Shown in pieces: positions 1-64,000 of a stretch of 64,000 nt of DNA. The position numbers and the translations under genes were made by a program. The stretch is from Rhodanobacter sp. C05. GTDB taxonomy: Bacteria; Pseudomonadota; Gammaproteobacteria; Xanthomonadales; Rhodanobacteraceae. Positions within the stretch are counted from its first letter, which is position 1. The number at the start of each line of letters is the position of its first letter. The notes beneath the pieces are model-generated. The model had not been told where the DNA came from, did not search any database, and saw only the letters and a list, made by a program, of their open reading frames with translations. Where the stretch lies: positions 62,001 to 126,000 of the forward strand of contig NZ_MUNQ01000018.1 in assembly GCF_002001165.1 (NCBI RefSeq), given 5' to 3'.

Positions 1-61
1 GGCCAAATACAGGCATCGCCAGCAAGGCGAACAGCACCAGTGAAGCCATCACCCTGTTCAC
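1..61 (-). CDS. N-terminus of an exported protein, cut by window edge
   Basis: Only the first 20 codons are inside the window, so the function cannot be told. The reading frame starts with GTG at 61-59, preceded by a GGAG ribosome site five bases upstream. The residues begin M-N-R-V-M and continue with a hydrophobic run rich in Leu, Ala, Val and Phe, as in a signal peptide core. An in-frame ATG at 49 is an alternative start. The gene lies downstream of the phospholipase D gene on the same strand, with a gap of about 100 bases, and could be cotranscribed with it. Confidence 0.45.
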   Translation of the reverse strand, partial: MNRVMASLVLFALLAMPVFG

Positions 62-164
62 ACGTCCACTCCGCAGCTGGCGATATGCCGCCAGCGCTGT
101 ATTCCGTGGCTATTGCGCGCTGCGACTGTGGGAACGCGCGTTCTTGTCGGGTAGCTGGCGCCGC

Positions 165-1754
165 TCAAAGCATGCCTTCGATCGGCATCAGCCTGAACAT
201 GTCCACTTCCAGTCGGCGCGTCACGCTGGTTTCGGGATCGTGGTGATAGATCACCGGCTTGCCGCCATCGCTGTCCTGCCATTGCATGCGACCGCCATGC
301 GGCGAATCGTGTGTGGTCAGCGTCACGTGGTAGGCACTGGTGGGCTGGGTGGCGGTGTCGAAGAACTGCGTCACGGCCACCGCCAGTGGTGGCGAGTCGA
401 CGATGATGCCCATTTCGGTGTTCAACAGTTTCGAGCGCGGATCCATGTTCATCGAGCCGATGAATACCTGCTGCTGATCCACCACGATTGCCTTGGCATG
501 CAGGCTGACACCGGAGGAGGTGCCTTTCGCAGTCGCCGGTTGTTCGACGCCGGGAGCGGGCCGCAGTTCGTAGAGGTCGACGCCGCCTTCGAGCAGCGCG
601 CGCCGATAACGCGAATAACCCGCATGCACGACGGCCTCATCGTTGGAAGCGAGCGAGTTGGTCAGTACCTTGACGGTCACACCCTGCGCGACGCGGCCGG
701 TGAGATATTGGGTGCCCTTGTCGCCCGGGATGAAATAGGGCGATATAAGCAGTACATCCTGTTGCGCCTGGTCGATCATCGACTTGATCTGCGGGCCGAT
801 GCGCAATGAACGCTCGTCCCTGGCGCTGGCGGCATCGATCTTTGCCGGCTGGTCGGCGACCAGCGTGGCGTGCCCCCAGAACCACGTGCCGGGGCGGTCG
901 GCGGAGGGGCCGTTCGGCAGCTGATCCAGCGTCGCCTGCGCATAGTCGGACTGCGCGAACGCGCGTGCGTCATGGGTCAGGTCGATCCGCAATTTTGCAA
1001 GGTCGTAGTGGCTGGCGCGCTTGCCGTGAAACGCAGTCACCGGAATGGCGGCATCGCAGTTCCAGTATTCGTCGAACGCATGCGAGGCATCCTTCACCAC
1101 GGGCCCGATCGCGATCAGGTCGAGGTCGCGGAAATTGGTGTCGTTGCCGGCATCGAAATAGGCGTCGCCGATGTTGCGGCCACCGATGACCGCCACGTTG
1201 CCGTCCACGATGAACGACTTGTTGTGCATGCGGCGGTTGAGCCGGTGCGCGTCAAGCAGGAATTGCGTGGTCTTGGACAGCATCGACGGATCGCGTGTAT
1301 GGAACGGATTGAACAACCGGACCTTGATGTTCGGGTGCGCGTTGAGCGCACTCAGCATGTCGATCTCATCGTGCAGATTGATGGCATCGAGCAGCAGGCG
1401 CACGCGTACGCCGCGATCCGCCGCCGCCAGCAGGCGCTGCGCTAGCAACCGTCCGGTCGCATCGTTGTTGAAGATGTAGTACTGCAGATCGATGGAATGC
1501 TGGGCATGGTCAGTCAGCGCGACGCGGCTCATCAGCGCGTTGTTGCTGAGCGTGAGCAGGCGGAAGCCGGACTGGTCGAGATGTTGGTCCACCTCGGCAT
1601 GGATGTAGCGCCCACTCGGCGTGCCGGTGGCCGGAGGCAACGCCTTCGACGGTCGCTTGACGAAGTCGCTGCGCATCGACGAGCACGCGCCGAGCACCAG
1701 CACGACGATCGCCAGAGCAGCCATGACGCCTGTATGTCGCAACCCGTGTTTCAT
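165..1754 (-). CDS. Phospholipase D-family lipoprotein, ClsC-like cardiolipin synthase
   Basis: Probable membrane-anchored phosphatidyltransferase that makes cardiolipin. The 529-residue protein has two HKD motifs (HxKxxxxD), HNKSFIVD near residue 177 and HAKAIVVD near residue 419, the paired catalytic signature of the phospholipase D superfamily. The motif surroundings (IDLQYYIFNND before the first, GSMNMDPRS after the second) resemble E. coli ClsC/YmdC. The N-terminus is a lipoprotein signal with lipobox LGAC, so the enzyme is likely tethered in the envelope. I chose ATG 1754 because it places the signal peptide at the N-terminus; the open frame continues 80 codons further upstream without signal-like sequence. 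Substrate choice is inferred from family. Confidence 0.85.
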   Translation of the reverse strand: MKHGLRHTGVMAALAIVVLVLGACSSMRSDFVKRPSKALPPATGTPSGRYIHAEVDQHLDQSGFRLLTLSNNALMSRVALTDHAQHSIDLQYYIFNNDATGRLLAQRLLAAADRGVRVRLLLDAINLHDEIDMLSALNAHPNIKVRLFNPFHTRDPSMLSKTTQFLLDAHRLNRRMHNKSFIVDGNVAVIGGRNIGDAYFDAGNDTNFRDLDLIAIGPVVKDASHAFDEYWNCDAAIPVTAFHGKRASHYDLAKLRIDLTHDARAFAQSDYAQATLDQLPNGPSADRPGTWFWGHATLVADQPAKIDAASARDERSLRIGPQIKSMIDQAQQDVLLISPYFIPGDKGTQYLTGRVAQGVTVKVLTNSLASNDEAVVHAGYSRYRRALLEGGVDLYELRPAPGVEQPATAKGTSSGVSLHAKAIVVDQQQVFIGSMNMDPRSKLLNTEMGIIVDSPPLAVAVTQFFDTATQPTSAYHVTLTTHDSPHGGRMQWQDSDGGKPVIYHHDPETSVTRRLEVDMFRLMPIEGML

Positions 1755-2093
1755 TTTGTCCACCGTAACTTGAACCATAATCCAGACTTGCCGTCGCATG
1801 CCGCGTGCATCGGTCGAGGGATATGCATGCGTCAAACGCTGGCCCGGCGGCTGGATACGGATACGGGCGTGAAGGCAATGTGTGCCTGATGATGTGAACG
1901 TGGTGCGAGATACGACCGTGTTCGATGCGGGTGGGTTGGTCGTACAACTTGTGTGTGACGCCCGCATCACATGACTGAACGCAAGTCTCGTCACAACATG
2001 CTTCCAACAGCATGGTCACAGGCTGTCGACCGGGTGCCTCCTAACCTGAGTTTGTCTGCAATACCGCAGGCCTCATCTCCCGGAGATCAACTA

Positions 2094-2282
2094 ATGGATC
2101 GCAATCGCGTCGAAGGCACCAAACACGAGATCAAGGGCACGGCCAAGGAAGTGGTCGGCAAGGTTACCGGCAACAAGGCGAAGGAAGTTGCCGGCAAGCT
2201 GGAAAAGAACGTCGGCAAGATCCAGAAGGAAATAGGCAAGGCTGCCGACGAACAGCGCGACACGAACAAGCACCAGCATTGA
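2094..2282 (+). CDS. CsbD-family stress protein
   Basis: A 62-residue, highly charged Lys/Glu/Gly-rich protein with the CsbD pattern: N-terminal RNRVEG, then repeats of G-x-A-K-E-x-x-G-K. The family is induced by general stress in many bacteria, and its biochemical role is unknown. The start ATG at 2094 has a GGAGA ribosome site eight bases upstream; the frame is open further upstream but lacks CsbD-like sequence. The gene stands alone and is followed by a hairpin at 2306-2341. Confidence 0.88.
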   Translation: MDRNRVEGTKHEIKGTAKEVVGKVTGNKAKEVAGKLEKNVGKIQKEIGKAADEQRDTNKHQH

Positions 2283-2305
2283 GCGGTCGTTAGTCGTTAA
2301 GGGAT

Positions 2306-2341
2306 CGGGCGGGCGCGCAGATCAGGCGGCGTGCCCGTCCG
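2306..2341 (+). terminator. Hairpin after csbD-like gene
   Basis: A 12-bp stem (2306-2317 with 2330-2341, two G-T pairs) lies 23 bases after the CsbD stop. There is no strong T-run, so it is only a probable terminator. Confidence 0.4.
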
Positions 2342-2454
2342 CTTGTCTGGGTAACGGATTTGTCGTGCGTCGAAAGCCTTCGACGGGCTAGCTCTGTACA
2401 TGCGCCCGGCATACCATCGGCTTTCCCCTTTGCCGCTATCCCCAAGGACACTGC

Positions 2455-3381
2455 GTGCAGCCGATCATTTCTGTCAGGCAACTCAGCAAGACCTACGCCT
2501 CCGGTTTTCATGCGCTCAAGCAGATCGACCTGGAAATCCGCCAGGGTGAAATCTTTGCGCTGCTGGGCCCGAACGGAGCAGGCAAGACCACGCTGATCAG
2601 CATCATCTGCGGCATCGTCAACCCCAGCGAAGGCTCGGTACTGGCCGACGGCCACGACGTGGTGCGCGACTATCGTGCGGCGCGCGCGAAGATCGGCCTG
2701 GTACCGCAGGAACTGACCACCGATGCGTTCGAGACGGTGTGGAACACGGTCAGTTTCAGTCGCGGCCTGTTCGGCAAGAGTGCGAACCCGGCGCATATCG
2801 AGAAGGTGTTGAAGGATCTGTCGCTGTGGAGCAAGAAGGACAGCAAGATCATCACGCTGTCCGGCGGCATGAAGCGCCGCGTGATGATCGCCAAGGCGCT
2901 GTCGCACGAGCCGCAGATCCTGTTCCTGGACGAGCCCACCGCCGGCGTCGACGTGGAACTTCGGCGCGACATGTGGGCGATGGTGCGCGCACTGCGCGCC
3001 ACCGGCGTCACCATCATCCTGACCACCCATTACATCGAGGAGGCCGAGGAGATGGCCGATCGCATCGGGGTGATCCACAAGGGTGAGCTGATCCTGGTCG
3101 AGGACAAGGCGGAACTGATGAACAAGCTCGGCAGGAAGCAGCTGACCCTGCATCTGCAGACGCCGCTGGCAAACATTCCAGCGGCGTTGTCCGATTACGC
3201 GCTGGAGCTGTCAGCCGATGGCAAGGCGCTGGTCTACACCTTCGATGCACAGGGTGAGCGCACCGGCATCGACGTCTTGCTGCGCCGGCTCGGCGAAGCC
3301 GGCATCGACTTCAAGGATCTGCAGACCAGCCAGAGTTCGCTGGAGGACATCTTCGTCAGCCTGGTGAGGGAACGCGCATGA
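2455..3381 (+). CDS. ABC transporter ATP-binding protein, YadG-like
   Basis: ATPase subunit of an ABC-2 type exporter. The 308-residue protein carries a Walker A motif (GPNGAGKTT), the ABC signature LSGGMKRR, a Walker B with catalytic Glu ([11 protein letters not shown]) and the H-loop (TTHYIEEAE). It starts with GTG at 2455, preceded by AAGGA at good spacing. Its stop overlaps the start of the permease gene by four bases (ATGA), which indicates translational coupling. Closest recalled relatives are E. coli YadG and NodI/DrrA-type ATPases. The substrate is unknown. Confidence 0.92.
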
Positions 3382-4139
3382 ACATCCACGCCATCCGCGC
3401 GATCTACCGCTTCGAGATGTCGCGTACCCGGCGCACCCTGCTGCAGAGTGTGGTCTCGCCGGTGATCTCCACCTCGCTGTACTTCGTGGTGTTCGGCGCC
3501 GCGATCGGCTCGCGCATGACCGCGGTCAACGGGGTCAGCTACGGCGCCTTCATCGTGCCGGGCCTGATCATGCTGTCGCTGCTGACGCAGAGCATCTCCA
3601 ACGCGTCGTTCGGCATCTACTTCCCGAAGTTCGTCGGCACGATCTACGAGATCCTGTCGGCGCCGGTGTCCTCGATCGAGATCGTTGCCGGCTACGTCGG
3701 TGCGGCGGCGAGCAAGTCGATCATCCTCGGCCTGATCATCCTGGCGACGGCGCGGCTGTTCGTGTCGTTCCAGATCGAGCACCCGTTGTGGATGCTGGCC
3801 TTCCTGGTGCTCACCGCGCTTACCTTCAGCCTGTTCGGTTTCATCATCGGCATCTGGGCGGACAACTTCGAGAAGCTGCAGCTGGTACCGCTGCTGGTGG
3901 TGACGCCGCTGACCTTCCTGGGCGGCAGCTTCTATTCGATCCACATGCTGCCGCCGTTCTGGCAGAAGGTCACCCTGTTCAATCCGGTGGTATACCTGAT
4001 CAGCGGCTTCCGCTGGAGTTTCTACGGTGCCTCCGACGTCGGCGTGGAGATCAGCATGGGCATGACCCTGGTGTTTCTCGCACTCTGCCTGGCCATCGTG
4101 TGGTGGATCTTCCGCACCGGCTATCGCTTGAAGGCCTGA
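3378..4139 (+). CDS. ABC-2 type permease, YadH-like
   Basis: Membrane partner of the preceding ATPase. The 253-residue protein has about six hydrophobic segments and the ABC-2 permease layout: an N-terminal cytoplasmic helix, a conserved [16 protein letters not shown] region before the last helices, and a C-terminal [11 protein letters not shown] 3378 lies inside the end of the ATPase gene. The pair probably forms an exporter of two ATPases and two permeases. Substrate unknown; YadGH homologues are uncharacterised or linked to lipid or drug export. Confidence 0.9.
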
Positions 4140-4159
4140 AGATGCTGGCCCGAAATTGC

Positions 4160-4323
4160 AGGCTTGAGCCGAATCAGGCAGAGAGCTCCATTTTTCGTCA
4201 TTCCTGCTAAAGCAGGAATCCAGCGACTCCAAGACTTTTGGGTAAAGCGAAGGCACTGGATTCTCACTTTCGTGAGAATGAGGAACTTTAAGTAAATGCC
4301 ATTCAGGCCTGAGCCGATTCAGG
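4160..4323. repeat. Two-hairpin intergenic (REP-like) element with flanking direct repeats
   Basis: Between 4196 and 4283 there are two hairpins, ATTCCTGC-taaa-GCAGGAAT and ATTCTCAC-tttc-GTGAGAAT, joined by an outer inverted pair AATCCAG/CTGGATT. This is the layout of the dispersed repeats common in Xanthomonadales; a second member lies at 53704-53792. It is bracketed by an imperfect 19-bp direct repeat (4160-4178 and 4305-4323, two mismatches) containing TGAGCCGA. The second flank reaches into the stop codon of the next gene. Confidence 0.7.
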
Positions 4324-4816
4324 TCAAGGCGGTGTGCACATGAAACAGCAGCGGTGTGGCGCCAGTGTGCGCAATCGCCGCGGTGGCCGTCGCAAGCTGC
4401 TCCCTGCTGCCGTCGATCACCACCAGGATGCGTCCGGCGGCGATCTCGGCCTTGAACTTGCGGCTCACCGCATCGGGCACCTCGAAGCCGACCAATTCGC
4501 CGATCCAGCAGCCGAATACCGCGCCAGCCACCGTCATCGCCGCCGCGCCAGCCAGCGTTACGCCCAGCGGTGGCACGATCACGGCAATAAGCCCGAGCAG
4601 CAGACCGGTGCCCCCACCGCAGGCACCCCCACGCAGCGCGGCAGGGTAGAAATCATTGCGTCCCTGCATCAGGTGATCGGGGATCCGCTGCAACTCGATG
4701 TCCTCACGGGCGATCAGCGAGACATCGCGATCGTCGATGCCGGCATCCCGCGCGGCCTGCATTGCAGTGCGCGCCACCGAGAGGTCGGGGGCGCTGAACA
4801 CGTGTCGGGTTTTCAT
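4319..4816 (-). CDS. Hypothetical protein with glycine-zipper-like membrane segment
   Basis: A 165-residue protein of unknown function. Residues 1-60 look soluble and mixed alpha/beta; residues 65-115 are a Gly/Ala-rich hydrophobic stretch (GGACGGGTGLLLGLIAVIVP), then a soluble tail with an EIAAGRILVVIDG strand. This resembles small proteins with an N-terminal stress-protein 17M-like domain and a glycine-zipper membrane insert. ATG 4816 is preceded by GGAGG at five bases. I do not recognise a specific function. Confidence 0.75.
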   Translation of the reverse strand: MKTRHVFSAPDLSVARTAMQAARDAGIDDRDVSLIAREDIELQRIPDHLMQGRNDFYPAALRGGACGGGTGLLLGLIAVIVPPLGVTLAGAAAMTVAGAVFGCWIGELVGFEVPDAVSRKFKAEIAAGRILVVIDGSREQLATATAAIAHTGATPLLFHVHTALT

Positions 4817-4975
4817 GGAGCCTCCCTCAGTTTTCCGACGTGGCAAAACTCGCGCTTCGGGATGACGTGCGGGCGAGACTTGGCTTGTTGTCTATTTTTG
4901 TCGAGACAGCGTCACTGGCATGTGAGCCGGTTGTTATCGAAGTGCGACATGCGGGCGGGAATTAGAAGGTCTCCG

Positions 4976-5683
4976 CTAAGAAGATCTTTTCCTCTCAATG
5001 CTGTCGGGTCGGAACCCCTCGGCCATCACGTCTCCACGCCGGTAGCTGAGCAACCGGCCGCGGAACGGTGCGATGTCGCGCGCATCGAAACGGCTGCGCA
5101 GTTCAACGACGGTATAACCCTGCTCGGCGAGGGCACGAGTGAACGGGGCGCTGTTGCCGCGGCCGGGATCGGTGATCAACACCTCGGCATCGGGCAGGGC
5201 GTGACGCAGCACTATCGCCGCGAGCAGGTCGGCGTGTCCGCTCTCGTACAGGATGTCGCTGCCGATGATCAGGTCGAAGCGCCCCAGCGTGGCATCGGGC
5301 ACTTCCCAGCGCAGGTCGCGGTAGGTGATGGCCAGCAGCTGGTTCTGCGCGGTGTTGTGGCGCAGGAACGATTCGGCCAGCGGATGATGGTCGCTGGCGG
5401 TGATGTCGGCCTGGCGCTGCTGCAGTACGAGGCTGGACAGGCACAGCCCACAGCCGAGTTCAAGGATGCGCTTGCCGACGATGTCGTGCGTGCACATCGC
5501 CTCGGCCAGCACGCGGCCTGCTGGCCATACCTGGCCGAAAAGGCTCCATTGTGCGGACGAGATGCCGATGCGGTCAGCGTGCTGTTGCGGGTCGGCAAAT
5601 TGCTGCAGGTCGCTCAGCGCGCGGATGCGGTAGTCGTGTCCGCCAAGGCAGACCGTGAGTTCGCGAGTGGTATAGCCCGGCAT
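4976..5683 (-). CDS. Class I SAM-dependent methyltransferase, protein-lysine type (methyltransferase-16 family)
   Basis: A 235-residue protein with SAM motif I (ILELGCGLCLSS), an acidic residue at the end of strand 2 (ITASDHHP) and the motif IIGSDILYES. The last motif is typical of the METTL21/ETFB-lysine methyltransferase group rather than of small-molecule enzymes. A Trp-rich segment before motif I (GQVWPAGRVLAE) is also typical. The substrate is probably a protein side chain, by inference. The gene stands alone between two small membrane-protein genes. Confidence 0.8.
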   Translation of the reverse strand: MPGYTTRELTVCLGGHDYRIRALSDLQQFADPQQHADRIGISSAQWSLFGQVWPAGRVLAEAMCTHDIVGKRILELGCGLCLSSLVLQQRQADITASDHHPLAESFLRHNTAQNQLLAITYRDLRWEVPDATLGRFDLIIGSDILYESGHADLLAAIVLRHALPDAEVLITDPGRGNSAPFTRALAEQGYTVVELRSRFDARDIAPFRGRLLSYRRGDVMAEGFRPDSIERKRSS

Positions 5684-5844
5684 GGGCGCTCCCGTGTGGG
5701 CCTCAGTCGGATAGCCGGCATGAGGCGTGGTGTGGAAGCGCAGCGACGATAGTCGTCAGGATGCGGGAGAGGAGCGGGAACGTAACCATCCTACGCCATG
5801 ACTGTCGCAATGGTGGCGACATGGCTTGCGGGCGAAGCTGCGAC

Positions 5845-6150
5845 TTACGCGTCGTCCCAGTTGACTTCGATTGCGTCGGCGTCCAGCAGGCCCCACCAGT
5901 AGCTGCCCAGGCGCAGCCAGCCGCTGCGGATGCGATGGGTCGACTCGTCGTAGACCTTGACGTGCATCAGGGTCTGCTCCTTGCTCGTGGTCAGCATCAT
6001 CCGCAGCGGCGGAAAGAAGCCTCGGCGGGTTTCAAGGATTTTCAACTGGTTGGACGCAGCCCACGCCGCAAGCATGGATTTCAGGCGCGCGTAGTACCAG
6101 TAGATGTAAAGCGGTAACAGCAGCAGCGCGATGATCAGCAGGGCTTTCAT
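5845..6150 (-). CDS. Small single-pass membrane protein, unknown function
   Basis: A 101-residue protein with an N-terminal transmembrane helix (residues 2-17: KALLIIALLLLPLYIY) followed by a soluble domain ending SYWWGLLDADAIEVNWDDA. The frame is open for another 108 codons upstream, but that part looks non-coding, so I chose ATG 6150, where the hydrophobic helix starts. No family recognised. Confidence 0.6.
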   Translation of the reverse strand: MKALLIIALLLLPLYIYWYYARLKSMLAAWAASNQLKILETRRGFFPPLRMMLTTSKEQTLMHVKVYDESTHRIRSGWLRLGSYWWGLLDADAIEVNWDDA

Positions 6151-6382
6151 GGATGGGTTCTTCGATGGCGGGATTTGGCTGCTGGCAGATTGCGTGAAAG
6201 GCTGGCGTTGCAAGCATAGCTGCGAGCCTCGGCGCTGCCGGTTTCCACATGCAAGGCCGAACGACGCATCCGCGAAAACCCTGCGGTAGCCGTATAGAGA
6301 CTGCATCCCATTCCACCGGCATACTTGGCTCTGACGGCCACATCTGGTGCACCCGTCGGCCATCAACTTGCGGGAGTGACGG

Positions 6383-7447
6383 ATGAGCATCATTCGGGAA
6401 AGCAGGCATTTCGAGGGCGCGCGCAGGGCCGCGCGGCCGATGGAGCGGATCAGCAACGTACGTGAAGCGGCCAAGGATTTCCGCCGCGATCTGCTGGCGC
6501 AATCGAAGGTGCTGTTCTACCGCTCGTTCGAACTGGTGCGGGTGCCGTATCCGACCAGGTACGCCTACCTCAATGCGTTCAGTTCGTTCTCGCCCTACCT
6601 GCACCTGGTCAACCGGCTGTTCGTGATCCAGTTCCAGTCGACCGACGGCATCAAGACCTTGCTGGCATCGCCATCGGACTGGGAGCATCAAAAGGAGACG
6701 CCGTTCTTCACCCGGCTTGGCAAGAAGAGCGGGCCGTTCGAGAGCGTGGTCGAACGCTTGATCTTCAGGAAGACCAACACCGTGCTGAATTGCCTCGCCA
6801 GCATCGGCCTGCGCCCTGCGGACATCGACTACATCACCTACGATCACCTGCACACGCAGCGGGTGACGCGCTGGCTGGGCGACGACGAACAGCCGGCGAT
6901 CTTTCCCAACGCGAAACTGCTGGTGATGCGCGAGGAGTGGGAGAGTGCACAGTCGCTGATCCCATGGCAGAACCAGTGGTATTGCCCCGATGGCATCAAG
7001 CGCGTGCCGTCCGACAAGGTGGTGCTGCTCGATAACGACGTATTCCTCGGCGAGGGCGTGGCGCTTGTGCGTACCAAGGGGCATACCGAGGGTAACCACT
7101 CGATCGTCGCCTCCACCGAAGGTGGCATCCATGTCACCAGCGAGAACGGCGTGTCGCTGGACGCATATGCACCGCTGCGTTCGCGCGTACCTGGCGTGGC
7201 CGAGTTCGCCCGTTATACCGGTGCGGAAGTGATCCTCAACGGCAATACCGTGGAATACGGCGTGGACCAGTACATCTCGATGATCCAGGAGAAGGAGATC
7301 GCCGGGCCGTCGCCCCGCTTCGATGGCTACCCGAACATGGCGCCAAGTTCAGAAGCGCAGGGGCACTGGTTGTTCCCTCGCACGCATCCCACAGTCAGCG
7401 TGGGCGATCTGCATTACGGCATGCTGCAGGCATCGGCGCGCGCGTAA
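6383..7447 (+). CDS. Metallo-beta-lactamase-fold protein with altered metal-binding motif
   Basis: A 354-residue cytoplasmic protein. The region at residues 150-160 (DYITYDHLHTQR) sits where the fold normally has HxHxDH. Here two His remain (155, 157), but the Asp-His pair is replaced by Gln159-Arg160. The second fold signature, GHTEGNHS with His234, is intact. This suggests a metallo-hydrolase relative with only part of the binuclear site, possibly mononuclear or non-catalytic. ATG 6383 has GGGAG seven bases upstream. The substrate is unknown, and the next gene (an SDR) follows after 33 bases, so the two may be cotranscribed. Confidence 0.65.
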   Translation: MSIIRESRHFEGARRAARPMERISNVREAAKDFRRDLLAQSKVLFYRSFELVRVPYPTRYAYLNAFSSFSPYLHLVNRLFVIQFQSTDGIKTLLASPSDWEHQKETPFFTRLGKKSGPFESVVERLIFRKTNTVLNCLASIGLRPADIDYITYDHLHTQRVTRWLGDDEQPAIFPNAKLLVMREEWESAQSLIPWQNQWYCPDGIKRVPSDKVVLLDNDVFLGEGVALVRTKGHTEGNHSIVASTEGGIHVTSENGVSLDAYAPLRSRVPGVAEFARYTGAEVILNGNTVEYGVDQYISMIQEKEIAGPSPRFDGYPNMAPSSEAQGHWLFPRTHPTVSVGDLHYGMLQASARA

Positions 7448-7480
7448 ACAGCCCAGCCATCCTGGACGGAAACTGAAACG

Positions 7481-8287
7481 ATGAAGACCTTCCTCGTCAC
7501 TGGCGCCGCCTCCGGCATCGGCGCCCAACTGGCCATGGCCTTGCTCCAGCGTGGCGAGCGCGTCTGTGCGGTGGATATCAATCCGGCGCCGCTGGATTCC
7601 CTGAAAGCAGCGGCGGCAACGCCTGAACAGCTGTGGATTGCATCGCTGGATGTGCGCGATGCTGCGGCGTGGGACGCACTGCTCGATCAGCTGAAGCAGC
7701 GCTGGGGCCAGCTCGACGTGCTGGTGAACGTGGCTGGTGTGCTCAAGCCCGGCTACTGCCACGAATCCACCGCGGTCGAGGTGGACTTCCATATCGACAT
7801 CAATACCAAGGGCACCATCCACGGCACCCGCTCAGCCGCGCGGCTGATGAAGGCGCAGGGTCACGGCCACATCGTCAACATCGCCTCACTCGCCGGCATT
7901 GCGGCGATCCCCGGCCTGTCGCTGTACAGCGCGTCCAAATTCGCGGTGCGCGGCTACACGCTGGCGGTCGCGCAGGAGCTGCGCGATAGCGGGGTCAAGC
8001 TGACCGTGGTCTGCCCGGATGCGGTGCAGACTCCGATGCTGGATCTGCAGGTGAACTACGACCAGGCTGCCCTGACGTTCTCCGGCAGCCGCTCGCTGAC
8101 GACACAGGAGGTGGTGGATGCGATCCTGGATCGCGCCTTGGTCAAGGCACCACTCGAGATCACCCTGCCGGCCAGCCGCGGTCTCGTCAGCAAGCTGGCC
8201 AGCTTCTTCCCCGGTCTGAGCGCCCTGGTGCTCGATGGCCTGCTCAAGAGGGGCCGGCAGAAGCAACAGCAGGCCAAGCAACACTAG
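7481..8287 (+). CDS. Short-chain dehydrogenase/reductase
   Basis: NAD(P)-dependent oxidoreductase, 268 residues. The Rossmann nucleotide motif TGAASGIG is at residues 7-14, the NVAG motif follows strand 4, and the catalytic Ser and YSASK are at about residues 139 and 149-153. The Asp after strand 2 (AVDINP) favours NAD. The Lys/Gln-rich C-terminus is atypical. The substrate cannot be told. The gene closely follows the metallo-beta-lactamase-fold gene. Confidence 0.88.
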   Translation: MKTFLVTGAASGIGAQLAMALLQRGERVCAVDINPAPLDSLKAAAATPEQLWIASLDVRDAAAWDALLDQLKQRWGQLDVLVNVAGVLKPGYCHESTAVEVDFHIDINTKGTIHGTRSAARLMKAQGHGHIVNIASLAGIAAIPGLSLYSASKFAVRGYTLAVAQELRDSGVKLTVVCPDAVQTPMLDLQVNYDQAALTFSGSRSLTTQEVVDAILDRALVKAPLEITLPASRGLVSKLASFFPGLSALVLDGLLKRGRQKQQQAKQH

Positions 8288-8329
8288 CCACACCTTAGTT
8301 TCTCGACTTTCAAGCGCAGAATGCTCCAG

Positions 8330-8382
8330 CTTTGCTCCTTCCCCTGCTGGCAGGGGAAGGCCGGGATGGGGTCGCTCTCCCG
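8330..8382. repeat. Dispersed intergenic palindrome (CCTTCCCCTG family)
   Basis: The hairpin CCTTCCCCTG-ctgg-CAGGGGAAGG at 8337-8360 is followed by CCGGGATGGGGTCGC. The same sequence type recurs at 55580-55691. It lies in the gap between the SDR gene and thpR and may also act as a terminator for the SDR gene. Confidence 0.6.
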
Positions 8383-8480
8383 CTCTTCAACGTACCGCAC
8401 GTGTTACATACGCATCCATGGCCATTCGACAAACCCTGCCTGAAACCCACCAATCCGATCTGCTCGGTGGCATCGCTTCA

Positions 8481-9026
8481 ATGGAAGTGCACCGGCTGTT
8501 CTTCGCACTGATGCCCGACGCAGCCATCTGTGAGCGATTGGCCGCCGTCGCCGCCGGGCTCAAGGCCGCACGCCCCGGTCTGCGCGCACGCTGGATCCAT
8601 CCGGACCGCTATCACGTCACCCTGCATTTCCTGGGCGATCATGCTTCGCTACGGCCAAGCCTTGTCGATGGTGCGAAGGCCGCAGCCGACAAGGTGCGTG
8701 CGACGCCGTTCACCTGGACGCTGGATACCGCCACCAGCTTCCGTGGGCGCGAACCGCCGTGCGTGCTGCAAGGCGTAGAGACTTGCGAGCCGCTGCAGCA
8801 ACTGTGGCAGGCGCTGGGGAAAGCGCTGGCACTGGCGGTGCATGGTGTACGGCTCGAACGCAACTTCACCCCGCATGTCACGCTGGCCTACAGCCACGGC
8901 GCGATGCTGCCGGAGCTGGCCGTCGAGCCCGTGACGTGGCCGGTGACGGAGTTTGCGCTGATCCATCACGTGGTCGGGCAAGGCGCCTACCAGACCCTCG
9001 GACGCTGGCCGCTGCTGGACAGCTAG
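8481..9026 (+). CDS. thpR: RNA 2',3'-cyclic phosphodiesterase
   Basis: 2H-phosphoesterase that opens 2',3'-cyclic phosphates at RNA ends (LigT/ThpR family). The 181-residue protein has both catalytic HxTL motifs, HVTLHFLGD near residue 45 and HVTLAYS near residue 132, and the family N-terminus RLFFALMP. I chose ATG 8481 because family members begin just before RLFFAL; ATG 8418 would add 21 residues and no good ribosome site is seen for either. Confidence 0.9.
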   Translation: MEVHRLFFALMPDAAICERLAAVAAGLKAARPGLRARWIHPDRYHVTLHFLGDHASLRPSLVDGAKAAADKVRATPFTWTLDTATSFRGREPPCVLQGVETCEPLQQLWQALGKALALAVHGVRLERNFTPHVTLAYSHGAMLPELAVEPVTWPVTEFALIHHVVGQGAYQTLGRWPLLDS

Positions 9027-9037
9027 CGGTGGACAGT

Positions 9038-9056
9038 GGGCAGGCAATGCTTGCCC
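9038..9056 (+). terminator. Hairpin after thpR
   Basis: An 8-bp stem with one G-T pair (GGGCAGGC / GCTTGCCC, loop AAT) lies 11 bases after the thpR stop. It separates thpR from the borosin-type region. It lacks a clear T-run. Confidence 0.35.
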
Positions 9057-9204
9057 CAGTCTTGCTTTCCCGGCTACTTTCATCGAAGCAATACCGTAAG
9101 GCAGCGGATTCATCATGCTGACTCGATGACTAGGGATGGTTTTCCGGTCAACGAAAGCACGTGCGGTGAGACACTTCGATCTCAGATCAGCAACGAGCAA
9201 ACGA

Positions 9205-10026
9205 ATGAATGCAGCAAATTCCACTGGCAGCCTGGTCTGTGTAGGTCTGGGCATGACGCTAGGTTCTCATCTCGGCCCGCTGGCGCGCAGCCACATCGAA
9301 CAGTCCGATGTGGTGTTTGCCGGGCTCTCCGACGGCATCGTGGAGCTGTGGTTGCAGAAAATGCATCCCGATGTGCGCAGCCTCCAGCCGTACTACCACG
9401 AGGGTACGTCGCGCATGCAGACCTACCGGCAGATGGTGGAGGCCATTCTCACCGAGGTGCGTGCGGGCAAGAAGGTGTGCGGGGTGTTCTACGGCCATCC
9501 CGGCGTATTCGCCTGGGCGCCGCACAAGTCGATCGAGGTCGCCCGCAGCGAGGGTTATCCGGCGCATATGGAGCCGGGCATTTCCGCCGAGGATTGCCTG
9601 TACGCGGATCTCGGCATCGACCCGGGTCGCGTCGGCTGCCAGCACTACGAGGCCAGCCAGCTGCTGTTCTATCAGCGCCGGATCGACCCGACCGCCTATC
9701 TGGTGCTATGGCAGGTAGGCCTGGTCGGCGATCAGTCGCTGGCACGCTTCTCCACCGGCGCGGCCTACCGCCAGCTGCTGGTCGAGGTGCTGGCACGCGA
9801 CTACCCGCTGGAACATGAGGTGATCATCTATCGCACGGCGACGCTACCGATCCAGCAGGCACGGATCGAGCGGGTGGCGCTGGGTGCGCTGCCGCAGGCG
9901 GATATCGGCATGGCCGATACAGTGGTACTCCCGCCAGCGCGAACCATGCTGGTGGATCACGAGATGAGGACGAGGCTGGATGTGCTGGACAGAGCGATGT
10001 CGGATGCCGTTCGCGATGTCGGCTAA
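9205..10026 (+). CDS. Borosin-type peptide alpha-N-methyltransferase (split, no fused core)
   Basis: SAM-dependent enzyme of the tetrapyrrole-methylase fold, 273 residues, closely resembling the methyltransferase domain of borosin enzymes that methylate backbone amides of a precursor peptide. Visible blocks: VCVGLGMTLGS (11-21, SAM site), YYHEGTSRMQTY (63-74), GVFYGHPGVF (93-102), PGISAEDCLYADL (124-136) and YEAS (148-151). Tyr64, Arg70, Tyr74 and Tyr96 line up with the OphMA active-site residues as I recall them (offset two). The protein ends without a C-terminal core peptide, as in the split SonM/SonA type, and precursor-like genes follow. ATG 9205 puts the fold start at residue 9; an upstream ATG at 9136 is possible. 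The ribosome site is weak. Confidence 0.9.
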   Translation: MNAANSTGSLVCVGLGMTLGSHLGPLARSHIEQSDVVFAGLSDGIVELWLQKMHPDVRSLQPYYHEGTSRMQTYRQMVEAILTEVRAGKKVCGVFYGHPGVFAWAPHKSIEVARSEGYPAHMEPGISAEDCLYADLGIDPGRVGCQHYEASQLLFYQRRIDPTAYLVLWQVGLVGDQSLARFSTGAAYRQLLVEVLARDYPLEHEVIIYRTATLPIQQARIERVALGALPQADIGMADTVVLPPARTMLVDHEMRTRLDVLDRAMSDAVRDVG

Positions 10027-10244
10027 CACATCTGACGGAGAGTTTGGGTAGGCTGCCAGGACAGACGTGATAAAGGTTAAAGTGCTGCTCTGCCTTTGGT
10101 GGGGTTCCGAAGAGGCGAAAGCCAGTGTGGGAGAATCGGTTGGGGTGCTGGTTCGACAGGGACATCGAGTTGTTTTGTAAAACATTCCGGATCGCTGCGC
10201 GGAGCATGCGGTCTGATCCACAACCGACATAAGGGAATCATCAA

Positions 10245-10520
10245 ATGTTCGACGTCATCGATTTTCTTGAGAGCATGGGTCAGGACGCACAGCTGCGTTA
10301 CGCTTCTTCGGAGCACGTTGTTGCCACTTTGGCAGCCCAGCCAATAGATTCGAAGTTGCGCGATGCCATTCTTGCGAAGGATGCGCTGGGGCTTGGAGCG
10401 CTACTGGGGCAGGACTCATTCTGCTGCTATATCAATCCAGCCAAGGAAGATGAGGCCGGAGGCGACAGTAGCGAGAAGGACAAGGCCAAGAAAAAACCAG
10501 CACAGAGGCCCAAAAAGTGA
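10245..10520 (+). CDS. Putative split-borosin precursor peptide 1
   Basis: A 91-residue protein with a helical leader (VIDFLESMGQDAQLR at 4-18; AILAKD at 41-46; LLGQ at 53-56), then Cys60-Cys61 and the hydrophobic run Tyr-Ile before a Lys/Glu/Pro-rich tail. It shares this plan without gaps up to residue 61 with the products at 10695, 11696 and 14627. The leader resembles the LigA-like binding domain of split borosin precursors such as SonA. The likely core is around residues 58-68, by inference. AAGGGA lies eight bases before ATG 10245. It is the first gene after the methyltransferase (gap 218 bases). Confidence 0.78.
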   Translation: MFDVIDFLESMGQDAQLRYASSEHVVATLAAQPIDSKLRDAILAKDALGLGALLGQDSFCCYINPAKEDEAGGDSSEKDKAKKKPAQRPKK

Positions 10521-10588
10521 TTTTGATAACCGTAGTTCTCGCGCGGATGTGGTTGGCCCTGTAAATGATGTCTCTGTGGGTGCAAGGC

Positions 10589-10613
10589 GATGTAACAGGG
10601 GCCTTGTTACATC
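10589..10613. other. Hairpin between precursor genes 1 and 2
   Basis: The perfect 9-bp stem GATGTAACA / TGTTACATC with a 7-base GC-rich loop lies in the gap between the two precursor genes. No T-run follows. It could be an attenuator, an RNA-processing signal or an operator. Confidence 0.45.
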
Positions 10614-10694
10614 GAGTCTGGCAGGTACACCGATCACCGTGGTACGTGAAGCAAGCCAATTGTTGAAACCAATCAATTTAAATGAGGAATGCGA

Positions 10695-10934
10695 ATGTCT
10701 AACGTTATTGATTTCTTGGAGATGATGGGCCAGGACGCGCAGATGCGTAACGCCTCACGAAATGAAGTGAAGCTTGCTCTGGCCAATGCGCAGATTGCTC
10801 CAGAGTTGCAGACAGCGATTCTTGCCAAAGACCAGCCACAGCTTGAAACGTTACTGAGGCAGCGCGTTACCTGTTGCCTGCTTTTCTCAAATGAGGACCA
10901 AGATGATGAATCACCTCTTGAACAATGTGCTTGA
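10695..10934 (+). CDS. Putative split-borosin precursor peptide 2
   Basis: A 79-residue paralogue of the other precursors: NVIDFLEMMGQDAQMR leader, AILAKD at 41-46, Cys60-Cys61 followed by Leu-Leu-Phe and a short acidic tail with a further Cys near the end. LLGQ is changed to LLRQ and IDPEL to IAPEL. ATG 10695 is preceded by GAGGAA at six bases; an ATG two codons earlier would leave no room for the ribosome site. It has the shortest tail and most hydrophobic putative core (CCLLF) of the set. It should be methylated by the 9205 enzyme if the split-borosin reading is right. Confidence 0.75.
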   Translation: MSNVIDFLEMMGQDAQMRNASRNEVKLALANAQIAPELQTAILAKDQPQLETLLRQRVTCCLLFSNEDQDDESPLEQCA

Positions 10935-11017
10935 AGTCTGGAGGTTGATTTTTGTACATAGTGCAGTTTTGCCGACGCATCCGAAAGCAAAGTGTGTGGC
11001 TTAAGGTGTGGCGCGAA

Positions 11018-11037
11018 AAATAGCATCCATGCTATTT
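11018..11037. terminator. AT-rich hairpin after precursor 2
   Basis: The palindrome AAATAGCAT-CC-ATGCTATTT lies about 85 bases after the precursor 2 stop; as RNA, it would form a 7-bp stem with an ATCCAT loop. It is flanked by CGAA/TTCG, which may extend the stem. It may be a terminator or an operator. Confidence 0.35.
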
Positions 11038-11179
11038 CGGCACATCAAGTCGTGAATCGTTGTCGGCGCAAGGTTCAGGCTTTGCGTCCGACATGACGGA
11101 GAAAACAGATTTATAGCGCGCCTGGTCGTCGTTTTGACCATCTGCAGTATCGGAACAGCCAACTGTTAGGGGGCATGCA

Positions 11180-11473
11180 ATGACGGACGTCATCGATTTT
11201 CTGGAAAGGATAGGCCGGGACGCGCATTTGCGTCATGCATCGCACGATGAAATGGGGTTTGCGCTGTCCTAGTGCTGAGATTGATCCGGAGTTGCGCGTG
11301 GCAAGCCAGGCCAGGGATTAACAGGGGTTGCAGGCGTTGCTAGGACAGAATCCCTCTGCTGCCTGATCCATCCCGTCATGCCGGATGAGGAGATAGAAGA
11401 GTGTGACGGCAGTTGTAAACAGGGCAAGGACAAGAACGGTGATGAAAATCATGCTTCAGAGCTTGCTTCTTAA
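11180..11473 (+). pseudogene. Decayed split-borosin precursor gene
   Basis: The start ATG at 11180, with GTTAGGGGGC upstream, opens TDVIDFLERIGRDAHLRHAS, clearly the precursor leader. The frame then meets a TAG at residue 31 after an indel near 11268. Downstream homology continues in a shifted frame (AEIDPELRVA, then a TAA at the position of the residue after ARD, LQALLGQNP) and shifts again just before the Cys-Cys codons. The last frame still reads CCLIHP, EECDGSCK and ends with TAA at 11471. The tail EECDGSCK is shared with the product at 11696, so the two arose by duplication. Confidence 0.8.
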
Positions 11474-11695
11474 GCCCTGACAGTCACCGGTTAGTTCACG
11501 TTTCAGGTGGATAAGTTGGGCGCGTCAGCATTTTTCGCTGCCCATTTTCCAGCCGCGAACGCCGCGGTTTTGTCACTATCCGCCAATTCCGCGCGAAGAC
11601 TCCAGGCAAGTTGAAGGCTCCAAGTCTTTCGTCTTAGCTATTCGTTGTTCGTGATTTTAGCGGTACCAATATTATCAACGGAAAGGGGATGACCG

Positions 11696-11992
11696 ATGTT
11701 CGACGTGATCGATTTTCTTGAAACTGTCGGTCAGGACGCACAGTGGCGTCATGCTGACTCAGATGCACTGGCGCGCGCATTGACTGGGGTACAGGTTGAT
11801 CCGGAGTTACGCGTGGCGATTCTTGCCAGGGATGAGCATGGCTTGCAGGCGCTGCTGGGACAGGGCCCCTTCTGCTGTCTGATAAGCCCGGCCAAACCAA
11901 GCGAGGAACAGGAAGAGTGTGACGGGAGCTGCAAAGAGGGTGAGGAGAAGAAGGACGACAAGGAGAAGGAGAAGAGAAAGGATGGAGATTAA
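11696..11992 (+). CDS. Putative split-borosin precursor peptide 3
   Basis: A 98-residue precursor paralogue: VIDFLETVGQDAQWR leader, VDPELRVAILARD, LLGQGPF, Cys60-Cys61, Leu-Ile-Ser-Pro, then a tail with EECDGSC and a long Lys/Glu/Asp-rich end. AAGGGG lies about eight bases before ATG 11696. It precedes the first TPR-GGDEF gene by 52 bases on the same strand, probably as one transcript. The very charged tail may be a solubility tag or follower that is cleaved off; this is inference. Two extra Cys in the tail distinguish it from precursors 1 and 5. Confidence 0.78.
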   Translation: MFDVIDFLETVGQDAQWRHADSDALARALTGVQVDPELRVAILARDEHGLQALLGQGPFCCLISPAKPSEEQEECDGSCKEGEEKKDDKEKEKRKDGD

Positions 11993-12044
11993 AGACCAGG
12001 CTTCGCGACTTGCCGTTCCTGCGCCTGCGTCCACTGACTAGCTC

Positions 12045-13904
12045 ATGGACCAAGCGGGCAGGTACAGGTTGGTATTCAGGTGCTGCGCGTTTCTGCTTTT
12101 ATTTGTAGCGGGCGCGGTTGCTGCGACTGCGCCCGTATCCAACGATCCTGCGCAATTGCTAAGACAAGCTGAAAACGTCGAGCCCTCCAATCATGCTGTG
12201 TTCGACGAGCTGATGGGTCGACTCGACAAGGTCGCGACGAGGCTCTCGCCGCAACAGAAGTTGCATCATCGCTACCTCCTGGCTCGGCAGATCGCTTTTG
12301 CGGGCAATTACGCCGCTGCTTTGCCGTCGTTGACAGCGCTTGCCGATCAAACTGCGGATCCCGTTCTAGCGTTTCGCGCCAGCGCCAACGTGATCGACCT
12401 GTTGGTAGCCCAATCCCGCTATGAGGAGGCCTTTGCCAGGCTCAATCCATTCCTCGACCAGTTGCCACAAATAAAGGAAAACGACGTTCGCATCCAAGGT
12501 CTCACCGCCACGGCGCAGTTGTACACCGAGGCCGGTCAATACGATGTGTCAATGAGTTATGCCGATCAATTGATCAAGGAAAGCACTGACGCCCAAAGTG
12601 CATGCAGAGGTTGGTTCTTGAAGTCGGATGCGCTGTTTGAAAGTGGCAACGCACAGTTGCCCGCCAAACAGCTTCACGATGGTACGGAGGCATGCGAAAA
12701 GGCGGGTGACACACTGTTTTCTCTCAGTTTTCAATATTTGCTGGCGGGTTTTGACATGCGACAGGGTCGGCCTGAGTCGGCCATCCGCTTGCTGCAAGCG
12801 AACTACCCCAAGGTTCTGCTAGCAGGTTTTCCGCCCCAGGTTTCGGAGTTCGAGGCTACGCTGGCCAGGGCTTACTGGTCGGAGGGTGATTTTGCTTCGG
12901 CGACGAAATTTGCCAACGACGCCTTGGCTACCAATGCCAACAGACCATATTCGGAGTCGACGGCCAACGCCTATCAAGTGCTTTACGAAGTCGACAAGAA
13001 AGCTGGCGACAGCAATGGCGCCCTCGCAAACCTCGAAAAATATGTCGTTGCCCACGATGGCTACCTGAGTCGACTCAGCGCGAAGGCGCTTGCCTATCAG
13101 ATCGTCAAGCAGCAGGTACTGGCGAAAAAGCTGCAGATTGAAAGCCTGGACAAGAAGAACAAGATTCTCACCCTGCAAGGCGAGCTGGATCACAAGGCGG
13201 CGGTAACCAGCCGTCTGTATATCGTGCTTCTGCTGATGGTGTTGGCAACGATTGCCCTGTGGACTTACCGGATCAAGCGCTCGCAGCTGCGCTTCATGAA
13301 ACTGGCGCGGCGCGATGGCCTCACCGGCATCTTCAACCGGCAGCATTTCGTCAACGAGGCCGAGCTGCTGTTGCAGTACTGCCGGAAATCATCGCGCGAC
13401 GCCTGTCTGGTGCTGATCGATCTGGACCATTTCAAGGCTGTCAACGATACCCATGGCCATGCGGTGGGCGACCGCGTGCTGCAGCGTGCCGTCGAGGCCT
13501 GCAAGACCTGCCTGCGCTCGACCGATATCTTCGGTCGCCTCGGTGGCGAGGAGTTCGGCATCCTGCTGCCCGAGTGCACGCTGGGGCAGGTCGTCGTCCG
13601 CGCCGAGCAGATCCGCCTGGCGATTGCCACGGCTGCTACCGGCGAGAATGCTCCCGGTATCCCCATCTCGGCCAGCTTTGGCGCCTCCAGTGTGGTGCAT
13701 TCCGGCTACGAATTGCGCCAGCTTATGATCCATGCCGACGCAGCGCTGTACCGGGCCAAGCGCGAAGGCCGCAATCGGGTCAACGTGGTCGTCCATCCGG
13801 GATTTGATGATTCGATGCCCCGGGATGATTTGCTGGGTGGCGATGCGCATGTGCTGCAAGATGCTTCGATGTTCAGGTCCGGCGATGGGCAGGCAGACGG
13901 ATGA
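12045..13904 (+). CDS. Membrane diguanylate cyclase with periplasmic TPR-like sensor, copy 1
   Basis: Makes c-di-GMP from two GTP. The 619-residue protein has an N-terminal signal sequence (to about residue 27), a helical-repeat region of TPR type (about 30-350), a coiled stretch (350-385), one transmembrane helix (about 388-408) and a GGDEF domain. The active site is GGEEF at 500-504, with an RxxD inhibitory site (RSTD, 491-494) five residues before it, so the enzyme should be active and product-inhibited. The sensor part is predicted to face the periplasm. It follows a precursor gene by 52 bases, and its stop codon overlaps a remnant methyltransferase start at 13901. A 65% or better paralogue lies at 14928. 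Confidence 0.9.
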
Positions 13905-13951
13905 AGGTAACAAGTTCCACTGTCAGCGTGGTCTGTTTACGCCTGGGCCTG
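13901..13951 (+). pseudogene. Remnant 5' end of a second borosin-type methyltransferase gene
   Basis: The 51 bases starting at ATG 13901 match the first 51 bases of the methyltransferase gene at 9205 in 41 positions without a gap, including the codons for Ser-Thr, Val-Cys and Leu-Gly. The frame stops at codon 21, and I see no further similarity. The ATG overlaps the stop of the diguanylate cyclase gene (ATGA), a normal coupled arrangement. This suggests that a complete methyltransferase gene once followed the cyclase. Confidence 0.65.
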
Positions 13952-14045
13952 TTAAGGTGGTAATCCTTCCGGTATGTGCTTTGAAGTCCGATTCCGAGAT
14001 CCGCGCTTGGCTTGCCGCGCAGGACTTGGCGATGACTGCCGAAGC

Positions 14046-14591
14046 ATGACGGGCATGGCGGATATCATAGCGGCGGCATTCGAGTTTGAGACAGAGCGGC
14101 TGCAGCTGCGCCTTCTGGCTGCTCGCGATGAGGCCTTGTTTTGCGGGCTATATACAGATCCCGAAACCATGCGTTTCATCGGGCAACCGCTAACTGCGGG
14201 GCAGGCGGCAAGATACTTTCAAAGAGCCATGGCCGGGATGCATCAACAGCCATGCAAGTGGTTGTATCTGGCGATATTGGAAAAAGAATCGGGCCAGCCC
14301 TTGGGTGTCTGTGGTGTGCCACAATTCGACAAGGACGCCACCAGACTGGAGGTTGGCTTAGTATTGGCAACCGAGGCTCGTTCACGAGGGTACGCGCGGG
14401 AAGGGTTGGCGGCGCTGGTGAAGAGAGTTTTTGAAGTGTCGTCAGTCGTGGAGATATGGGCACAATTTTCAACGGAACATGTGGCAGCCGAGCGACTGGT
14501 TATCGACATTGGGTTTAGCAGTTGCACTTATGCACCAATTGAACCAGGGTTTTTGTCAAAGCGTATATGGTCGATTCCTCGATCATCGTGA
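14046..14591 (+). CDS. GNAT-family N-acetyltransferase, RimJ/RimL-like
   Basis: Acetyl-CoA-dependent acetyltransferase, 181 residues. It has the RimJ/L N-terminus ETERLQLRLLAARDEALF, a strand 4 followed by the acetyl-CoA site GYAREGLAAL (in place of Q/RxxGxG/A) and the late IGF motif. It sits between the first cyclase and the fourth intact precursor gene, on the same strand. Family members acetylate protein N-termini, antibiotics or small molecules, so it could either modify the peptide or be a passenger that replaced a methyltransferase. ATG 14046 was chosen at the start of the conserved region; ATG 14055 is also possible. Base composition is less GC-rich than the flanks. Confidence 0.8.
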   Translation: MTGMADIIAAAFEFETERLQLRLLAARDEALFCGLYTDPETMRFIGQPLTAGQAARYFQRAMAGMHQQPCKWLYLAILEKESGQPLGVCGVPQFDKDATRLEVGLVLATEARSRGYAREGLAALVKRVFEVSSVVEIWAQFSTEHVAAERLVIDIGFSSCTYAPIEPGFLSKRIWSIPRSS

Positions 14592-14626
14592 TGGGTCATC
14601 AAAAAGCAAACGTCAGGGGGAACGCT

Positions 14627-14923
14627 ATGTCGAATGTGATCGATTTTCTGGAAAGAATGGGTCAGGACGCGAAATTACGTCATGCTTCGCAAAACGAAGT
14701 GGAACTCGCATTGGCGAGTGAGCAGATTGATCCAGAGCTGCATGCTGCGATCCTTGCCAAGGATCAACGGTGGATCGAGGGATTGTTGGGGCAAGGTAAT
14801 GTCTGCTGCATGTTGATGCCTAGCAAGGAAGAGGACGATGAAGATGCCGAAGAGAGTCCGTCGAAAGAGGATGAAGAGGTAACTTCGCAATCGGCGTTTT
14901 TTACTGTGGCATCGGTGGGATAG
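14627..14923 (+). CDS. Putative split-borosin precursor peptide 4
   Basis: A 98-residue precursor paralogue: NVIDFLERMGQDAKLR leader, IDPELHAAILAKD, LLGQGNV, Cys60-Cys61, Met-Leu-Met-Pro, a long acidic tail, and a more hydrophobic final segment (SAFFTVASVG) not seen in the others. AGGGGG lies seven bases before ATG 14627. The cyclase gene at 14928 begins four bases after the stop, so precursor and cyclase are tightly coupled. This mirrors the precursor 3-cyclase pair at 11696-13904. Confidence 0.78.
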   Translation: MSNVIDFLERMGQDAKLRHASQNEVELALASEQIDPELHAAILAKDQRWIEGLLGQGNVCCMLMPSKEEDDEDAEESPSKEDEEVTSQSAFFTVASVG

Positions 14924-14927
14924 TTCG

Positions 14928-16706
14928 ATGTTTCTAATGGGCAAGCGGTGCTGGGCGTATTTCGCTGGGTGGACCTTGCTCATAATATTCCATGTAGGCA
15001 CGGCTGCTGCGGCCGTGCCTACAGCGAGTGACCCTGCTCAGCTGCTCAGACAGGCTGATACTCTTAAAACAACAAACCATGCTGAATTTGCTGCACTTAT
15101 ACACAAGCTGGGTGAGGACACTGCAAAACTATCTTCGGAGCAACAGCTTTATCTGCGCTATCTCAACGCGTGGGAAATTGCCTATCGAGGCGACTATGGT
15201 GGAGCAATTCCGCTGCTGAATACTGTCATCGATAAATCCACTGATGCCACATTGCGCTTTCGAGCGGGCGCTACAGTGGTGAATATGCTGGGAATCGTAT
15301 CCCGCTATGAGGAGGCGTTCGAGCGATTGAGCCAATTGCTCGACCAGCTACCACAGGTGACCGACAAGGTTGCACTCACGCAAGGTTTGAGTGTTGTGGC
15401 GCAGCTATACATTGAGGCTGGACAATATGATCTGGCGATGAGTTATGCAGATCAATTGATCAGGGAAAGCCCTACTTCAGACAGTGTCTGTCGTGGACGC
15501 TATCTAAATCTCGAGGCGTTTTTCAGGAGCAATAAACTAGAGGCGCCTGGGAAGCAATTCCAAGATGGCATTGATGCTTGTGGCGAATCAGTCTTCGCCA
15601 ACGGTATTCGCTATTTTGTGGCCAGCCTAGACATCCAACAAGGTCGGCCGGTAGATGCAATCAAGTTATTGCAGAAGAATTACGTGGAAGTCCAGCGCGC
15701 CCATTATCCACCTTTGATTGCTGAGTTCAATGCATCATTGGCGCAGGCCTATTGGAAGGAAGGTGATCTCGCCTTGTCGCAACAGTTCGCTTTGGACACT
15801 GTAAACAACAGCATCAAGGGCGAATACACGGAATCACTAACGATTGCTTACGAGCTGCTCTATTTGATCGCTCAAAAACAGGGAGATATGGGGACTGCAC
15901 TCGCCTATCACGAAAAGTATATGGCTGCTGACAAAGGATATCTGACTGTAATCAGTGCAAAGGCGCTGGCATATCAGACTGTCAAGCAGCAGGTACTGGC
16001 GAAAAAACTTCAGATCGAGACACTGAACAAGCAGAACCAGATACTCCAGTTGCAGGAGAAGCTCGCCAAGAAGGCAGCGGTTACCAGCCGGTTGTATATC
16101 ATCCTGCTGCTGGTCGTACTGGCGTCGATCGCGATGTGGACGTACCGGATCAAGCGTTCGCAACTGAGTTTCATGAGACTGGCGCGACGAGACGGCCTCA
16201 CCGGTATCTTCAACCGGCAGCATTTCGTCAGCGAAGCCGAGTTGCAACTGCAGTACTGTCGCAAGTCATCGCGCGACGCCTGCCTGGTGCTGATCGACCT
16301 TGATCACTTCAAGGCGGTCAACGACAACCACGGTCATGCGGTTGGCGATCGCGTGTTGAAGCGTGCTGTCGAGACCTGCCAGACGCATCTGCGTTCGACC
16401 GACATCTTCGGCCGCCTCGGTGGTGAGGAATTCGGTATCCTGCTGCCCGAATGCACACTGGAGCTGGCGCTTGGCCGGGCCGAGCAGATCCGTCAGGCCA
16501 TCGCGACAGCTGCCTCTGGCGAGGAGGTTCCCGGCGTTCCGGTGTCCGCCAGCTTCGGCATTGCCAGCGTGATCCACTCCGGCTACGAATTGCGCCAGTT
16601 GCTTATCCATGCCGACGAAGCGCTGTACCAGGCCAAGCGTGAGGGTCGCAATCGGGTCAGTGTCAGTGTCAGCGATACGCAGGAAGCGTGCTTGAAGACG
16701 GGCTGA
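14928..16706 (+). CDS. Membrane diguanylate cyclase with periplasmic TPR-like sensor, copy 2
   Basis: Paralogue of the 12045 gene with the same order: signal sequence (to about residue 28), TPR-like repeats, transmembrane helix (about 388-407) and GGDEF domain. GGEEF is at 498-502 and RSTD at 489-492. The GGDEF half is roughly 85% identical to copy 1, whereas the sensor half is only about half identical by eye, so the sensor has diverged faster. The first two thirds are AT-richer than the last third. It starts four bases after precursor 4; an in-frame ATG three codons later is also possible. It probably makes c-di-GMP in response to a periplasmic ligand, which is unknown. Confidence 0.9.
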   Translation: MFLMGKRCWAYFAGWTLLIIFHVGTAAAAVPTASDPAQLLRQADTLKTTNHAEFAALIHKLGEDTAKLSSEQQLYLRYLNAWEIAYRGDYGGAIPLLNTVIDKSTDATLRFRAGATVVNMLGIVSRYEEAFERLSQLLDQLPQVTDKVALTQGLSVVAQLYIEAGQYDLAMSYADQLIRESPTSDSVCRGRYLNLEAFFRSNKLEAPGKQFQDGIDACGESVFANGIRYFVASLDIQQGRPVDAIKLLQKNYVEVQRAHYPPLIAEFNASLAQAYWKEGDLALSQQFALDTVNNSIKGEYTESLTIAYELLYLIAQKQGDMGTALAYHEKYMAADKGYLTVISAKALAYQTVKQQVLAKKLQIETLNKQNQILQLQEKLAKKAAVTSRLYIILLLVVLASIAMWTYRIKRSQLSFMRLARRDGLTGIFNRQHFVSEAELQLQYCRKSSRDACLVLIDLDHFKAVNDNHGHAVGDRVLKRAVETCQTHLRSTDIFGRLGGEEFGILLPECTLELALGRAEQIRQAIATAASGEEVPGVPVSASFGIASVIHSGYELRQLLIHADEALYQAKREGRNRVSVSVSDTQEACLKTG

Positions 16707-16742
16707 TTTGCGGAGACAGTTACTGTCTGTGATCTGATGGCC

Positions 16743-17213
16743 TCACGCTTTGTTGGTTGGCTTGGGATACGGCGTGCCATCCCTGCGCGTATAGCCCGCT
16801 TGCGGATCCCAGTGCAGATCGATATCGGGGTAGCTGCAGTTGTCGTTCTCGCAGCGCGAACCTATTTCCAGGTAGATGGCGGTTTCCGTGCCACGGTTGA
16901 TCAGGTGATGGCCGTCGGCCTCGGCCTTGGGAAACGCTGCGCAGTCGTTCGCGCGCAGCGTCTGTTCACCGGCATCGGTGATCAGGGTCAACTCGCCCGA
17001 CAGCACATAGACAAATTCGTCCTCATGCGTATGCCAGTGCCGCTGGCTCGACCACGTGCCCGGCGGCAGCTGGGTGAGGTTGACGCCAAAGTCGCCGAGT
17101 CCGCCGGCATCGCCCAACGCCTGCCTGATACGTGCACCGGCGCATTGCGAAAACGGTGACGGATAGCCCGAGCCCTTGTGTTCGGGGACACTCTCGATAT
17201 GGATTCTTGGCAT
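16743..17213 (-). CDS. Cupin-domain protein
   Basis: A 156-residue cupin. The metal motif HWHTHEDEFVYVLSGE (two His, Glu) and the second motif ending in HHLINRG are both present, so it should bind a divalent metal. Related proteins are found as small sugar-binding or transcription-linked cupins; no substrate can be named. ATG 17213 was chosen over a GTG at 17270, because conserved-looking sequence begins there. It is convergent with the second cyclase gene. Confidence 0.82.
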   Translation of the reverse strand: MPRIHIESVPEHKGSGYPSPFSQCAGARIRQALGDAGGLGDFGVNLTQLPPGTWSSQRHWHTHEDEFVYVLSGELTLITDAGEQTLRANDCAAFPKAEADGHHLINRGTETAIYLEIGSRCENDNCSYPDIDLHWDPQAGYTRRDGTPYPKPTNKA

Positions 17214-17382
17214 GTCGCTACTCGCTATGGAATGCAGATCCAGCGCCGCGATGGCTGCAGACGCCGGCACGGATCGTGTGCGTGCAATTTACCCAGATTC
17301 CACGGCGCGTGGCGGCATGCGTGGACAGCGGCGGGTGGTCGCGCTAAAACAACGGCTTGTCCCCGGGTACTGGAGTCTTCCG

Positions 17383-19098
17383 ATGCGTGCCATGACCACT
17401 GTTCTCCTGCTCGCCCTGGGCACGTGTGCCAGTTCGCTGATGGCGGCGACGCCGCCTGCTTCGGCGAAGCCTCATGTTCCCGATGTCGTGCTGGCGCCAC
17501 AGATCAACGCCGCGGACTTCGCGCAGTTCGACAAGACCCTCAGCTCGGATGAATTTGGTGGGCGCAAGCCCGGCACGGTAGGCGCCCAGCGCGTCACCGA
17601 CTGGCTGGTCGAGCAGTTCGAACGCATGGGCCTGCAGCCGGGCAATCAGGGTTCCTGGTTCCAGGCCGTGCCGGCCGATTCCACCCAGTTGCTGAATACC
17701 GCCAAGGTCACCCTGGATATCGCGAGCCACGGTCAGCAGGTAAAGCTGGCGTATCACACCGACATGATCGCCGAAACGCTGCAGGCAAAGGCGCAGGTTG
17801 ACCTGAAGAGTTCGCCGATCGTATTCCTGGGTTACGGCATCGATGCACCGAACTGGCACTGGAACGACTACCAGGGCGTCGACGTGAAGGGCAAGACCGT
17901 GATCGTGCTGGTCAATGATCCCGGCTTCGCCACCGGTGACCCGACATTGTTCAACGGTCGCGCGATGACCTACTACGGCCGCTGGACCTACAAGTATGCG
18001 GAGGCGGCGCTGCAGGGTGCTGCCGCCTGCTTCATCGTGCATACCAGCGATGCCGCCGCCGGTTATCCGTTCAGCGTGTTGCAGAACAGCGGCAACGGAC
18101 CGCAGTTGAGTCTGCCTGCCAGCGTCGATCCGGCACCGCGCCTGCCGGTGGCCGGCTGGCTGACCCGCGATGCCGCCACGCGGCTGTTCACCGCTGCTGG
18201 CCTCGACTTCGACCAGCTGGAGAAGGCCGCGGCGAAGCCCGGCTTCAAGCCGGTGCCGCTCGATGCCACCGCGTCGCTGAGCCTGCACAGCAAGATCGGC
18301 CACTTCCAGTCGAAGAATGTGGTGGCCATGATCGAGGGCAGCTACAAACCCGACGAGGTGGTGATCTACACGGCGCACTGGGATCACCTGGGCACCGATC
18401 TCACACGCAAGGGGCATCAGGTTTTCAGCGGTGCGATCGACAACGGCACCGGCTTGAGCATGCTGCTGGAGATCGCCGATGCATTTGCGCACCAGCCGGA
18501 ACCGCCACAGCGCACGGTGCTGTTCTTCATGCCGACGATGGAAGAGTCGGGCCTGCTCGGTTCGCAGTATTACGCGGCCATGCCGGTGTTCCCGTTGAAC
18601 CGGACGGTAGCCGACATCGCGGTCGATGCGCTGCCGATCATCGGCCGTGCGCGCGACATGACGGTGATCGGCAAGGGCCAGTCCGAGCTGGAGGATCTGC
18701 TGGCCGGCGAGCTGAAGAAGCAGGGACGGGTGATCTCGCCGGAGACCACGCCGGAGAACGGCTTCTACTTCCGCTCCGATCATTTCAGTTTCGCCCGGGC
18801 CGGTGTGCCGGCGATGCTGGCCAGTTCCGGCCTCGACCTGCTGAAGGGCGGCCGCGCCGCCGGCCAGAAAGCGGCCGACGACTATACGGCGCACCGTTAT
18901 CACACGCCCAACGACGTGTTCAATCCGGACTGGGATTACTCAGGCATCCTTGAGGACACGCAGGCGCTGTACGAGCTGGGACAGTACCTGAGCCATCCCG
19001 GCATCTGGCCGCAGTGGTACGCCGACAATCCGTTCCGCGCCAAGCGCGAGGCGATGATGAATCCGCCGGCCAAGCCGGATGCGAACGCGGTGAAATAA
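17383..19098 (+). CDS. Exported M28-family zinc aminopeptidase with PA-like insert
   Basis: A 571-residue secreted metallopeptidase. After a signal peptide (cut near ASSLMA-A, residue 22) comes a protease-associated-like segment (about 130-270) and then the M28 catalytic domain: AHWDHLG (zinc His, Asp), GAIDNGTG (bridging Asp), MEESGLLGS (catalytic Glu, zinc Glu) and YHTPND (last His). TGGAG lies eight bases before ATG 17383. It probably degrades peptides in the periplasm or medium. It is monocistronic and ends before a convergent TetR gene. Confidence 0.88.
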   Translation: MRAMTTVLLLALGTCASSLMAATPPASAKPHVPDVVLAPQINAADFAQFDKTLSSDEFGGRKPGTVGAQRVTDWLVEQFERMGLQPGNQGSWFQAVPADSTQLLNTAKVTLDIASHGQQVKLAYHTDMIAETLQAKAQVDLKSSPIVFLGYGIDAPNWHWNDYQGVDVKGKTVIVLVNDPGFATGDPTLFNGRAMTYYGRWTYKYAEAALQGAAACFIVHTSDAAAGYPFSVLQNSGNGPQLSLPASVDPAPRLPVAGWLTRDAATRLFTAAGLDFDQLEKAAAKPGFKPVPLDATASLSLHSKIGHFQSKNVVAMIEGSYKPDEVVIYTAHWDHLGTDLTRKGHQVFSGAIDNGTGLSMLLEIADAFAHQPEPPQRTVLFFMPTMEESGLLGSQYYAAMPVFPLNRTVADIAVDALPIIGRARDMTVIGKGQSELEDLLAGELKKQGRVISPETTPENGFYFRSDHFSFARAGVPAMLASSGLDLLKGGRAAGQKAADDYTAHRYHTPNDVFNPDWDYSGILEDTQALYELGQYLSHPGIWPQWYADNPFRAKREAMMNPPAKPDANAVK

Positions 19099-19141
19099 CG
19101 GCAAAGGTGATCGACGTGGGCTGGTGGCGATAACCGCCAGC

Positions 19142-19750
19142 TCAACGCGAGCGGGGCTGCTCCAGCCGGCACAGCAAGGTGAGGCAGGCTTCGTCGATGA
19201 CACGCTTCTGCATCGCCTTGTCCGGTGCCGGTTGCCAGGCGATCACCGAATGCCAGTAGGTGAATGACTTCAGCATGGCCACGAACAGGTCGGCGATCAC
19301 GCGCGGATCGAGCTTGCCCAGCTTGCCGGCCTTGCCGGCCTCGCTGAACCAGCGGAACAGGCCGTTCTCCTTTTCGCCGAATTGCGCCATCAGCTGCTGG
19401 CTGCGTTCTTCCGAGCGCATGCATTCGACCATCAGCACGCGGCTCAACCGCACGAAGTCGGGATCGCAGATCAGCGCCATTTCCTGTTCGGCGATCTCGC
19501 GCAATTGCTCGGCGAAATCGCGTTGCTTGTCGTAATGCAGCTTGCCGAGCGGGTCGACCCGCTCGATCAGCAGCGCCAGCACCGCCTCGAACACCGCCTC
19601 CTTAGACGGGAAGTGCTTGTACAGCGTGCGCTTGGAAACTTCGGCGCGACCGGCGATGGATTCCATGCTGGCGCCGGCCAAACCCTGCTCGGCGAGTTCG
19701 GCGATGCCGGCATCGAGCATGGCGGTGCGCTTGTTGAGGCTGCGGTTCAA
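19142..19750 (-). CDS. TetR-family transcriptional regulator
   Basis: A 202-residue repressor-type protein with the TetR helix-turn-helix ASMESIAGRAEVSKRTLYKHF near residues 28-48 and a variable C-terminal ligand domain. I chose the TTG at 19750 because AGGAA lies seven bases upstream; the longer frame from 19804 would run through one of the two palindromes it probably binds. It is divergent from the hydrolase gene at 19844 and likely represses that gene and itself. Ligand unknown. Confidence 0.85.
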   Translation of the reverse strand: MNRSLNKRTAMLDAGIAELAEQGLAGASMESIAGRAEVSKRTLYKHFPSKEAVFEAVLALLIERVDPLGKLHYDKQRDFAEQLREIAEQEMALICDPDFVRLSRVLMVECMRSEERSQQLMAQFGEKENGLFRWFSEAGKAGKLGKLDPRVIADLFVAMLKSFTYWHSVIAWQPAPDKAMQKRVIDEACLTLLCRLEQPRSR

Positions 19751-19764
19751 AAGCGGTTTCCTGA

Positions 19765-19827
19765 AAAGTATACGGAGTAGTTTACTTTCTATGCGGAGCG
19801 GCATAAAGTATACGACATCGTTTACTT
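19765..19827. promoter_or_regulatory. Two TetR-type operators
   Basis: Two near-identical palindromes lie in the divergent intergenic region: 19765-19788 and 19805-19827. Both read AAAGTATACG, a short spacer, then GTTTACTT. They are spaced about 40 bases apart (four helical turns), as expected for cooperative binding by the neighbouring TetR protein. Confidence 0.7.
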
Positions 19828-19843
19828 GCTGACGGAGTTTCCC

Positions 19844-20971
19844 ATGATGGCAATCAGTTTTCTCATCGTTGCAGTGCTTGGCTTCGGGCTTGCTGCATGG
19901 CGCATGATGGCGCGCCGTGCGCCTGCAGACACCAGCTATGCCGGTTCGGCAGCCTGGCGCGCCGGCCGTTTTCGCAATGTGGCCGACACCCGCGCTGGCA
20001 GCCTGCGCGCCGTGATGCGCGAGTTCTGGGCGAATCGTGGTATCCGGCGCAAGCCGCGCAGCTCGCTGCCGGTGACGCCGGTGCGTACGGACGTGTTGAA
20101 CGGCCCGGCTTCGCAGTCACTGCAGGTGACCTGGCTTGGCCATTCCACGGTGCTGATCGAGATCGATGGCTTGCGTCTGCTCACCGACCCGGTGCTGAGC
20201 GAGCGCGCGTCGCCGCTGCCGTTTGCCGGACCGAAACGTTTCACACCGCCGGCGTTGACCGTAGCGCAGCTGCCACGCATCGACGCGGTGCTGCTGTCGC
20301 ACGATCATTTCGATCATCTGGATCGCGACACCATCCGTGCGCTGGCCAGCAAGGTTGGCCGTTTCTACACGCCGCTGGGTGTGGGCCGACGCCTGATCGC
20401 CTGGGGCATTGAAGCCGGGCGCGTGGTGGAACTGGACTGGTGGCAGGAAGCGAGTTTCGGTCCGCTCACCTTCGCAGCCACGCCGGCGCAGCACTTCTCC
20501 GGCCGTGGCCTGCGCGATGGCAACTCGACGCTGTGGGCTTCGTGGACTGTGCTTGGTACGCGTGAGCGGCTGTTCTTCAGCGGCGACACCGGCATGCACG
20601 CAGGCTTTGCCGAGATCGGCGAGCGCTACGGGCCGTTCGACCTCACCCTGATCGAATGCGGCGCGTACAACGAGCTGTGGCCGGACGTGCACATGCAGCC
20701 GGAACAATCGATCGCCGCGCATCAGCTGGTGCGTGGCCGCACGATGATGCCGGTGCACTGGGGCACGTTCGATCTGGCCATGCACCGCTGGGACGAGCCG
20801 GCCGAGCGCGCCCGCGCGCTGGCGGCGGAGCAGGGCGTGCATCTGGTGCAGCCGCGTCCGGGCGAAACCGTGCGTCCCGATTCCGTTCTGCAGGCACCGT
20901 GGTGGCGTGCCTTCGAAACCGATATCGCCATCCATCGTTCAACCCGCATCACGCAGGGACACGCCGCATGA
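19844..20971 (+). CDS. UlaG/NAPE-PLD-like metallo-beta-lactamase-fold hydrolase, membrane-anchored
   Basis: A 375-residue zinc hydrolase. Residues 2-20 form an N-terminal membrane anchor; then VTWLGHSTVLIEIDG, the full HxHxDH motif in SHDHFDHLD, GDTGMHAGF (bridging Asp) and PVHWGTFDLAMH. The pattern PALTVAQLPRIDAVLLSHDHFDHLD matches N-acylphosphatidylethanolamine phospholipase D relatives and YycJ/UlaG-type lactonases. CGGAG lies six bases before ATG 19844. It is probably repressed by the divergent TetR. The end overlaps a short SDR remnant (ATGA). Confidence 0.85.
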   Translation: MMAISFLIVAVLGFGLAAWRMMARRAPADTSYAGSAAWRAGRFRNVADTRAGSLRAVMREFWANRGIRRKPRSSLPVTPVRTDVLNGPASQSLQVTWLGHSTVLIEIDGLRLLTDPVLSERASPLPFAGPKRFTPPALTVAQLPRIDAVLLSHDHFDHLDRDTIRALASKVGRFYTPLGVGRRLIAWGIEAGRVVELDWWQEASFGPLTFAATPAQHFSGRGLRDGNSTLWASWTVLGTRERLFFSGDTGMHAGFAEIGERYGPFDLTLIECGAYNELWPDVHMQPEQSIAAHQLVRGRTMMPVHWGTFDLAMHRWDEPAERARALAAEQGVHLVQPRPGETVRPDSVLQAPWWRAFETDIAIHRSTRITQGHAA

Positions 20972-21033
20972 ATGCGTGGACTACCAGCGAGATTTCCTTG
21001 GCAGGTGTGATGTTCCACCAGGCTGATGCCTGA
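20968..21033 (+). pseudogene. Possible remnant N-terminus of an SDR gene
   Basis: A 21-codon frame starts inside the stop of the hydrolase (ATGA overlap) and reads NAWTTSEISLAG before it ends. The first residues resemble the common SDR start xxWTTxDIPxLxGR that precedes the TGxxxGxG motif, but that motif is missing. A deletion that removed most of a coupled dehydrogenase gene is the likely explanation; chance similarity is possible. Confidence 0.35.
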
Positions 21034-21050
21034 ACCGCACGCAGCTCAAG

Positions 21051-22532
21051 TCAGAAGCACAACCTGAGCTTGCGTATGCCCTCGCGGATCTCGCGCACGT
21101 CCGCGCCGCCATAACCAAGAATCAGCCCGCCTCGGGCAGGCGGATTCAGATAGCACATGGACAACGGCCTGGCCGACACACCGTGCTGGGCCGCCTTCCT
21201 CGACACCGCGACATCATCAACGCCGGCCGGCAGGAGTGCCACCAGTTGCATGCCGGCTTCGGCACCGATGACTTCGAGCTGGCCGTCCATATGCCTGCGG
21301 ATAGCCTCCAGCAACGCGGTGCGCCGCTCCATGTAGAGCGTGCGCATTTTGCGGATGTGCCGCGCAAAGTGTCCCTCGCGAATGAAGTCGGTCATGACGA
21401 CCTGATACAGCGTGGACGAAAACGTGTCGGCAGCATCACGGGCGACTGCAAAGGCGGACACCAGATCCTTCGGTACCACCATATAGCCCAGGCGCAGCGC
21501 AGGGAACATGACCTTGCTGAAGGTGCCCACATAGATGACGCGTGCGTCCACATCCAGTCCCTGGAGCGAAGCAATCGGACGGCCACCGAAGCGGTACTCG
21601 CTGTCGTAGTCGTCCTCGATGATCCACGCATCGTTGTGCAGTGCCCAGTTCAGCAGCTGCATGCGCCGCGTGGCGCTCATCGTCGTGCCCAGCGGGAACT
21701 GATGCGACGGCGTGACGTATACCGCATGTGCACCGCGGCCCAGACGGATGCCCTCGGCGACGTTCATGCCCTCGTGATCGACCGGAACCGGGATCAGCCG
21801 GGCGCCGGCCGTCATCAGTGCATGGCGGGCGCCGTGATAGCCGGGCTCTTCCATCCACACCCGTTCCTCGGGATCCAGCAGGACGTGGGCTGCAATCTGC
21901 AGGCCCTGCTGTGAGCCCGTCGTCACCAGAATCTGCGATGCCTCGCAGCGCACGGCACGGACGACACCGAGATATTCCGCGATGGCTTCACGCAGTGGCG
22001 GATATCCCATGGGATCGCCATACGCCATGATGCCCATCGGTGGGTTTCGCGCATGCCGATTCACCAGTCTGGACCAGATACCGGTCGGAAAATGGTCGAG
22101 CGCCGGCAGGCCGACCCGGAACGCCCCCAGATTGCTCAGCCAGGGCTGTGCGGGCTCGTGCATCGACGCTGCGCGACGGGAAATCCTGCGCGGTGTGCTC
22201 GGTCCGATGGCCGGCAAGGCTGTACTTGGCGTCTTCGCTCCGGCTGGTTTAGATGCGTCGTCCGGAATCGATCGGGCAACGCAGGTGCCGGCGCCCACGA
22301 AAGTCTCCAGGTAGCCTTCGGCGAGCAACTGTTCGTAGGCACCGAGCACCGGTATGCGGGATATCTTCAGTTCGCTGGCAAGGCTTCGGGTTGACGGCAC
22401 GCGTTGCCCTGGCCGCAACTGGCCGTCGATGATCGCCCGCCGGAACCAGTCCGACAGTTGCTGATACATCGGTGTCCCACGACCGACATCGAGTGCAATC
22501 GGCGGCAGGAAACTCGCGGACAGGCGTTTCAT
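21051..22532 (-). CDS. MocR-family (GntR-aminotransferase) transcriptional regulator
   Basis: A 493-residue PLP-dependent regulator. N-terminal GntR winged helix (about 15-80: PMYQQLSDWFRRAIIDGQLRPGQRVPSTRSLA), then a fold type I aminotransferase domain with EDDYDSEYRF and the PLP lysine in GTFSKVMFPALRLGYMV. PdxR, TauR and GabR share this design. ATG 22532 starts just before the DNA-binding domain. It is divergent from the outer-membrane protein gene, with repeated half-sites between them. The regulated pathway (PLP, amino acid or other) is not evident. Confidence 0.9.
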   Translation of the reverse strand: MKRLSASFLPPIALDVGRGTPMYQQLSDWFRRAIIDGQLRPGQRVPSTRSLASELKISRIPVLGAYEQLLAEGYLETFVGAGTCVARSIPDDASKPAGAKTPSTALPAIGPSTPRRISRRAASMHEPAQPWLSNLGAFRVGLPALDHFPTGIWSRLVNRHARNPPMGIMAYGDPMGYPPLREAIAEYLGVVRAVRCEASQILVTTGSQQGLQIAAHVLLDPEERVWMEEPGYHGARHALMTAGARLIPVPVDHEGMNVAEGIRLGRGAHAVYVTPSHQFPLGTTMSATRRMQLLNWALHNDAWIIEDDYDSEYRFGGRPIASLQGLDVDARVIYVGTFSKVMFPALRLGYMVVPKDLVSAFAVARDAADTFSSTLYQVVMTDFIREGHFARHIRKMRTLYMERRTALLEAIRRHMDGQLEVIGAEAGMQLVALLPAGVDDVAVSRKAAQHGVSARPLSMCYLNPPARGGLILGYGGADVREIREGIRKLRLCF

Positions 22533-22545
22533 TTCAGCGTGCCAG

Positions 22546-22596
22546 AAGTGGTTATGCCACATCCTAGCAAAGTGGTTATTCCAGTAAACCACTACC
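22546..22596. promoter_or_regulatory. Probable MocR binding sites
   Basis: Two direct repeats AAGTGGTTAT(G/T)CCA at 22546-22559 and 22570-22583, 24 bases apart, plus an inverted copy of the half-site (TAAACCACTACC, 22585-22596), lie just upstream of the MocR start. Direct plus inverted half-sites are the usual layout for GabR/PdxR-type regulators. Confidence 0.6.
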
Positions 22597-22637
22597 TGAT
22601 CTAGTTTCGCTGCATGTGAGCTGACACCACCGGGAAA

Positions 22638-23681
22638 ATGATGCTGCTGCTGGGGCAAGCCATGATTTCGCTTCGCTGCATGCGGATCTTTTTCCTGTTT
22701 GGCCTGCTTGGCTATCTCGTGCATCCCGTTGTGGCCTATCCGCAAACGGCATCAGCTGCATCCGCAGACGTAGACGTAGACGTATCAGCATCCGCTTCGA
22801 CCGTTCGTCAGTCGCAGGACGATGCCTGGTGGACCGGTCCGATGCTGGCGAACTCGGCAGGGACCCTGCCACCCGGCCATTTTCTGCTCGAACCCTATGT
22901 CTACGATGTGTCCACGGCGCATTCGGACAGCTACGGCTCGCGTGCATACTTTCAGTACGGACTCGCCGATCGACTATCGGTCGGACTGATACCGGTAGTG
23001 GGCTACAACACGGTGAGCAATGGCCCGGGCAGCTCCGGCATCGGGCTGGGTGACATCAGCCTGATGACGCAGTACCAGCTGACCCAGTTTCATGAAGGCA
23101 GCTGGATGCCGACCACCGCCATCGAGGTGCAGGAAACCTTTCCGACCGGAAGGTACGACCAGCTGGGCAGCCGTCCCGCCAACGGCTTGGGCAGCGGCGC
23201 CTACACCACGACGCTGCAGTTCAACTCGCAGACCTACTTCTGGCTGCCGAACGGCCGCGTCCTGCGCATGCGCTTCGACGTGTCGCAGGCGTTCTCCAGT
23301 CACGTGGGCGTGCAAGGCGCGAGTGTCTACGGCACCAGCGCCGGTTTTCGCGGCAACGCCAGGCCAGGCAGCAGTTTCTTCGCCGATGCAGCCTGGGAAT
23401 ACAGCCTGACCCAGCGATGGGTGCTGGCGCTCGACCTTACCTACAGCCACACGCGCAACACCAGCGTGAGCGGATACAACATTCTGGATTCCGGCAGCGT
23501 GCCGTATCCCCCAAGCATCCGGATGAACTCGGGCTCCAGCGTCGCGTTCGGGTTCGCCCCGGCGGTCGAATACAACTGGAGCTCCAGCCTCGGCGTGCTC
23601 TTCGGCACCCGCATCGTAGTGGCTGGCCACAACACCACCGGCACGATCACTCCGGTGCTGGCGATCAACTACGTTCATTGA
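22638..23681 (+). CDS. Outer-membrane beta-barrel protein of unknown substrate
   Basis: A 347-residue exported protein. A signal peptide ends near VVAYPQTASA, then a short Asp/Val/Ser-rich linker with a VDVDVSAS repeat and then alternating amphipathic strands with many aromatic and Gly residues, ending in a hydrophobic strand closed by VH. The pattern (LEPYVY, FQYGLADRLSVGLIP, IGLGDISLMTQYQL) resembles transporter-type or MetA-pathway-phenol-like barrel proteins. Alternative starts are ATG 22662 and 22680, closer to the signal peptide. It is divergent from the MocR gene and probably its target. Confidence 0.7.
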   Translation: MMLLLGQAMISLRCMRIFFLFGLLGYLVHPVVAYPQTASAASADVDVDVSASASTVRQSQDDAWWTGPMLANSAGTLPPGHFLLEPYVYDVSTAHSDSYGSRAYFQYGLADRLSVGLIPVVGYNTVSNGPGSSGIGLGDISLMTQYQLTQFHEGSWMPTTAIEVQETFPTGRYDQLGSRPANGLGSGAYTTTLQFNSQTYFWLPNGRVLRMRFDVSQAFSSHVGVQGASVYGTSAGFRGNARPGSSFFADAAWEYSLTQRWVLALDLTYSHTRNTSVSGYNILDSGSVPYPPSIRMNSGSSVAFGFAPAVEYNWSSSLGVLFGTRIVVAGHNTTGTITPVLAINYVH

Positions 23682-23710
23682 AGCTGTTTTGTGGTGTTTG
23701 ATGGATGCCG

Positions 23711-23744
23711 CGACAGCAGCCCTGTCAGGACAAGGCTGCTGTCG
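23711..23744. terminator. Convergent hairpin terminator
   Basis: A perfect 11-bp stem, CGACAGCAGCC / GGCTGCTGTCG with a 12-base loop, lies between the convergent barrel and M14 peptidase genes. It can serve both strands. Confidence 0.6.
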
Positions 23745-23771
23745 ATCGCAAGCGGAATTCAACGATGCCGC

Positions 23772-26543
23772 TTACGGTTTGGACGTCTGTCCATCCAGTT
23801 CGTTGAAATGCACGATGGCATTGAACACCAGCGGATAACTGCCGATGGTTTCGCCACGCCAGATCGGATTGCTGGCGAACAGCAGCACGTGACCCTTGCC
23901 ATAGTGCGCGTTCACCACCGCGGCACGTTCGGCCATCTCGTCGCCGCCATCGAGCAGGCCGGCGATCAGCAGATGACTGGCATCGGCGTAGCGCAGGACC
24001 ACCTGCGGGCGCTGGTCGGCCGGAATCACCCACGGGTTGTTGCGCATCTGCTCGGCATTCAGCGCCAACGCCTGCCACGGCTTGGCCTCGGGCAGGGCCG
24101 GCGGTTCGACCGAGGCACGGCCCTCGGGCGTGTCGGTGTCGTGCGGACCACCGCGGCCGGTAGGACGCTGGAAGTCTTTCGCACTGGGGATTCCGTTGTC
24201 ACCGGTGACCAGATTGGACACGGTGAACGACTGACCTGCCGAGCTGTAAAGGGCCAGCTCGTCGCGGGTGTAACTGGCGGCGATCGGGTTCTTGCGGTCG
24301 ACGAAGTTGGCCTGCAGCACGCTGCCGACCACCTTGAGGTTGTGCGTCGGTGTGACGAACACGCCCGGCGCCAGGCCGGTGTCGATCGCGAATTTCGCGG
24401 TGTCCTCGGAAGTGATCAGCAGGCCGCCGGTGCGCACGAACTGCTTGAGGTTGGCGAGGCCGCTGGCACCGAGCCCGGGGCGGATGTCGTCGGTGGAATC
24501 GATGTGGCCGATATTCGGTGTCAGCTTGGTCGTCTTCCACGGCATCGGATTGCCCCACATCGGCAGGCCGTCGACGATCTGCTGTGCCGTGACGCCGCCG
24601 ATCGGGCCGAACAGGATAACGTCGTACTTCGCATGCAGGTCGCTGGTCTTCGCCACGTCCTGGGTGCTGATGTAGCTGTAGGGAACGTGCAGCTTGTCCA
24701 GCGCCATGCGCCACCAGCCCTCGGTCTGGGTATCCAGCCAGGTGTGCATCAGTGCGATGCGCGGCAACTTGCCGTTGGGCATGTCGATCCCAGCCAGGCC
24801 TTGCGGCACGTCGACGGGTTGGCTGACCAGATCCATCGGCGCCTTGAGGATACTGTTGTCGGTGACGCGCACGACCTGCACGTCGAACAGATCACTCATT
24901 GACCAGGCGGTGTCGTCGTAGGGATGCTGCTGCGGATCCTTCGGCGACCAGTACTGGCGATCCAGCAGCGTGTCGGCGATGCGCGAATACGGCTGGTCCA
25001 TGCGCACCACGTAGCTGCCGGCGGCGAACGTGCGCGAGCTGGTCTTGGTGGTTTTTCCGTCGTCGCCCTTGGACGCCGGCAGCGTCACCGTGACCGGCGC
25101 CGACAGGCGGCTGACCTCGGCATGCTGCAGCTGCATGATGCGCAGCAGCTGCGCCTGCGAACCGGTGCGCTTGTCGTCGGCCGGGAACACGTAGGCGGCC
25201 GGACCCGCTTCCTGCGGCTTCTCGATCGAACGCTTGCTCTTCAGGTAGAAATTCTTCAGGAACAGCTGGCTGTTGTCGGAAAAATAATTCAGTGCGGTGA
25301 GCAGGCCGGTCTGCTCGTAGTTGTTGTTGTCGCGCTGCGACCAGGTGACCTCGGGCAGCGGCGGGTTCGGCTTGTACCAGGTGCGCTGGTAGTCGGCCGG
25401 ATCGAGGATGCGCTTGACCGTGTCGGCGCCATCGTTGCCGAACGTCTCATACAGCCGGCTGATGCCGTTGTGCATGGCGGCGATGAACATCAGATAGCCC
25501 GGGCTCCAGGTATCGAAGTCGCCGTGGGTGAACACGCCGGGCATGCCGAATTTGGTCAGCTGCTGCACGTTGTCCCAGCCCAGCTGCTGCCACTCGCCGG
25601 TGAGGATCGGGTCGATCCATGCGTTGTACGGGCCGTCGCCCACCGTGTTGTCGTACAGGAACGGCACCGACTCGTGCAGGTCGTGCAGCACCTGCGCGTG
25701 CCAGCCGACATAGGTGTCGGCCACGTTGCGGGTGAGGTTCAGCGTCATCGCCATCGCGTCGCGATTGTTGTCGTGCGCAACGTAGTGGCCCCAGTACATC
25801 AGCGGCGGATAGTTCTCGCCCGGATGGGCCAGGTGCCAGTTGTAACGATCCACCTGGCGGTCGCGGCCGTCCACTTCGACTACCGGCGTGATCAGGGTGA
25901 TCACGTGCGAGCGGATGTGCTGGATGTACGGCGCATTGTCCACTGCAAGGCGATACGCCAGTTCCATCAGCGCGGTGGGCGCACCGGTCTCGGTGGAATG
26001 GATGGTGCCGGTGATGTAGTAGACCGGCGTGGATTGCGCGATCAGCTGGTCAGCGGTGGCGTCGTCCATGTTGATGCTGCGCGGATCGCCGAGCTTGGCC
26101 AGGCGTGCCTTGTTCGCGTCCAGGTCGGCCAGCAGGCTTTCGTCGGCGATCGCCACCGCGATCATCTCGCGGCCTTCCTCGGTCTTGCCGATCGAGAACA
26201 CCTTCACCCGCGGACTGGCGGCGGCCAGTGTGCGGAAGTAGCGATAGACATCGGCCGAGTAGGGCAGGTAGTTCGGTGCACCGGAAATATGGCCGAGCAC
26301 TTTCTCCGGCGTCGGCACGCTGGCCGAGGCGGGCAGGTAATCGGTCAGCGGCGAGTTGAAGGAGGGATCGGTGGTGAACTTGAGGATCTGGTCGGTATAG
26401 CCCTGATCGATCGGCTGGTTCGGATCGCGCGCGTAGCTCGTCGATCCATTCGGTATGGCCGCCTCGGGGCTGGTCGCTGCCCAGGTACTGAATGTGCCGA
26501 GCGCCAGCAGGGCAGTCAGTGAAAGCCGGATGGACACGCGCAT
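23772..26543 (-). CDS. Exported M14-family zinc carboxypeptidase
   Basis: A 923-residue secreted metallocarboxypeptidase. Signal peptide to about residue 22 (STWAA), then the M14 domain with zinc motif HSTE (TGTIHSTETG), later zinc His and Glu regions (DLHESVPF, FTHGDFDTW) and a long C-terminal part (about 450-923) with a class I glutamine amidotransferase-like or ThuA-like fold (LLITSEDTAKFAIDTG, VLLFASNPIWRGET). AGGGG precedes ATG 26543 at nine bases. It is the last of four consecutive exported proteins on this strand. The substrate is probably extracellular peptide. Confidence 0.85.
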   Translation of the reverse strand: MRVSIRLSLTALLALGTFSTWAATSPEAAIPNGSTSYARDPNQPIDQGYTDQILKFTTDPSFNSPLTDYLPASASVPTPEKVLGHISGAPNYLPYSADVYRYFRTLAAASPRVKVFSIGKTEEGREMIAVAIADESLLADLDANKARLAKLGDPRSINMDDATADQLIAQSTPVYYITGTIHSTETGAPTALMELAYRLAVDNAPYIQHIRSHVITLITPVVEVDGRDRQVDRYNWHLAHPGENYPPLMYWGHYVAHDNNRDAMAMTLNLTRNVADTYVGWHAQVLHDLHESVPFLYDNTVGDGPYNAWIDPILTGEWQQLGWDNVQQLTKFGMPGVFTHGDFDTWSPGYLMFIAAMHNGISRLYETFGNDGADTVKRILDPADYQRTWYKPNPPLPEVTWSQRDNNNYEQTGLLTALNYFSDNSQLFLKNFYLKSKRSIEKPQEAGPAAYVFPADDKRTGSQAQLLRIMQLQHAEVSRLSAPVTVTLPASKGDDGKTTKTSSRTFAAGSYVVRMDQPYSRIADTLLDRQYWSPKDPQQHPYDDTAWSMSDLFDVQVVRVTDNSILKAPMDLVSQPVDVPQGLAGIDMPNGKLPRIALMHTWLDTQTEGWWRMALDKLHVPYSYISTQDVAKTSDLHAKYDVILFGPIGGVTAQQIVDGLPMWGNPMPWKTTKLTPNIGHIDSTDDIRPGLGASGLANLKQFVRTGGLLITSEDTAKFAIDTGLAPGVFVTPTHNLKVVGSVLQANFVDRKNPIAASYTRDELALYSSAGQSFTVSNLVTGDNGIPSAKDFQRPTGRGGPHDTDTPEGRASVEPPALPEAKPWQALALNAEQMRNNPWVIPADQRPQVVLRYADASHLLIAGLLDGGDEMAERAAVVNAHYGKGHVLLFASNPIWRGETIGSYPLVFNAIVHFNELDGQTSKP

Positions 26544-26649
26544 GATGTGGACCCCTGGATCGCATGGCAACAGATCGTTGCACTCTGCCAGAACCGGGGC
26601 GATCGCGTGTAGCCCATCAGTTGGGTAGGCATCCGGGTCATGCCGGCTG

Positions 26650-26696
26650 TGATGCAACTAGCACCTGCCGAGAATTGGCAGGTGCTAGTTGCATCA
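26650..26696. terminator. Perfect 20-bp hairpin after the S9 peptidase gene
   Basis: TGATGCAACTAGCACCTGCC (26650-26669) pairs perfectly with 26677-26696 around a 7-base loop GAGAATT. It lies eight bases after the S9 stop and before the M14 start on the minus strand. There is no T-run, so it may act in RNA stability as well as termination. Confidence 0.65.
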
Positions 26697-26704
26697 GCAG
26701 TGAT

Positions 26705-28705
26705 TCAATGCGGGGCCGCGTTGCCACCACTGCTCTGGCTGGCTGCCGTTACACCAGGCCCGATGCTGGAGCCGACGAACTGCACCAGCGTCGTGTACAG
26801 CTCGGTCAGGTTGGCTTCGCTGTAGAAGCCGTGCATCTCGCCGGGCTTGTCCATCCACACGTGCGCGACATGGCGATTCAGCAGGGCATTGTGCAGATTG
26901 CTGCCCTGGATCGATGGCACGCGCGGATCCTCGCCACCAACGACCAGCATGACGCGGGCCTTGAGGTGATCGAGCTGGTTGATCGGCGAGCGTTGCGCCA
27001 GCACGTCCATGTCATTGCCGAGGACGCGCCGGAGATAATTCTCGCCGAAAGTGGATTGCGGGATATCGCCGCGCTTGTACATCAGCGCCAGATCGTAGAC
27101 GCCGACGTAGCCGATCGCACATTTGTACAGGTCAGGCTCCTTCACCGCGCCCTCGAGCGCCGCGTAACCGCCGTAGCTACCGCCAAAAATGCAGATGCGC
27201 TGTGGGTCGGCGATGCCCTGCGCGATCGCCCAGTGGGTGGCATCGGTGACGTCGTCCTGCATCTTGCCGCCCCATTCACCCCAGCCGGCATGTTCGAAGT
27301 TGTAGCCATAGCCGCCGGAACCGCGATAGTTCACCTGCAGCACGGCGTAGCCGCGGGTCGCCAGCACCTGCACGTAGGGATCGTATTCCCAGCTGTCGCT
27401 TATACCGTAGGGGCCGCCATGCACAAACACCACCGTCGGCAGGTGTTTGGCGTTCTCCTTGCCTGGTGGAAAACTGACATAACCGTGCAGGTCCAGACCG
27501 TCGCGTGCTGCAAATTCGAATGGCTGCTTGCCCGCCATCTGTTCCGGATTGATCCACGATTTGCGCGCCAGCAACGCGGTCAGCTTGTTGGCCTTGCGGT
27601 CGTAAAGATAGAACGTGCCTGGGTCGGCATCGGCTTCGGCCAGCACGATGCTGAGGCTGCCGTCGCGGGTAGCGGAAACGAACCGCACACTTTCGCCGGG
27701 CAGCTGTTTCATCAGTGCTATCAGGGCATTCGCGTCTGCCGACTGGCTGTTGAACAACGACAGGCCCGGGCGGCCATCCATGAAGCTCACGCCGATGATG
27801 TCGTCATCGGCCATTCCGTAGACGAAGCCGTCCTGCTCGACTTTCGGGTTGCTCCAGACAGTTGTCCAAGTCTTCTTTGCCGGATCCCAGCTGCACATGC
27901 CGAATCCATCGACCGCACCGCAGGCGAAGTACACCACACTGTCGTCGCGACTGAAGGCCAACGGGTAGGCCCGCTCGTCACCGGGTTTCGACATCAACTC
28001 CCAGCCATCGCCACTGAGCGAATGCGCGTACACCTTCACGTTGCCGTTGACGTCTCCACCGTAGGCAAAACGGACGTGTCCCTGGTGGTCGGCGACGAAA
28101 TCAACGTTGCGCATCGGCGCGGTAAGGATGCGTGCCAGGTTGCCGTCGCGCACGTCCATGCGGTAGGCAATCGGAAGGAATCCTTCCTTGCCGGCGGCAT
28201 CCCACGAGCTGACCGCGACCAGCACGTGAGTGGGGTCATCCGGAATCGAGGCGATGAACTCGCCGACGCCGCGATCGGCTGTTGCATGCTGGATGTGGGT
28301 ACCGGTGGTCATGCCATCGTTGCGGTAGCCGTACAGCAATTTCGGGTTGCCGCCATCGCCATCGACCCCGAACAGCTCACCGGTAGCCAATGGCGAGTCG
28401 TAGCCGCCCTGGCGTTCGCCTACCGTGTACACCACGCGCGTGGGCGAAGCCCACCAGAAGTCGACGAGGTCGTTGCCTTCGCGCGGGCTGATGACGTTGC
28501 CCTTCTTGTCGGCGAGGCGGATCAACGCCAATACGGTCTGGCCTTTGACAATCGCAGACGCCGCCAGATACTTCCCGTCGGGCGAGATCTTGACGTTCCT
28601 GTACTGGTCATGGCGCGCAAGATCGGCCAACGAGACTGACTGTGCGTGCAGAACGAAAGTACACAGCAACAACAATGCAACGATCCAGCGTCGCAAATCC
28701 ACCAT
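26705..28705 (-). CDS. Exported S9-family prolyl oligopeptidase / acylaminoacyl peptidase
   Basis: A 666-residue serine peptidase. Signal peptide to about residue 22 (VLHAQS), beta-propeller region (about 35-390) and alpha/beta-hydrolase domain with nucleophile GGSYGGYAA, an Asp in VGGEDPRV and the catalytic His in GEMHGFY. AGGGG lies nine bases before ATG 28705. Family members cleave short peptides, often next to Pro. It may work with the neighbouring M14 and M28 enzymes in peptide use. Confidence 0.9.
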   Translation of the reverse strand: MVDLRRWIVALLLLCTFVLHAQSVSLADLARHDQYRNVKISPDGKYLAASAIVKGQTVLALIRLADKKGNVISPREGNDLVDFWWASPTRVVYTVGERQGGYDSPLATGELFGVDGDGGNPKLLYGYRNDGMTTGTHIQHATADRGVGEFIASIPDDPTHVLVAVSSWDAAGKEGFLPIAYRMDVRDGNLARILTAPMRNVDFVADHQGHVRFAYGGDVNGNVKVYAHSLSGDGWELMSKPGDERAYPLAFSRDDSVVYFACGAVDGFGMCSWDPAKKTWTTVWSNPKVEQDGFVYGMADDDIIGVSFMDGRPGLSLFNSQSADANALIALMKQLPGESVRFVSATRDGSLSIVLAEADADPGTFYLYDRKANKLTALLARKSWINPEQMAGKQPFEFAARDGLDLHGYVSFPPGKENAKHLPTVVFVHGGPYGISDSWEYDPYVQVLATRGYAVLQVNYRGSGGYGYNFEHAGWGEWGGKMQDDVTDATHWAIAQGIADPQRICIFGGSYGGYAALEGAVKEPDLYKCAIGYVGVYDLALMYKRGDIPQSTFGENYLRRVLGNDMDVLAQRSPINQLDHLKARVMLVVGGEDPRVPSIQGSNLHNALLNRHVAHVWMDKPGEMHGFYSEANLTELYTTLVQFVGSSIGPGVTAASQSSGGNAAPH

Positions 28706-28804
28706 CTGAATTCCCCTGTAATGACGCGCGACCGCACCTCATGCGCGGCCGCATCCCCGGGGTATTTATAGCGAGCGCGGATGGCTGAGGCAATCAATCG
28801 GCAA

Positions 28805-28834
28805 AAAGGGCGGCCCTTGCCAAGGCCGCCCTTT
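28805..28834 (-). terminator. Rho-independent terminator of the M28 peptidase gene
   Basis: The stem AAAGGGCGGCC / GGCCGCCCTTT (11 bp, 8-base loop) is followed on the minus strand by TTTTTGCC. It lies 28 bases after the M28 stop and separates it from the S9 gene. Confidence 0.75.
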
Positions 28835-28861
28835 GCGGTGTTGCGACGTTGCTGCCCGCGG

Positions 28862-31165
28862 CTACTGGTTCAACAAGGCGGTCAGCTGGTCGAGTTGCGC
28901 GCGGTAGTGGTCGAGCACTTTCGCGGTGACCACGGTGTAGTGGTTGGCTTCGTCCCAGCGGCGCGCCTCGATCGCTTCGCGCACGCCGGGCACGGTCTTG
29001 ACGCCATAGCCGGTGAGCATGCCGGGTGCGTAGATGAAGTGCTTGAACCACGCACGGTCGGGCAGGCCGGCCGGATCGCTCAGGGCCTGTTCCATGCTGC
29101 CCATCTGCTGGTTCAGCTGCTGCTGTTGCGTGGCCGGCATATCGAAGCCGGTACTGGCGCGCTTGGCGTACGCAGCCTGATATGACTGCGCACTCTGCTT
29201 GAGCTGTTTTGCGGCTTGATCCAGCGGGGCCAGATCGATCGCGGGCATGTCGGATTCGCGCGCGGGTGGGGCGAGTGGCCGGGCCGGGTCGGCATCGAGC
29301 GCGAATGCGTGCATGTCGAGCAACTGGTGCTGCTGCTCGGTGGCCTTGCGGGTGTCGTCGACCAGCTTGTGCAATTCACCGACGTAGCGATCGAGCGTGC
29401 TGCTGAAATCGCCGAAGCGCATTGGTAATACATTGGCATCGGCAGTGCGCAGCACGATATGGCCGGCCACCTTGGACAGGGCCACGCCGTACTCGAAGGT
29501 GGGATCGCCGAAGCGCACGTAGTGGTCGAACGAGTCGTAGCGCGAGTGGTAGATGCCGCCGTCGTCGTCCTCGCCGCTGAAGCCGAGGTCGAGCGAGGCG
29601 ATGCCCAGGTGTTCCAGGAATGCGCTGTAGTCGGAGCCGGAACCCAGCGCCTCGATCGGTACGTCGCCACCTTCCGCGGCCAGCTTGGCGTTTGCCTTGG
29701 TCTCGGGCTTCGCGTCCTTGGCGTAGCCGTCGACCAGCATGCGCGCGCGCATGCGTTCACGCATGCTGGCGTGGGTTTCAGGATCGGTCACGCCTGCAGC
29801 GACCTGGTTGACCAGATGCTGCAGCGAATGGCTGCCACCGGCATCGAGGAAACCACGGCCGTTGGTATCCGAATTGAGATACAGCACGGCCTTCTTCTGC
29901 AGTTCGGCAGCGTGCGTTTCGGCCCATTCGGTCGAGCCGAGCAGGCCCGGTTCCTCGCCATCCCAGCTGGCATAGACCAGCGTGCGCTGTGGCCGCCAAC
30001 CCTGCTTGACCAGAGCGCCGATCGCCTTGGCCTCGGCCATCAGCGCGACGTTGCCGGCGAGTGGGTCCCACGCGCCGAACACCCAGCCATCGTGGTGATT
30101 GCCACGCACGATCCACTGGTCCGGTGCGGTGGAACCCTTGAGTACAGCGATCACGTCGTAGACCGGTTTCTGGCCCCAGTCCGACAGCACGGTGAGGTGC
30201 GCCTTGGCGGTGCCGGGGCCGACGTGATAGGTGAACGGCAGCGAGCCGCGCCAGCCGGACGGCGCCACCGGTCCGGTCAGCGACTGCAGCAGCGGCGTGG
30301 CATCGGCATAGGAAATCGGCAGCACCGGAATCTTCAGGATGGTCTTGGCATCCTTGATCGCCAGCCGCTTGGCGTCCGGGGTGGAACCGATGCCGGGCGT
30401 CAGCGGATCACCGGGATACAGCTGCATGTCGGCGACCGAGCCGCGCTGCACACCCTGCGCGGGACGCCAGCCGCCTTGCGGATAGACATCGCCCTGGGCA
30501 TAGCCATCGTCGCGCGGATCGGAATAGATCAGGCAGCCGACCGCGCCGTGTTCCTGTGCGAGCTTGGGTTTCAGGCCACGCCAGCCGCCGCCGTAGCGGG
30601 TGATGACGATCTTGCCGCGCACGTCGATGCCGCGACGCGCCAGCTCCTTGTAGTCGTCCGGCATGCCGTAGTTGGCATAGACCAGCTCGGCGGTGACGTC
30701 ACCGTCGCCGCCATAGACGTTGTATGGCGGCAGCGCGCCCTGCAGGTCCGAGGTGGCATCACCGGCGATAGCCGGCTCCTTCAGCACGGCGGTATAGGGG
30801 TGCGACCCCAGCAGCTCCAGCGCCACTTTTTTCGGCGTGGGGTAGAGCACGCTGAAGGTTTCGATGTGTGCATCCCAGCCCCATTCGTGGAACTTCGCCA
30901 GCATGAACTCGGCGTTGGCCTTGTCGTGCGGTGACCCCACCTGGTTGGGTTCGGACGACATCTGCTTGAGCCAGCTGCGCTGGTCGGCGGGATCTAGCTG
31001 CGCATCGAAGCGCTGCTCCAGGCTTTGCTGGGCGGCGGCATTGGCGGGACTGAAACCGAGCATGGCGCCGTCATCGCGGTGGGCCTGGTCAGCGGTGGCG
31101 GCGGCCATGCAGGTAGCCAGCACGCCGGCCAGTGCCAGCAGCGGGCGTAGCTTCGATCGGGTCAT
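28862..31165 (-). CDS. Exported M28-family glutamate carboxypeptidase II-like peptidase
   Basis: A 767-residue secreted zinc peptidase with the three-domain plan of glutamate carboxypeptidase II/PSMA: PA-like insert (about 130-310, with VYANYG and GKIVITRYGG), M28 catalytic domain (GNHHDGWVFGAWDPLAGNV, ASWDGEEPGLLGS, with zinc and catalytic residues) and a C-terminal TFR-dimer-like helical region. Signal peptide ends near residue 24 (AAATA). GGAGA precedes ATG 31165. Cleavage of C-terminal acidic residues is known for the family but not shown here. Confidence 0.9.
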   Translation of the reverse strand: MTRSKLRPLLALAGVLATCMAAATADQAHRDDGAMLGFSPANAAAQQSLEQRFDAQLDPADQRSWLKQMSSEPNQVGSPHDKANAEFMLAKFHEWGWDAHIETFSVLYPTPKKVALELLGSHPYTAVLKEPAIAGDATSDLQGALPPYNVYGGDGDVTAELVYANYGMPDDYKELARRGIDVRGKIVITRYGGGWRGLKPKLAQEHGAVGCLIYSDPRDDGYAQGDVYPQGGWRPAQGVQRGSVADMQLYPGDPLTPGIGSTPDAKRLAIKDAKTILKIPVLPISYADATPLLQSLTGPVAPSGWRGSLPFTYHVGPGTAKAHLTVLSDWGQKPVYDVIAVLKGSTAPDQWIVRGNHHDGWVFGAWDPLAGNVALMAEAKAIGALVKQGWRPQRTLVYASWDGEEPGLLGSTEWAETHAAELQKKAVLYLNSDTNGRGFLDAGGSHSLQHLVNQVAAGVTDPETHASMRERMRARMLVDGYAKDAKPETKANAKLAAEGGDVPIEALGSGSDYSAFLEHLGIASLDLGFSGEDDDGGIYHSRYDSFDHYVRFGDPTFEYGVALSKVAGHIVLRTADANVLPMRFGDFSSTLDRYVGELHKLVDDTRKATEQQHQLLDMHAFALDADPARPLAPPARESDMPAIDLAPLDQAAKQLKQSAQSYQAAYAKRASTGFDMPATQQQQLNQQMGSMEQALSDPAGLPDRAWFKHFIYAPGMLTGYGVKTVPGVREAIEARRWDEANHYTVVTAKVLDHYRAQLDQLTALLNQ

Positions 31166-31368
31166 CGGTATCACTCTCCATCGGTTGATCATTGGGCGGA
31201 TGGCAGCGGAGGGTCGGTTCAGACGTCCATTCGCCATGGTGGCGTCCGCTTGGTTATACGCGCACGCGACGAAGCCTGCCTGGGACAGTAGTCATGCCAA
31301 TGGCACGCCTGAGCCCTGGCCAGTCTGGATCGGGCAGAAGCGCGCGGACTCGCCGGGCTCGTGGCAGC

Positions 31369-32763
31369 TCAGGTTTTTGGCGATGCCTGAGGTGGGTCGG
31401 GGTGGTTGGATGGCGCGGCTTGATTTCCGTCCGGTACGGAAATTTCCTGACGGAACAGCTCGTGGCCGTCTTGATCGCTGTAGGTCAGTCTGTATTTGCC
31501 CGGCCGCAGATAAAGGTCACTGGCGGGCTCGCCTTGATGGAAACGAATACGATCATCAGCCACAGCATTCAGCGGTACGGGATCGAGCGCTATGAGATCA
31601 GCCGGAATCGCATCATCACCTTCGTCGGCATAGCGAGCCTCCACCAGGCATGGGTATGAACGTCCACAGCGGTCGCCGCTGACGAAATAGGGCACCCGCA
31701 GGCCGTCGAGACTGAGCCATGTAGGACGTCCATGCTGCATTTCCTGTGGCGGAAAGAACACGCTGACATCATATCCTTGACGCAACGACCAGGGCTTGCC
31801 GGTTTTGTCCATGAACACGATGGGCAGGTTCGGCTTCAGCTCTCGCGTGACCGCGGTGTAATAAGGGTGGTCATCGTCGCCAGACTGATGCGGATACAGC
31901 ATGGTCTGTTCCACGGTAAGTGGATCGATGCCGGAAAGTTTGTGCAAATGCTCGGCCATGGAAGAGCCGCCGAGATAGACACCAGATTCCTGGATATGCG
32001 CATAACCGGCATCGACCACCAGCCGCGCGTTCGGATCCTGTTTGAACACCTGCTTGTAGATGTTGCGCGCCTGCTCGGCTTCGCGGGCGTCACCGGTGGC
32101 GTTGGAGAGTGCCTCGTAGGCGATCACCTTGAAACCGAGTTTCAGGGCGGTGCGCACCATTTCGGCGCAGATCGGCTCTTCGGTGTAGAAGCCGCTGTCC
32201 TTGATCGGATAGCCACGCGCCTGCAGGCCGGTATCGGTCTGGTAAAGCGTTTCGGCGGCGAAATAGTTGAAGCCCTCCGCGCGCAGCTTGCCGAGCAACT
32301 GCACGGTCAGCGTGCGGGTGAGCGGTATGTTGTGCGCCTCGTTGAAGAATATGGCACGGTAGTTCCTGGCCAATCCGGGAATGACATCCAGCGCCGGCTG
32401 CGCGGTGTAGTCGGGGTTGTCCAGCGGCGACGGGCGATCGTCCCGCAACGCCGACTGCCTGATCGAGAAGCTGGTGGCCGCATCCGGATAGTCGCCGATG
32501 AAAGTCTGGTACCAGCTCAGGTACTGGCCGAAGATGACGTGGAAGGCGGGGTCCTTGTTGCCGTTATAGGCGTAGCGCATCACCTGGTACTGGCCCAGCA
32601 GGCTTTTGCGCTTGTTGGCGTCCTGCATGATCTGCTCGGACTTGCTGGAGGCTTCGACCTGGCGAGCTTGCCATTGCGAGACTGATTGTGCATGACCGGG
32701 CATGACGGTGCAGGACAGCAGCAAGGCACAACCCAGCGGAATTCCTTGACGAAGCGATGGCAT
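31369..32763 (-). CDS. Exported ChaN/EreA-like (Tiki-superfamily) protein
   Basis: A 464-residue exported protein. Signal peptide to about residue 25 (MPGHAQS). The central region has NYRAIFFNEAHNIPLTRTL, then FNYFAAETL, a Glu-Glu in FYTEEPICAEMV and a His in VDAGYAHIQESGVYL. This spacing of acidic and His residues resembles the erythromycin esterase/ChaN superfamily of metal-dependent hydrolases and heme-binding proteins. AGGAG lies six bases before ATG 32763. The exact function is not known. It begins the four-gene minus-strand series of exported proteins. Confidence 0.6.
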   Translation of the reverse strand: MPSLRQGIPLGCALLLSCTVMPGHAQSVSQWQARQVEASSKSEQIMQDANKRKSLLGQYQVMRYAYNGNKDPAFHVIFGQYLSWYQTFIGDYPDAATSFSIRQSALRDDRPSPLDNPDYTAQPALDVIPGLARNYRAIFFNEAHNIPLTRTLTVQLLGKLRAEGFNYFAAETLYQTDTGLQARGYPIKDSGFYTEEPICAEMVRTALKLGFKVIAYEALSNATGDAREAEQARNIYKQVFKQDPNARLVVDAGYAHIQESGVYLGGSSMAEHLHKLSGIDPLTVEQTMLYPHQSGDDDHPYYTAVTRELKPNLPIVFMDKTGKPWSLRQGYDVSVFFPPQEMQHGRPTWLSLDGLRVPYFVSGDRCGRSYPCLVEARYADEGDDAIPADLIALDPVPLNAVADDRIRFHQGEPASDLYLRPGKYRLTYSDQDGHELFRQEISVPDGNQAAPSNHPDPPQASPKT

Positions 32764-32956
32764 GGATGCTCCTGTCTTCATGGGTAGGCAAGGTGATGAT
32801 GCCAGTTTTACCAGTGTCCGCGGGCGCTGTCGCGTGACGGCCGACATAGGTTTGTTCGAAGACGAAGCGTTTGGGCCGCGTATGCCAAGCGGCACAGGGC
32901 CGGCAGGGCCATTCGGGAGCACAATCCGGTTTCCCTTGCCGATGAAGGAGTACGTC

Positions 32957-33730
32957 ATGCGTCCGACTGCCCTTGCCTTGCTGCTCGCCCTTTCGCTTCC
33001 TGCAACGACCATGATCCAGGCTGCACCCGCCAGTGATGGGCCAATCCCCGCCGCGGTGACCAAGGCGCTCGCCGATCCGGCGCGACAGGCCGATGCCGCC
33101 GACGATGCGCGCCGCAAGCTTGCCGAAGTGATGACATTCGCTGAGGTCAAGCCCGGCCAGCGCGTGCTTGAACTGGTGCCTGGCAGCGGTTACTGGACGC
33201 GCGCGTTCAGCGCCATCGTGGGGACGCACGGCCATGTCTATACGGTATGGCCGGACGAGATGGGGAAATATTCCGCCAAGAGCTTTGCGAACTGGCAGAA
33301 CCTGGTTGCCACACCGCACTACGCCAACGTCAGTCTGCTGAAACAGCCGGCCGCCCAGCTGAGTGCGCCACAGCCGGTGGATCTGGTGTTCACCGCGCAG
33401 AACTACCACGACTACCATGATTCATTCATGGGCCCGGTCGACATGGTGAAGTTCGACAAGGAGGTTTACGCAGCGCTCAAGCCGGGTGGCCTGTTCGTGG
33501 TCATCGATCATGTGGCTCCGGCCGGCTCGGGCATTGCCGATACCGACACCTTGCACCGCATCGATCCGGCGGTGGTGAAGCAGGAAGTGGAGGCGGCCGG
33601 TTTCGTGTTCGATGGCGAGAGTCAGGCACTGCACAACCCGGCCGATACGCACGACAAGAAAGTGTTTGACCCGTCGATACGCGGTCATACCGACCAGTTC
33701 ATCTACCGCTTCCGCAAGCCCGCGAAATAG
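32957..33730 (+). CDS. Predicted periplasmic SAM-dependent methyltransferase
   Basis: A 257-residue class I methyltransferase-like protein with a clear signal peptide (to about residue 23, IQAAPA). Motif I is VLELVPGSGYWTRAF, with Val-Pro in place of Gly-x; later LVFTAQNYHDYH and LKPGGLFVVIDH. A SAM enzyme outside the cytoplasm is hard to explain, but the family is widespread in proteobacteria. AAGGAG precedes ATG 32957 at six bases. The true ligand may not be SAM. Confidence 0.8.
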   Translation: MRPTALALLLALSLPATTMIQAAPASDGPIPAAVTKALADPARQADAADDARRKLAEVMTFAEVKPGQRVLELVPGSGYWTRAFSAIVGTHGHVYTVWPDEMGKYSAKSFANWQNLVATPHYANVSLLKQPAAQLSAPQPVDLVFTAQNYHDYHDSFMGPVDMVKFDKEVYAALKPGGLFVVIDHVAPAGSGIADTDTLHRIDPAVVKQEVEAAGFVFDGESQALHNPADTHDKKVFDPSIRGHTDQFIYRFRKPAK

Positions 33731-33735
33731 GCTGG

Positions 33736-33969
33736 ATGGCGTCGATGCAGTTGCCGTGCGGCATGGCGCCTGTGCCCATGCCGCAGTGGCTGGCGCCGGT
33801 GCGGGATGAAGCCGGCGACCCGGCTGACCCGCCGCCGCAGCGCCCATCCGAACCGGACGCTGCCGACTGTTGCGGTGAGGGCTGCGCGCGTTGCGTGTTC
33901 GATGTCTACGAAGAGGCACTGCTGCGCTACGAGGCCGAGCTGGCCGCATGGCGTGCCCGCCAGTCGTGA
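33736..33969 (+). CDS. Oxidoreductase-like N-terminal domain protein
   Basis: A 77-residue protein with the PF09791-type pattern: Pro-rich start, then DCCGEGCARCVFDVYEEALLRYEAELAAW. Four conserved Cys and a VYEEALxxYE helix are the family hallmark; in eukaryotes the domain occurs in a mitochondrial protein of poorly known role. It follows the methyltransferase after five bases and may be cotranscribed. The exact start among several Met is uncertain. Confidence 0.75.
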   Translation: MASMQLPCGMAPVPMPQWLAPVRDEAGDPADPPPQRPSEPDAADCCGEGCARCVFDVYEEALLRYEAELAAWRARQS

Positions 33970-34011
33970 ACCCGCGATCACGTCATCGCAGTCGTCCTTC
34001 AGGGAGGAGCC

Positions 34012-34782
34012 ATGTGGCTTGCCGTTACCCGTGAGGTCAGCCCGATGCTTGCGGGCTGCGAGTTGTCCTTTGTACCGCGTGTCGCGATCGACGCGGCGCG
34101 CGCAGCGGAGCAGCACCACGATTACCAGTACGCGCTGGAATCGCTCGGTTGCCGGCTGCTGAGCTTGCCGGCAGAGGCTGATCTGCCCGATTCGGTCTTT
34201 GTCGAGGACGTGGCGATCGTGCTGGACGAGATTGCGATCCTGACCCGACCTGGCGCCTTGTCACGCCGTGCCGAGGTGGCGAGTGTTGCCGATGTGCTGC
34301 GTCGTTACCGGACGGTAGCGGCGATCGAAGCTCCGGGCACGCTCGACGGCGGCGATGTGTTGCGACTTGGCCGCACACTCTACGTGGGCGAATCCGCGCG
34401 CAGCAATGCTGCTGGCATCGCGCGACTGCGCGAGTTGCTGGCGGGACATGGCTATACCGTGCAGGGCGTGCCGACCCGCGGCTGCCTGCATCTGAAATCC
34501 GCCGTGACCCAGCTCGACGACGACAGCCTGCTGCTGCAGCCGGAATGGGTGGATCGCGGACAATTCCCCGGCTTTCGCATCATCGAGGTCGATCCCGATG
34601 AGCCTCACGCTGCCAACGTGCTGCGCATCGGCGACGCGCTGGTGATGCCAGCCAGTTTCCCGCGCACGCGGCAGCGTTTGCTCGACGCGGGGTTTCACGT
34701 GACCGCCGTCGACGTTTCCGAATTGCAGAAGGCCGAAGGTGCGGTGACCTGCTGCAGTCTGGTATTTCGCGCGGACGAGTGA
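34012..34782 (+). CDS. Dimethylarginine dimethylaminohydrolase-like amidinotransferase-fold enzyme
   Basis: A 256-residue protein of the guanidino-modifying superfamily. It has DSVFVEDVAIV near the start, TLDGGDVL in the middle, a catalytic His in LHLKSA (residue 160) and a catalytic Cys in AVTCCSL (247 or 248). This is the DDAH triad, so it likely hydrolyses N-methylated arginine to citrulline and methylamines. GGAGG precedes ATG 34012. It could also be a related arginine deiminase. Confidence 0.85.
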   Translation: MWLAVTREVSPMLAGCELSFVPRVAIDAARAAEQHHDYQYALESLGCRLLSLPAEADLPDSVFVEDVAIVLDEIAILTRPGALSRRAEVASVADVLRRYRTVAAIEAPGTLDGGDVLRLGRTLYVGESARSNAAGIARLRELLAGHGYTVQGVPTRGCLHLKSAVTQLDDDSLLLQPEWVDRGQFPGFRIIEVDPDEPHAANVLRIGDALVMPASFPRTRQRLLDAGFHVTAVDVSELQKAEGAVTCCSLVFRADE

Positions 34783-35190
34783 GTCGACGAAGATTCGTTG
34801 CTGCCTGGGCCACCCGCACGGTGCGCGATGCGATACACCCCGCCGGCACGCGCCATTTCATCCTGAAGGCCCCAGCCATGGCGGTGTCGGCATGCCTGCA
34901 CTCCGGCTTCCTGCCGAGCGGGCCGCTGCTGGTCAGTGATACCGATCTGGTTGTCCAGCCGATGCATCTCGATCTGCCGTAAGTTGGATCGGTGGTCGGG
35001 TGCGCAGCCATTCGGCGCGCGCCGAAGGTTCGGTCCGAGTTCGGGCGAGCCGGGACATTGCGGTTGAGGTTGCGTGTGATGCACTCGGCACTGCCACGGT
35101 ATCTACGAATTTTGGTCATACCACTGCAAGCATTCGTCGCCTATAAACACGCCCGGGGGAAATTCTTAACGAACGCTTAGGGATCTAGCG
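34783..35190. other. Intergenic region with no convincing gene
   Basis: About 400 bases. A 67-codon frame from GTG 34779 to 34982 overlaps the DDAH stop, but it has no recognisable domain or typical composition, and I do not call it. The stretch near 35140-35170 is AT-richer and probably carries the promoter of the next gene. Confidence 0.5.
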
Positions 35191-37911
35191 ATGCAACTGA
35201 AAACAATGATCGCCCGCAGCCTTGTGCTTGCGGGTCTGGTGTTCTGTTTGCCGACGTTGGCTGCACCGGTGTTGCCGGACCATCAGGAATTCGATGCCGC
35301 CCTGCAGGTGCCATTCCGGGCCACGGCGGCACGTTCCATCGTGATGCACTTCGAATACCCCGGTGCCACCGCGGGTACGCCGGTGGCGTGGCAGATCATG
35401 CTGCTCGACCGCAGTGGAAACGCACTGCGGGAGTGGAGCGGCAACTCCGTGCTGCATACGCGCACGGCGCAGGCCAGCGTCAGCTGGGATGGTTTCGACA
35501 GCCAGCACCATGCGTTGCCGGCGGGCTACTACACCGTACGCCTGCGCGCGATTGCGCTCGACGACGACAACGCACGACGGATCGGCACCGGCATCGTGAC
35601 GAACGCGCTGGCACTGGCCATACAGCTCGCCCCGACCCAGATCACCGAGCAGCGTTACGACATCCAGGTTGGCCAGGTCGCGGCCACGTCGATGCCCGCT
35701 TTCAGCGCACTCCCCCGGCATGGCGGAGCGCATGTGCTGTCAGTCGGTGCCAACGGTCTGCCGTACACGATCTGGTATGGCAACCTGCACAGCCAGACCA
35801 ACCACAGTGACGGCGCCGGCCCGATCGCCACCTGCGACAGCGAGCAGGCGCCGCAAAGTGGCCAGTACGGTCCGGCCTATGCCTACCAGTACGCGCTGAC
35901 CGAAGGCCTGGACATGCTGATGACGTCCGAGCATAACCACATGTTCGATGGTTCGACCGGTACCAACTTGTCGGCCGATCCGGCAACGGCGAAGAATCTG
36001 TTTGCCTCGGGCCTGTCTGCGGCAACCACGTTCAACGCGGCGCATCCGAACTTCCTCGGCATCTACGGCCAGGAGTGGGGTGTGATCAGCAACGGCGGCC
36101 ACATGAACATCTTCAATGCCGACGGCCTGATCGAGTGGGAGAAGAACAGTTCCGGTCAGCTGATCGGTGACTATTACATCGCCAAGGGCGACTACGCCTC
36201 GCTCTACACGCTGATGAACAGCAAGGGCTGGATCGGCCAGTTCAACCATCCCGCGACGAGCGGCCAGTTCACCGTCAACGGCACCAACTTCGGCTATACG
36301 GCCGACGGCGACGCGGTGATGGTGCTGGCCGAAGTACTCAACAGCTCGGCGTTCTCCAACAACACCACGGAGACCGAGACCAGTCGGCCCAACTACGAGA
36401 CCGCGTTCAATACCATTCTCCAACGCGGCTACCACGTGGCGCCGAGTTCGGATCAGGACAACCACTGCTCCAACTGGGGTGCCAGCTTCACCAACCGCAC
36501 CGGTGTGCTGATCCCGACCGGTACCGCGCTGAGCCTGGGCAGTTTCCTCGATGCCCTGCGCGCACGCCGCGTATTCGCCACCGAGGACAAGACCGCGCAG
36601 ATCGTGCTGACGGCGAACGGGCATGTGATGGGCGAGCGCTTCAGCAACAGCGGTCCGCTGACGCTCACGGTCAACTACGCCAGTTCATCCGGCCAGACCG
36701 CGCAGCGCGTACAGCTGTTCGAAGGCGTGCCGGGCAGCAATGGCACCGTGACCAGCCCGTCGGAGACTTCGACCACCACGATTACGCCAACGGCCGGCGA
36801 TCACTTCTATTACGCCAAGATCACCCAGGCCAACGGCCTGCGGCTGTGGTCGGCGCCCGTATGGGTGACCGAGGGTTCCGGCGGCGGTGACACCACGGCG
36901 CCCACGGCAACGGCCAGCGAAAGCGGCAGCAGCGGCACCATCACGTTCAACGCCACGGCGAGCGACAACGTCGGCGTGACCCGCGTTGAGTTCTACGTCG
37001 ATGGTGCGCTCGAGGCCACCGACAGCAGCTCGCCGTACAGCGCCACGCTGGATTCGACCACGCTGGCCGACGGTACGCATGCCCTGGTCGCCAAGGCCTA
37101 TGACGCGGCCGGCAATGTCGGCAGCAGCAGCTCGGTCAGCTTCAGCGTGTCCAACGGCAGCAGCGGTGGTGGAGACACCACGGCACCGACGGTAAGCGCC
37201 TCGGAAAGCGGCAGCAGCGGCACCATCACGTTCAACGCCACGGCGAGCGACAACGTCGGCGTCACGCGGACGGAGTTCTACCTGGACGGTGCGCTCAAGG
37301 CCACCGACACGAGCTTGCCGTACAGCGCCATGCTGGACTCGACTACGTTGGCCAACGGCACGCATGCACTGGTCGCCAAGGCCTATGACGCAGCTGGCAA
37401 TATCGGTACCAGCAGCTCGGTCAGTTTCAGCGTATCCAACGGCGGCGGCACGACCCAGCTGATCAGCAACGGCGGCTTCGAGAGCGGTGCCACCGGCTGG
37501 ACGCAGACCAGTGGCGTGATCACCAGTAACAGCGGTGAGCCGGCTCATGCGGGCAGCTGGAAGGCCTGGCTCGACGGTCACGGTACAACGCATACCGACT
37601 ACGTGCGGCAGCAGATCAGCATCCCGGCAGGTGTGTCCAGCGCGACCCTGGACTTCTTCATGCATGTGGATACGGCCGAGCCCCTGACCACCGCCTACGA
37701 CAACCTGCAGGTGCAGGTGATCACCTCGACCGGCAAGGTCATCACGCTGGCTAGCTTCTCCAACAAGGATGCGGCCAGCGGCTATCAGGAGCACACGATC
37801 AGCCTGAACGCCTACAAGGGACAGACCCTGCAGATCAATTTCAATGGCGTGGAAGACAGCACCAAGCAGACCTCGTTCGTGATCGACGACGTCAGCGTCA
37901 AGACGCAATGA
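35191..37911 (+). CDS. Exported PHP-domain protein with tandem bacterial Ig domains
   Basis: A 906-residue secreted protein. Signal peptide to about residue 24 (PTLAAP), a beta-rich domain (30-170), then a PHP/CehA-McbA-like metal-binding domain: GNLHSQTNHSDG (about 194), SEHNHMFD (about 249), QFNHPATSG and SSDQDNHC. This fold is seen in phosphoesterases and carbaryl-type hydrolases. Two Ig-like repeats of 95 residues follow, from about 567 and 662, and a C-terminal carbohydrate-binding-like domain (about 752-906, SNGGFESGATGW). The DNA of the two repeats shares a 59-base identical run. The substrate is unknown. Confidence 0.8.
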   Translation: MQLKTMIARSLVLAGLVFCLPTLAAPVLPDHQEFDAALQVPFRATAARSIVMHFEYPGATAGTPVAWQIMLLDRSGNALREWSGNSVLHTRTAQASVSWDGFDSQHHALPAGYYTVRLRAIALDDDNARRIGTGIVTNALALAIQLAPTQITEQRYDIQVGQVAATSMPAFSALPRHGGAHVLSVGANGLPYTIWYGNLHSQTNHSDGAGPIATCDSEQAPQSGQYGPAYAYQYALTEGLDMLMTSEHNHMFDGSTGTNLSADPATAKNLFASGLSAATTFNAAHPNFLGIYGQEWGVISNGGHMNIFNADGLIEWEKNSSGQLIGDYYIAKGDYASLYTLMNSKGWIGQFNHPATSGQFTVNGTNFGYTADGDAVMVLAEVLNSSAFSNNTTETETSRPNYETAFNTILQRGYHVAPSSDQDNHCSNWGASFTNRTGVLIPTGTALSLGSFLDALRARRVFATEDKTAQIVLTANGHVMGERFSNSGPLTLTVNYASSSGQTAQRVQLFEGVPGSNGTVTSPSETSTTTITPTAGDHFYYAKITQANGLRLWSAPVWVTEGSGGGDTTAPTATASESGSSGTITFNATASDNVGVTRVEFYVDGALEATDSSSPYSATLDSTTLADGTHALVAKAYDAAGNVGSSSSVSFSVSNGSSGGGDTTAPTVSASESGSSGTITFNATASDNVGVTRTEFYLDGALKATDTSLPYSAMLDSTTLANGTHALVAKAYDAAGNIGTSSSVSFSVSNGGGTTQLISNGGFESGATGWTQTSGVITSNSGEPAHAGSWKAWLDGHGTTHTDYVRQQISIPAGVSSATLDFFMHVDTAEPLTTAYDNLQVQVITSTGKVITLASFSNKDAASGYQEHTISLNAYKGQTLQINFNGVEDSTKQTSFVIDDVSVKTQ
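36889..37443 (+). repeat. Tandem 285-bp repeat inside the PHP/Ig gene
   Basis: Two adjacent copies (from 36889 and 37174), in frame, each encode one Ig-like domain. Positions 36919-36977 are identical to 37204-37262, which indicates recent duplication or conversion. Confidence 0.85.
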
Positions 37912-37919
37912 TGCATGTC

Positions 37920-37947
37920 GACGGGAGGCGCGCAGGCGCCTCCCGTC
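37920..37947 (+). terminator. Terminator of the PHP/Ig gene
   Basis: The perfect 12-bp stem GACGGGAGGCGC / GCGCCTCCCGTC with loop GCAG begins nine bases after the stop. Only a short ATT follows. Confidence 0.65.
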
Positions 37948-38066
37948 ATTCCCCGTGCAGAAAACCGCATGCGGGGCAGCGCAGTGTGCCTCCCGCGGCT
38001 TTGGATCGCGGATATCGCGAGGAGCGGGCTACACTGTCGATCACTGTCCGCATTCCAGGAAAGCCC

Positions 38067-38576
38067 GTGACCGATGCCATGTACACCAGTTCCATTCCCG
38101 TTTTCAGGCAGATGCTCGGTGGCCTCGCCGCGATCCTGGCCAAGGCCGAAGCGCATGCGACCGAGAAGAACATCGAGCCGGCTGCGCTGACCCAGGCACG
38201 ATTGTTTCCGGACATGTTCCCGCTGCGGCGGCAGGTACAGATCGCCTGCGATTTCGCACGCGGTGTATCGGCGCGGCTGGCCGGTGCCGAGGTGCCGAAG
38301 TACGACGACGAGGAACAGACCTTCGCGGAACTGCGTGACCTGATCGCCCGCACGCTCGGTTTCATCGACGGCTTCATTCCGGCGCAATTCGACGGCAGTG
38401 CACAACGCGAGATCGTCATTCGGCCGGGCACGCCGAAAGAGCGTCGCTTTGACGGGCAGAGCTATCTACTGAGCTATGGCTTGCCGCAATTCTTCTTCCA
38501 CGTCACCACGGCGTATGCGCTGCTGCGCCACAACGGCATCGAGATCGGCAAGCGCGATTACATGGGACAGTATTGA
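38067..38576 (+). CDS. DUF1993-family protein
   Basis: A 169-residue cytoplasmic protein of the DUF1993 family, a helical bundle related to DinB-like proteins. Visible landmarks are SIPVFRQMLGGLAAIL, ARLFPDMFPLRRQVQIACDFARG and the C-terminal YGLPQFFFHVTTAYALLRHNG. GTG 38067 has AGGA at seven bases and was preferred to ATG 38079. Function unknown. It ends in a convergent terminator shared with the small Lys-rich gene. Confidence 0.85.
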   Translation: MTDAMYTSSIPVFRQMLGGLAAILAKAEAHATEKNIEPAALTQARLFPDMFPLRRQVQIACDFARGVSARLAGAEVPKYDDEEQTFAELRDLIARTLGFIDGFIPAQFDGSAQREIVIRPGTPKERRFDGQSYLLSYGLPQFFFHVTTAYALLRHNGIEIGKRDYMGQY

Positions 38577-38580
38577 CGCT

Positions 38581-38612
38581 GTGCCGGGCAGCGCATCAAG
38601 CCTGCCCGGCAC
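38581..38612. terminator. Bidirectional hairpin between convergent genes
   Basis: A perfect 11-bp stem, GTGCCGGGCAG / CTGCCCGGCAC with a 10-base loop, lies between the DUF1993 gene and the minus-strand Lys-rich gene. Confidence 0.65.
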
Positions 38613-38636
38613 GTACTCGCCTCGAGAGCCCAGCGC

Positions 38637-38738
38637 TTACTTGTTCTTTTTCTTTTCCTGCTTGGCCAGCTTCTTTTCCTTCATGGTCTTTTCCGGTTTT
38701 TTCTTTTCGCTTTTCTTCGAATCCAGGCCCTTGCTCAT
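38637..38738 (-). CDS. Small lysine-rich protein, 33 residues
   Basis: ATG 38738, with GGAGA six bases upstream, opens a 33-codon frame in which about half the residues are Lys and many are Glu; the middle reads SEKKKPEKTMKEKKLAKQEK. Short proteins of this type are conserved in related genomes as far as I recall, but no function is known. A role in nucleic-acid or ribosome contact is a guess. The ribosome site and the terminator at its end support a real gene. Confidence 0.65.
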   Translation of the reverse strand: MSKGLDSKKSEKKKPEKTMKEKKLAKQEKKKNK

Positions 38739-38847
38739 GCTGCTCTCCGCGGTGTGGGTAGGTAGTAGGTGATGCGCAGGGAAGTCTAAGCCGTTCCGGC
38801 GGGTCTTGGGAGGAGTTCTGCAAGGAATTCCTGCCGCCGTCGCAGCG

Positions 38848-39570
38848 TCAGATGCGTTCGCTGGGAGCGAGGTAGCGCCATTGCCCCGGCGCCAGCTTCG
38901 CCAGCGGAATACGGCCCACGCGCAGGCGCTTCATCGCCAGCACCTTGAGGCCGACCGCGTTGCACATCGGCTCGATCTGGGTCGGCTGCAGCACCTTGAA
39001 GGCGAAGCGCAGCCGCTGCTCGCTCTGCCAGCTGACCTTGATCGGCGGCATCGCGTAGTTGTTGAAGCGCAGGCCGTGGTTGAGCAAAGCCAGCCCGTTC
39101 GGAATCAACGTGCCCTCGACGTCGACCACAAACTCCTGCTCGACCCGCTCGATGTCCTCGGTCAGCTTGCGGGTGACGCGCCAGTCCTGGGTGAAGATCA
39201 GCAGGCCGCTGGCGCTGGTCGGCATCGGCAACGGCGTCGTCAACCGTTGCAGATGGCGCTTCAGCGGCCGCACGCCGGAGGCGTCATCGGACGATCGCGT
39301 CTCCGGTGTGACCAGCGCGCTGGCCGGGTTCGGGCCAGCGCCCGCGTCGTAGCCGATCGGCTTGTGCAGCACCAGGGTGGCCGGTTCGGTGGCAATCAGT
39401 TCGGCACCGGGATCGAGTTCGACGGTTTGCGTGTCGACCATGAACTGCGGCTCTTCCACCACGATGCCGTCGACGCGCACCCAGCCGCCTTCTATGTATT
39501 GCTCGGCCTCGCGCCGCGAGCACTGGGTCAGCGCGACGACACGTTTGGCGAGGCGAACCGGTTCGGTCAT
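38848..39570 (-). CDS. RluF/RsuA-family pseudouridine-synthase-like protein lacking the catalytic Asp
   Basis: A 240-residue protein with an N-terminal S4 RNA-binding domain ([30 protein letters not shown]) and a pseudouridine-synthase fold ([12 protein letters not shown], then a C-terminal [21 protein letters not shown] typical of the RsuA group). The catalytic motif, normally GRLDxDTxGLL, is here [15 protein letters not shown], without the Asp. It may be an inactive RNA-binding paralogue or a distinct subfamily. The normal rsuA is present at 51918. Confidence 0.8.
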
Positions 39571-39685
39571 CGTGGTGCCATGGGGTGAGGAACGACCATT
39601 GTATGCGCCACAAGCCGGTGGGAGCCGGTGGCAATCGGCACGAGCGCCCCCAGATCAGGGGCTTCCGTTATGGCGAGAGCGCGAC

Positions 39686-40684
39686 ATGATTCCGTTTTCC
39701 ATCCTTGACCTGGCGCCGGTCACCGCAGGCAGCGATGCCGCACAGGCGTTCCGCAACACGCTGGATCTGGCCCAACTGGGTGAGCGGCTTGGCTACCAGC
39801 GCTACTGGCTGGCCGAACACCACAACATGCCCGGCATTGCCAGCGCGGCGACCGCGGTGCTGATCGGCCATGTAGCCGGTGGCACCTCGACCATCCGCGT
39901 CGGTGCCGGCGGCATCATGCTGCCGAACCACGCGCCGCTGCAGGTGGCCGAGGCATTCGGCACGCTGGCGTCGCTGTATCCAGGGCGCATCGACCTGGGC
40001 CTGGGCCGTGCGCCGGGCACCGACCAGCCCACCACGAAGGCGTTGCGTCGTTACTTCGACAGTGCCGATGCGTTCCCGCACGACGTGGTCGAACTGCTTG
40101 GCTATTTCGAGCCAGCCAAACCTGGTCAGCAGGTACGCGCGGTACCCGGTGCCGGCATCGAGGTGCCGGTGTGGCTGCTCGGCTCCAGCCTGTTCAGCGC
40201 CACGTTGTCAGCGCAACTGGGCCTACCGTTCGCGTTCGCCTCGCACTTTGCGCCGGATGCGATGGACGAGGCATTGGCGCTGTACCGGCGCGATTTCCGA
40301 CCGTCGGCACGGCTGCAACAGCCGTACGCCATGCTTGGCATCAACGTGGTCGCCGCCGACAGTGATCCCGAGGCACGACGTTTGTTCACGACCCAGCAGC
40401 AGAGTTTCATCAACCTGCGCCGTGGCCGGCCAGGGCTGATCCCGCCGCCGATCGACGATATCGAGTCGTACTGGACGCCGCCGGAAAAATTGATGGTGGA
40501 GCGCGCATTGGCCTGTGCCGTGGTCGGCGCTCCGGACACCGTGCAGGACGGTATCGATGCCTTCATCGCCCGGCACCGACCGGATGAACTGCTGATCACC
40601 GCCAATGTGTTCGAGCATGCGGCGCGGCGGTATTCATTCGAGATCGCGGCGGCGGTTCGGGATCGGTTGATGGCTGCGAACTGA
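39686..40684 (+). CDS. LLM-class flavin-dependent oxidoreductase
   Basis: A 332-residue luciferase-like monooxygenase family protein. The N-terminus [12 protein letters not shown] and [19 protein letters not shown], followed by [18 protein letters not shown] and [12 protein letters not shown], match the group called luciferase family, MsnO8 type. It binds FMN or F420-like cofactors; FMN is expected in this organism. Substrate unknown. The gene lies between two divergent or independent units. Confidence 0.9.
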
Positions 40685-40768
40685 CCGGCGCGGCTTCGAA
40701 AGAACGGGCAAGGCCGCCGATCGGCCATAATGGGCGTTATTCCACGAATTGCAGAAGCTCTCCCACGC

Positions 40769-41626
40769 ATGAAAACCCCCAAGGGCCTGCAGGATCTGAT
40801 CGATGAAGGCGTGATCGACCAGGTGCTGCGACCGCTGAAGAGCGGCAAGGAAGCCTCCGTTTACATCGTCCGCTCGGGCGAGGACATCCGTTGCGCCAAG
40901 GTCTACAAGGACATGGCGCAGCGCAGTTTCCAGGCGCGTGTGCAGTACCAGGAAGGGCGCAAGGTGCGCGGCAGCCGGCAGGCGCGCGCGATGGGCAAGG
41001 CGACCAAGTTCGGCCGCAAGGAGGCCGAGGCCGCCTGGAAGAATGCCGAGGTCGATGCGCTGTACCAGCTCACCGCCGCCGGCGTGCGAGTGCCAAAGCC
41101 GTATGGCTACTTCGGTGGCGTGCTGGTGATGGAGCTGGTTACCGATGCGGACGGTCACTCCGCACCGCGGCTGGGCGAGGTGGAGCTGTCAGCGGAGACG
41201 GCGCGCGACTATCACCGTTTCCTGATGCAACAGGTGGCGCGCATGCTTTGCGTCGGCCTGATCCATGGCGATCTGTCCGAATACAACGTCCTGGTGGGGC
41301 CGGAAGGTCCGGTGATCATAGATTTGCCGCAGGCGGTCAGCGCCTCCGGCAACAACTCCGCACGTGCCATGTTGCGACGGGACGTTGGCAACATCACGAT
41401 CAGTCTGTCGCGTTTCGCGCCGGAACTGCTGGACACGTATTACGGCGAGGAAATGTGGGCGCTGTTCGAGCTCGGTGAGCTGCATCCGGACAGCGAACTT
41501 ACCGGTCATTTCGAATTCGACGAGAGCATTGCCGATGTCGACAGCGTGATGCAGTCGATCATCGACGCGCGGGAAGAGGCGATCATCCGCCAGCAGGGTC
41601 GTGAGGCGGCCGCGCAGGAGGATTGA
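40769..41626 (+). CDS. RIO-family serine/threonine protein kinase
   Basis: A 285-residue RIO1-like kinase. The nucleotide region GKEASVY (lysine-rich loop), RCAKVYK (ATP Lys), MELV hinge, catalytic loop LIHGDLSEYNVLV and metal site IIDLPQAV are all present. In archaea and eukaryotes RIO kinases act in ribosome maturation; the bacterial role is less clear. ATG 40769 was chosen over ATG 40730, because homologues begin with MKTPKxLxxLIDxG. Confidence 0.88.
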   Translation: MKTPKGLQDLIDEGVIDQVLRPLKSGKEASVYIVRSGEDIRCAKVYKDMAQRSFQARVQYQEGRKVRGSRQARAMGKATKFGRKEAEAAWKNAEVDALYQLTAAGVRVPKPYGYFGGVLVMELVTDADGHSAPRLGEVELSAETARDYHRFLMQQVARMLCVGLIHGDLSEYNVLVGPEGPVIIDLPQAVSASGNNSARAMLRRDVGNITISLSRFAPELLDTYYGEEMWALFELGELHPDSELTGHFEFDESIADVDSVMQSIIDAREEAIIRQQGREAAAQED

Positions 41627-41649
41627 TCGCTGTCGCCTGATCTAGCCGG

Positions 41650-42081
41650 TCAGTCACCGACCTTCAGCAGTTCCACTTCGAACACCAGCGAAGCATTCGG
41701 CGGGATATCGTCGCCAGCACCGTTGGCGCCATAGCCGAGCGCAGCCGGAATCAGCAGGATGCGCTTGCCGCCGACATGCATGCCGGCCACGCCCTGGTCC
41801 CAGCCGGCGATCACGCTGCCCTGACCAAGCATGAAGGCGAACGGCTCGCCATGATCGAGCGAACTGTCGAACTTCTTGCCGTGCTTGTCCTTGGCGCTGT
41901 CGTCGTACAGCCAGCCGGTGTAATGCACAAGCACCTTCATGCCGTCCTTCGCCTCGGCGCCGGTGCCGACCTTCTGGTCGATCACGGTGAGCTTGTCCAC
42001 ACTACCTGTGGCGTGTGCCGGCGGTGCGGCGGTGCAGGCAGCAAGAGCGAAGACGGTGAGCAAGGACAGCAACAAGCGCAT
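41650..42081 (-). CDS. FKBP-type peptidyl-prolyl isomerase lipoprotein
   Basis: Periplasmic prolyl isomerase, 143 residues. Lipobox LAAC at residues 13-16, then a single FKBP domain: VHYTGWLYDD, FDSSLDHGEPFAFMLGQGSVIAGWDQGV, RILLIPAALGYG and IPPNASLVFEVELLKV. ATG 42081 is set by the signal peptide. It is expected in the outer or inner membrane and helps protein folding. Confidence 0.92.
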   Translation of the reverse strand: MRLLLSLLTVFALAACTAAPPAHATGSVDKLTVIDQKVGTGAEAKDGMKVLVHYTGWLYDDSAKDKHGKKFDSSLDHGEPFAFMLGQGSVIAGWDQGVAGMHVGGKRILLIPAALGYGANGAGDDIPPNASLVFEVELLKVGD

Positions 42082-42178
42082 GGAATGACTCCAGAAAAGA
42101 GGGGGCAGGTTCGGATCGGGATTATCCGGCAAACGGCGACGGCAGGGTGGCCGTCACCTTGTTCGCGATGAAGCCGGG

Positions 42179-42736
42179 TCAGCTCACTGTTTCGGCGGGT
42201 GCCATGCGCCGCAGTGGATCCACGGCAACCGAGTCTGCATCGTTCATCAGCTGCAGCTGGCCGTCCTGGATCAGGCATTGCAGGCGCATGCCACGCTGCA
42301 GCAAGGCAACCATCCCGGCAACGGTGGCCGCGGGGATGTCGAGCACGGTGAGGTTCTTGTTGCGCCCTAGCGACGCACCGACCTTGTTCCACCAGATCTC
42401 CGCCACGTTGCCGCCGTAGCTGATCACCACCACCTGGCGCGAACGGCCGCAGGCCTTGCGGATGCGCGTCTCGTCCGGCTGGCCGACCTCGATCCACAGC
42501 TCGATCTCGTCGGTGTACGCCTTGCGCCACAGCGCCGGCTCGTCCTCGTCGCTGATGCCCTTGCCGAACTCCAGCCGCTCGTCCGCGTACAGCGCAAACG
42601 CGAGCAGCCGCACCATCAGGCGCTCCTCGGTTTCCGACGGATGCCGCGCCAGGGTCAGCGCATGGGTGGCGTAGTAATGCCGATCCATGTCGCTGATCTG
42701 CAGCTCGACTTTATAGATGGTGGAGTTGAGGGCCAT
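42179..42736 (-). CDS. YaeQ-family protein
   Basis: A 185-residue YaeQ protein (RfaH-suppressor type; PD-(D/E)XK nuclease-like fold). Landmarks are MALNSTIYKVELQISDMDRHYYATHALTLARHPSETEERLM, EPALW, ELWIEVGQPDETRIRKAC and VVVISYGG. AAGG lies seven bases before ATG 42736. The biochemical function is unknown. Confidence 0.92.
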   Translation of the reverse strand: MALNSTIYKVELQISDMDRHYYATHALTLARHPSETEERLMVRLLAFALYADERLEFGKGISDEDEPALWRKAYTDEIELWIEVGQPDETRIRKACGRSRQVVVISYGGNVAEIWWNKVGASLGRNKNLTVLDIPAATVAGMVALLQRGMRLQCLIQDGQLQLMNDADSVAVDPLRRMAPAETVS

Positions 42737-42835
42737 GGGTGTGCCTTGAGACAACAGTCGACCATTCTACGCGGTGAGGTGGCCAACGCCCTCATTTATG
42801 GCGAGAAGAGGGTGGGAATTGGTCTCTGTGTGTGT

Positions 42836-43613
42836 GGGTCAGCCGCGATGCGCTTTGCTCTTGGTTGGTTGATTTGAAGCAGAGCTTTCGTCCTCCTGCG
42901 GAGGGCGAGTCACTTTCTCTCGCTTGCCCGAGAGAAAGTAACCAAAGAGAGGAACACCCCGCTTGGCGCTTGCCGGGGCAAGTCCGTGAGCTGGGGCCGG
43001 GCTTTTCGACAGGACTCCTGTCCTGACGAAAAGGCATCGGCATCCCTGCCGATGCCCCCGCGGGCCTGTCGTCCCCAGCTCATCGCCGCACAGGGGCCCC
43101 GGGTAGAGCAGCGGGCCATCGTGGCCCGCACTCGGTGAAAAGCTGTAAAGCAAAGGCAAGAGCGAAGCGTCGCTTTGCCGTGGCTTTGCTGTTGATTTGG
43201 TTCTTCTGAAGAATGCGCGCTGGGAGCGCGCTGCTCTACCCGGGGCCCCTCTGAAGCGGTGGGCGGGTGGAGGAAAAGCCCGTAGGGTGGTTCGCAGGGA
43301 TGCGAACCAGTTTAGGGATGCGAACCAGTTGGCGTCAGCACAGGATGTGCTGTCGACAAACCCCGTAACCCGACCGCGGACCTTGCGGGCAGGGATGCCC
43401 GCAAGGCGCTTAAGCGGGGTGTCGTTTTCTCTTGGGTACTTCTCTTTTACTCCGGGCATCCTGCCCTCCGCCCTTCGGGCCAGCTTCGCTGTTCGCGCAC
43501 GCTCCTGCGTGCGCGTGGACAAGCAAAAGAGAAGTACCTCGCCCTCCGCAGGAGGACGAAAGCTCTTTGCTTCAAATCAACCAACCAAGAGCAAAGCGCA
43601 TCGCGGCTGAAGC
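42836..43613. repeat. Large structured intergenic repeat, copy 1
   Basis: A 778-bp non-coding repeat between yaeQ-like and RluA genes. Its ends are inverted repeats of about 70 bp (from TCAGCCGCGATGCGCTTTGC inward). Inside are several hairpins (for example 42912-42939 and 43033-43056) and blocks identical to copy 2 at 61358-62151. An 18-bp unit with GGGATGCGAACCAGTT is duplicated at about 43296-43331. Short open frames inside it are not genes. No clear target-site duplication is seen. Related repeats are common in Xanthomonadales as I recall. Confidence 0.88.
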
Positions 43614-43687
43614 CATCACCATACGGCAGCACCCACCCAGCGTCCGCAACGGCCAACCCGGCAACGCGCACTAGACTGCCAGCAACC

Positions 43688-44575
43688 ATGGATCCATCCA
43701 CGCCATCCTTCATCCGCGATACCCACGCCAGCACCGTGCATCTGCCACCAGGCGAATGGCCGACCGTGCTCGATGGCCTGTGCGCGCAGTTCGCCGCCAT
43801 CAGCCGCGAACAATGGCTGGACCGCATCGCGCGTGGACGGGTCGTGGATGGGCAGGGTGTCGCGATCACGCTGTATACGCCATATCGCGCTGGGCTGCGC
43901 ATCCACTATTACCGCGAGGTGATGGACGAGCTGCCGATTCCGTTCACCGAAACCGTGCTGCATGCGGATGAGCATCTGGTGGTGGCGGACAAGCCCCATT
44001 TCCTGCCAGTGACGCCCGCTGGCGGGTTTGTCGAGCAGACCTTGTTGCGGCGGCTGATTCGCCGGCTGGACAATCCCGAACTGGTGCCCTTGCACCGGAT
44101 CGACCGGCTTACGGGGGGACTGGTGCTGTTCTCGGCGAACCGCGGCAGCCGGGCCGCCTATCAGGCGCTGTTCCGTGAACGGCGGATCGACAAGCGCTAC
44201 GAGGCGCTGGCCCCGGCGCTCCACGCCTTGTCGTTTCCGCTGTTGCGTCGCTCGCGCATCGTCGCCGGCGAGCCGTTCTTCCGCATGCAGGAAACCGACG
44301 GCGAGCCGAACAGCGAGACGCGGATCGAGCCGATCGAGCGCAGCGGCGAGCATTGGCGCTATGCGCTGCATCCGGTCACCGGCAGGAAGCACCAGCTGCG
44401 GGTGCACATGGCAGCGCTGGGCGCACCGATCTTGGGCGATACCCTGTATCCGGTGCTTGCCGAAAAGTCCGCCGACGATCACCAGCACCCCCTGAAGCTG
44501 CTGGCGCACAGCCTGGCGTTTGTCGATCCGCTTTCCGGCGAGCCACGCCGATTCGAGAGCGTGCTGACGTTGTGA
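43688..44575 (+). CDS. RluA-family pseudouridine synthase
   Basis: A 295-residue pseudouridine synthase. Catalytic motif HRIDRLTGGLVLF (Asp), LHPVTGRKHQLRVHMAALG and PILGDTLYP typical of the RluA group. The N-terminal part lacks a clear S4 domain. Target is 23S rRNA or tRNA; which one cannot be told. The ribosome site before ATG 43688 is weak. It follows the large intergenic repeat. Confidence 0.9.
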   Translation: MDPSTPSFIRDTHASTVHLPPGEWPTVLDGLCAQFAAISREQWLDRIARGRVVDGQGVAITLYTPYRAGLRIHYYREVMDELPIPFTETVLHADEHLVVADKPHFLPVTPAGGFVEQTLLRRLIRRLDNPELVPLHRIDRLTGGLVLFSANRGSRAAYQALFRERRIDKRYEALAPALHALSFPLLRRSRIVAGEPFFRMQETDGEPNSETRIEPIERSGEHWRYALHPVTGRKHQLRVHMAALGAPILGDTLYPVLAEKSADDHQHPLKLLAHSLAFVDPLSGEPRRFESVLTL

Positions 44576-44683
44576 GGGTCGCGTGCGAACCGGAACGGGT
44601 GCGAGCGTTTCCTGTCAAGGGTAACCACGTGCGGCCATTCCACGCTATCTTCCGCAGCAGCATCCAGCCGGGGAGAACCATTC

Positions 44684-46708
44684 GTGAGTGCACAGCCCAT
44701 GTCCAGCGTCACGCCGCGCAACGAACTGACCGTACGCGGCGTGATCATCGGCGTCGTGATCACCGTGGTGTTCACCGCGGCCAACGTGTTCTTCGGCCTC
44801 AAGGCTGGCCTGACTTTCGCCACGTCGATCCCGGCGGCGGTGATTTCGATGGCCGTGCTGCGCTACTTCAAGGGCGCCACGATGCAGGAGAACAACATCG
44901 TGCAGACGGTCGCGTCGGCGGCCGGCACTTTGTCCTCGATCATTTTCGTGCTGCCGGGCCTGATCCTGATCGGCTGGTGGACCGGCTTCAACTACTGGAC
45001 CTCGTTCGCGATCTGCGCTCTGGGCGGCATCCTCGGTGTGATGTATTCGATTCCGCTGCGCCGCGCGCTGGTAACCAATTCGGACCTGCCGTACCCCGAA
45101 GGCGTGGCCTGCGCCGAAGTGCTGAAGGTCGGTGCCGGTGGTGGCGAGGGCATCAGCGCCGAGGCAGCGGCCGAGTCCAATCGCGCCGGTCTGCTCGCCG
45201 TGCTGTGGGGCTCGATCGTTTCGGCGGTGTTTGCGGTGGTGGTGGCGACGCGGGTGTTTGCCGGTGACGTGGTGCACTACTTCCGGGTCGGTGGCGACAA
45301 GGGTGGCGTGACCGGTTTCGATTTCTTCCTCTCGTTTGCGTTGTTCGGCATCGGTCATCTGGTCGGTTTGTGGGTGGGTATCGCGATGCTGGTCGGTGCC
45401 CTGATCGGCTGGGGCTGGGGCGTGCCGCATTTCTCAGCGCTGGTGCCGTTGACCGGCTCGATGGCGGATCTGGCCGGTGCGACATGGAGCCACAAGGTGC
45501 GTTTCGTCGGCGCCGGCACCATCGGTGTGGCTGCGATCTGGACCCTGGCCAAGCTGGTCAAGCCGGTGATCACGGGGTTGACCTCCGCCATGGCTGCTTC
45601 GCGTGTGCGTGGTGCCGGCAATGCCGCGTCGCTGCCGCGAACCGAGCATGACATCCCGATCGGGCAGGTTGGCCTGATCTCGCTGGTGTGCCTGCTGCCG
45701 ATCGGCTGGCTGATCGCGAACTTCGCGACGACCGCCGGCAATGGACTGGGCGATCACGTGATGGCACTCGTGGTGGCCGGTCTGATCTTCGTGGTGCTGA
45801 TGAGCTTCTTCGTGTCCGCGGTATGCGGCTATATGGCGGGCCTGATCGGTTCGTCGAACAGTCCGCTGTCGGGCATCGGCATCATCGTGGTGATCAGCGC
45901 GGCGCTGCTGCTGGTGTTCGGCATCCGCTCGACCTTGCCTGCCGGCAGCGAGAACGCGCTGGTGGCATTTGCCCTGTTCATCACCTCGATCGTGTTTGCC
46001 GCCGCGGCAATCGCCAACAACAACCTGCAGGATCTCAAGACCGGACAACTGGTCGATGCGACGCCGTCGAAGCAGCAATGGGCGCTGGTGATCGGCGTGA
46101 TTGCCGGCGCCGCGATCATTCCGCCGATCCTCGACCTGCTCAACCATGCCTACGGTTTTGTCGGTGCGCCGGGTCCGCAGCGCGCCAATGCGCTGCCCGC
46201 ACCGCAGGCCGGGTTGATCTCGGCGCTGGCGCAGGGCGTGATCAAGAACAACATCGACTGGAGCCTGATCGAGATCGGCGGGGCGATCGGCGTGGTGATG
46301 ATCATCATCGACGAGGTGCTGCGCCGCACGACCAAGTCCGCGCACCTGTCGCCGCTCGCAGTGGGCCTGGGCATCTATCTGCCGACCCAGAGCACGCTGA
46401 TGGTCGTGGTCGGCGCGGTCGCCGGCTGGTGGTTCGACCGCCGTGCCGACCGCACGTCGAAGAATCCCGAAGCGACCAAGCAACTTGGTGTGCTGCTCGC
46501 CTCCGGCATGATCGTGGGCGAGGGCTTGCTTGGTGTGGTGATCGCCGCCTTTGTCGCGTTTTCCGGCAAGGACTATCCGCTCGACCTGGTCGGTGACACG
46601 TTCGCGAGCGGTCCGGCGCTATGGGTCGGCGGCATTGCATTCGCAGTGGTGATGATCCTGCTGTATCGCTGGGTAGGTCGGCTGGCGCAGACGTCAACGA
46701 ACGCGTAA
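44684..46708 (+). CDS. OPT-family oligopeptide transporter
   Basis: A 674-residue inner-membrane transporter with about 15 hydrophobic segments. It begins NELTVRGVIIGVVITVVFTAANVFFGLKAG, followed by FATSIPAAVISM and SDLPYPEGVACAEVLK, the hallmarks of bacterial OPT proteins. The family moves oligopeptides or metal-siderophore complexes with protons. GTG 44684 is preceded by GGGAGA at seven bases. It may import peptides released by the exported peptidases, by inference. Confidence 0.92.
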   Translation: MSAQPMSSVTPRNELTVRGVIIGVVITVVFTAANVFFGLKAGLTFATSIPAAVISMAVLRYFKGATMQENNIVQTVASAAGTLSSIIFVLPGLILIGWWTGFNYWTSFAICALGGILGVMYSIPLRRALVTNSDLPYPEGVACAEVLKVGAGGGEGISAEAAAESNRAGLLAVLWGSIVSAVFAVVVATRVFAGDVVHYFRVGGDKGGVTGFDFFLSFALFGIGHLVGLWVGIAMLVGALIGWGWGVPHFSALVPLTGSMADLAGATWSHKVRFVGAGTIGVAAIWTLAKLVKPVITGLTSAMAASRVRGAGNAASLPRTEHDIPIGQVGLISLVCLLPIGWLIANFATTAGNGLGDHVMALVVAGLIFVVLMSFFVSAVCGYMAGLIGSSNSPLSGIGIIVVISAALLLVFGIRSTLPAGSENALVAFALFITSIVFAAAAIANNNLQDLKTGQLVDATPSKQQWALVIGVIAGAAIIPPILDLLNHAYGFVGAPGPQRANALPAPQAGLISALAQGVIKNNIDWSLIEIGGAIGVVMIIIDEVLRRTTKSAHLSPLAVGLGIYLPTQSTLMVVVGAVAGWWFDRRADRTSKNPEATKQLGVLLASGMIVGEGLLGVVIAAFVAFSGKDYPLDLVGDTFASGPALWVGGIAFAVVMILLYRWVGRLAQTSTNA

Positions 46709-46891
46709 CAGAGTGATGGGATGCTTGGTGGAAGGCGGCCCCGGATGGGCCGTCATTCCGGATGACGCCAGGCGCAGCCATGGCTGCGGCGATCCTTCGA
46801 ACTGAAATCATTCGATCCGCCGGGTCGCAATAGATTGCCAGTCAGCTTCACTGTGGCAACCTACAAGGTCATTGCAAGGGGTAGTTGTCGC

Positions 46892-49501
46892 GTGGAGCAG
46901 GAAAAGGTCGAGCAGGTTCAAGACGTCGGAGCAGTCCTGACGCCGCCGAGCCAGCGCACGGTATGGCTGCGCCGGATGGCCGGACCGCTGCTGTCGGTGG
47001 GCATGCTGTGCCTGGCGCTCTGGGCGCTGCACCTGCTGTCTCGCGAAGTGGACTATCACCAGATCCGCCGTTACGTGCAGAGCATTTCGCGCAGCCGGCT
47101 GCTGCTGGCGGCGCTGTTCACCCTGCTGGGTTATGCCGTGATGACGCTGTATGACCACTATGCGCTGGCCTCGATCGGGCGGCGCCTGTCGTGGCGCCGG
47201 GTCACCCTGATCTCCTTCATCAGTTACGCCTTCAGCAATGCGGTGGGCATGTCGCTGCTGGTGTCCGGTTCGATCCGTTATCGCTTCTATGTGCAGAACG
47301 GCCTGTCCACCGGCGAGGTGGCCAGGGTGGTGCTGTTCTGTACCACCAGTTTCTGGCTGGGCCTGCTGGCACTGACCGGCGTGACCCTGCTGCTGGTGCC
47401 CTTGCCGCCGGGCATGCCGATGGCGGCGTTCAGCCGGCCGCTGGGCATCCTGCTGACCCTGATTCCATTGCTGTGGCTGGCCGGCGGCTGGATACGTCGC
47501 CGGCCGCTGCGCTTGTGGCGCCTGCGCATCAGCCTGCCGTCACCGGCCACGGCCTTGCGGCAGATCCTGGTAGGAGCGCTGGACTGGGGGCTGGCCGCCG
47601 CGGTGCTCTACATCCTGATGCCGGATGAGTTGAACAATGGCTTCGGGCATTTCCTGGCGATCTTCGTGATTGCGCAGATCATCGGCCTGATCAGCCATGT
47701 ACCTGGCGGACTCGGCGTGTTCGAGGCAGTCATGCTGGCCGGCTTCGGTGCCACCGGCAACGAGGCGCTGGCTGCACCGATCCTCGGTGCGTTGGCGGCA
47801 TTCCGTGTCATCTACTACCTGTTGCCGTTGTGCACGGCCACCGTGCTGGTGCTGCAACGTGAAGCGCGTGGCCTGCGCGAGAAATCCCTGCTGGCGCCGT
47901 GGTTCACTGGCCTGCTGCCGTCGTTCTTTGCGGGACTGACCCTGGTGTCGGGTACGGTGCTGCTGTTTTCCGGTGCAACCCGTGCACTGCCGCTGCGCAT
48001 GGCGGTACTTAGCGCGGTGTTGCCGCTGTCGGTACTGGAGGTATCGCACCTGCTGGCCAGCGTGATCGGCATGCTGCTGCTGATTCTTGCCCGTGGCCTG
48101 CAGCGCCGGCTGGATGCGGCCTATTGGCTGACCCTGGTGCTGTTGCTGGCCGGTGCGGTGTTCTCCTTGCTGAAAGGCATCGACTACGAAGAGGCGACCC
48201 TGCTGACCCTGCTGGCGATGGCGCTGGCGCCCGCGCACCGGCTGTTCTACCGGCGTGCCTCGCTGTTCACGACCAGTTTCTCGGTCGGCTGGATCGCGGC
48301 GATCGTGGCGATCCTCGGCTGTGCCGCGTGGCTGGTGGTGTTCAGCTACAAGCATGTCGAATACAGCAGCGACCTGTGGTGGGAATTCAGCCTCCACCAG
48401 GGTGGCGCACCCCGTGCACTCCGAGCGCTGGTTGCTGCGGCTGCAGCAGGCATGTTGTTCGCGCTTGCCAGTCTGATCCGTCCACACCAGCTGGAGCATG
48501 AGCCACCGAGCGAAGAAGAGCTGGCGCAGGCGTTGCCGCTGATCAAGCAATGCTCCACCGCACAGGCGCATCTGGCGCTGATGGGCGACAAGACCTTGTT
48601 GTTTGGCCAGGACCACAAGGCCTTTGTCATGTTCGATACGGAAGGGCGCAGCTGGGTGGCGATGGGTGACCCGGTAGGCACCGACGAGGATGCACGGCGT
48701 GAACTCGTGTGGACCTTCCTCGAACAGTGCGAACGCGCCGGCGGCTGGCCGGTGTTCTACCAGGTGAACCCGGCCGACCTGGACCTGTATCTGGAAGTGG
48801 GCCTGAACCTGCTGAAGATTGGCGAGGAGGCGCGCGTACGGCTGGACAGCTTCAACCTCGACGGCAAGTCCAAGAAAGTATTGCGCAACACGGTAAACAA
48901 GCTGACCCGCGACGGCCTGCGGCTGGAGATCGTGCCAGCGGAGGAGGTGGCACCGTTGCTGCCACGGCTGAAGGAAATCTCCGATGCATGGATGCGCGAC
49001 AAGAATGTACGCGAGAAGCGCTTTTCGCTTGGCGCCTTCGATCCGCGTTATCTGGTGCGTACGCCGATGGCCGTGGTGTGGCAGGGTGACCGACTGGTGG
49101 CGTTCGCCAACCTGTTCCTCAATGAAACGAAGCAGGAGGCCTCGGTCGACCTGATGAGGCATATACCCGATGGGCCGGTCGGAATCATGGATTATCTGTT
49201 TGTCGAGTTGATGCAATGGGCACGTGGCGAGGGCTATCACTGGTTCAATCTCGGCATGGCTCCGCTGGCCGGTCTGCACAACCGACGGCAGGCACCGTTG
49301 TGGAACCGCTTCGGCGCGCTGGTGTTCGGCCGCGGCGAGCGTTTCTACAACTTCCGCGGGCTGCAGCGTTACAAGGACAAGTTCGATCCGGAATGGGAAC
49401 CGCGCTACATGGCGGTGCCTGGTGGCATTGCCTTGCCGATGATCCTGACCAATGTGGCCAGCCTGATCTCCGGTGGACTTTCAGGTGTGGTGCGTCGATG
49501 A
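46892..49501 (+). CDS. mprF: Bifunctional phosphatidylglycerol lysyltransferase/flippase
   Basis: Makes lysyl-phosphatidylglycerol from Lys-tRNA and flips it, lowering surface charge. The 869-residue protein has an N-terminal multi-span membrane part (to about residue 530, with the UPF0104 motif LISHVPGGLGVFEAVML) and a C-terminal DUF2156/GNAT-like transferase domain (SWVAMGDPVG, KVLRNTVNKLTRDG, RHIPDGPVGIMDYLF, FNLGMAPLAG). Start GTG 46892 follows AAGGGG at ten bases; a TTG at 46835 is possible. It overlaps the VirJ-like gene by four bases, the lpiA-acvB arrangement. Confidence 0.9.
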   Translation: MEQEKVEQVQDVGAVLTPPSQRTVWLRRMAGPLLSVGMLCLALWALHLLSREVDYHQIRRYVQSISRSRLLLAALFTLLGYAVMTLYDHYALASIGRRLSWRRVTLISFISYAFSNAVGMSLLVSGSIRYRFYVQNGLSTGEVARVVLFCTTSFWLGLLALTGVTLLLVPLPPGMPMAAFSRPLGILLTLIPLLWLAGGWIRRRPLRLWRLRISLPSPATALRQILVGALDWGLAAAVLYILMPDELNNGFGHFLAIFVIAQIIGLISHVPGGLGVFEAVMLAGFGATGNEALAAPILGALAAFRVIYYLLPLCTATVLVLQREARGLREKSLLAPWFTGLLPSFFAGLTLVSGTVLLFSGATRALPLRMAVLSAVLPLSVLEVSHLLASVIGMLLLILARGLQRRLDAAYWLTLVLLLAGAVFSLLKGIDYEEATLLTLLAMALAPAHRLFYRRASLFTTSFSVGWIAAIVAILGCAAWLVVFSYKHVEYSSDLWWEFSLHQGGAPRALRALVAAAAAGMLFALASLIRPHQLEHEPPSEEELAQALPLIKQCSTAQAHLALMGDKTLLFGQDHKAFVMFDTEGRSWVAMGDPVGTDEDARRELVWTFLEQCERAGGWPVFYQVNPADLDLYLEVGLNLLKIGEEARVRLDSFNLDGKSKKVLRNTVNKLTRDGLRLEIVPAEEVAPLLPRLKEISDAWMRDKNVREKRFSLGAFDPRYLVRTPMAVVWQGDRLVAFANLFLNETKQEASVDLMRHIPDGPVGIMDYLFVELMQWARGEGYHWFNLGMAPLAGLHNRRQAPLWNRFGALVFGRGERFYNFRGLQRYKDKFDPEWEPRYMAVPGGIALPMILTNVASLISGGLSGVVRR

Positions 49502-50304
49502 AGCGTAGAAGTGGGATTGTCCTGGCGGCGACCAGTGCATGTCTGTTGGGCATCGTGCTGGTCTGGAGCCCGTGGTCGCGGATCAGTCTGGAGGATGCCA
49601 CTGTAGTGCTGCCCGTCAGCTCCATCAGCTTGGCTCCACCGACCGGCAAGGGCGATGTCATGGCGATCATCTATTCCGGCGACGGCGGCTGGGCCGACCT
49701 CGATCGGCGCCTGGGCATCGCCTTCATCGATCGCGGCATTCCGGTGCTCGGCGTCAACACCTTCAAGTACTACTGGCGCGAGCGCACGCCGGAAGAGTCG
49801 GCGCAGCAGCTCGATGCACTGATGACGAAATATGCCGGCGTGTGGGGCAAGCGGCGGATCTGGCTGGTGGGGTTCTCGTTCGGCGCGGATGTGCTGCCGA
49901 CCGTCATGGACAAGCTCAGCCCGGTCAACCGTGCGCGGATCACCCAGCTGGTGCTGCTGTCGCCCAGCCGGGATACGACCTTCGAGATCGAGCTCGAGGG
50001 TTACATGATCAAGCAGGGTTGGTTCAAGGAACACGTCAAGACGCTGCTGCAGCACATCAATCCGATCCGGCATTACGACACCATGCCGCCGCTGCAGGCC
50101 CTGCGGAACCAGCCGCCGACGGTGTGCTACTACGGCCTGGACGACAGCGACGACAGCATCTGCAGCGAGCCGGGCCTGCCGGCCTGGGTCAAGGTTCATG
50201 CCAAGAAGGGCGACCACCATTTTGACGGTGGCTACCAGCCGCTGGCCGCGCAGATGCTGCAGGAACTGCCGGCTGCCGCCTCGTCGGCCGATGGCGCACA
50301 CTGA
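49498..50304 (+). CDS. acvB: AcvB/VirJ-family lysyl-phosphatidylglycerol hydrolase-like protein
   Basis: A 268-residue exported alpha/beta-hydrolase. N-terminal membrane anchor (residues 5-25), YSGDGGWADLDR near the start of the domain, nucleophile GFSFGADVL and catalytic His in GDHHFDGGY. AcvB in Agrobacterium hydrolyses lysyl-phosphatidylglycerol made by LpiA, so the coupled mprF gene strongly supports this role. The ATGA overlap indicates translational coupling. Confidence 0.88.
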   Translation: MKRRSGIVLAATSACLLGIVLVWSPWSRISLEDATVVLPVSSISLAPPTGKGDVMAIIYSGDGGWADLDRRLGIAFIDRGIPVLGVNTFKYYWRERTPEESAQQLDALMTKYAGVWGKRRIWLVGFSFGADVLPTVMDKLSPVNRARITQLVLLSPSRDTTFEIELEGYMIKQGWFKEHVKTLLQHINPIRHYDTMPPLQALRNQPPTVCYYGLDDSDDSICSEPGLPAWVKVHAKKGDHHFDGGYQPLAAQMLQELPAAASSADGAH

Positions 50305-50395
50305 ATCTCGGATACCCAACGCAGACCTGCTGGCGCACTATGAGCGATCACGGCCGGGCGCGGTGTCTGGTCGCCACGTCAGCGAGGAGACTTCC

Positions 50396-50737
50396 ATGTT
50401 GGATTGGCTGGGTTACCGCAAGGAACTGATCGGGCGTATCGGCGAAATCGGCAAGCTGAGCCCGGATACGCTGAAGGGTTACCAGACCTTGTCCGGCGCC
50501 GGCGAGAAGACCGGCCACCTCGATGCCAAGACGCGCGAGCTGATCTCGCTGGCGGTGGCCGTCACCACCCGCTGCGATGGTTGCATCACCGTGCATACCG
50601 GTGAGGCGTTGAAGCACGGCGCCACCCGTGAGGAAATCGCCGAGGCACTCGGTGTGGCCGTGGCGATGAATGCCGGCGCCGCAATGGTGTATTCGGCGCG
50701 GGTCCTGGATGCGGTCAACGCGCACGGCAGCAGCTGA
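50396..50737 (+). CDS. Carboxymuconolactone decarboxylase/AhpD-family protein
   Basis: A 113-residue AhpD-like protein with the redox motif CDGCITVH and the flanking LISLAVAVTTR and HGATREEIAEALGVAV. CxxCxxxH is the AhpD alkylhydroperoxidase signature, so it may have weak peroxidase activity or be a gamma-carboxymuconolactone decarboxylase relative. GGAG precedes ATG 50396 at seven bases. No pathway partner is seen nearby. Confidence 0.9.
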   Translation: MLDWLGYRKELIGRIGEIGKLSPDTLKGYQTLSGAGEKTGHLDAKTRELISLAVAVTTRCDGCITVHTGEALKHGATREEIAEALGVAVAMNAGAAMVYSARVLDAVNAHGSS

Positions 50738-50833
50738 GTTTGCAAGGCAGGCGATGGCGGATGCTGTCGCCTGCAGATGAGCAGGGCTGCAGCCACGTAC
50801 AATGCCTCTCCGTTTCACGGTTGAAGACATGAC

Positions 50834-51904
50834 GTGACTGCTGCCGGTTTTTCCGCGGCCGCGCCGGATGCGGCGCTGGCGGCCCTGTTTGTCCCTTTCG
50901 AATCCCCGGAGCTGCAGTTGCCGGCGGATGGCCGCGTGCTGTTCCTGCGTGCGCGTGCCGGCGTGCGTCTGCGCGAGATGGCGCAGCCCGGCTGGCTGTG
51001 CGAGCAGAGCTTCATGCCGTTTGCCGACGAGCTGGGCCGCAACGGCCTGCGTGTGGGCGAGCCGGAGGTCGGTGAATGGTTTCCGCTGGTACTGGTATTG
51101 CCGCCACGGCAGCGCGACGAGGCGCGCGCGTTGTTCGCCCGCGCGCTGCGCCACGTTGCGCCGGGTGGCATCGTGCTGGCGTCGATGCCGAATACCGAAG
51201 GTGCCAAGTCGGGCGAGGCGGATCTCGCGAAGCTGACCGGCACCGTCCAGCATCTTTCCAAGCACAAATGCCGGGTGTTCTGGAGCACGCCGAACACGGC
51301 CGGGATCGACCATGCCTTGCTGGCCGAGTGGCTGGCGCTGGATGCGCCACGCGCGATCGTCGATGGCTACGTCAGCCGTCCCGGCCTGTTTGCATGGGAT
51401 CGCATCGACCGTGCCTCGGCGTTGCTGGCCGCACATCTGCCGGGTGACCTGCATGGCCGCGTGGCAGATCTCGGTGCCGGTTACGGCTATCTAGCCAGCC
51501 AGGTCATCGCACGTTGCCCACAGGTCAACGCGATCGACCTGTACGAAGCCGAGGCACGCGCACTGGAGCCGGCGCGGATCAATCTGGCCAGGACGCAGCG
51601 TGAATGCGGCCGCGAACTGGTGGTGTCGGTGCAGTGGAGCGATGTCACCCGTGGCCTGCCGCAACGCTACGATGCGATCGTCAGCAACCCGCCGTTCCAC
51701 CAGGGACGCGCCGATCTGCCGGAACTGGGGCAGGCATTCATCATCAGCGCGGCCGAGGCGTTGCAGCCGGCAGGGCGTTTGTTCATCGTGGCAAATCGGC
51801 ATCTGCCGTATGAGGCGGTGCTGGCATCGCGTTTCAGTGAAGTGCGCACGGTGGTCGTGCAGGAAGGCTTCAAGGTGATCGAGGCAAGTGGAGTACGTGG
51901 ATGA
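50834..51904 (+). CDS. rsmC: 16S rRNA (guanine-N2) methyltransferase, RsmC-like
   Basis: A 356-residue RsmC/RlmG-type protein with two related Rossmann halves. The C-terminal half has motif I ADLGAGYGYL, LYEAEARALE and the catalytic NPPF motif in IVSNPPFHQGR. This group forms m2G1207 of 16S rRNA (RsmC) or m2G1835 of 23S rRNA (RlmG). It starts with GTG at 50834. The neighbouring rsuA also acts on 16S rRNA. Confidence 0.85.
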   Translation: MTAAGFSAAAPDAALAALFVPFESPELQLPADGRVLFLRARAGVRLREMAQPGWLCEQSFMPFADELGRNGLRVGEPEVGEWFPLVLVLPPRQRDEARALFARALRHVAPGGIVLASMPNTEGAKSGEADLAKLTGTVQHLSKHKCRVFWSTPNTAGIDHALLAEWLALDAPRAIVDGYVSRPGLFAWDRIDRASALLAAHLPGDLHGRVADLGAGYGYLASQVIARCPQVNAIDLYEAEARALEPARINLARTQRECGRELVVSVQWSDVTRGLPQRYDAIVSNPPFHQGRADLPELGQAFIISAAEALQPAGRLFIVANRHLPYEAVLASRFSEVRTVVVQEGFKVIEASGVRG

Positions 51905-51917
51905 AACAGGTCAAGCC

Positions 51918-52625
51918 ATGAAATTAGTCAAACTTATTGCGAACCTGGGCTATGGCAGCCGCAAGGATGTGACGCAGCTGTTCCGCTCCGGCCGCATCAC
52001 CGATGCGGATGGCGAGGTGCTGTACGCCGACGATGTGGTGGCGCATGAGCACATCCGCGTCGACGACGAGCCGCTCGATCCGCCGCCAGGACTGGTGCTG
52101 ATGCTGAACAAGCCGCTCGGCGTCACCTGTTCGCGCAAGGATCCTGGCCGGGTGGTGTATGACCTCTTGCCACCAAGGTACAACGTGCGCACGCCAGCCA
52201 TGTCCAGCGTGGGCCGGCTCGATCGTGATACGTCAGGTCTGCTGCTGTTCACCGACGACGGCGCGCTGCTGCACCGGATCATCTCGCCGAAGGGGCAGGT
52301 GACCAAGGTGTACGAGGCCACGCTGGCGCAGGATCTGCGCGGTGACGAGGGCGCGTTGTTCGCCAGTGGCACGCTGTTGCTGGAAACCGAGAAGGAGCCG
52401 CTGGCGCCGGCCCTGCTGGACGTATTGGGTCCGCGGCATGCGCGACTCACGGTCACCGAGGGTCGGTACCATCAGGTACGCAGGATGTTTGCCGCCGCCG
52501 GCAATCACGTCGAGACGTTGCAGCGCATCTCGGTCGGCGGACTCACGTTGGGCGAGTTGCCTCTGGGTGAGTGGCGTGCGCTCGATGCGGATGAAGTCGC
52601 GCTGATTTTCAGCAACGCATCCTGA
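51918..52625 (+). CDS. rsuA: 16S rRNA pseudouridine-516 synthase
   Basis: A 235-residue RsuA protein: S4 domain (KLVKLIANLGYGSRKDVTQLFRSGRI), LMLNKPLGVTCS and the intact catalytic motif VGRLDRDTSGLLLFTDDG with Asp, followed by GRYHQVRRMFAAAGNHVETLQR. It makes pseudouridine at position 516 of 16S rRNA. AGGTC lies before ATG 51918. It contrasts with the Asp-less paralogue at 38848. Confidence 0.92.
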   Translation: MKLVKLIANLGYGSRKDVTQLFRSGRITDADGEVLYADDVVAHEHIRVDDEPLDPPPGLVLMLNKPLGVTCSRKDPGRVVYDLLPPRYNVRTPAMSSVGRLDRDTSGLLLFTDDGALLHRIISPKGQVTKVYEATLAQDLRGDEGALFASGTLLLETEKEPLAPALLDVLGPRHARLTVTEGRYHQVRRMFAAAGNHVETLQRISVGGLTLGELPLGEWRALDADEVALIFSNAS

Positions 52626-52640
52626 AACCGGATTGCCGGG

Positions 52641-52973
52641 TTACAGCATGTGCACCGCGGTGGGAATGGCGTCACCAAACCATTTGTGCCGTTCGTCGCG
52701 GCAACTCGGGCTACCCATCGCGTACTTGCGGCAGATGACCGGGCGATCCGCGTAGATCGTGCAGCCTGAAGTGTTCGGGTTGACCGCGGCGCACCAGCCG
52801 TCCTCACCCTTGGCCAGGGTTTCCAGGCCGTGCTCGTCTCGATGAATCAGCCACGTCGGCACGCGATCTTCGGGCATCAGCACCACGGTGAGGCGACAGC
52901 AGACCGCTTCGCAGGTCGTGCACTGCACGCTCGGGTCGACGCTTTCAGCGTAGGGATCGGGGAGATTGTTCAC
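52641..52973 (-). CDS. YkgJ-family cysteine-cluster protein
   Basis: A 110-residue zinc- or iron-chelating-type protein. Cysteines occur as CTTCEAVCC, then GWC, GCTIYADRPVICRKYAMG and SC. This is the YkgJ pattern; function unknown. It appears to start with GTG at 52973, with no strong ribosome site. It lies next to the DUF1415 gene on the same strand. Confidence 0.85.
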   Translation of the reverse strand: MNNLPDPYAESVDPSVQCTTCEAVCCRLTVVLMPEDRVPTWLIHRDEHGLETLAKGEDGWCAAVNPNTSGCTIYADRPVICRKYAMGSPSCRDERHKWFGDAIPTAVHML

Positions 52974-53033
52974 TCGTCAGCATGACAGTTTCGCCCGGTG
53001 CGAATGTGAACTGCACGTTGCGCCTGGGCGCGT

Positions 53034-53627
53034 TCAGCCCTTCGTTTCGCGCCACAACGCCTGCCAGCCATCGATGCCGAGCTTTTGCAGTGTCTCGATA
53101 TTGCGCCGGTAGATGCTGTCGGTATCGCTCATCGCATCCATTGCACGCTCGATGCTCGATTCGCGCAACAGATGCAGCGTGGGGTAGGGCGAGCGGTTGC
53201 TGAAGTTCTCGATGTCGTCTTTCGCGCTGTCGGCAAACTGGTAGTCGGGATGGAAGCTGGCCACCTGCCATTCGCCTTCCAGCCCCAGCGTCTGCACCGC
53301 CGCATCGGCCACGTCGAGGAAGTCGTTGTAGTCGAGAAAATCCGTCAGCACGAACGGATGGACAAGCAGGCCGGTTTCGCATTCGTCCGGTGTCAGCGCG
53401 TTGAGCGATTGCAGTTCGCCGCACAGGTCGTCGAGCAATGCATCGGTATCGCGCGCGTGGCTTACCCGCATGCGCAGCTTGCCCTGCACGTGCGGCGCGC
53501 GGGCGAACGGGCACAGGTTGAGGCCGATCACCGCACGTTCCAGCCAACGCGTGGTGGCGGCAAGGTAGGGCATGTCCTCGGGCAATGCGTCGGCGTTGAG
53601 GCTGCTGGATGGCGTTGTGTCGGTCAT
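53034..53627 (-). CDS. DUF1415-family protein
   Basis: A 197-residue cytoplasmic protein. Landmarks [52 protein letters not shown] and [13 protein letters not shown] match DUF1415. The function is unknown. The gene precedes the YkgJ-like gene on the same strand and may be cotranscribed. Confidence 0.9.
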
Positions 53628-53703
53628 GCGGTTCTCGGTTTATCTTGCGGTGGCGACTATAACGCCATGCGGTTTCATGGAGTCTCGAAAAGCCGTTCTT
53701 CAG

Positions 53704-53792
53704 CTCGTCATTCCTGCGAAGGCAGGAATCCGGCGCCCTTGCTCTTCAAGGACTTGAGGTCACTAGATCCCTGCCTTCGCAGGGATGACGAG
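53704..53792. repeat. REP-like two-hairpin element
   Basis: CTCGTCATTCCTGC-gaag-GCAGGAATC at the left and GATCCCTGCC-ttcg-... AGGGATGACGAG at the right form an 89-bp element with inverted ends, the same type as at 4196-4283. It lies upstream of selO. Confidence 0.8.
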
Positions 53793-53888
53793 TTATGGGG
53801 CAGGCCACTCGGGATGCCCTGTGCGGCTCTTGCATGTTCCGACTGCCGCCCGGATATAGACTCGTCTCTTCATGGCTTCTTGCTGCCC

Positions 53889-55448
53889 ATGTTCAAGCCT
53901 TGCTTCGACAACGCATTCATCCGCGATCTGACCGGTGATCCGGAGCATGGCACGCGGCTGCGTCAGGTCGAGGGTGCGCTGTATTCGCGGGTTGATCCAA
54001 CGCCGGTCGCCGCCCCGCAGTTGCTGGCACATTCGGCCGAGATGGCGGCCACGCTGGGCTTCAGCGAAGCCGAAGTCGCCACGCCGGAGTTCGCGCAACT
54101 GTTCGGCGGCAATGCCTTGCTCGACGGCATGCAGCCTTACGCGGCGAATTACGGCGGTCATCAGTTCGGTCAGTGGGCCGGACAGCTTGGCGACGGCCGC
54201 GCGATTTCATTGGGCGAGACGATCAACGCCGCTGGCGAGCGTTGGGAACTGCAGCTGAAAGGCGCCGGACTGACACCGTATTCGCGGGGTGCGGATGGCC
54301 GTGCGGTGCTGCGTTCGTCGGTGCGTGAATTCCTGTGCAGCGAGGCTATGCATCACCTCGGTGTGCCGACTACACGCGCATTGAGTCTGGTGGATACCGG
54401 TGAACCGGTACTGCGCGACATGTTCTACGACGGCAACGCTGCACCGGAGCGCGGCGCAGTTGTCTGCCGCGTGGCACCTTCGTTCATCCGCTTCGGCAAT
54501 TTCGAGTTGCCTGCCTCACGCGGTGACACGGCGCTGTTGCAGCAGCTGGTCGACTTCACCATCCGTCGCGATTTCCCGGAACTGCAGGGCCATGGCGAAG
54601 CACTGTATGCGGAATGGTTTGCGCAGGTATGCGAGCGCACTGCGCGGATGATCGCGCACTGGATGCGCGTCGGTTTCGTGCATGGCGTGATGAATACCGA
54701 CAACATGTCGATCCTCGGCCTCACCATCGACTATGGCCCCTACGGCTGGGTCGACAATTACGATCCGGAGTGGACACCGAACACCACCGACGCGCAACGT
54801 CGCCGTTACCGTTTTGGCCAGCAGCCGAATGTGGCGTGGTGGAATCTGAGCCGTCTGGCCGGTGCCCTGGCCCCGTTGTTCGCCGGCGTCGAGCCGTTGC
54901 AGGCCGGGCTGGATCGATATGCGGCGACCTATGCAGCCGAAGACCGCGCGAATATCGCCGCCAAACTGGGTCTGGCCGAATGCCGCGATGACGACGTGGT
55001 ACTGATGCAGTCGCTGCAATCGCTGATGCAGCAGGCCGAGATCGACATGACGCTGTGGTTCCTTGCGCTGGTCGACGTCGATGGTCAGGCACCGACACTT
55101 GAACCGTTCAACGATGCGTTTTACGACGAGGCGAAACGACGCGAAGCGGAGCCAGTACTCAAAGACTGGCTGCTGCGTTATGCCGCACGGCTTGCCGAGG
55201 ATCCGCTGTCAGCTTCGCAACGCCGCGAAAAGATGCATGCGGCGAATCCACGCTACGTGCTGCGCAATTATCTTGCCCAGCAGGCGATCGACCGGGCCGA
55301 GCAGGGCGATCCCGGCGGCATCGCCGAACTGCTCGACGTGATGCGCCATCCCTATGACGACCAGCCAGGCCGCGAGGCATACGCGCAGAAACGCCCGGAC
55401 TGGGCCCGACACAAGGCCGGTTGCTCGATGCTGTCGTGCAGTTCGTGA
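53889..55448 (+). CDS. selO: Protein adenylyltransferase SelO
   Basis: A 519-residue SelO/YdiU protein, a pseudokinase that transfers AMP to protein Ser, Thr or Tyr. The N-terminal [20 protein letters not shown], the lysine region [41 protein letters not shown] (metal-binding Asn/Asp) and NVAWWNL are all diagnostic. It ends SCSS, with Cys where vertebrate SelO has selenocysteine. ATG 53889 was chosen by homology; the open frame extends much further upstream but covers the repeat. A redox role in stress is known for the family. Confidence 0.93.
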
Positions 55449-55456
55449 GCGAAAAG

Positions 55457-55533
55457 TGGTGCCCTCGAGACGATTCGAACGTCCGACCTGTCCCTTAGGA
55501 GGGGACCGCTCTATCCAACTGAGCTACGAGGGC
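55457..55533 (-). tRNA. tRNA-Arg (anticodon CCT)
   Basis: On the minus strand, 77 bases fold as a complete cloverleaf. The acceptor stem GCCCTCG pairs with CGAGGGC, the D-arm is AGCTCAGTTGGATAGAGC, the anticodon loop CTCCTAA gives CCT, and the T-arm contains GTTCGAATC. The CCA end is encoded. It reads AGG codons. Confidence 0.96.
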
Positions 55534-55579
55534 AGCGGCGGGATTTTCGCATGGATCACAAGTAGGCGCGATTGTGCTG

Positions 55580-55691
55580 CTCCTCCCCCTGCACGCAGGG
55601 GGAGGCTGGGAGGGGGTTGTCTGGGCTTGCCAATGAGCAAAATCAAGAGCGACCCCACCCCAACCCTTCCCTGCAAGCAGGGGAGGGAGCC
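55580..55691. repeat. Dispersed intergenic palindrome pair (CCTCCCCCTGC family)
   Basis: Two hairpins, CCTCCCCCTGC-ac-GCAGGGGGAGG and CCTTCCCTGC-aa-GCAGGGGAGG, lie in opposite orientation around a spacer. The same family occurs singly at 8330. It sits between the tRNA and the aldehyde dehydrogenase gene. Confidence 0.7.
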
Positions 55692-55774
55692 ATTCCCGTC
55701 GCCTGCTAGAATGGGCAATTTCCCGCCTTCAATTCACGGTGCCGGCAGGCGCCACACCAGTTCAGGAGACATCC

Positions 55775-57310
55775 ATGTCCCACGCAATCCTCAGCGCACT
55801 TGGCCTCCACGGCGAGCAATCCGGTACGTACCTCGGCCAGGGCGAGTGGTCGAAGACCACCGACGCCGGCGCGCTGCAGCCGGTGAACCCGGCCACCGGC
55901 GAAGTGCTGGGGACCGTGCATGCGTCCAGCGCCGCCGACTATGAAGTGATCGTCAAGCGCGCGCAGGCCGCGTTCAAGGTATGGCGCACGACGCCCGCAC
56001 CGGCACGCGGTGAAGCTGTGCGCCTGTGTGGCGAAGCGCTGCGCAAGCACAAGGACGCGCTGGGTTCGCTGGTCGCGCTGGAGATGGGCAAGATCAAGCC
56101 CGAAGGTGACGGCGAAGTGCAGGAGATGATCGACATCGCCGACTTCGCGGTGGGCCAGAGCCGCATGATGTACGGCGCCACCATGCACTCGGAGCGCCCG
56201 GGCCATCGCATGTACGACCAATACCATCCGCTCGGCCTGGTCGGCATCATCAGCGCGTTCAACTTCCCGGTCGCGGTATGGGCATGGAATGCCATGCTGG
56301 CCACCATCGCCGGCGACATCTGCATCTGGAAGCCGTCGCCGAAGACGCCGCTGTCGGCGATCGCCACGATCAGGATCTGCAATGAAGCGCTGAAGGCTGG
56401 TGGCTTCCCCGATCTGTTCTTCCTGTTCAACGATGCCGGCACCGAGCTGTCGCAGGCGTTCGTCGACGACAAGCGCATCCCGCTGATCAGTTTCACCGGT
56501 TCGACCAAGGTGGGCCGCATGGTCGGCGAGCGCGTGGCGCAGCGCATGGGCCGCTCGCTGCTGGAGCTGGGCGGCAACAACGCGATCATCCTCGATGAAA
56601 GCGCTGACTTGAAGCTGGCGATTCCCGGCATCGTGTTCGGCGCCGTCGGCACCGCCGGCCAGCGCTGCACCACCACGCGCCGCCTGTTCGTGCACGAGTC
56701 GATCTACAAGAACGTGCTGGAGACCCTGGTCAAGGCGTACAAGCAGGTCGAAGGCAAGATCGGCGATCCGAACCTGTCGACCACGCTGATGGGTCCGCTC
56801 AACAGCCAGGAAGCCGTGCAGGGCTACCTCGCCGCGGTCGAAAAGGCCAAGGCTGCTGGCGGCACGATCGCCACCGGTGGTGCGGCGCTGACCGATCGCA
56901 AGGGCAACTTCGTGCTGCCGACGATCGTCACCGGTATCGCCAATTCGCATGAAGTCGTGCAGACCGAAACGTTCGCGCCGATCCTCTACGTGATGCCGTT
57001 CAAGACGCTGGACGAGGCGATCGACCTGCAGAACGACGTGCCGCAGGGCCTGTCTTCGTCGATCTTCACCAACAACCTGCGTTCGGGCGAGCAGTTCCTG
57101 TCGGCGGCCGGTTCGGATTGCGGCATCGCCAACGTCAACATCGGCACCTCGGGTGCGGAAATCGGCGGTGCGTTCGGTGGCGAGAAGGAAACCGGCGGCG
57201 GCCGCGAGTCCGGTTCCGATGCATGGAAGGTCTACATGCGCCGCCAGACCAACACGATCAACTATTCGGACGCATTGCCGCTGGCCCAGGGCATCAAGTT
57301 CGATCTGTAA
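55775..57310 (+). CDS. Aldehyde dehydrogenase, ALDH7 (aminoadipate-semialdehyde) type
   Basis: A 511-residue NAD-dependent aldehyde dehydrogenase. Residues [21 protein letters not shown], catalytic Glu in LELGGNNAI and catalytic Cys in [12 protein letters not shown] are present. The overall sequence resembles ALDH7/AmaB, which oxidises alpha-aminoadipate semialdehyde in lysine breakdown. AGGAG precedes ATG 55775. No other lysine genes are adjacent, so the substrate is inferred. Confidence 0.88.
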
Positions 57311-57402
57311 GTGATGTGATCCCGGTCACGGGCAGTTCGCTGTCCGTGACCGTCAGCCATACGTGTCGGCACCCTCCGTCATCCACAGCGAGTGCAGCAG
57401 CG

Positions 57403-57702
57403 ATGAGTTATCAACCTGCGTACCAGCCGGTTTCACGCACCAGTTCACTGGCGGTCGTGAGCCTGGTGTTTGGCATCCTCAGCTGGTGTCTGGTGCCGTT
57501 TATCGGCGCGATCGTGGCGATCGTCTGTGGCCATCTGGCGCGCGGCGAGATCCGTCGCGCACCAGATGGCAGCGGCATCGAGGGTGATGGCATGGCGATC
57601 GCCGGGTTGGTGCTCGGCTATGTGCATCTGGCCTTCTGGGTGCTCGTGCTGCTGGTGGTGCTTGGCGTGCTGTTCCTGGGCGCCGGCCTGCACTGGCATT
57701 GA
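57403..57702 (+). CDS. DUF4190-like small membrane protein
   Basis: A 99-residue protein with a polar N-terminus (SYQPAYQPVSRTSSLA), two hydrophobic segments (about 17-43 and 65-95) and between them the HLARGEIRRAPDGSGIEGDGMAIAGLVLGY signature of DUF4190. It is an inner-membrane protein of unknown role. It is followed almost directly by an SDR gene. Confidence 0.8.
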   Translation: MSYQPAYQPVSRTSSLAVVSLVFGILSWCLVPFIGAIVAIVCGHLARGEIRRAPDGSGIEGDGMAIAGLVLGYVHLAFWVLVLLVVLGVLFLGAGLHWH

Positions 57703-57707
57703 TCGGC

Positions 57708-58475
57708 ATGGTCATGCCGACGCCGTTTGATTTTCGCGACTGGCGTGTTGTCGTGGCGGGTGGCAGCCGTGGCATCGGCCGCAGCATCGCGCTGGCGTTT
57801 GCGCAGGCCGGCGCCGCGGTGTCGATCTGCGCGCGTGGCGAAGCTGCGCTGGAGGAAACCCGGCAGGCGATCGCCGGCCACGATGTGGTCGCCCATGCGC
57901 AGTCATGTGATCTGGCCGATGCGGAGGCCATCGAAAGCTATGTCGCGAGTGCTGCCAGCGCACTCGGCGGCATCGACGTACTGGTCAACAACGCCAGCGG
58001 TTACGGTTTCGGCGACAACGATGAAGCGTGGCTGGCCGACTTCAATGTCGACCTGATGGCGGCCGTGCGTGCCTCGCGGGCGGCGCAGCCGCATCTGGCC
58101 AAGTCGGCGCACGCCTGCATCCTGCACACCAGCTCGATCGCGGCATTGCGCCCGCGTCCGGCTGGCCCTTCCTACGCGGCGATGAAGGCCGCGCTGAGCC
58201 ACTACACCATGTCGCAGGCGCTGGCACTTGCCGCACAGCGCATCCGGGTCAATGCCATTGCACCGGGCTCGATCGAATTTCCCGATGGCATGTGGGACCG
58301 CTGCAGGCATGAAGATCCGGCGCGCTATGCCGCCGTCTTGGCGAAGATCCCGTTCGGCCGTTACGGCACGCCGGAGGAAGTCGCTCATGCGGCACTGTTC
58401 CTCGCTTCGCCATGGGCCGGCTGGATCACCGGTCAGACCCTGGTCGTCGATGGCGGCCAGATGCTCAATGGCTGA
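57708..58475 (+). CDS. Short-chain dehydrogenase/reductase, FabG-like
   Basis: A 255-residue SDR. GGSRGIG nucleotide motif, NNAS after strand 4, catalytic Ser in HTSSIAAL, SYAAMK and C-terminal ITGQTLVVDGGQML of the classical type with a VDGG end. An Arg after strand 2 (ICARG) favours NADP. The start may also be ATG 57714. It overlaps the methyltransferase gene by eight bases and is likely in its operon. Confidence 0.88.
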   Translation: MVMPTPFDFRDWRVVVAGGSRGIGRSIALAFAQAGAAVSICARGEAALEETRQAIAGHDVVAHAQSCDLADAEAIESYVASAASALGGIDVLVNNASGYGFGDNDEAWLADFNVDLMAAVRASRAAQPHLAKSAHACILHTSSIAALRPRPAGPSYAAMKAALSHYTMSQALALAAQRIRVNAIAPGSIEFPDGMWDRCRHEDPARYAAVLAKIPFGRYGTPEEVAHAALFLASPWAGWITGQTLVVDGGQMLNG

Positions 58476-59262
58476 GCGCACCGAAGTCGATGACATGAGC
58501 GATCTGCACTCCACCGCGCGTTTCAGTGATCGTGTCGATGATTACGTGCGTTACCGGCCAGACTATCCGTCAGCCCTGCTTGGATGGCTGCAGCACGCGC
58601 AGGGTGTTGATGCCAGCTGGCGGGTGGCTGATATCGGTGCCGGCACCGGCATCTCGTCGAAGTTGTTTCTCGATGCCGGTCATCGCGTCACGGCGGTTGA
58701 GCCAAACGCACCGATGCGTGCTGCCGCGGAACACTGGCTGCAGGCATACGAAGGTTTCGATGCCGTCGATGGCCGCGCTGACGCCAGCGGCCTTCCCGAT
58801 GTCAGCGTGGATCTGGTCACGGTGGCACAGGCATTCCACTGGTTCGACGAGGAAGCGGCGCGACGCGAGTTCGCACGCATCTTGCGTCCCGGTGGACTGG
58901 CCGCGATCTGGTGGAATTCGCGCCGCCTGAGCGGCACGCGTTTCCTCGAAGGCTACGAGGCCTTGCTGCAGACCTGGGGCACCGACTACACCAGCGTGGC
59001 CGAGCGCTATGCCGACGATGCGAGCATGCGTGCCTGGTTTGGCGCAGGCTATCGCGGCAGCGCCAGTTTCGAGCATGGCCAGCGGCTGGATTTCGAGGCG
59101 CTGCGGGGCAGGTTGATGTCTTCGTCCTATGCGCCGCAGGTTGGTCACCCCAAGCATGTGCCGATGCTGCACGCGCTGCGCGAACTGTTCGACGCCTGTG
59201 CCGAGCACGGCACGGTAAGCTTCGATTACGACACCCGCATCTTTGCCGGACATCTGGCCTGA
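58468..59262 (+). CDS. Class I SAM-dependent methyltransferase (UbiE/Crg1-like)
   Basis: A 264-residue enzyme with [17 protein letters not shown] at the N-terminus, motif [15 protein letters not shown], an acidic residue after strand 2 (AVEPN) and [15 protein letters not shown], as in the yeast Crg1-like/methyltransferase-11 type. Substrate unknown. ATG 58468 overlaps the end of the SDR gene; ATG 58495 is an alternative. pyrD follows after two bases. Confidence 0.87.
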
Positions 59263-59264
59263 CC

Positions 59265-60302
59265 ATGTACGACTACCTGCGCCCGCTGCTGTTCAAGCTC
59301 GATCCCGAGACTGCGCATCACCTCACCCTGTACGGGCTGGGCGTGGCCCAGCGCAGCAACTTCAGCCATTGGATAGCCAGGCCGCCGGCAGATCTGCCGA
59401 CCACGGTGTTCGGCATCACGTTTCCGAATCCGGTGGGTCTGGCCGCGGGCCTTGACAAGAATGCCGAGCATCTCGACGCGCTCGACGCGCTCGGCTTCGG
59501 CTTCATCGAGGTGGGCACGGTGACGCCGCTGCCGCAGCCAGGCAACGACAAACCGCGCATGTTCCGGCTGCCACAGCACGAGGCAGTCATCAACCGGCTC
59601 GGCTTCAACAACGGCGGCGTCGATGCGCTGGTGCGCAATGTGCTGCGGTCCAGCTACCACGGTGTACTGGGCATCAACATCGGCAAGAACAAGGACACGC
59701 CGAACGAGAAGGCGGTCAACGATTACCTGACCTGCCTCACTCGCGTCTACGAGCACGCCAGCTACATCACGGTGAATATTTCCTCGCCGAATACCCAGGG
59801 CCTGCGCGACCTGCAGGAAGAGGCCACGCTGCGCCGCTTCATCTCGGTCCTGCGCGAGGCACAGGAGCGGCTCGGCTCGCAGCACGAGCAGCGCAAGCCG
59901 ATGCTGCTGAAGATCGCGCCGGATCTGACCGAGGCGGAACTCGACGCGATCGCCGAGGTGCTGTTGCGTACTGGCATCGATGGCGTGATCTGCAGCAACA
60001 CCACGATCGACCATGCAGCGGTGGCCGACGATCCGCACGGTGGTGAAACCGGCGGGCTGTCCGGCAAGCCGCTGTTCGAGCGTTCCACGGCGGTGCTGGC
60101 CGGCATGCACCAGCGCTTGCAGGGGCGTATCCCGCTGATCGGCGTAGGCGGCATCCTCGACGGCAGCGATGCGGCCGAGAAGCTCGACGCCGGTGCGTCG
60201 CTGGTGCAGGTCTACTCGGGGCTGATCTATCGCGGGCCGCAGCTGGTCGCCGAATGCGTCAACGAGATCCGCCGCCAGCGCGAGGCTGCCAATGCCGGTT
60301 GA
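59265..60302 (+). CDS. pyrD: Dihydroorotate dehydrogenase, class 2
   Basis: Membrane-associated FMN enzyme that oxidises dihydroorotate with quinone in pyrimidine synthesis. A 345-residue class 2 enzyme: N-terminal membrane helix ([19 protein letters not shown]), [37 protein letters not shown], catalytic Ser in [11 protein letters not shown] and FMN sites IGVGGI and YSGLIYRGP. murB overlaps it by 11 bases. Confidence 0.95.
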
Positions 60303-61341
60303 ACAGGTCGACATGGGCGGCTACACGCTCATCGAAAATGCCTCGCTGGCCAACCGCAACACGCTGCGCGTGGCCGCGCGGGCGAAGTTGCTGGCGGAGA
60401 TTCGCGACGCCAGCAAACTGCCCGAACTGCTCGACTTCCCGGCCGTGCGCAACGGACGTCTGCTGGTACTGGGCGAAGGCAGCAATGTGCTGTTCACCGG
60501 CGATTTCGACGGCACCGTGCTGGTGATGGCAACCAGAGGCGTGCAAGTGGAAAGCGATGGTGACAGTGCACGCATCGCCGTGGCCGCCGGCGAACGCTGG
60601 GACGACTTCGTGCGCTGGACGCTGGGTCAGGGTTATGCCGGCCTGGAAAACCTGATCCTGATTCCAGGCACTGTCGGCGCCGCGCCGATCCAGAACATCG
60701 GTGCCTACGGCTGTGAAGTGGCCGAGTTCATCGAAAGTGTGGAAGCGTGGGACATCCGCGAGCGCCGCGTGGTGACGCTCGATCACGCCGCCTGCGCATT
60801 CGCCTACCGCGACTCGCTGTTCAAGCACGAGCCTGGCCGTTACATCGTCACTGCCGTGCGCTTCGTGCTGCCGCGCAGCCGTCCGCTGCGCACCGACTAC
60901 GCCGGCATCAACGAACAACTGGCACGGATGGGTGTGGACAAGCCCGCGCCGTTCCACGTTGCCGAAGCGGTGGTGCATCTGCGCACCAGCAAGCTGCCAG
61001 ACCCGTCGGTCCTTGGTAACGCTGGCAGCTTCTTCAAGAACCCGATCATCGACGCCGCGCTGGCTGATGCGCTCAAGCGCGAGCATCCCGGGCTGGCCGT
61101 TTGGCCGCAGCCGGATGGCCGTTGCAAAGTATCCGCGGCCTGGATGATCGAGGCTGCCGGTTTCAAGGGTGTTCGTGAAGGTGATGCCGGCATTTCCAAC
61201 CGGCATGCGCTGGTACTGGTCAATCATGGGAAGGCGACGGGGCCGCAATTGTGGGCGCTGGCGCAGCGGGTGATGCACGGAGTGCGCGAGAAATTCGGCG
61301 TTGCGTTGGAGCCGGAGCCGGTGGTGATCGGTACGCGCTGA
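60292..61341 (+). CDS. murB: UDP-N-acetylenolpyruvoylglucosamine reductase
   Basis: FAD enzyme of peptidoglycan precursor synthesis, 349 residues, type [14 protein letters not shown] at the N-terminus, [15 protein letters not shown]-like [27 protein letters not shown] and the catalytic Ser in [10 protein letters not shown]-terminal [18 protein letters not shown] 60292 overlaps pyrD; ATG 60313 is an alternative. The pyrD-murB pair is typical of Xanthomonadales. Confidence 0.95.
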
Positions 61342-61357
61342 GTTTTTCTGTGGGGCT

Positions 61358-62151
61358 GGCTTCAACCGCGATGCTCTTGCGCGTTTTTGTTGATTAAGTG
61401 CAGAGCTTTCGTTCGCCTGCGGCGACCGAGTCACTTTTCTCTTGCGTGGCCAAGAGAAAAGTAACCAAAAGAGAAGGCCACCCCGCTTGGCGCTTGCCGG
61501 GCATCCTTGCCCGGCAAGTCCGTGAGCTGGGATCGGGCTTTTCGACAGGACTCCTGTCCTGGCGAAAAGGAATCGGCATCCCTGCCGATTCCCCCTGCGG
61601 GGCCTGTCGACCCCAGCTCACCGCCGCACAGGGGCCCCGGGTAGAGCAGCGGGCCATCGTGGCCCGCACTCGGTGAAAAACTTAGAAGCTCAAAAGCGAG
61701 GGCAAGAGCGAAGAGTCGCACTGCGGCTGCTTCGCTGTTGTCTTGGCTGTTGCTCCGGCTCTTCTGAAAAGTACGCGCAGGATGCGCGTTGCTTTACCTG
61801 GGGCTCCTCTGAAGCGGCGGCCGGGTGGAGGGAAAGCCCGAAGGGTGGTTCGCAGGGATGCGAACCAGTTTGTCGTCAGGGCAGGACGCCCTGTCGACAA
61901 ACCCCGTAACCCGACCGCGGACCTTGCGGGCAGGGATGCCCGCAACGCGCGTAAGCGGGGTGTCGTTTTCTCTTGGGTACTTCTCTTTTACTCCGGGCAT
62001 CCTGCCCTCCGCCCTTCGGGCCAGCTTCGCTGTTCGCGCACGCTCCTGCGTGCGCGTGGACTAGCAAAAGAGAAGTGCCTCGCCCTCCGAAGGAGGGTGA
62101 AAGCTCTGCTTTCAATCAACAAAATCGAGCAAGAGCATCGCGCCTGAAGCC
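61358..62151. repeat. Large structured intergenic repeat, copy 2
   Basis: A 794-bp counterpart of 42836-43613 after murB, with about 70-bp inverted ends beginning GGCTTCA. Its hairpins at 61433-61462 and 61569-61592 match those of copy 1, but with paired base changes in both arms. The 18-bp duplication of copy 1 is absent. Open frames within it are short and unrelated to known proteins. Confidence 0.88.
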
Positions 62152-62173
62152 GCTCCAACAAAGGACAAAGGAG

Positions 62174-63421
62174 CTACGCGTGAGCCCGCTTCTCGATATT
62201 CGGCAAAAACACCGTAATCAATCCCATCAACGGCAGATACGCACACAGCCGGTAGACGTACTCGATGCCATGTGCGTCGGCCACGCCACCGAGCACGGCG
62301 GCACCGATGCCGCCCATGCCGAAGGCGAAGCCGAAGAACAGCCCGGAGATCATGCCGACCCGGCCTGGGATCAGCTCCTGCGCGTAGACCAGGATCGCCG
62401 AGAACGCCGAGGCCAGGATCAGGCCGATGATCACCGTCAGCACGCCGGTCCACATCAGGTTCGCGTGCGGCAGCAGCAGGGTGAACGGCGCCACGCCGAG
62501 GATCGACACCCAGATCACCCACTTGCGCCCGATGCGGTCGCCGATCGGGCCACCGATCAGCGAACCGGCCGCTACCGCGAACAGGAACACGAACAAGTGC
62601 ACCTGCGCGCTCTGCACCGACACGCCGAACTTGTGGATCAGATAGAACGTGTAATAGCTGCTGAGGCTGGCCAGGTAGAAATACTTGGAGAAGATCAGCA
62701 GGCCGAGGATCGCCAGCGCGCCGATGACCTGGTTGCGCGACAGCGCCACCACCGTCAGATGCCGCGCGGCCGACTTGCTGCGTGCAACGTGATGCTGTCC
62801 ATACCAGCGGCCAACCTGCAGCAACACCATGATCGCCAGCAACGCCGCCAGCGAGAACCACGCCACGCTGCCGCGCCCATGCGGCACGATGATCCATGCG
62901 GCCAGCAGCGGTCCCAGCGATGCGCCCGTGTTGCCGCCGACCTGGAACAGCGATTGCGCCAGACCATGCCGCCCACCGGAAGCCATCCGCGCCACCCGCG
63001 AGGATTCCGGGTGGAACACCGATGAGCCGGTGCCGACCAGTGCAGCGGCCAGCAGCAGGATCGGGAAGTTCGGTGCCACCGCCAGCAGCAACAGGCCGCA
63101 CAGGGTGAAGCCCATGCCCACCGGCAGCGAGTACGGCATCGGCCGGCGGTCGGTGACCATGCCGACCAGCGGCTGCAGCATCGAGGCAGTCAGCTGGTAG
63201 GTCAGGGTGATCAGACCGACCTGGGCGAAGCTCAGGTGGAAATCGCTTTTCAGGATCGGATAGATCGCCAGGATCAGCGACTGGATCATGTCGTTGAGCA
63301 TGTGCGCGAAGCTGATCGCGCCCAGCACGCCGAATGCCGTGCCTTCGGCATGGTGCGCAGGTGCCAGCGGCTGGGTCGTCGGCTGAGCCGGCAGGTTCGC
63401 CTCGTCGACGCGGATATCCAT
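62174..63421 (-). CDS. fsr: Fosmidomycin-resistance-type MFS efflux transporter
   Basis: A 415-residue inner-membrane transporter with 12 hydrophobic segments. GAISFAHMLNDMIQSLILAIYPILK, VGTGSSVFHPESSRVARMASGGRHGLAQSLFQVGGNTGASLGPL and GPIGDRIGRKW are diagnostic of the Fsr subfamily. It is known to export fosmidomycin; the natural substrate is unclear. ATG 63421 was chosen after a GAGAG site. It is divergent from an AraC-type regulator. Confidence 0.92.
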   Translation of the reverse strand: MDIRVDEANLPAQPTTQPLAPAHHAEGTAFGVLGAISFAHMLNDMIQSLILAIYPILKSDFHLSFAQVGLITLTYQLTASMLQPLVGMVTDRRPMPYSLPVGMGFTLCGLLLLAVAPNFPILLLAAALVGTGSSVFHPESSRVARMASGGRHGLAQSLFQVGGNTGASLGPLLAAWIIVPHGRGSVAWFSLAALLAIMVLLQVGRWYGQHHVARSKSAARHLTVVALSRNQVIGALAILGLLIFSKYFYLASLSSYYTFYLIHKFGVSVQSAQVHLFVFLFAVAAGSLIGGPIGDRIGRKWVIWVSILGVAPFTLLLPHANLMWTGVLTVIIGLILASAFSAILVYAQELIPGRVGMISGLFFGFAFGMGGIGAAVLGGVADAHGIEYVYRLCAYLPLMGLITVFLPNIEKRAHA

Positions 63422-63552
63422 GGAACACTCTCGGGGATGAGGGAGGGGTGGCACGCATTGCATCGCCAGCAACGCCATTTTAAAGTGGCGCCCATCGGCC
63501 CGCATGCATCATTGGGTCAAGTTCTATCGAATTCGGGCCAAACCAGTGCGCC

Positions 63553-64000
63553 ATGCGTAATACACGGGTCACTCATTACGAAGACACCCCGCGCGATGTC
63601 GTGATTACCGGCAACGACTATCCGCCGCATTACGTCTTGCCGCGCCACGCCCACAAGCGCGGCCAGCTGCTGTACGCCGCCACCGGCGTGGTCACCGTGA
63701 TTACCGACGAAGGCAGCTGGGTGGTGCCGCCGCGCCGCGCACTATGGATTCCCGGCGGCATCGCGCACGAGGTGCGCATGAGCGGTGCGGTGTCCACCCG
63801 CAGCGCGTACGTGAGAGCTGAGGCTTCTGCGTCGCTGCCGATACATTGCCGTGTGATCGGTGTTTCACTGCTGCTGCATGCCTTGCTGCTGGAAGCGGTG
63901 GATCTGCCGGCCGAGTACGCGCTGGATGGCCGTGATGGCCGGGTGATGGCGCTGCTGCTGGACGAGATCGCCGCGATGCCCGCGCTGGCGCTCAACACGC
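63553..64000 (+). CDS. AraC-family regulator with cupin sensor, cut by window edge
   Basis: The first 149 codons are in the window. They read a cupin-type AraC sensor domain (LPRHAHKRGQLLYAATGVVTVITDEGSWVVPPRRALWIPGGIAHEV) followed by helical sequence. The HTH domain would lie beyond the edge. ATG 63553 is the first plausible start. It is divergent from the fsr-like gene and probably regulates it. Confidence 0.85.
   Translation, partial: MRNTRVTHYEDTPRDVVITGNDYPPHYVLPRHAHKRGQLLYAATGVVTVITDEGSWVVPPRRALWIPGGIAHEVRMSGAVSTRSAYVRAEASASLPIHCRVIGVSLLLHALLLEAVDLPAEYALDGRDGRVMALLLDEIAAMPALALNT

Follow-up and report, generated by a model that had tools for sequence, protein, structure and literature searches.

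A split-borosin locus of Rhodanobacter sp. C05 with several precursor genes and partner TPR-GGDEF genes

Results

The window analysed in the present study, a stretch of 64,000 nucleotides from the 4.25 Mb genome of the soil bacterium Rhodanobacter sp. C05, carries on its + strand an ORF (9205–10026) that phmmer identifies as a SonM-type peptide backbone (α-N) methyltransferase of 273 aa; the ORF was called mechanically from 9136 and we took 9205 as its start. Downstream and on the same strand are the small precursor genes. Precursor 1 (10245–10520; 91 aa; profile match 128 bits) has the core region DSFCCYINPAKED, and precursor 2 (10689–10934; 81 aa, or 79 if read from 10695; 120 bits) has the core region VTCCLLFSNED. 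A decayed precursor follows at about 11180–11475, where the profile match (56 bits) contains 3 internal stops; there are stops in all three frames and recognizable pieces in two of them. In precursor 3 (11696–11992; 98 aa; 129 bits) the core region GPFCCLISPAKP is followed by CDGSCK and a charged tail, and precursor 4 (14627–14923; 98 aa; 144 bits) has the core region GNVCCMLMPSKEE. A longer ORF for precursor 4 would begin at 14567, and we place the start at 14627 because a purine-rich caggggg stands just before it and all relatives align from this position. The four intact genes and one decayed gene described in an earlier note on this DNA are present, and a search of the whole genome with a 15-sequence precursor profile returned these five genes and no others (six rows in all, as the decayed copy accounts for two).

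Directly behind precursors 3 and 4 lie two further genes, for which we use the term sensor. Sensor 1 (12045–13904, + strand; Pfam GGDEF 3.4e-41 plus TPR models) begins 52 nt past the stop codon of precursor 3, and sensor 2 (14928–16706, + strand; GGDEF 2.8e-43 plus TPR models), of the same TPR-membrane-GGDEF architecture, begins 4 nt past that of precursor 4. As these genes directly follow their precursors, the unit extends to 16706, and the end at 14923 given in the earlier note was wrong. Both TPR-GGDEF partners had been overlooked there. The closest named relatives are mostly from Rhodanobacter and Dyella (best 80 of 558 relatives).

The methyltransferase was compared with the sequences in the PDB using phmmer. 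These data clearly place it with the borosin enzymes, with a match of 1.9e-77 to SonM (PDB 7ltc) and of about 1e-46 to the OphMA group. Residues Tyr64, Arg70, Tyr74 and Tyr96 correspond to Tyr58, Arg67, Tyr71 and Tyr93 of SonM, which have been probed by mutation (PMC8429565); none of the four varies among the 14 aligned sequences, those of the window protein and 13 relatives. The active-site blocks of borosin N-methyltransferases that the earlier note had read in this protein are thus confirmed. The match to SonM runs up to residue 258 of the 273, and no core or precursor is fused to the enzyme. That the enzyme might instead be a tetrapyrrole methylase, with the small genes unrelated to it, finds some footing in Pfam, which offers the superfamily model TP_methylase alone (4.7e-18), and in weak matches to the NCBIfam precorrin and YabN models, although these fall far under their cut-offs. 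However, the best tetrapyrrole methylase in the PDB, a precorrin-2 methylase, reaches only 0.054 against the 1.9e-77 of SonM, and SonA-like leaders adjoin the enzyme gene. We therefore reject this assignment as extremely improbable; placement among the cobalamin or siroheme methylases had been named in the earlier note as the contrary outcome, and the comparison gave the opposite.

Neither Pfam nor NCBIfam holds a curated family model for the precursors, and two Pfam matches of 0.03 are chance. Searched against the PDB sequences, the precursor profile ranked SonA first (7e-4), while one precursor as a lone query gave 0.89, below significance. In a structural model of precursor 4, five helices occupy the chain as far as residue 54 and a disordered tail follows, which agrees in outline with the five-helix borosin-binding domain of the SonA leader (PMC8429565). 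In Foldseek searches with the precursor model, the SonA chains lead with target TM values of 0.63–0.77, but with E values of 1.4 or worse; the domain is very small. Together, profile and predicted fold support a resemblance of the leaders to the SonA borosin-binding domain. Enzyme homology, the catalytic residues and the separate SonA-like leaders agree with the earlier description of a split system of the SonM/SonA kind, and we regard it as close to certain, as judged from these genes, that the locus is a split-borosin cluster.

The core regions were then compared across the family. A Cys-Cys pair stands at about residues 60–61 in all four intact window precursors, and a fragment of the decayed copy keeps it. 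The earlier statement that all precursors carry Cys-Cys holds for the window and fails as a general trait: among 162 scored distinct precursors of relatives, 44 have Cys-Cys, 92 have any cysteine in the core region and 70 have none. The same partial outcome applies to the number of precursors. Four intact genes and one decayed gene lie in one locus here, but 25 of 58 loci with a detected precursor (the window included, with its decayed copy counted) have at least two, and one Luteibacter locus among the best 80 of 558 named relatives has seven; multiple precursors per locus are common in this order, and their number here is not exceptional. The residue aligned with position 65 of SonA is proline in 53 of 55 precursor-family sequences, whereas position 63 (Leu63 in SonA) is methylatable in most of them. 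As SonA is methylated at Leu63 and Ile65 (PMC8429565), the pattern must differ in this family, and the conserved proline leads us to predict methylation ahead of it, probably within about residues 59–64 and thus over the Cys-Cys pair.

Sensor 1 consists of a hydrophobic segment (residues 9–27), a TPR domain, a membrane helix (387–405) and a GGDEF domain with the motif GGEEF, and its predicted structure has a pLDDT of 87. The TPR parts of sensors 1 and 2 are 51% identical, and the two are the only matches of this TPR family in the genome, both inside the locus. The GGEEF motif is intact in 47 of 48 aligned sensors, so that these proteins look able to make c-di-GMP. Hydrophobic segments flank the TPR domain in 40 of the 48, with the second segment only in eight alignment entries, and the TPR domain is accordingly predicted to lie outside the cytoplasm, presumably in the periplasm. 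No sensor gene accompanies precursor 1 or precursor 2 in the window, and a search of positions 10027 to 12044 yielded no convincing remnant of a lost one, the best match (3e-4) covering 24 residues. In two other loci (L033 and L034), a precursor with a leader of the precursor 1 type is followed by a sensor gene.

We also considered a phage origin and rejected it. Precursor 4, used alone in tblastn, had no match in phage records, and a viral fold library returned GGDEF and generic repeat proteins among the 50 matches listed.

To what extent enzyme, precursor and sensor travel together was assessed in several sets of sequences. We scored 100 genomes, among them that of the window. The enzyme occurs in 71 of them and a sensor in 72; 70 have the two together, and 27 (two of these in the same genus) lack both. 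As the genomes are related, these counts are not independent of one another. One genome (G089) has the enzyme alone and two (G094 and G099) the sensor alone; the lack of a sensor in G089 is uncertain, since its enzyme lies at a contig end and the distant relatives L191, L195 and L196 carry the sensor on that side. In the 61 loci examined in detail (60 fetched plus the window) a sensor was present without exception, and a precursor lay directly upstream of 74 of the 79 sensors. Similarly, 77 of 80 named loci (best 80 of 558 relatives) have a sensor, and 87 of their 89 sensors are paired with a precursor. In the three named loci without one, the sequence ends at the enzyme or no more than 130 nt behind it. 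Direct searches with window genes found six other neighbours in only 4 to 35 of 141 loci, a set that overlaps internally (the enzyme fragment was found in 124 of these loci and has 99 distinct sequences, and 21 fragments are common to both sets). No other neighbour gene comes near the TPR-GGDEF partners in constancy, and it is nearly certain from this conservation that these partners belong to the borosin locus. None of the six other neighbours tested in these 141 overlapping loci was a conserved exporter or protease gene.

The position of the sensors was also scored from their own side. For this count we used 119 of 135 sensor rows (at least 77 bits), all 95 enzyme rows and 128 of 132 precursor rows, the four omitted ones being two fragments and two matches to the decayed copy in the window. 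A precursor lies within 400 nt upstream of 104 of the 119 sensors and the enzyme within 8 kb of 96, while 13 sensors have a precursor but no enzyme nearby and ten have neither. Eight of these ten were inspected and no precursor was found; the other two are short partial matches. In addition, for the 16 loci with two pairs, to which this test was restricted, precursor and sensor distances gave a rank correlation of 0.677, whereas 1000 trials in which partners were swapped inside each locus averaged 0.307 and peaked at 0.621. Taken separately, the leader (0.623) and the core with its tail (0.62) also lay above all swaps. Joint duplication of neighbours suffices to produce such co-divergence, so that these values indicate that pairs stay together and do not imply binding. 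At the level of sequence, precursor and sensor are linked almost exclusively and are inherited jointly.

These counts bear on an alternative explanation, in which the cell simply secretes the borosins as antibacterial or metal-binding products, and the TPR-GGDEF protein regulates or senses their production and binds no peptide. c-di-GMP enzymes commonly act as regulators, most sensors share a cluster with the enzyme (the 96 of 119 above) and the Cys-Cys pair in the four window cores would suit a metal-binding or antibacterial product. We nevertheless hold this explanation to be unlikely, if a serious contender, because 13 of 119 sensors accompany precursors away from the enzyme, each module has its own sensor rather than one serving the cluster, the partners diverge together, 70 of 162 precursors have no cysteine in the core region and no exporter is conserved.

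Outside the order, 16 enzyme loci were available. Nine of them (L200–L208) have a TPR-GGDEF gene; in three (L209–L211) the gene behind a small precursor-like gene instead encodes a TPR protein that carries hybrid histidine kinase domains, the TPR part being seen by Pfam only in L209 and at 31–34 bits in L210 and L211. The remaining four (L185–L187 and L212) have neither kind of protein. No precursor was found by profile in L204 and L205, and L202 carries its enzyme gene on the opposite strand. L201 encodes orthologues of both SonM (1.5e-138) and SonA (6.7e-26), with the TPR-GGDEF gene directly after the latter. Among 12 distant pieces, ten have the enzyme and nine of those a TPR match (the exception being L194). 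Locus L188 contains a single open frame of 863 residues in which TPR, GGDEF and methyltransferase parts are joined, behind a SonA-like precursor. On this comparison the constant unit is the precursor with its TPR sensor, and the output part can change.

The fusion in L188, by uniting methyltransferase and GGDEF in one chain, is also a point in favour of a different mechanism, in which the sensor is bound by the whole precursor, acting as a protein switch whose activity is set by methylation. A precedent is found in Vibrio vulnificus, where RcbA relieves the TPR-inhibited diguanylate cyclase RcbB encoded adjacently (PMC12282931); as here, an N-terminal TPR part precedes a C-terminal GGDEF domain and activity is set by the product of the adjacent gene. 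However, RcbA is itself a TPR protein and not a peptide precursor, and the abstract of that report mentions no methyltransferase. Such a switch would also fit the finding that leaders diverge with the sensors as much as core plus tail does (0.623 and 0.62). Against it, the hydrophobic segments that flank the TPR domain in 40 of 48 sensors would, given the usual topology, put this domain across the membrane from a precursor that has no signal sequence, and we judge a whole-protein switch to be unlikely, if likewise a serious contender.

Discussion

The products of this cluster are probably peptides with methylated backbones, encoded by several small precursor genes. We propose that a single SonM-type methyltransferase would methylate backbone amides in the short core that follows the five-helix leader in each of the precursors, that a putative protease would then release a small methylated peptide and that this peptide would reach the periplasm. 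There, the partner TPR-membrane-GGDEF protein would bind it through the TPR domain, and binding would change diguanylate cyclase activity and hence the level of c-di-GMP. That borosin peptides act in this way, as signals and ligands of dedicated membrane sensors that alter c-di-GMP, is a proposal for which we see the chances as evenly balanced.

The proposal draws on the pairing of precursor and sensor, the pairs found away from the enzyme, the exchange of the output domain, the fusion in L188 and the likeness of the TPR domain to Rap proteins, and we infer that a peptide ligand accounts for these observations better than any other single explanation. Several findings count against it. No exporter or protease gene is conserved among the neighbours compared, and the precursors have no obvious Sec signal, which makes the proposed passage into the periplasm harder to explain. 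The eight inspected sensors stand apart from any precursor or enzyme gene, two of the window precursors (1 and 2) lack a sensor of their own, and a sensor of this kind is missing from four of the 16 enzyme loci beyond the order. The generic nature of the TPR likeness and the Foldseek E values of at least 1.4 for the SonA match weigh on the same side.

The nearest characterized relative is the type IV system SonM/SonA of Shewanella oneidensis (PMC8429565), which likewise has a separate methyltransferase and precursor, a homologous enzyme with the same catalytic residues, and a core behind a leader with the SonA borosin-binding fold. Unlike that system, the window has four intact precursors rather than one, cores with Cys-Cys and a long charged tail, proline in place of the methylated Ile65 in 53 of 55 sequences of its family, and two TPR-GGDEF genes in the unit; the main text of PMC8429565 mentions neither GGDEF nor TPR. 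Borosins have been classified into types 0–XI (PMC11395268), and the window system fits class 3 of that work, with leader and core in one protein and the methyltransferase separate. Split borosins are thus already known, and we do not claim the GGDEF link to be unpublished, as the legend of figure 1 of PMC11395268 names a GGDEF domain. The fusion in L188 may be this GGDEF-bearing type, for which the accessible part of that paper does not describe a function of the GGDEF part. No function for bacterial split borosins is stated in the accessible parts of PMC8429565, PMC11395268 and PMC11285071, and other papers may differ.

The sensor TPR domain was also compared with the Rap/RRNPP receptors. 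Rap proteins are soluble and cytoplasmic and have outputs other than GGDEF. Within the best 1000 Foldseek chains, the TPR domain matched PDB 4i9c, 4gyo and 8rsv with 9–13% sequence identity and an rmsd of 4.3–4.8 Å. Kinesin light chain came closely behind RapF (1.2e-4), so that the likeness is a generic TPR one. The adjoining of precursor and sensor genes, a Rap-like trait, is found at 74 of 79 sensors. In contrast with Rap, the window domain is membrane-bound, predicted to lie outside the cytoplasm and coupled to GGDEF; because of these membrane segments we do not class the sensors as Rap/RRNPP receptors, although they may work like one.

Taken further, bacterial borosins might be pheromones whose N-methylated core is stable and crosses the inner membrane without an exporter, membrane permeability being listed among the effects of backbone methylation (PMC8429565). 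Each would have its own Rap-like extracytoplasmic TPR receptor with an exchangeable output, either a diguanylate cyclase or a hybrid histidine kinase. We offer this tentatively, as a rather doubtful extension; if it were true, paralogous modules under one methyltransferase would give a cell several private channels.

A dedicated sensor that nearly always stands behind its precursor while its output varies makes the peptide-ligand proposal a concrete and testable hypothesis. If it is right, a ribosomally made, modified peptide would join the signals that act on c-di-GMP, and backbone N-methylation would gain a use in bacteria. The present data suggest that it is this possible signalling role that the locus would add to the known split borosins.

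Precursors and neighbouring genes of the window locus

The part of the window that extends from the decayed precursor gene to within precursor 3 (11180-11869) was found to be 72.6% alike, across 719 nt, to a stretch of the comparison locus L049 that contains intact precursors. As regards precursor number and form elsewhere, L141 (Luteibacter sp. dw_328) gave seven precursor matches against one sensor match (the sensor being the TPR-membrane-GGDEF protein) within a single locus, and two core-like stretches per precursor were seen in L039:4354-4749(+) and L041:3674-4231(+). The precursor at L168:11328-11774(+) has a tail with a repeated acidic unit, and that at L044:7364-7771(+) carries a long Asp-Lys run.

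We also examined other genes of the window against the 141 overlapping loci of our neighbour search. A GNAT acetyltransferase gene, located between both precursor-sensor modules at 13974-14591(+), was present in 29 of these loci. The gene at 6383-7447(+), which adjoins the enzyme in only four of the 141, encodes a protein weakly resembling quorum-quenching lactonases (NCBIfam YtnP, 7.8e-11, far under the cut-off), and a Pfam search with this protein at E 1 returned no match.

Enzyme copies and sensor architectures

The window's genome holds a single copy of the SonM-type methyltransferase. Genomes G014, G020, G021, G024, G035 and G038 possess a second copy, on the opposite strand about 40-65 kb from the first, accompanied in each case by a precursor and a sensor of its own. 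For eight further sensors from this TPR family (L171-L178), we found no precursor or enzyme in the surrounding 8 kb read.

Outside the taxonomic order of the window's genome, genome G713 carries, at L201:5555-8474(-), close SonM and SonA orthologues with a TPR-GGDEF gene immediately 3' of them, and such a gene is present at its second enzyme locus (L200) as well. Hybrid histidine kinase domains replace GGDEF in the TPR proteins L209:9064-11919(+), L210:8871-12128(+) and L211:1251-4499(+), which at once follow a small precursor-like gene adjoining the enzyme. A different architecture is found in genome G391, where the methyltransferase lies close to the N-terminal start of a 1177-residue frame (L212:3843-7373(-)), in which a Pfam search detected nothing besides this domain. 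In genome G087, TPR, GGDEF and borosin methyltransferase share a single 863-residue open frame (L188:2276-4864(+)), with a SonA-like precursor ahead of it at 2017-2337.
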